Positions 1 through 11,092 of a DNA stretch of 11,092 nucleotides are shown in pieces. Numbering within the stretch: the first letter of the stretch is position 1; each line of letters starts with the position of its first letter. This stretch comes from Candidatus Curtissbacteria bacterium RIFCSPLOWO2_01_FULL_38_11b (GTDB taxonomy: Bacteria; Patescibacteriota; Microgenomatia; Curtissbacterales; GWA2-41-24): assembly GCA_001774995.1 (NCBI GenBank), contig MFBO01000011.1:4029-15120 (forward strand). The letters are read 5' to 3'. The notes under the pieces were generated by a model. The model searched no databases. It had not been told where the DNA came from and saw only the letters and a list, made by a program, of their open reading frames with translations. A program made the position numbers and the translations under genes.

Positions 1-714
1 TTGAAAAAAGCCGTTATCAAATATCCCAAAAAATTTAAAGACCCAAAAGACATTAATACCACTGTTATAGTCAAAGTAAACGAAAAAGAAAGAAGCCACG
101 AAAGAGCCTTTTTTCTAGCAAACTCTCCAGAGCAGTATCAATTTGAATCAGAAAGGTTAATTAAAGGGAGGATTATTACTAAAAAAGACCTGAGTGCTGC
201 CATTATCGAAGAATTTATTTTAGGAGTCCAAGTTAACTTTAATTTCTTCCACTCTATAGTTGAACGTAGACTCGAGTTGGTTGGAACAGACACTAGAAGA
301 CAGACAGACATAGAAGGAATTTTAAAGTTGCCTGTTAACCGACAAAGTGAACTATTTAAAATTAAACAGATATATCCTCAGTACGAAGAAGCAGGTCACA
401 TTGCCGTGACTGTTTTGGAATCAATGCTAGAGCAAGCTTTCGAGATAGGTGAAAGATTTGTTAAAGCGGCAAAAGAAATGAAACCGCCCGGAGTTATTGG
501 CCCCTTTGCCTTACAATCAGTAATTACACCCGGTCCACCCAAAAAAGAAATCATGGTCTTTGATGTTTCGCCCAGAATGCCCGGGAGTCCCGGGATTTTT
601 GCGACACCTTATTCCAGTTATCTGTATGGTCAGCCAATTTCAATGGGCAGAAGAGTTGCTATGGAAATTCGCCAAGCAATAGATAAAAATAAATTAAAAG
701 AAATAACCACCTGA
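1..714 (+). CDS. purP: PurP, formate-dependent AICAR ligase (FAICAR synthetase), 5'-truncated by window edge
   Basis: The product matches the C-terminal two thirds of archaeal-type PurP, an ATP-grasp enzyme that formylates AICAR to FAICAR with formate and ATP in place of the folate-dependent PurH transformylase. The frame is open from base 1. Family members are about 340-360 residues and this piece is 237, so roughly 110-120 N-terminal residues lie upstream and the TTG at base 1 is probably not the start. Recognisable blocks are EEFILGVQVNFNFF (about residues 70-83), ELVGTDTRRQTDIEG (about 92-106) and the C-terminal VFDVSPRMPG followed by SMGRRVAMEIRQAI (about 187-227), typical of the DUF1297 region with its ATP-grasp metal and nucleotide ligands. 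It is followed 31 nt later by purB. PurP is best known from archaea; here it sits among bacterial-type genes. The identification is firm, the exact substrate role is taken from the family. Confidence 0.88.
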   Translation: MKKAVIKYPKKFKDPKDINTTVIVKVNEKERSHERAFFLANSPEQYQFESERLIKGRIITKKDLSAAIIEEFILGVQVNFNFFHSIVERRLELVGTDTRRQTDIEGILKLPVNRQSELFKIKQIYPQYEEAGHIAVTVLESMLEQAFEIGERFVKAAKEMKPPGVIGPFALQSVITPGPPKKEIMVFDVSPRMPGSPGIFATPYSSYLYGQPISMGRRVAMEIRQAIDKNKLKEITT

Positions 715-716
715 AT

Positions 717-745
717 TTGCTTTTACGAATTTATTATCCTATAAT
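717..745 (+). promoter_or_regulatory. Sigma70-type promoter abutting the purB start
   Basis: A perfect -10 box TATAAT lies at 740-745, with a partial -35 TTGCTT at 717-722 and a 17-nt spacer. The -10 box touches the annotated ATG at 746. A transcript from it would begin near 752, downstream of that ATG and just before a second in-frame ATG at 758. No Shine-Dalgarno site is visible before either ATG. Confidence 0.55.
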
Positions 746-2167
746 ATGCCAACAAAAATGATAAACACAGAAAGAGAACCAAGTCTTCCTCTAACTGAGT
801 TAACAGCTATCTCCATTCTCGATGGTAGAAATAGGCAAGAAGTCGCGGAGCTCGCCCCTTATGTTTCGGAATTCAATATTATTAAAACCAGATTTGAAGT
901 CGAATCAAAGTATCTAATCGCTCTATCACAAGCTAGAGTCGTCCGGGTGCTAAACGAAGAAGAAAGAGCCAGACTTGAATCTTTCAGCATAAACATAAAA
1001 TTAGCAGATGCAAAAAGAATCAAAAAAATAGAAGGGAAATTGGATCACGATGTTAAAGCAGTTGAAAGATCCTTCCGAACAATGCTTAAAGGAACTTCTC
1101 TGGAAGATGTTATCGAAAAAGTTCACATCGGCCTTACTTCGGAAGATGTCAACAACATCACCTACCGTTTGATACTGAAAAGAGCCACTCATAATATTTT
1201 TATTCCAACATTAGACGCCTTTATTGACGAGCTTGTCAGAGTAGCCAAGGATACCAAGTCAATGCCGATGCTTGCAAGAACCCATGGTCAGGCTGCTGTT
1301 CCTACAACCCTTGGTAAAGAATTGATAGTTTTTGCTACAAGACTAAATAAAGAAATTAGAGAACTTGAAGCTTATCAGCTAAGCGGGAAAGTGACTGGTG
1401 CAGTTGGTAATTTAAACGCTCTTCACGAAGCGTATCCAAACGTAGACTGGATCGATTTTTCCAAAGAGTTTGTAAATTCATTTGGTTTAAAACCTAATAT
1501 AATTACAACTCAGATAAATCCATACGAAGACATAATAACCTTCATTCAAAATTATCAAAGAATCAATGGAATATTCTTGGATTTCGATCAAGATATGTGG
1601 CGATATATTAGTGATGACTGGTTTGCGCAAGTTGTCAAAAAAGGCGAAGTTGGCTCATCCACCATGCCACAAAAAGTAAACCCAATTCGCTTTGAAAACA
1701 GTGAAGGTAATATAGGTAAAGCAAATGCCCTTTTCGAATTTATGGTAAGAACGCTTTCAATCTCACGTCTCCAGCGTCATCTTTCGGACAGTACTATTAT
1801 TAGAGATGTGGGTGTGCCGCTTGGTTATTCTCTGCTTTCTTACAAAAATTCAACTGCCGGATTTTTAAGGGTTAGACCAAACGAGACGGAAATCACCGCT
1901 GTTCTAAATCGAGACTGGTCGATTCTATCAGAAGCTGCACAAATAATTATGCGAAAAAGAAGTGTCAAAGATCCGTATTCACTTATGGCAAAACTCACTC
2001 GCGGTAAACATATAGGAAAAGTTGACTGGACTAATCTAATAGACCAATTACCACTAACTGAGGTTGAGAAACAGAGACTTGGAAACTTGACTCCTGAAAC
2101 TTACATTGGGGAGGCTGTAAGATTAACCGAGTTAGCTATCAACGAGATAATAGATTCTAAAAAATGA
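746..2167 (+). CDS. purB: Adenylosuccinate lyase
   Basis: PurB cleaves fumarate from SAICAR to give AICAR and from adenylosuccinate to give AMP, so it acts in both IMP and AMP synthesis. The 473-residue product resembles the E. coli-type branch: LTAISILDGR near the N-terminus (19-28), HDVKAVE (101-107), TSEDVNN (131-137), ARTHGQAAVPTTLGKE with the probable catalytic His180, and the fumarase/aspartase signature GSSTMPQKVNP (303-313), which contains the flexible-loop serines. LQRHLSDSTIIRD (342-354) and the C-terminal LTRGK/YIGEA blocks also fit. Length is normal. The start at 746 has no ribosome site and directly follows a TATAAT box; ATG 758 (residue 5) keeps every conserved block and would suit a leaderless mRNA. 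The stop overlaps the purE start (ATGA), indicating translational coupling. Confidence 0.95.
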   Translation: MPTKMINTEREPSLPLTELTAISILDGRNRQEVAELAPYVSEFNIIKTRFEVESKYLIALSQARVVRVLNEEERARLESFSINIKLADAKRIKKIEGKLDHDVKAVERSFRTMLKGTSLEDVIEKVHIGLTSEDVNNITYRLILKRATHNIFIPTLDAFIDELVRVAKDTKSMPMLARTHGQAAVPTTLGKELIVFATRLNKEIRELEAYQLSGKVTGAVGNLNALHEAYPNVDWIDFSKEFVNSFGLKPNIITTQINPYEDIITFIQNYQRINGIFLDFDQDMWRYISDDWFAQVVKKGEVGSSTMPQKVNPIRFENSEGNIGKANALFEFMVRTLSISRLQRHLSDSTIIRDVGVPLGYSLLSYKNSTAGFLRVRPNETEITAVLNRDWSILSEAAQIIMRKRSVKDPYSLMAKLTRGKHIGKVDWTNLIDQLPLTEVEKQRLGNLTPETYIGEAVRLTELAINEIIDSKK

Positions 2168-2688
2168 AAAAGGTGCAAGTTGCAATTGTAATGGGTTCTG
2201 ATTCAGACCTTAAAATAATGTCCGAAGCGGCGAAGATCCTCGAAGAACTTCAAATTAAATACGAAGTTCAAATTCTTTCTGCTCACAGGACTCCCGAGGA
2301 AACTGCCAATTTTGCAAAAGGTGCTCAAAAACGTCAAATTAAAGTAATCATCGCCGGGGCCGGCGGTGCGGCCGCACTTCCGGGAACCATTGCAGCTCAA
2401 ACTACCTTACCAGTGATTGGTGTCCCTATAAAATCAAAGTCGCTTCAAGGAATTGATTCACTTCTCTCCATAGCTCAAATGCCGCCAGGTGTACCGGTTG
2501 CAACAGTTGGTATCGACAGTGCCCAGAATGCAGGATTAATAGCAGCTATTATTATCGGGTCCCTCGATGAAAAAGTTAATCAAAGGGTTCAAAAGTATAA
2601 AGATGAATTAAGACAAAAGAATATTAAGAAAAATTTACTGCTTAAAAAAATAGGTTGGTCGAAATATATTAGCGAATCTAAAAAATAA
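2164..2688 (+). CDS. purE: PurE, N5-CAIR mutase (AIR carboxylase catalytic subunit, class I)
   Basis: PurE forms 4-carboxy-AIR, normally by moving the carboxyl group of N5-CAIR made by PurK; PurK is not in this window. Class I features in the 174-residue product are VMGSDSD (9-15), SAHRTPEE with the catalytic-type His41 (39-46), IAGAGGAAALPG (63-74), LPVIGVP (82-88), and GIDSLLSIAQMP followed by GVPVATVGIDSAQNAG (96-124). One oddity is Ala70: the usual block is GGAAHLPG, so a normally conserved second active-site histidine is missing. The C-terminus carries a lysine-rich tail after about residue 140 and is slightly longer than usual. The gene overlaps purB by 4 nt and purC by 1 nt (TAATG), so the three are very likely co-transcribed and translationally coupled. 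Confidence 0.94.
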   Translation: MKKVQVAIVMGSDSDLKIMSEAAKILEELQIKYEVQILSAHRTPEETANFAKGAQKRQIKVIIAGAGGAAALPGTIAAQTTLPVIGVPIKSKSLQGIDSLLSIAQMPPGVPVATVGIDSAQNAGLIAAIIIGSLDEKVNQRVQKYKDELRQKNIKKNLLLKKIGWSKYISESKK

Positions 2689-3659
2689 TGATCGATAAAA
2701 AAACGATAATAAAAAACATCCCTCATGCTCTAAAAACCGTTAAAATCTCCGGTCTTGGTAAAAAAGAGAGTGGTAAAGTTCGAGATTGGTTCACTAAAGA
2801 CAATTTCAGAATTTTAATAGCCACAGACAGAATTTCCGCATTCGACAAAGTCCTTGGACTGATTCCGTTTCGAGGAGCTGTTTTAAATAAGCTTTCTGAG
2901 TTCTGGTTTGAAAGAACCCGCGATATTGTCCCAAACCACATGATTGGCATTGTTGACCCCAACGTAATGCTGGTTTCTGAGTGCAAAGCCTTACCTGTCG
3001 AAATTGTAGTTCGTGCCTACATTACAGGTGTAACAGGTACATCTCTTTGGAAATTATACAATGATGGCCAGCGGGTAATTTACGGGATTAAATTCCCCGA
3101 TGGACTTAAAAAACACCAAAAACTAGCTCGACCCATCATAACTCCAACTACAAGAGGAACAGGTCCGGGTGGTCACGATGAGCCCATCACCAAAAAGGAA
3201 ATTATAAAGCGAAAGCTAATCTCGCCTGCAATTTATAGACAAATAGAAAAAGCTGCTCTTGCACTTTTTGAAAGAGGAACTAAAATTGCCCAAAAAGCCG
3301 GATTTATATTAGCAGATACGAAGTATGAATTTGGACTTGATCGGCAAGGAAAATTAATTTTGATTGATGAAATTCACACCCCTGATAGCAGTCGTTTTTG
3401 GCATAAGAAATCATACAGGGAAAAAATGAAAAAAGGGCAAGATCCTGAAAATTATGACAAGGAATACATGAGAATTTGGTTTGCTAAAGAAGGTTATACA
3501 GGTCGCGGTAAAGTTCCCCAAATGCCAGAAAAATTAATTATTGATCTTTCTCAACGATATATGGAGGTCTATGAAAGATTAACAGGTGAAAAATTTACTC
3601 TGGACACCACAAAACCCCAACTTGAAAGAATAGTCGAGAATGTGAGCAAGTTAATTTAA
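2688..3659 (+). CDS. purC: SAICAR synthetase
   Basis: PurC condenses CAIR with aspartate using ATP to give SAICAR, the substrate of PurB. The 323-residue product belongs to the longer, yeast Ade1-like form rather than the roughly 240-residue E. coli form. It shows SGKVRDW (28-34), the nucleotide-binding beginning of the fold, ATDRISAFD (45-53), signature one LPVEIVVRAYITG (102-114), and signature two, LILIDEIHTPDSSRFW (223-238). QDPENYDKEYMRIWF (251-265) is also characteristic of the long form. The start ATG overlaps the purE stop by one base. guaA begins about 6 nt after the stop, so the operon continues. Confidence 0.95.
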   Translation: MIDKKTIIKNIPHALKTVKISGLGKKESGKVRDWFTKDNFRILIATDRISAFDKVLGLIPFRGAVLNKLSEFWFERTRDIVPNHMIGIVDPNVMLVSECKALPVEIVVRAYITGVTGTSLWKLYNDGQRVIYGIKFPDGLKKHQKLARPIITPTTRGTGPGGHDEPITKKEIIKRKLISPAIYRQIEKAALALFERGTKIAQKAGFILADTKYEFGLDRQGKLILIDEIHTPDSSRFWHKKSYREKMKKGQDPENYDKEYMRIWFAKEGYTGRGKVPQMPEKLIIDLSQRYMEVYERLTGEKFTLDTTKPQLERIVENVSKLI

Positions 3660-3665
3660 CGATTG

Positions 3666-5207
3666 ATGGTTGCTGTAATAAATTTCGGAGGCCAGTATGC
3701 ACACCTTATTGCAAGAAGGATACGTCAGCTCGGAGTCAAAAGTGAATTAATTTCACCAGACGTAAAATTACCAGATCTAAAAAAACTAAATCCTCAGGCA
3801 TTAATTTTATCAGGCAGTCCATATTCAGTTTACGAAAAAAAATCTCCCAAACTCAACATAAAAATCTACAATCTCAAATTACCGATTTTAGGTATTTGCT
3901 ATGGTCTGCAGTTAATTGCCTACCAACTAGGCGGCAAGGTATCATCACGACAGACGAAGCAATTTGGAAAGGAAATATTAATAATTAAAAATAAATCGCC
4001 ACTTTTTGAAAATTTACTCAATAAGGAAACAGTCTGGTTTTCCCACGGCGATCAGGTAGATAAATTGCCAAGAGGGTTTGATATTATTGCTTCGACTAAA
4101 AACGCTAAGATAGCCGCTTTCCAAAATCTCCAAAAAAAACTTTTCGGCATCCAGTTTCACCCCGAAGTAAGCCATACTCCAAAAGGCGAAAAAATTTTAC
4201 GGAATTTTCTGTTCAAAATTGCCAAAGCCAGAAAAGATTGGGATCTTACCGAAGTCAAAATGCAGATAGTTAAAAAGATAAAGACTGAAGTTGGCAATGA
4301 TAAAGTTTTGGTCGCATTATCAGGTGGAGTGGATTCATTGGTGGCAACTTGTTTAATTCGTGAGGCTCTGGGCTCAAATCTCTATCCAATTTTTATAGAC
4401 ACTGGTTTGCTGCGACAATATGATATTCATGACTTTAGAAAAATGGTCAAAATTTTAAATTTTAAAAATGTCCAAATTATTAAAGCGCAAGATCGCTTCC
4501 TTAAAATTCTCAAAGGCGTAGTGGATCCCGAAGAAAAACGCCGAAAGATTGCACGAGTTTACTTTGAAATTTTAGAAGAAGAAGCAAAAAAAATAGGCAA
4601 TGTAATCTATCTGGGACAAGGAACTATTTATCCGGATAGAATTGAATCTGCACAAACATCCAAACATGCCGATAAAATTAAAAGCCACCATAATGTTACA
4701 TTGCCGCATGGTTTAAAGCTCAAAATTGTTGAACCGCTTGCTGAACTTTATAAAGACGAAGTCAGAACGCTAGGGAGAATCCTTAACGTCCCCGATAGTT
4801 TTTTAAACCGCCATCCTTTTCCCGGCCCTGGTCTTGGCATCCGAATCTTAGGAGAAGTAACCAAAGAAAGACTGGAAATTGTTCGCGCGGCAGATGAGGT
4901 TTTTATTTCCGAGCTTAAATCCGCTGGACTATACAATATAAAGGAAGGATCCTCAAAGATGTCGCAAGCCCTAGCTGCAATTTTACCTGTTAAGTCGGTA
5001 GGTGTAATGGGTGATGCCCGAACGTATTCTTACATGATCGCTCTTCGCTGTGTTGATACAGTTGATTTTATGACCGCTGACTGGTCAAAAATCCCAAACG
5101 AAGTTTTGGAAAAAGTATCGTCACGAATTGTCAACGAAGTGCGCGGTGTCAATCGCGTAGTTTACGACATCACCCAAAAACCCCCGGCAACGATTGAATA
5201 TGAGTAA
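3666..5207 (+). CDS. guaA: GMP synthase (glutamine-hydrolysing), single chain
   Basis: GuaA converts XMP, glutamine and ATP to GMP. The protein (513 residues from ATG 3666) has both halves fused. The N-terminal class I glutamine amidotransferase has nucleophile Cys78 in GICYGLQ and the His165/Glu167 pair in GIQFHPEVS. The ATP pyrophosphatase has the PP-loop SGGVDS (219-224), GQGTIYPDRIES, and KSHHNV (339-344), and the C-terminal dimerisation domain ends in KPPATIEYE. After HHNV the usual GGLP is shortened to TLP, a small loop difference. An in-frame TTG at 3663 precedes the ATG; ATG is preferred because the following VAVINFGGQY aligns with normal N-termini. No clear ribosome site is visible, and purC ends only 6 nt upstream. 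The fused form is bacterial; archaea usually encode the two halves separately. Confidence 0.95.
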   Translation: MVAVINFGGQYAHLIARRIRQLGVKSELISPDVKLPDLKKLNPQALILSGSPYSVYEKKSPKLNIKIYNLKLPILGICYGLQLIAYQLGGKVSSRQTKQFGKEILIIKNKSPLFENLLNKETVWFSHGDQVDKLPRGFDIIASTKNAKIAAFQNLQKKLFGIQFHPEVSHTPKGEKILRNFLFKIAKARKDWDLTEVKMQIVKKIKTEVGNDKVLVALSGGVDSLVATCLIREALGSNLYPIFIDTGLLRQYDIHDFRKMVKILNFKNVQIIKAQDRFLKILKGVVDPEEKRRKIARVYFEILEEEAKKIGNVIYLGQGTIYPDRIESAQTSKHADKIKSHHNVTLPHGLKLKIVEPLAELYKDEVRTLGRILNVPDSFLNRHPFPGPGLGIRILGEVTKERLEIVRAADEVFISELKSAGLYNIKEGSSKMSQALAAILPVKSVGVMGDARTYSYMIALRCVDTVDFMTADWSKIPNEVLEKVSSRIVNEVRGVNRVVYDITQKPPATIEYE

Positions 5208-5339
5208 ATAATTTGAAATTTTAAATTTATAATTTTTTTTCAAAGAAAAGCTCTGCTTATTGAATTTTTAATGTTTTAAATTTTAAATATCTATAATTTA
5301 TTTCAAATTTCAAACTTCAAATTGAAAATAAAAGGCCGT
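5208..5339 (+). other. AT-rich intergenic region with inverted repeat and possible promoter
   Basis: This gap separates guaA from the pyrophosphatase gene and is almost all A and T. A 10-bp inverted repeat pairs AATTTGAAAT (5210-5219) with ATTTCAAATT (5300-5309). TTCAAATT occurs at 5302-5309 and again at 5316-5323. A TATAAT box at 5292-5297 could serve the next gene, but no good -35 stands at the right distance. A small AAGC-TCT-GCTT hairpin near 5248-5258 is too short to call a terminator. AAAGG at 5331-5335, 4 nt before ATG 5340, is a close-set possible ribosome site. Confidence 0.35.
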
Positions 5340-5885
5340 ATGAATAAGTTTACATTCGTCACCTCCAACAAAAACAAGGCTCGAGAGATAACAGAAATTT
5401 TAAGTTCGGGTATCAAAATCAACGAAGTGGAATTACCCGAAATCCAATCTCTTAACCTTGATGAAGTCATAGCAGCAAAAGCTAGGGCAGCTTATCGAAA
5501 AATTAAAAAGCCGGTTTTAGTAGAAGACATCAGTTTTGAAATAAAAGCTCTAAAAGGTTTGCCCGGCACTTTCATCAAATTTTTTCTTCAAACTCTTGGT
5601 ACAGAGGGTACGGTTAAACTCGTCGGCAGGTCAAAAACCGATACTACAGTTACAGCAGCAATTGCTATTTATGATGGCAAAAATTTTAAAATCTTCAAAG
5701 GAAAAGTCAGTGGTACATTATCCAAAAAAGATAAGGGAATACACGGTTTCGGCTTTGATAAAGTTTTTATCCCAAAAGGCTACAAACATACATATGCTCA
5801 AATGCCACCATCTCTAAAAAACGAAATTTCGCACAGAGCTAAGGCGTTAAGAAAAGCAAAGACATATCTTAAAAAGACAAATTGA
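5340..5885 (+). CDS. RdgB/HAM1-family non-canonical purine NTP pyrophosphatase
   Basis: The family hydrolyses ITP, dITP and XTP to monophosphates and keeps deaminated purines out of nucleic acids; it works in the cytoplasm. The 181-residue protein from ATG 5340 has the N-terminal substrate motif FVTSNKNKAREI (6-17), VEDISFEIKALKGLPG (61-76) with the acidic pair Glu62/Asp63 that normally serves metal binding and catalysis, FGFDKVFIP (137-145) and the late KNEISHRAKAL (160-170). The LPGTFIKFFL stretch looks more like archaeal/eukaryotic ITPA than the E. coli LGGxPGxxSARY form. A TTG at 5322 would add six residues, but ATG 5340 gives the standard family N-terminus. It follows purine synthesis genes, which suits a nucleotide-cleaning role. 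The promoter of the next gene overlaps its TGA stop. Confidence 0.9.
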   Translation: MNKFTFVTSNKNKAREITEILSSGIKINEVELPEIQSLNLDEVIAAKARAAYRKIKKPVLVEDISFEIKALKGLPGTFIKFFLQTLGTEGTVKLVGRSKTDTTVTAAIAIYDGKNFKIFKGKVSGTLSKKDKGIHGFGFDKVFIPKGYKHTYAQMPPSLKNEISHRAKALRKAKTYLKKTN

Positions 5886-5908
5886 CACCTAACTTCAATT
5901 GATATATT
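5882..5908 (+). promoter_or_regulatory. Promoter for the bactofilin-like membrane gene
   Basis: A consensus -35 TTGACA at 5882-5887 overlaps the TGA stop of the preceding gene. Possible -10 boxes are TATATT at 5903-5908 (15-nt spacer, better match) or TATTCT at 5905-5910 (17-nt spacer). The transcript would start about 5915-5918, leaving only some 6-9 nt before the GTG at 5924 and no room for a normal ribosome site. Confidence 0.5.
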
Positions 5909-5923
5909 CTTAACTCGAATATC

Positions 5924-7075
5924 GTGCTTAAAAAATATTTACCACTCTCCATTTTATTGCTATTAACGCTGATTTTTACTCCTTATGTATTTGCCCAGCA
6001 CATTGAAAGACAAGAGATTGTGCTTTTACCCAAAGATCAGGTTGTCAACCAGGATTATTTTGCAACAGGTGAAAAAGTTACAATTGCAGGAATTGTCAAC
6101 GGTGATGCTTATATTGCTGGCGGCAATTTAATTATCGATGGGGAAATAAACGGTGATTTACTTGCAGCAGGAGGCACAGTTAACATCCGCGGAAGAGTTA
6201 CCGATGATGTCAGGGTGGCAGCAGGGCAAGTGATTATCTCAGGTCTTGTAGAAGGTAATGTTACAGTTCTTGGAGGTTCTGTTAATTTAGAAAATTCAGC
6301 AGAAATTAAAGGAAGTTTAACAAGTGCAGCCGGCAACCTTTCTGTATTTAGCCCAATTGGAAAAGGCATTACAGCAGGTGCAGGGGATATCACGATTGAT
6401 AGTAAAATAAGTGGCAACATTTTAACTGGTGTCAACTCTTTAACCTTGAACCCAAACGCCGAAGTTAATGGTAATTTAACATATGTGAGTGAAAGACAAG
6501 CTAATATCCAGCCCGGAGCAAAAGTATCCGGCAAAACTACCCATAATCTGCCGCAAAAACCCCAAGAGAAAGATATGGAAAAAATCTTAGGTGGGATTTT
6601 CTTATTCTTTGAAATTATAAGTTTCCTGGCAGCATTAATAATGGGAATGTTACTTTTAAAATTCTTTCCCAATTACATAAAAGACCTTGTAAATTATTTA
6701 GATAACAAACCTTTAAAAAGTACTGGGCTAGGATTATTGACTGCTGTTGTCACACCGATTTTAATTATCCTTCTTTTTATTACTCTTGTTGGAATACCCG
6801 CAAGTCTAATGCTCTTGGCAGCATTTTTGGTTTCACTTTATTTTTCCAAAATTATTTTTGCAATGTACATTGGCCAAAAAGCTACAGCCATTCTTGGTAG
6901 AAAATGGACAGTCTACCTATCATTTTTAACAGGATTAATGATTTTATATTTATTTAAAATTATTCCTGTTGTTGGCTTTATTACAACTATAGTTGCGGTG
7001 CTTGCGGGTACTGGAGCAATTGTCCAGGCAAAGTTTTCCATCTTAAAACTATCAAAATCCAAGAAAATAATTTAG
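5924..7075 (+). CDS. Membrane protein with bactofilin-like (polymer-forming) repeat domain
   Basis: The 383-residue product starts with a signal peptide (MLKKYLPLSI, hydrophobic to about residue 23, possible cleavage after YVFA at 24). Residues about 48-205 are a run of short beta repeats of the kind G-x-[IV]-x-G-[DN]-x-x-x-x-x-G-G, such as GIVNGDAYIAGG, GEINGDLLAAGG and GLVEGNVTVLGG, which predicts a right-handed beta-helix like that of bactofilins. A linker with PQKPQEKD follows, then hydrophobic stretches near 223-247, 269-317 (probably two passes) and 330-367 (probably two). The repeat domain should therefore lie outside the membrane, unlike cytoplasmic bactofilins. The role is unknown; an envelope scaffold is plausible. 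GTG at 5924 is the only start that keeps the full signal peptide. It reads from its own promoter and ends facing the GtrA gene. Confidence 0.75.
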   Translation: MLKKYLPLSILLLLTLIFTPYVFAQHIERQEIVLLPKDQVVNQDYFATGEKVTIAGIVNGDAYIAGGNLIIDGEINGDLLAAGGTVNIRGRVTDDVRVAAGQVIISGLVEGNVTVLGGSVNLENSAEIKGSLTSAAGNLSVFSPIGKGITAGAGDITIDSKISGNILTGVNSLTLNPNAEVNGNLTYVSERQANIQPGAKVSGKTTHNLPQKPQEKDMEKILGGIFLFFEIISFLAALIMGMLLLKFFPNYIKDLVNYLDNKPLKSTGLGLLTAVVTPILIILLFITLVGIPASLMLLAAFLVSLYFSKIIFAMYIGQKATAILGRKWTVYLSFLTGLMILYLFKIIPVVGFITTIVAVLAGTGAIVQAKFSILKLSKSKKII

Positions 7076-7116
7076 GGAATAAAGCTATTTTTTAAAAACT
7101 ATCAACTTTAGACCCG

Positions 7117-7242
7117 AATTCTGAGTGTACGAAGAATGAGGATCGCAAACTCATTTTTTAAAGACAATGAGTTTTAGGATCGCAATCCTGAGTCCATCGA
7201 AGGATGAGAACCGCAAACTCATCGCTTGAATACGATGAGTTT
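7117..7242. repeat. Two-copy structured repeat, each copy with two hairpins
   Basis: Copy 1 spans 7117-7174 and copy 2 spans 7184-7242, a period of 67 nt. Each has a first hairpin, ATTCT/AGAAT in copy 1 (7118-7122, 7133-7137) and ATCCT/AGGAT in copy 2 (7185-7189, 7201-7205), then a shared GAG-R-A-Y-CGC stretch, then AAACTCAT paired with ATGAGTTT 12 nt away. The inner bases of that second stem pair differently in the copies: one extra T-A pair in copy 1, CG/CG in copy 2. Stem changes are therefore compensated while the loops diverge. Between the copies, AGGAT-CGCA-ATCCT (7176-7189) can form an alternative hairpin. The last hairpin covers the 3' end of the GtrA gene. Confidence 0.8.
7147..7174. 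terminator. Possible bidirectional terminator hairpin between convergent genes
   Basis: AAACTCATT (7147-7155) and AATGAGTTT (7166-7174) form a 9-bp stem with a 10-nt loop, 72 nt after the bactofilin-like gene. On the + strand it is followed by only four T, and the stem is low in GC, so it is a weak candidate. The second copy (7215-7224 with 7233-7242, 10 bp) lies at the end of the GtrA gene. The position between convergent genes is the main support. Confidence 0.3.
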
Positions 7243-7809
7243 ATAGCCTGCAAAATTCCAGAAAAGAGAAATTGCAGTTGCCAGAACTTTTGCCAAGTTT
7301 GCCCAAAGCTTATCTGATTCCACAACAATAGGACTTATATAAGTGGTCAGTACGTAAACTATGCCGCTGTTTATGGAAAGCCCGATTAAGGTTACTGCTA
7401 CAAATAATGCAAAATTTGCCTGTTTTCTTCCTGGAAATACCCATTCCTTGTTCCAGAAATAGCTATTAACTAAAGCTATCGAAAATGATGTTGTATTAAT
7501 CGGAATTATACCTACCCCTTTCGAAACTCCCGTTAAAGCAATTAAAAAGTTAAGTATTCCAAAATCGATTGCGGTGTTTAAGAAACCAACAGCCGCGAAT
7601 TTCCCAAACTGCCAAAGAAGTGAGATTTTTTTACCAATTAGGCTCGCAACAAACAATCCAGATATTCCCAGAATAGGGATTATTAAAAATAACAATAGGG
7701 GAGAAAAGGGAAGTTTGCCCAAAAGGCCTGTATTAATCAGTGTCGGAATCAAAAACAGGGCAACTAAAATCGTTGCCGCCACAGAAAGCTGTAAATCTCT
7801 CTTTTGCAC
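7219..7809 (-). CDS. GtrA-like family membrane protein
   Basis: GtrA proteins are small multi-pass membrane proteins linked to moving or flipping undecaprenyl-phosphate sugars for surface polysaccharide glycosylation; the family role is broad and the substrate here is unknown. The GtrA domain covers about residues 66-196: FGKFAAVGFLNTAIDFGILN (68-87), NSYFWNKEWVF (115-125), a further hydrophobic pass at 132-156 and the terminal LFWNFAGYKLIVFKR (182-196). Two additional hydrophobic segments (about 9-30 and 37-59) precede the domain, so the protein is longer than the usual 120-150 residues. No glycosyltransferase gene is adjacent. The start is GTG at 7809. The last eight codons and the stop lie inside the second copy of the structured repeat, so the C-terminal residues are partly written by that element. 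It follows the peptidase cassette by 78 nt and may be separately transcribed. Confidence 0.85.
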   Translation of the reverse strand: MQKRDLQLSVAATILVALFLIPTLINTGLLGKLPFSPLLLFLIIPILGISGLFVASLIGKKISLLWQFGKFAAVGFLNTAIDFGILNFLIALTGVSKGVGIIPINTTSFSIALVNSYFWNKEWVFPGRKQANFALFVAVTLIGLSINSGIVYVLTTYISPIVVESDKLWANLAKVLATAISLFWNFAGYKLIVFKR

Positions 7810-7818
7810 TTATAATTA

Positions 7819-7847
7819 ATATTAAAGCCAACTGCAGCTAATTACAA
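7819..7847 (-). promoter_or_regulatory. Possible promoter of the GtrA-family gene
   Basis: Read on the - strand, TTGTAA (7847-7842) and TAATAT (7824-7819) are separated by exactly 17 nt. Both boxes match the consensus only in part. The transcript would start within a few bases of the GTG at 7809, the same near-leaderless layout seen at the other promoters here. The rest of the 78-nt gap shows no terminator. Confidence 0.3.
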
Positions 7848-7887
7848 ATAGTATTTAACAATAGAGGAAGTAATAAAGTTGACGAAT

Positions 7888-8580
7888 CTAGCAGTCTTTA
7901 CCTAACTGGGGGGACTCTGGAGAATCAGAACTCTGCTCGCAGGCAGGATCGGCTTGATTTGGTTCAAGAGTTGACCTATGGCTCCTGGTCGCAGGGTCGG
8001 ATTCATTTCCGTCAAGAATGATTCCACCCCAAAGCTCGTCAAGCCTTGCATTAGGATTATCATCATCGCTAACTTCTTTATTCAAATACCCATTTACGAT
8101 ATTAAAATCATCCTGCGTCACATGCCCGTTCAAGTTAATATCGTTCTGGGGACTTGCTGGTAAAAGACACAGAAATTCTCGCATTACATCGATGTCATTT
8201 TCTGTAATTCTGAATTTACCATCCTCGCCTCTTTGCCCGTCTCTATCAAGTCCAGGTAGCCAATCTATTCCTTTTTGTCTGCGGGCATCAAAAAGATTAA
8301 AAACACCGTCGCCATTTTTGTCCACCAATTCAACATTAACAAACGGTACGTTGTGAGGTTCAAAAACAGAAGTAGGAGTTGGACCTACAGTTGCAGTTGG
8401 TGTTGGAGAACTTTCTCGGCTGTCACAAGCAGCAACTGCAAGTAGAACAGTAGCAAAAACAGATCCACCTACAAGAGCTATTAAACCCCACCTTTTTCTG
8501 ATTAGCAAACTTTCTTTCTTAGAGCTTACCTCACCAAGATCTTCAATTTGTCTAATTGTATGTTCGTGTTCTCTATCCAT
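7888..8580 (-). CDS. Putative lipoprotein with three dockerin-like calcium loops
   Basis: No known family is recognised over the whole length (230 residues from ATG 8580). Residues 1-30 are charged (DREHEHTIRQIEDL), followed by RKRW and a hydrophobic segment ending in the lipobox-like VAAC with Cys52. Next comes a Pro/Thr linker (SSPTPTATVGPTPTS) and three EF-hand/dockerin-type loops: DKNGDGVFNLFD (87-98), an expanded DRDGQRGEDGKFRITEND (112-129) and DINLNGHVTQDD (147-158). The tail after about 170 is polar and Ser/Pro-rich and ends in Cys230. ATG 8580 is chosen because GGTGA stands 5 nt before it and overlaps the stop of the peptidase gene; frames also open at TTG 8601. A TTG at 8508 would give a classic short lipoprotein signal (MLIRKRWGL...). 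It is the last gene of the cassette and should sit on the outer face of the membrane. Confidence 0.72.
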   Translation of the reverse strand: MDREHEHTIRQIEDLGEVSSKKESLLIRKRWGLIALVGGSVFATVLLAVAACDSRESSPTPTATVGPTPTSVFEPHNVPFVNVELVDKNGDGVFNLFDARRQKGIDWLPGLDRDGQRGEDGKFRITENDIDVMREFLCLLPASPQNDINLNGHVTQDDFNIVNGYLNKEVSDDDNPNARLDELWGGIILDGNESDPATRSHRSTLEPNQADPACEQSSDSPESPQLGKDC

Positions 8581-8585
8581 AAACT

Positions 8586-8590
8586 TCACC
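8586..8590 (-). promoter_or_regulatory. Ribosome binding site deciding the start of the downstream lipoprotein
   Basis: GGTGA on the - strand lies 5 nt before ATG 8580 and includes the TGA stop of the S8 peptidase gene. It favours ATG 8580 over the in-frame TTG at 8601 and implies coupling of the two genes. It is one of few plausible ribosome sites in the window. Confidence 0.5.
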
Positions 8591-10346
8591 ACGCTGGGCA
8601 AAAAAGCCCATCCCTTTGAAGAATAGCATATACGTCTCCGAGATCTATTCTGCCGTCCGTTCCAACAGGTGCGATATCATATAGAATGTTGTATGTACTA
8701 GGTTGGTTAAAGCGAAAGGCAACGGATTGGGCATCCAAAGTATTAATTTTAAGGTCATTGTTAAAATCATATTTATGACAATTGCGCCACCAAAGCGTTG
8801 CCCACGCGTCAACCCGGCCATAACCTTGGTGATTCATATTTTTGCATTTCAAGTCTTCTCTGGTGATTTCCGTACTCTTTGGCAAAAAGCTAACTGTTCT
8901 ACAAAGTGCAGCTACTCCCGATATATAAGCTGCAGCCTGGGAAGTCCAACAACCTGACGAAGTATGTACCCCATTACCATCTGCATCAATTGCAGCTGCA
9001 GACAAACTTATTATTTCAGAACCAGGCGCTAAGATATCCGCATCGCTTTTACCACTTGATAGATTGCAAATAGCGTCTTGTGCATTTGTTGCGCCTACAC
9101 AAATTACATTTTGATGTCTTGCAGGATATTCACAGTCGCCCCGACCATCATTTCCGGCAGAGGCAACCAGAACTATACCGAGTTTTTCTCTTGCGTATTG
9201 CAAATGGAAATTTGTCAAAAAGCTATTGCTGTCGGTGTAACCGTAGCCAAAAGACATGTTTATTACTTTAATATCTAAATCTCCCCGATTAACCTCTCCT
9301 ATAATCCATTCAAAGGCTTTTCCAATCGCAGAATCAGAAACGGAAGCTCCAGCCTTTATCGGTATCAATTCTACATTTTGGGCCAGGCCTGCAATGCCTT
9401 TATCATTATTTGCTGTCGCCGCAATTATGCCACTCATAAGTGTTCCGTGGCCTTCCGTATCGTCAACATTTGAATAATCCGGATCTTGAGGAGAATCAAT
9501 GAGAATGTTCCTACGAGTACTGGATAAATTTTTTTGAATGTCGGGATGGTTGACATCAAGCCCGGTGTCAATTACAGCAACCTGAACTGGATTAGTTGCA
9601 CTGCCTTTTGTTTCCGTATACCATGTCTCCTCAATTCTAATTTGTCTATGACCCCACTGGTTTTGCCAATAAGGGTCATTGGTCATCAATTCACCAACGT
9701 GATTTTTGTAAGCTTTTTCAACATCGGACTCATTATTAAGCTGTTTTTGCAAAGCTTCAATGTTATTCGTATTTATTTTAATTTTATCAGTGTTTACCAA
9801 ATTGAAACTCTCCTTGGCGTTAGCATTAAATTTTGTAAAAATCGGACTTTTTTGTTGACTGACAACTCCTATTTTAAATTTAACAAGCAGCTCATCTGCG
9901 ACATACCCAAATGTTAACTCGGATGGATCATCCAATCCAAAAGCTGGTGCTTGTACTCCCTGTCCGACGTAAGTTTGTATAATATCCGCATCAGCTTGGG
10001 AAAGCACCCCGTCATTGTTCACATCAAGCCGTGGTTTATATGAATACTTACCCTCATCAGGACTCTCCAGACCTGCGTTAAACCTTACTAAATAAACATC
10101 CATGCTATCAATTTTTTTATCCCCATTAACATCAACACAAACAGGGCAGTTGACAGTTTGAGGAGGTGCCAGTAGCCTGGCGTCAACTAGATTAATAATG
10201 CCATCACCATTTTGATCAGTTATGGCCTGGGAAGTTGTAGCTTCTAAAGGTTTAGTTTTCTCCGTTAGCACGAAAAACAATGTTGTAATAGCCAGCCCAA
10301 ATGTTAGAAGGTATCTTATTCTGAGCGAGAAAATCCTAGCATACAT
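8586..10346 (-). CDS. S8 (subtilisin-like) serine peptidase with dockerin-like loops at both ends
   Basis: This is a secreted or surface subtilase of 586 residues. Order of parts: hydrophobic signal or anchor (about 11-28); three dockerin-type loops, DQNGDGIINLVD (44-55), DVNGDKKIDSMD (72-83) and DVNNDGVLSQAD (108-119), with a CPVC pair (67-70) between the first two; a fervidolysin-like propeptide region (about 148-220, ELLVKFKIG); the catalytic domain (about 225-485); and two more loops at 527-538 (DFNNDLKINTLD) and 562-571. Catalytic residues are Asp260 (VAVIDTG), His300 (EGHGT), the oxyanion Asn399 (SAGND) and Ser469. The serine block reads GCWTSQAAAYISGVAAL rather than GTSMAAPHVAGVAAL, but the Ser is kept. 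Paired cysteines (405/416, 466/482) could form disulfides. The ATG overlaps the stop of the upstream lipoprotein (TAATG). The substrate is unknown. Confidence 0.92.
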   Translation of the reverse strand: MYARIFSLRIRYLLTFGLAITTLFFVLTEKTKPLEATTSQAITDQNGDGIINLVDARLLAPPQTVNCPVCVDVNGDKKIDSMDVYLVRFNAGLESPDEGKYSYKPRLDVNNDGVLSQADADIIQTYVGQGVQAPAFGLDDPSELTFGYVADELLVKFKIGVVSQQKSPIFTKFNANAKESFNLVNTDKIKINTNNIEALQKQLNNESDVEKAYKNHVGELMTNDPYWQNQWGHRQIRIEETWYTETKGSATNPVQVAVIDTGLDVNHPDIQKNLSSTRRNILIDSPQDPDYSNVDDTEGHGTLMSGIIAATANNDKGIAGLAQNVELIPIKAGASVSDSAIGKAFEWIIGEVNRGDLDIKVINMSFGYGYTDSNSFLTNFHLQYAREKLGIVLVASAGNDGRGDCEYPARHQNVICVGATNAQDAICNLSSGKSDADILAPGSEIISLSAAAIDADGNGVHTSSGCWTSQAAAYISGVAALCRTVSFLPKSTEITREDLKCKNMNHQGYGRVDAWATLWWRNCHKYDFNNDLKINTLDAQSVAFRFNQPSTYNILYDIAPVGTDGRIDLGDVYAILQRDGLFCPAW

Positions 10347-11092
10347 TATTCTATAGTCCCAGTTGATATCCTACCAACAAGCGAAACACTTTCTTCTTGT
10401 AAGAGCTCTTCAATTAACTCACCGAGAGTTTTTTTCTCTAGAACTTCTTCAGGTATGGTGATATATGCATTAGTTACTGTTCCACTAGGCAAAGGTAGAT
10501 TATATTTCTTAGAAAGTCTTTTAATTTCTTCGCTATTCGTACCAGGTTTTATTTGGACTTCAAGTCGATTTGAAACCCAACCATAATAAACTTCACTAAG
10601 TTTAAGACCGCCTTCTTCGGACGGCACGATTCTGCCAATTTCTGCTTTTACCGCCTCGACATCTTTGTCGTCAATTTTGCCAAACGGCTCGGCGGGATCA
10701 AATCTTGGGTGGAAAGGAAGTTCTTGATCATCAATTCTTCTTTGAATTAAGTTAACATCCATTTGGGTAATTTCGCCTGAGGCGTTAATATCAAGACATG
10801 CCAGACATTCCTGGCCTTTTCGTTGTAACCGCAAGTCAATAATATTAATTATCCCATCCTTAATTATCCCATCCCCATTCTCATCAACCTCATTGAACCT
10901 AACCAGAGGACCTTCTACAGGCGTTGAAACTGGTTCTTCTATTGAAGTTGGTGGGGTATAGATTGGTTCTTCAATTGGTGTTTGAGAACCTCTCTTTTCA
11001 CCACATGCAGTCAAAATGATTCCTGCAATAATAGGCCCAGCCAGCGCTAAATGAAACACCAAGTTTTTATTTGGTAGTTTTTTTTCTGGGTT
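10346..11092 (-). CDS. Lipoprotein with dockerin-like loops and a stand-alone subtilase-propeptide-like domain (5' end outside window)
   Basis: Numbered from an in-frame TTG at 11062, this is 238 residues, but the frame stays open to the window edge (reading NPEKKLPNKN before that TTG), so the true start is probably upstream. A hydrophobic segment ends in the lipobox LTAC with Cys20, followed by a Pro/Thr/Glu linker with IEEP repeated (30-50). Three dockerin-type loops follow: an expanded one from Asp60 to Asp76, DINASGEITQMD (91-102), and a degenerate one at 122-134, with a CLAC pair (86-89). The C-terminal 160-230 (RLEVQIKPGT, EEIKRLSKKYNL, LGELIEELLQEESV) resembles the fervidolysin-type propeptide that precedes subtilase domains, but no peptidase domain follows. 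The layout copies the N-terminal half of the next gene's product, with which it overlaps by one base. A role as inhibitor, folding helper or anchor of that peptidase is inferred. Confidence 0.75.
   Translation of the reverse strand, partial: NPEKKLPNKNLVFHLALAGPIIAGIILTACGEKRGSQTPIEEPIYTPPTSIEEPVSTPVEGPLVRFNEVDENGDGIIKDGIINIIDLRLQRKGQECLACLDINASGEITQMDVNLIQRRIDDQELPFHPRFDPAEPFGKIDDKDVEAVKAEIGRIVPSEEGGLKLSEVYYGWVSNRLEVQIKPGTNSEEIKRLSKKYNLPLPSGTVTNAYITIPEEVLEKKTLGELIEELLQEESVSLVGRISTGTIE
10845..10874 (-). repeat. Perfect 15-nt tandem duplication inside a calcium-loop coding region
   Basis: TTAATTATCCCATCC occurs twice without a gap (10845-10859 and 10860-10874, + strand reading). In the lipoprotein it adds five residues, so the loop reads DENGDGIIKDGIINIID where the peptidase paralogue has DQNGDGIINLVD. 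The frame is kept. Confidence 0.9.

Follow-up and report, generated by a model that had tools for sequence, protein, structure and literature searches.

The window, the whole stretch of 11,092 nucleotides analysed here, ends where its contig ends and belongs to a genome of 0.54 Mb that is 77.5% complete. Its minus strand, on which all features below lie, carries three adjacent co-directional ORFs in the order C-B-A: gene C (10346..11092), lipoprotein-like, with a calcium-loop module, a C-terminal copy of a subtilase prodomain and a 5' end cut by the contig edge; gene B (8586..10346), a subtilase of 586 amino acids by sequence and Pfam; and gene A (7888..8580), a lipoprotein-like, module-only gene of 230 amino acids. 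C and B overlap by one base (TAATG at 10348-10344), and 5 nt separate the stop codon of B (8588-8586) from the likely ATG of A at 8580, with which the 230-aa database copy of A (P0123) is consistent; a GtrA-type gene lies downstream of A after a 78-nt gap. The sequence-only reading, an earlier description of this DNA, had reported three nearly overlapping minus-strand genes with an S8 peptidase domain in the middle one only, and it was right on both counts.

The S8 catalytic domain of B (8895..9587) is matched by PF00082 above cut-off (145.2 bits, E 3.4e-42), and D260, H300 and S469 lie in invariant columns, unchanged across 27 aligned rows; we take these residues to be the Asp/His/Ser triad, with roles as in subtilisins. 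Ahead of it lies a Fervidolysin_NPro-like cis prodomain (residues ~140-222, 9681..9929), within which the PF22148 match covers residues 147-212 and also exceeds its cut-off (24.8 bits versus 21), and with both domains above cut-off we class B as a subtilase with a fervidolysin-type prodomain. E219, near the end of the prodomain, is kept in 24 of the 27 rows; a cut after E219 or after M221 was favoured depending on the homologue chosen, so we make no claim for a cut site, and a PDB search with the junction region of B gave nothing useful. The sequence-only reading had overlooked this prodomain, its divergent copy in C and the dockerin-like C-terminus of B (residues 523-583).

The shared module and the lipoprotein-like genes

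Each of the three proteins contains a calcium-loop module: residues 50-146 of C (10625..10915, CxxC at 86-89), residues 38-138 of B (9933..10235, CxxC at 67-70, invariant in 27 of 27 aligned rows) and residues 84-178 of A, counted from 8601 (8068..8352). Comparison of 36 domain pairings by hhalign gave probabilities of 98.6 for the B and C modules, 97.6 for B and A, and 94.7 for C and A; the module of B also matched B's own C-terminal stretch between C523 and C583 (8598..8780; 92.8), a stretch picked out by conservation too, and the prodomain of B matched the tail of C (95.3), while the remaining pairings reached 31.7 and 25.4 in two cases and at most 2.3 in the other 29. Profile searches agree, with C matched by A at 3.7e-9, and B and A matched by C at 4.1e-13 and 3.8e-7, respectively. 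Judged by these profiles, the module is common to C, B and A beyond chance, as the sequence-only reading had proposed, and B is dockerin-like at both ends because its C-terminal stretch matches its own module.

The loops themselves are less regular than was first described. The sequence-only reading counted three DxNxDG loops in each protein, which is too strong: the strict pattern finds one loop in C, two in B and two in A, and a looser pattern finds one, four and two, the fourth loop of B being C-terminal. The strict counts were reached in 3 (C), 0 (B) and 0 (A) of 2000 composition shuffles. The third loop of C and the second of A are stretched, and loop 1 of C contains a 15-bp tandem duplication (10844..10873). 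The finer details reported earlier (FDAR/VDAR/IDLR, the CxxC pair in C and B, and HPRFD/KPRLD) are all present. Against the Dockerin_1 cut-off of 22.9, residues 72-127 of B score 48 bits and lie above it, but C (16.8) and A (12.7) lie below. Predicted structures were unusable for A (mean pLDDT 36) and for the module of C (pLDDT under 50). The module probably keeps C, B and A together or on a common partner.

Lipid anchoring of C and A is predicted from lipobox-like cysteines, LTAC in C (11003..11005, residue 20 from the TTG at 11062) and VAAC in A (8425..8427), which are kept in 3 of 3 and 16 of 16 aligned rows, respectively. Pro/Thr stretches, recognized by eye like the lipoboxes, precede the module in both proteins; the sequence-only reading had noted both features. 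The TTG at 11062 is probably not the start of C, as P0121 and P0122, its homologues, have start positions upstream of it. In the 77.5% complete genome Lgt was found in two frames and LspA was not found.

A prodomain copy in C and stand-alone prodomain genes

The last ~85 residues of C (residues ~155-238, 10349..10600) form a divergent second version of the subtilase prodomain found in B, such that C corresponds, by its sequence, to the N-terminal half of B (module plus prodomain) set on a lipoprotein-like signal. The homology of this tail rests on profile comparison with B together with structural alignment rather than on PF22148, which matched neither C nor its two homologues at E <= 1, the Pfam gathering score not being reached; Foldseek with C returned nothing at E <= 0.001. 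In the structural alignment, the final residue of C coincides with that of the BPN' prosegment, although the end of C is poorly modelled; the chain of C stops near the terminal position of a subtilisin propeptide. Over its length C shares 61% identity with P0121, and it keeps both the invariant cysteine and the end among the aligned rows (n = 3).

Genes of this kind recur elsewhere. The prodomain profile matches 73 of 373 sampled genomes of the class, and because it misses C itself at E <= 0.001, these counts are lower bounds. Eleven places with a small frame (<300 aa) yielded six stand-alone prodomain genes (L094-L098 and L101); L099, L102, L103 and L104 are truncated, broken or contig-end subtilases, and L100 has no prodomain ORF. 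A second search with five stand-alone queries in a 379-genome sample of the phylum added three more (L135-L137), for which only the three small-frame matches covering the prodomain were taken, the others matching mainly the anchor/linker part of the model. Besides the C family, nine stand-alone prodomain genes were thus found in the sampled genomes, eight of them above the Pfam prodomain cut-off and one, L101, below it (18.2 versus 21).

Six of the nine (L094-L098 and L136) are immediate upstream neighbours of a same-strand subtilase gene, the spacing ranging between a gap of 75 nt and an overlap of 50 nt (starts assigned mechanically), and those subtilases have a prodomain of their own, above cut-off at L094, L095, L096 and L098 and matched below it at L097 and L136. 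The contig of L135 ends 205 bases downstream of the gene, and no subtilase lies in the stretch examined at L101 or L137. The stand-alone protein of L094, lipoprotein-like with a lipobox-like motif and a Pro/Thr stretch, amounts to C without the module, and N-terminal hydrophobic segments were seen by eye in L095, L097, L135 and L136. When C, its two homologues and the nine are taken together, the C-terminal end falls exactly 12 residues past the last-strand anchor (picked by eye) in 7 of 12 and 11 to 15 residues past it in 11 of 12, with L137 at 18.

The stand-alone layout therefore recurs but is uncommon, because most of the subtilases examined are without such a gene: among 64 subtilase ORFs of at least 300 aa in the loci examined, only six have one upstream, and five of those six pairs lie in loci chosen for the stand-alone gene. 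The locus described here adds to this general layout the shared module and a gene that has the module only. A tree of 39 prodomains (75 columns), which includes 10 of the 12 stand-alone proteins (the C of the window and P0122 were dropped, their matches being too short or missing), is poorly resolved, with 7 of 36 inner branches well supported; several stand-alone copies nevertheless stand beside neighbouring cis copies, and the supported branches cannot be reconciled with fewer than two changes between the stand-alone and cis states.

Possible control of the protease in trans

The observation made in the sequence-only reading is partly confirmed and its interpretation partly supported, but the more telling part, which it missed, is the prodomain copy in C; this copy points to control of the protease rather than to a module protein that happens to lie beside it. 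Domain content, the homology of the C tail to the prodomain, its approximate end, gene order and the recurrence of stand-alone prodomain genes upstream of subtilases are what the analysis shows; lipid anchoring, binding, inhibition or chaperoning, calcium binding, co-localization and the role of A are what we infer. On this basis we consider it somewhat better than even (roughly 0.55) that C is a membrane-tethered inhibitor or chaperone acting in trans on B and that the module may co-localize the three proteins.

The propeptide of a subtilase folds its enzyme and then inhibits it, according to two sources (PMC6993865, PMC10580911), so a propeptide that is encoded separately and has a free C-terminus is expected to bind the mature enzyme in a product-like manner. 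B would accordingly be a secreted, membrane-attached subtilase accompanied by two helper lipoproteins built from pieces of B. C would most likely bind the catalytic domain of B in trans, as stand-alone inhibitors of the propeptide (I9) type do: its free C-terminal residues would occupy the active-site cleft in the manner of a cleavage product, and B would be kept inactive and/or assisted in folding at the membrane as long as C is neither removed nor degraded. The module would concentrate C locally around B, and A, with the module only, could act as an adaptor or a competitor. A surface or envelope protease cassette with a shared calcium-loop module, as had been proposed from the sequence, fits the evidence; its docking-type 'dockerin' part is weak, with no cohesin found in the 77.5% complete genome at E <= 1 and with C and A below the Dockerin_1 cut-off, and 'complex' and 'calcium-dependent' are best read as presumptive. 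We advance only tentatively, and as less likely than its application to this locus, the wider proposition that separate membrane-tethered propeptide copies control surface subtilases in these small-genome bacteria and that the module in this lineage clips inhibitor, enzyme and a third lipoprotein together as a surface unit that can be switched.

An alternative interpretation is a dockerin-type complex in which all three proteins attach through their modules to a common scaffold, the prodomain of C being incidental. The Dockerin_1 score of B favours it, as do Pfam cohesin proteins in two sampled genomes, one beside a protein with dockerin-like loops (L081) and the other adjoining a subtilase fragment that ends in such loops (L100; loops by eye in both cases). 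We nevertheless regard such a complex as possible but rather unlikely, because it leaves the conserved prodomain in C unexplained, A and C fall below the Dockerin_1 cut-off, and the 77.5% complete genome has no cohesin (PF00963) at E <= 1 by Pfam and no match to the L081 cohesin query in a search run without a positive control.

Slightly less probable again is that the module is a calcium-stabilized spacer lifting each protein off the membrane with no assembly involved. The order of anchor, Pro/Thr stretch and module in C and A would suit a spacer, and no partner domain was found, but A is little more than an anchor and a module, and a spacer for nothing is hard to explain; the CxxC kept in B and C also argues against a mere spacer. 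Self-protection, in which C (and perhaps A) shields the surface of the producer while B acts on neighbours or a host and the prodomain copy is an immunity-like lipoprotein rather than a maturation factor, we consider unlikely: C is a protein distinct from B that looks lipid-anchored, and stand-alone copies elsewhere look anchored too, but the anatomy is the same as that expected of control in trans, no target is indicated, and the position of the C gene upstream of and coupled to B is compatible with a folding role too. That C and A are functionless leftovers of partial duplications of B is very improbable, since the homology of C to only the N-terminal half of B, the module-only make-up of A and their tandem placement are outweighed by the identity of C to P0121 with its invariant cysteine and end, by the conservation of A, including its invariant cysteine, across 16 aligned rows, and by the recurrence of stand-alone prodomain genes with at least two stand-alone/cis changes on supported branches.

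Known systems and distribution of the families

Control of B by C would resemble the I9 and propeptide-mimic inhibitors, which are propeptide-fold proteins encoded by genes of their own and acting on a subtilase. Those named in the passages available from PMC6993865 (POIA1, yeast peptidase B inhibitor, SPI-1 of Arabidopsis, TgMIC5 and SUB1-ProM) are all eukaryotic, and the Plasmodium SUB1-ProM gene adjoins subtilase genes; C, in contrast, is bacterial, a predicted lipoprotein and a carrier of the protease's own calcium-loop module. No bacterial stand-alone propeptide inhibitor and no description of such a cassette were found in open-licence literature, seen in part, which is weak evidence for their absence. 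Of two passages on dockerins in this group, one deals with a protein from the essential set of an epibiotic member of the Patescibacteria (PMC10633639) and the other with cohesin/dockerin genes in Shapirobacterales (PMC9123182). If the proposed role of C is true, the locus would represent a bacterial propeptide-in-trans switch, a kind for which PMC6993865 names only examples from fungi, one plant and parasitic apicomplexans, and would show how a tiny cell can safely carry a surface protease; the idea can be tested in several genomes, since such genes recur upstream of some subtilases.

The nearest functional parallel found is dentilisin of Treponema denticola, whose three-gene operon prcB-prcA-prtP likewise combines a subtilase with two further lipoproteins; excerpts of PMC8167434 report that PrcB interacts with PrtP and that a non-polar prcB deletion has no detectable PrtP protein. 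In dentilisin, however, the protease gene is last and PrtP is acylated, those excerpts mention neither a propeptide copy nor a calcium-loop module, and B scores 79.7 bits against the PrtP model, well under the cut-off of 300, and is not assigned to that family. Fervidolysin-type subtilases (PF22148 plus PF00082) share both domains with B, but B has an additional N-terminal module and C-terminal dockerin-like stretch, and its locus a second prodomain in trans. As for type I dockerins, residues 72-127 of B exceed the Pfam cut-off, A and C score under it, and the module differs in its three loops, its CxxC and the lack of a cohesin match in the incomplete genome.

With its N-terminal module, B forms a closed family of 27 clusters in the protein database, its own copy included (E <= 6.5e-120), beyond which the next subtilases follow at E 1.3e-33 (among the 120 best of 7996 candidates scored). 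Subtilase matches at E <= 1e-30 occur in 93 of the 373 class genomes, but the N-terminal module is reached only by the match in its own genome, the others among the matches listed starting no earlier than position 130. When 55 relatives were searched more loosely, the module was weakly matched in one other genome (60-135, E 3.2e-4) and the C-terminal stretch in one, as expected of generic dockerin-like loops. A-type proteins occur in 1 of 379 genomes of the phylum sample and as 16 database proteins besides its own; C-type proteins occur in their own genome and as 2 database proteins, with two weak matches over module positions only among the 373 genomes. The family alignments were made without P0001 (own B), P0123 (own A) and P0138 (155 aa).

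Two cassette queries gave 17 and 97 pattern matches on viral contigs, none of them confirmed as relatives, and at least 2 of 584 pattern stretches from a B-query search of genome contigs were confirmed, both as distant subtilases. Because P0121 (a C homologue) and P0022 (a B homologue) both list a longest contig of 10076 bases, their genes may share one contig; no A homologue shares such a figure with any B homologue. The start of the B homologue P0019 resembles that of the A homologues, being identical to P0124 at 24 of 47 residues, and this suggests that adjacent genes have exchanged sequence.

Stand-alone prodomain genes beside subtilases

In six sampled genomes (loci L094-L098 and L136), a subtilase gene is directly preceded by a small gene encoding an anchored subtilase prodomain that lacks an enzyme domain, and L135, where the contig ends, is probably a seventh case of this layout.

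An anchored stand-alone prodomain-like gene was also observed at L101 (1889-2392), with a Pfam score of 18.2, which is below the cut-off; no subtilase was found in the stretch of L101 examined around it.

Cohesin and dockerin-type proteins

Proteins matching Pfam cohesin adjoin a subtilase fragment with dockerin-like loops in one sampled genome (L100:265-1119) and a protein with such loops in a second (L081:1219-1932); cohesin–dockerin pairs may occur in this group. Two more proteins from the window's own genome match Dockerin_1 (L009:1670-2437 and L010:1751-2566), one scoring slightly above the cut-off and the other, which also matches TSP3, below it.

Further features of the window and its genome

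The first calcium loop of gene C, the window gene carrying a subtilase-prodomain copy, contains a 15-bp tandem duplication (window 10844-10873; 14/15 identical). In the window's own genome, matches to the lipoprotein-pathway enzyme Lgt lie side by side at G000:C16:6685-7342, each in a different open frame; the split would reflect a frameshift or an assembly error. The same genome encodes a second subtilase close to a contig end (G000:C14:48-863).
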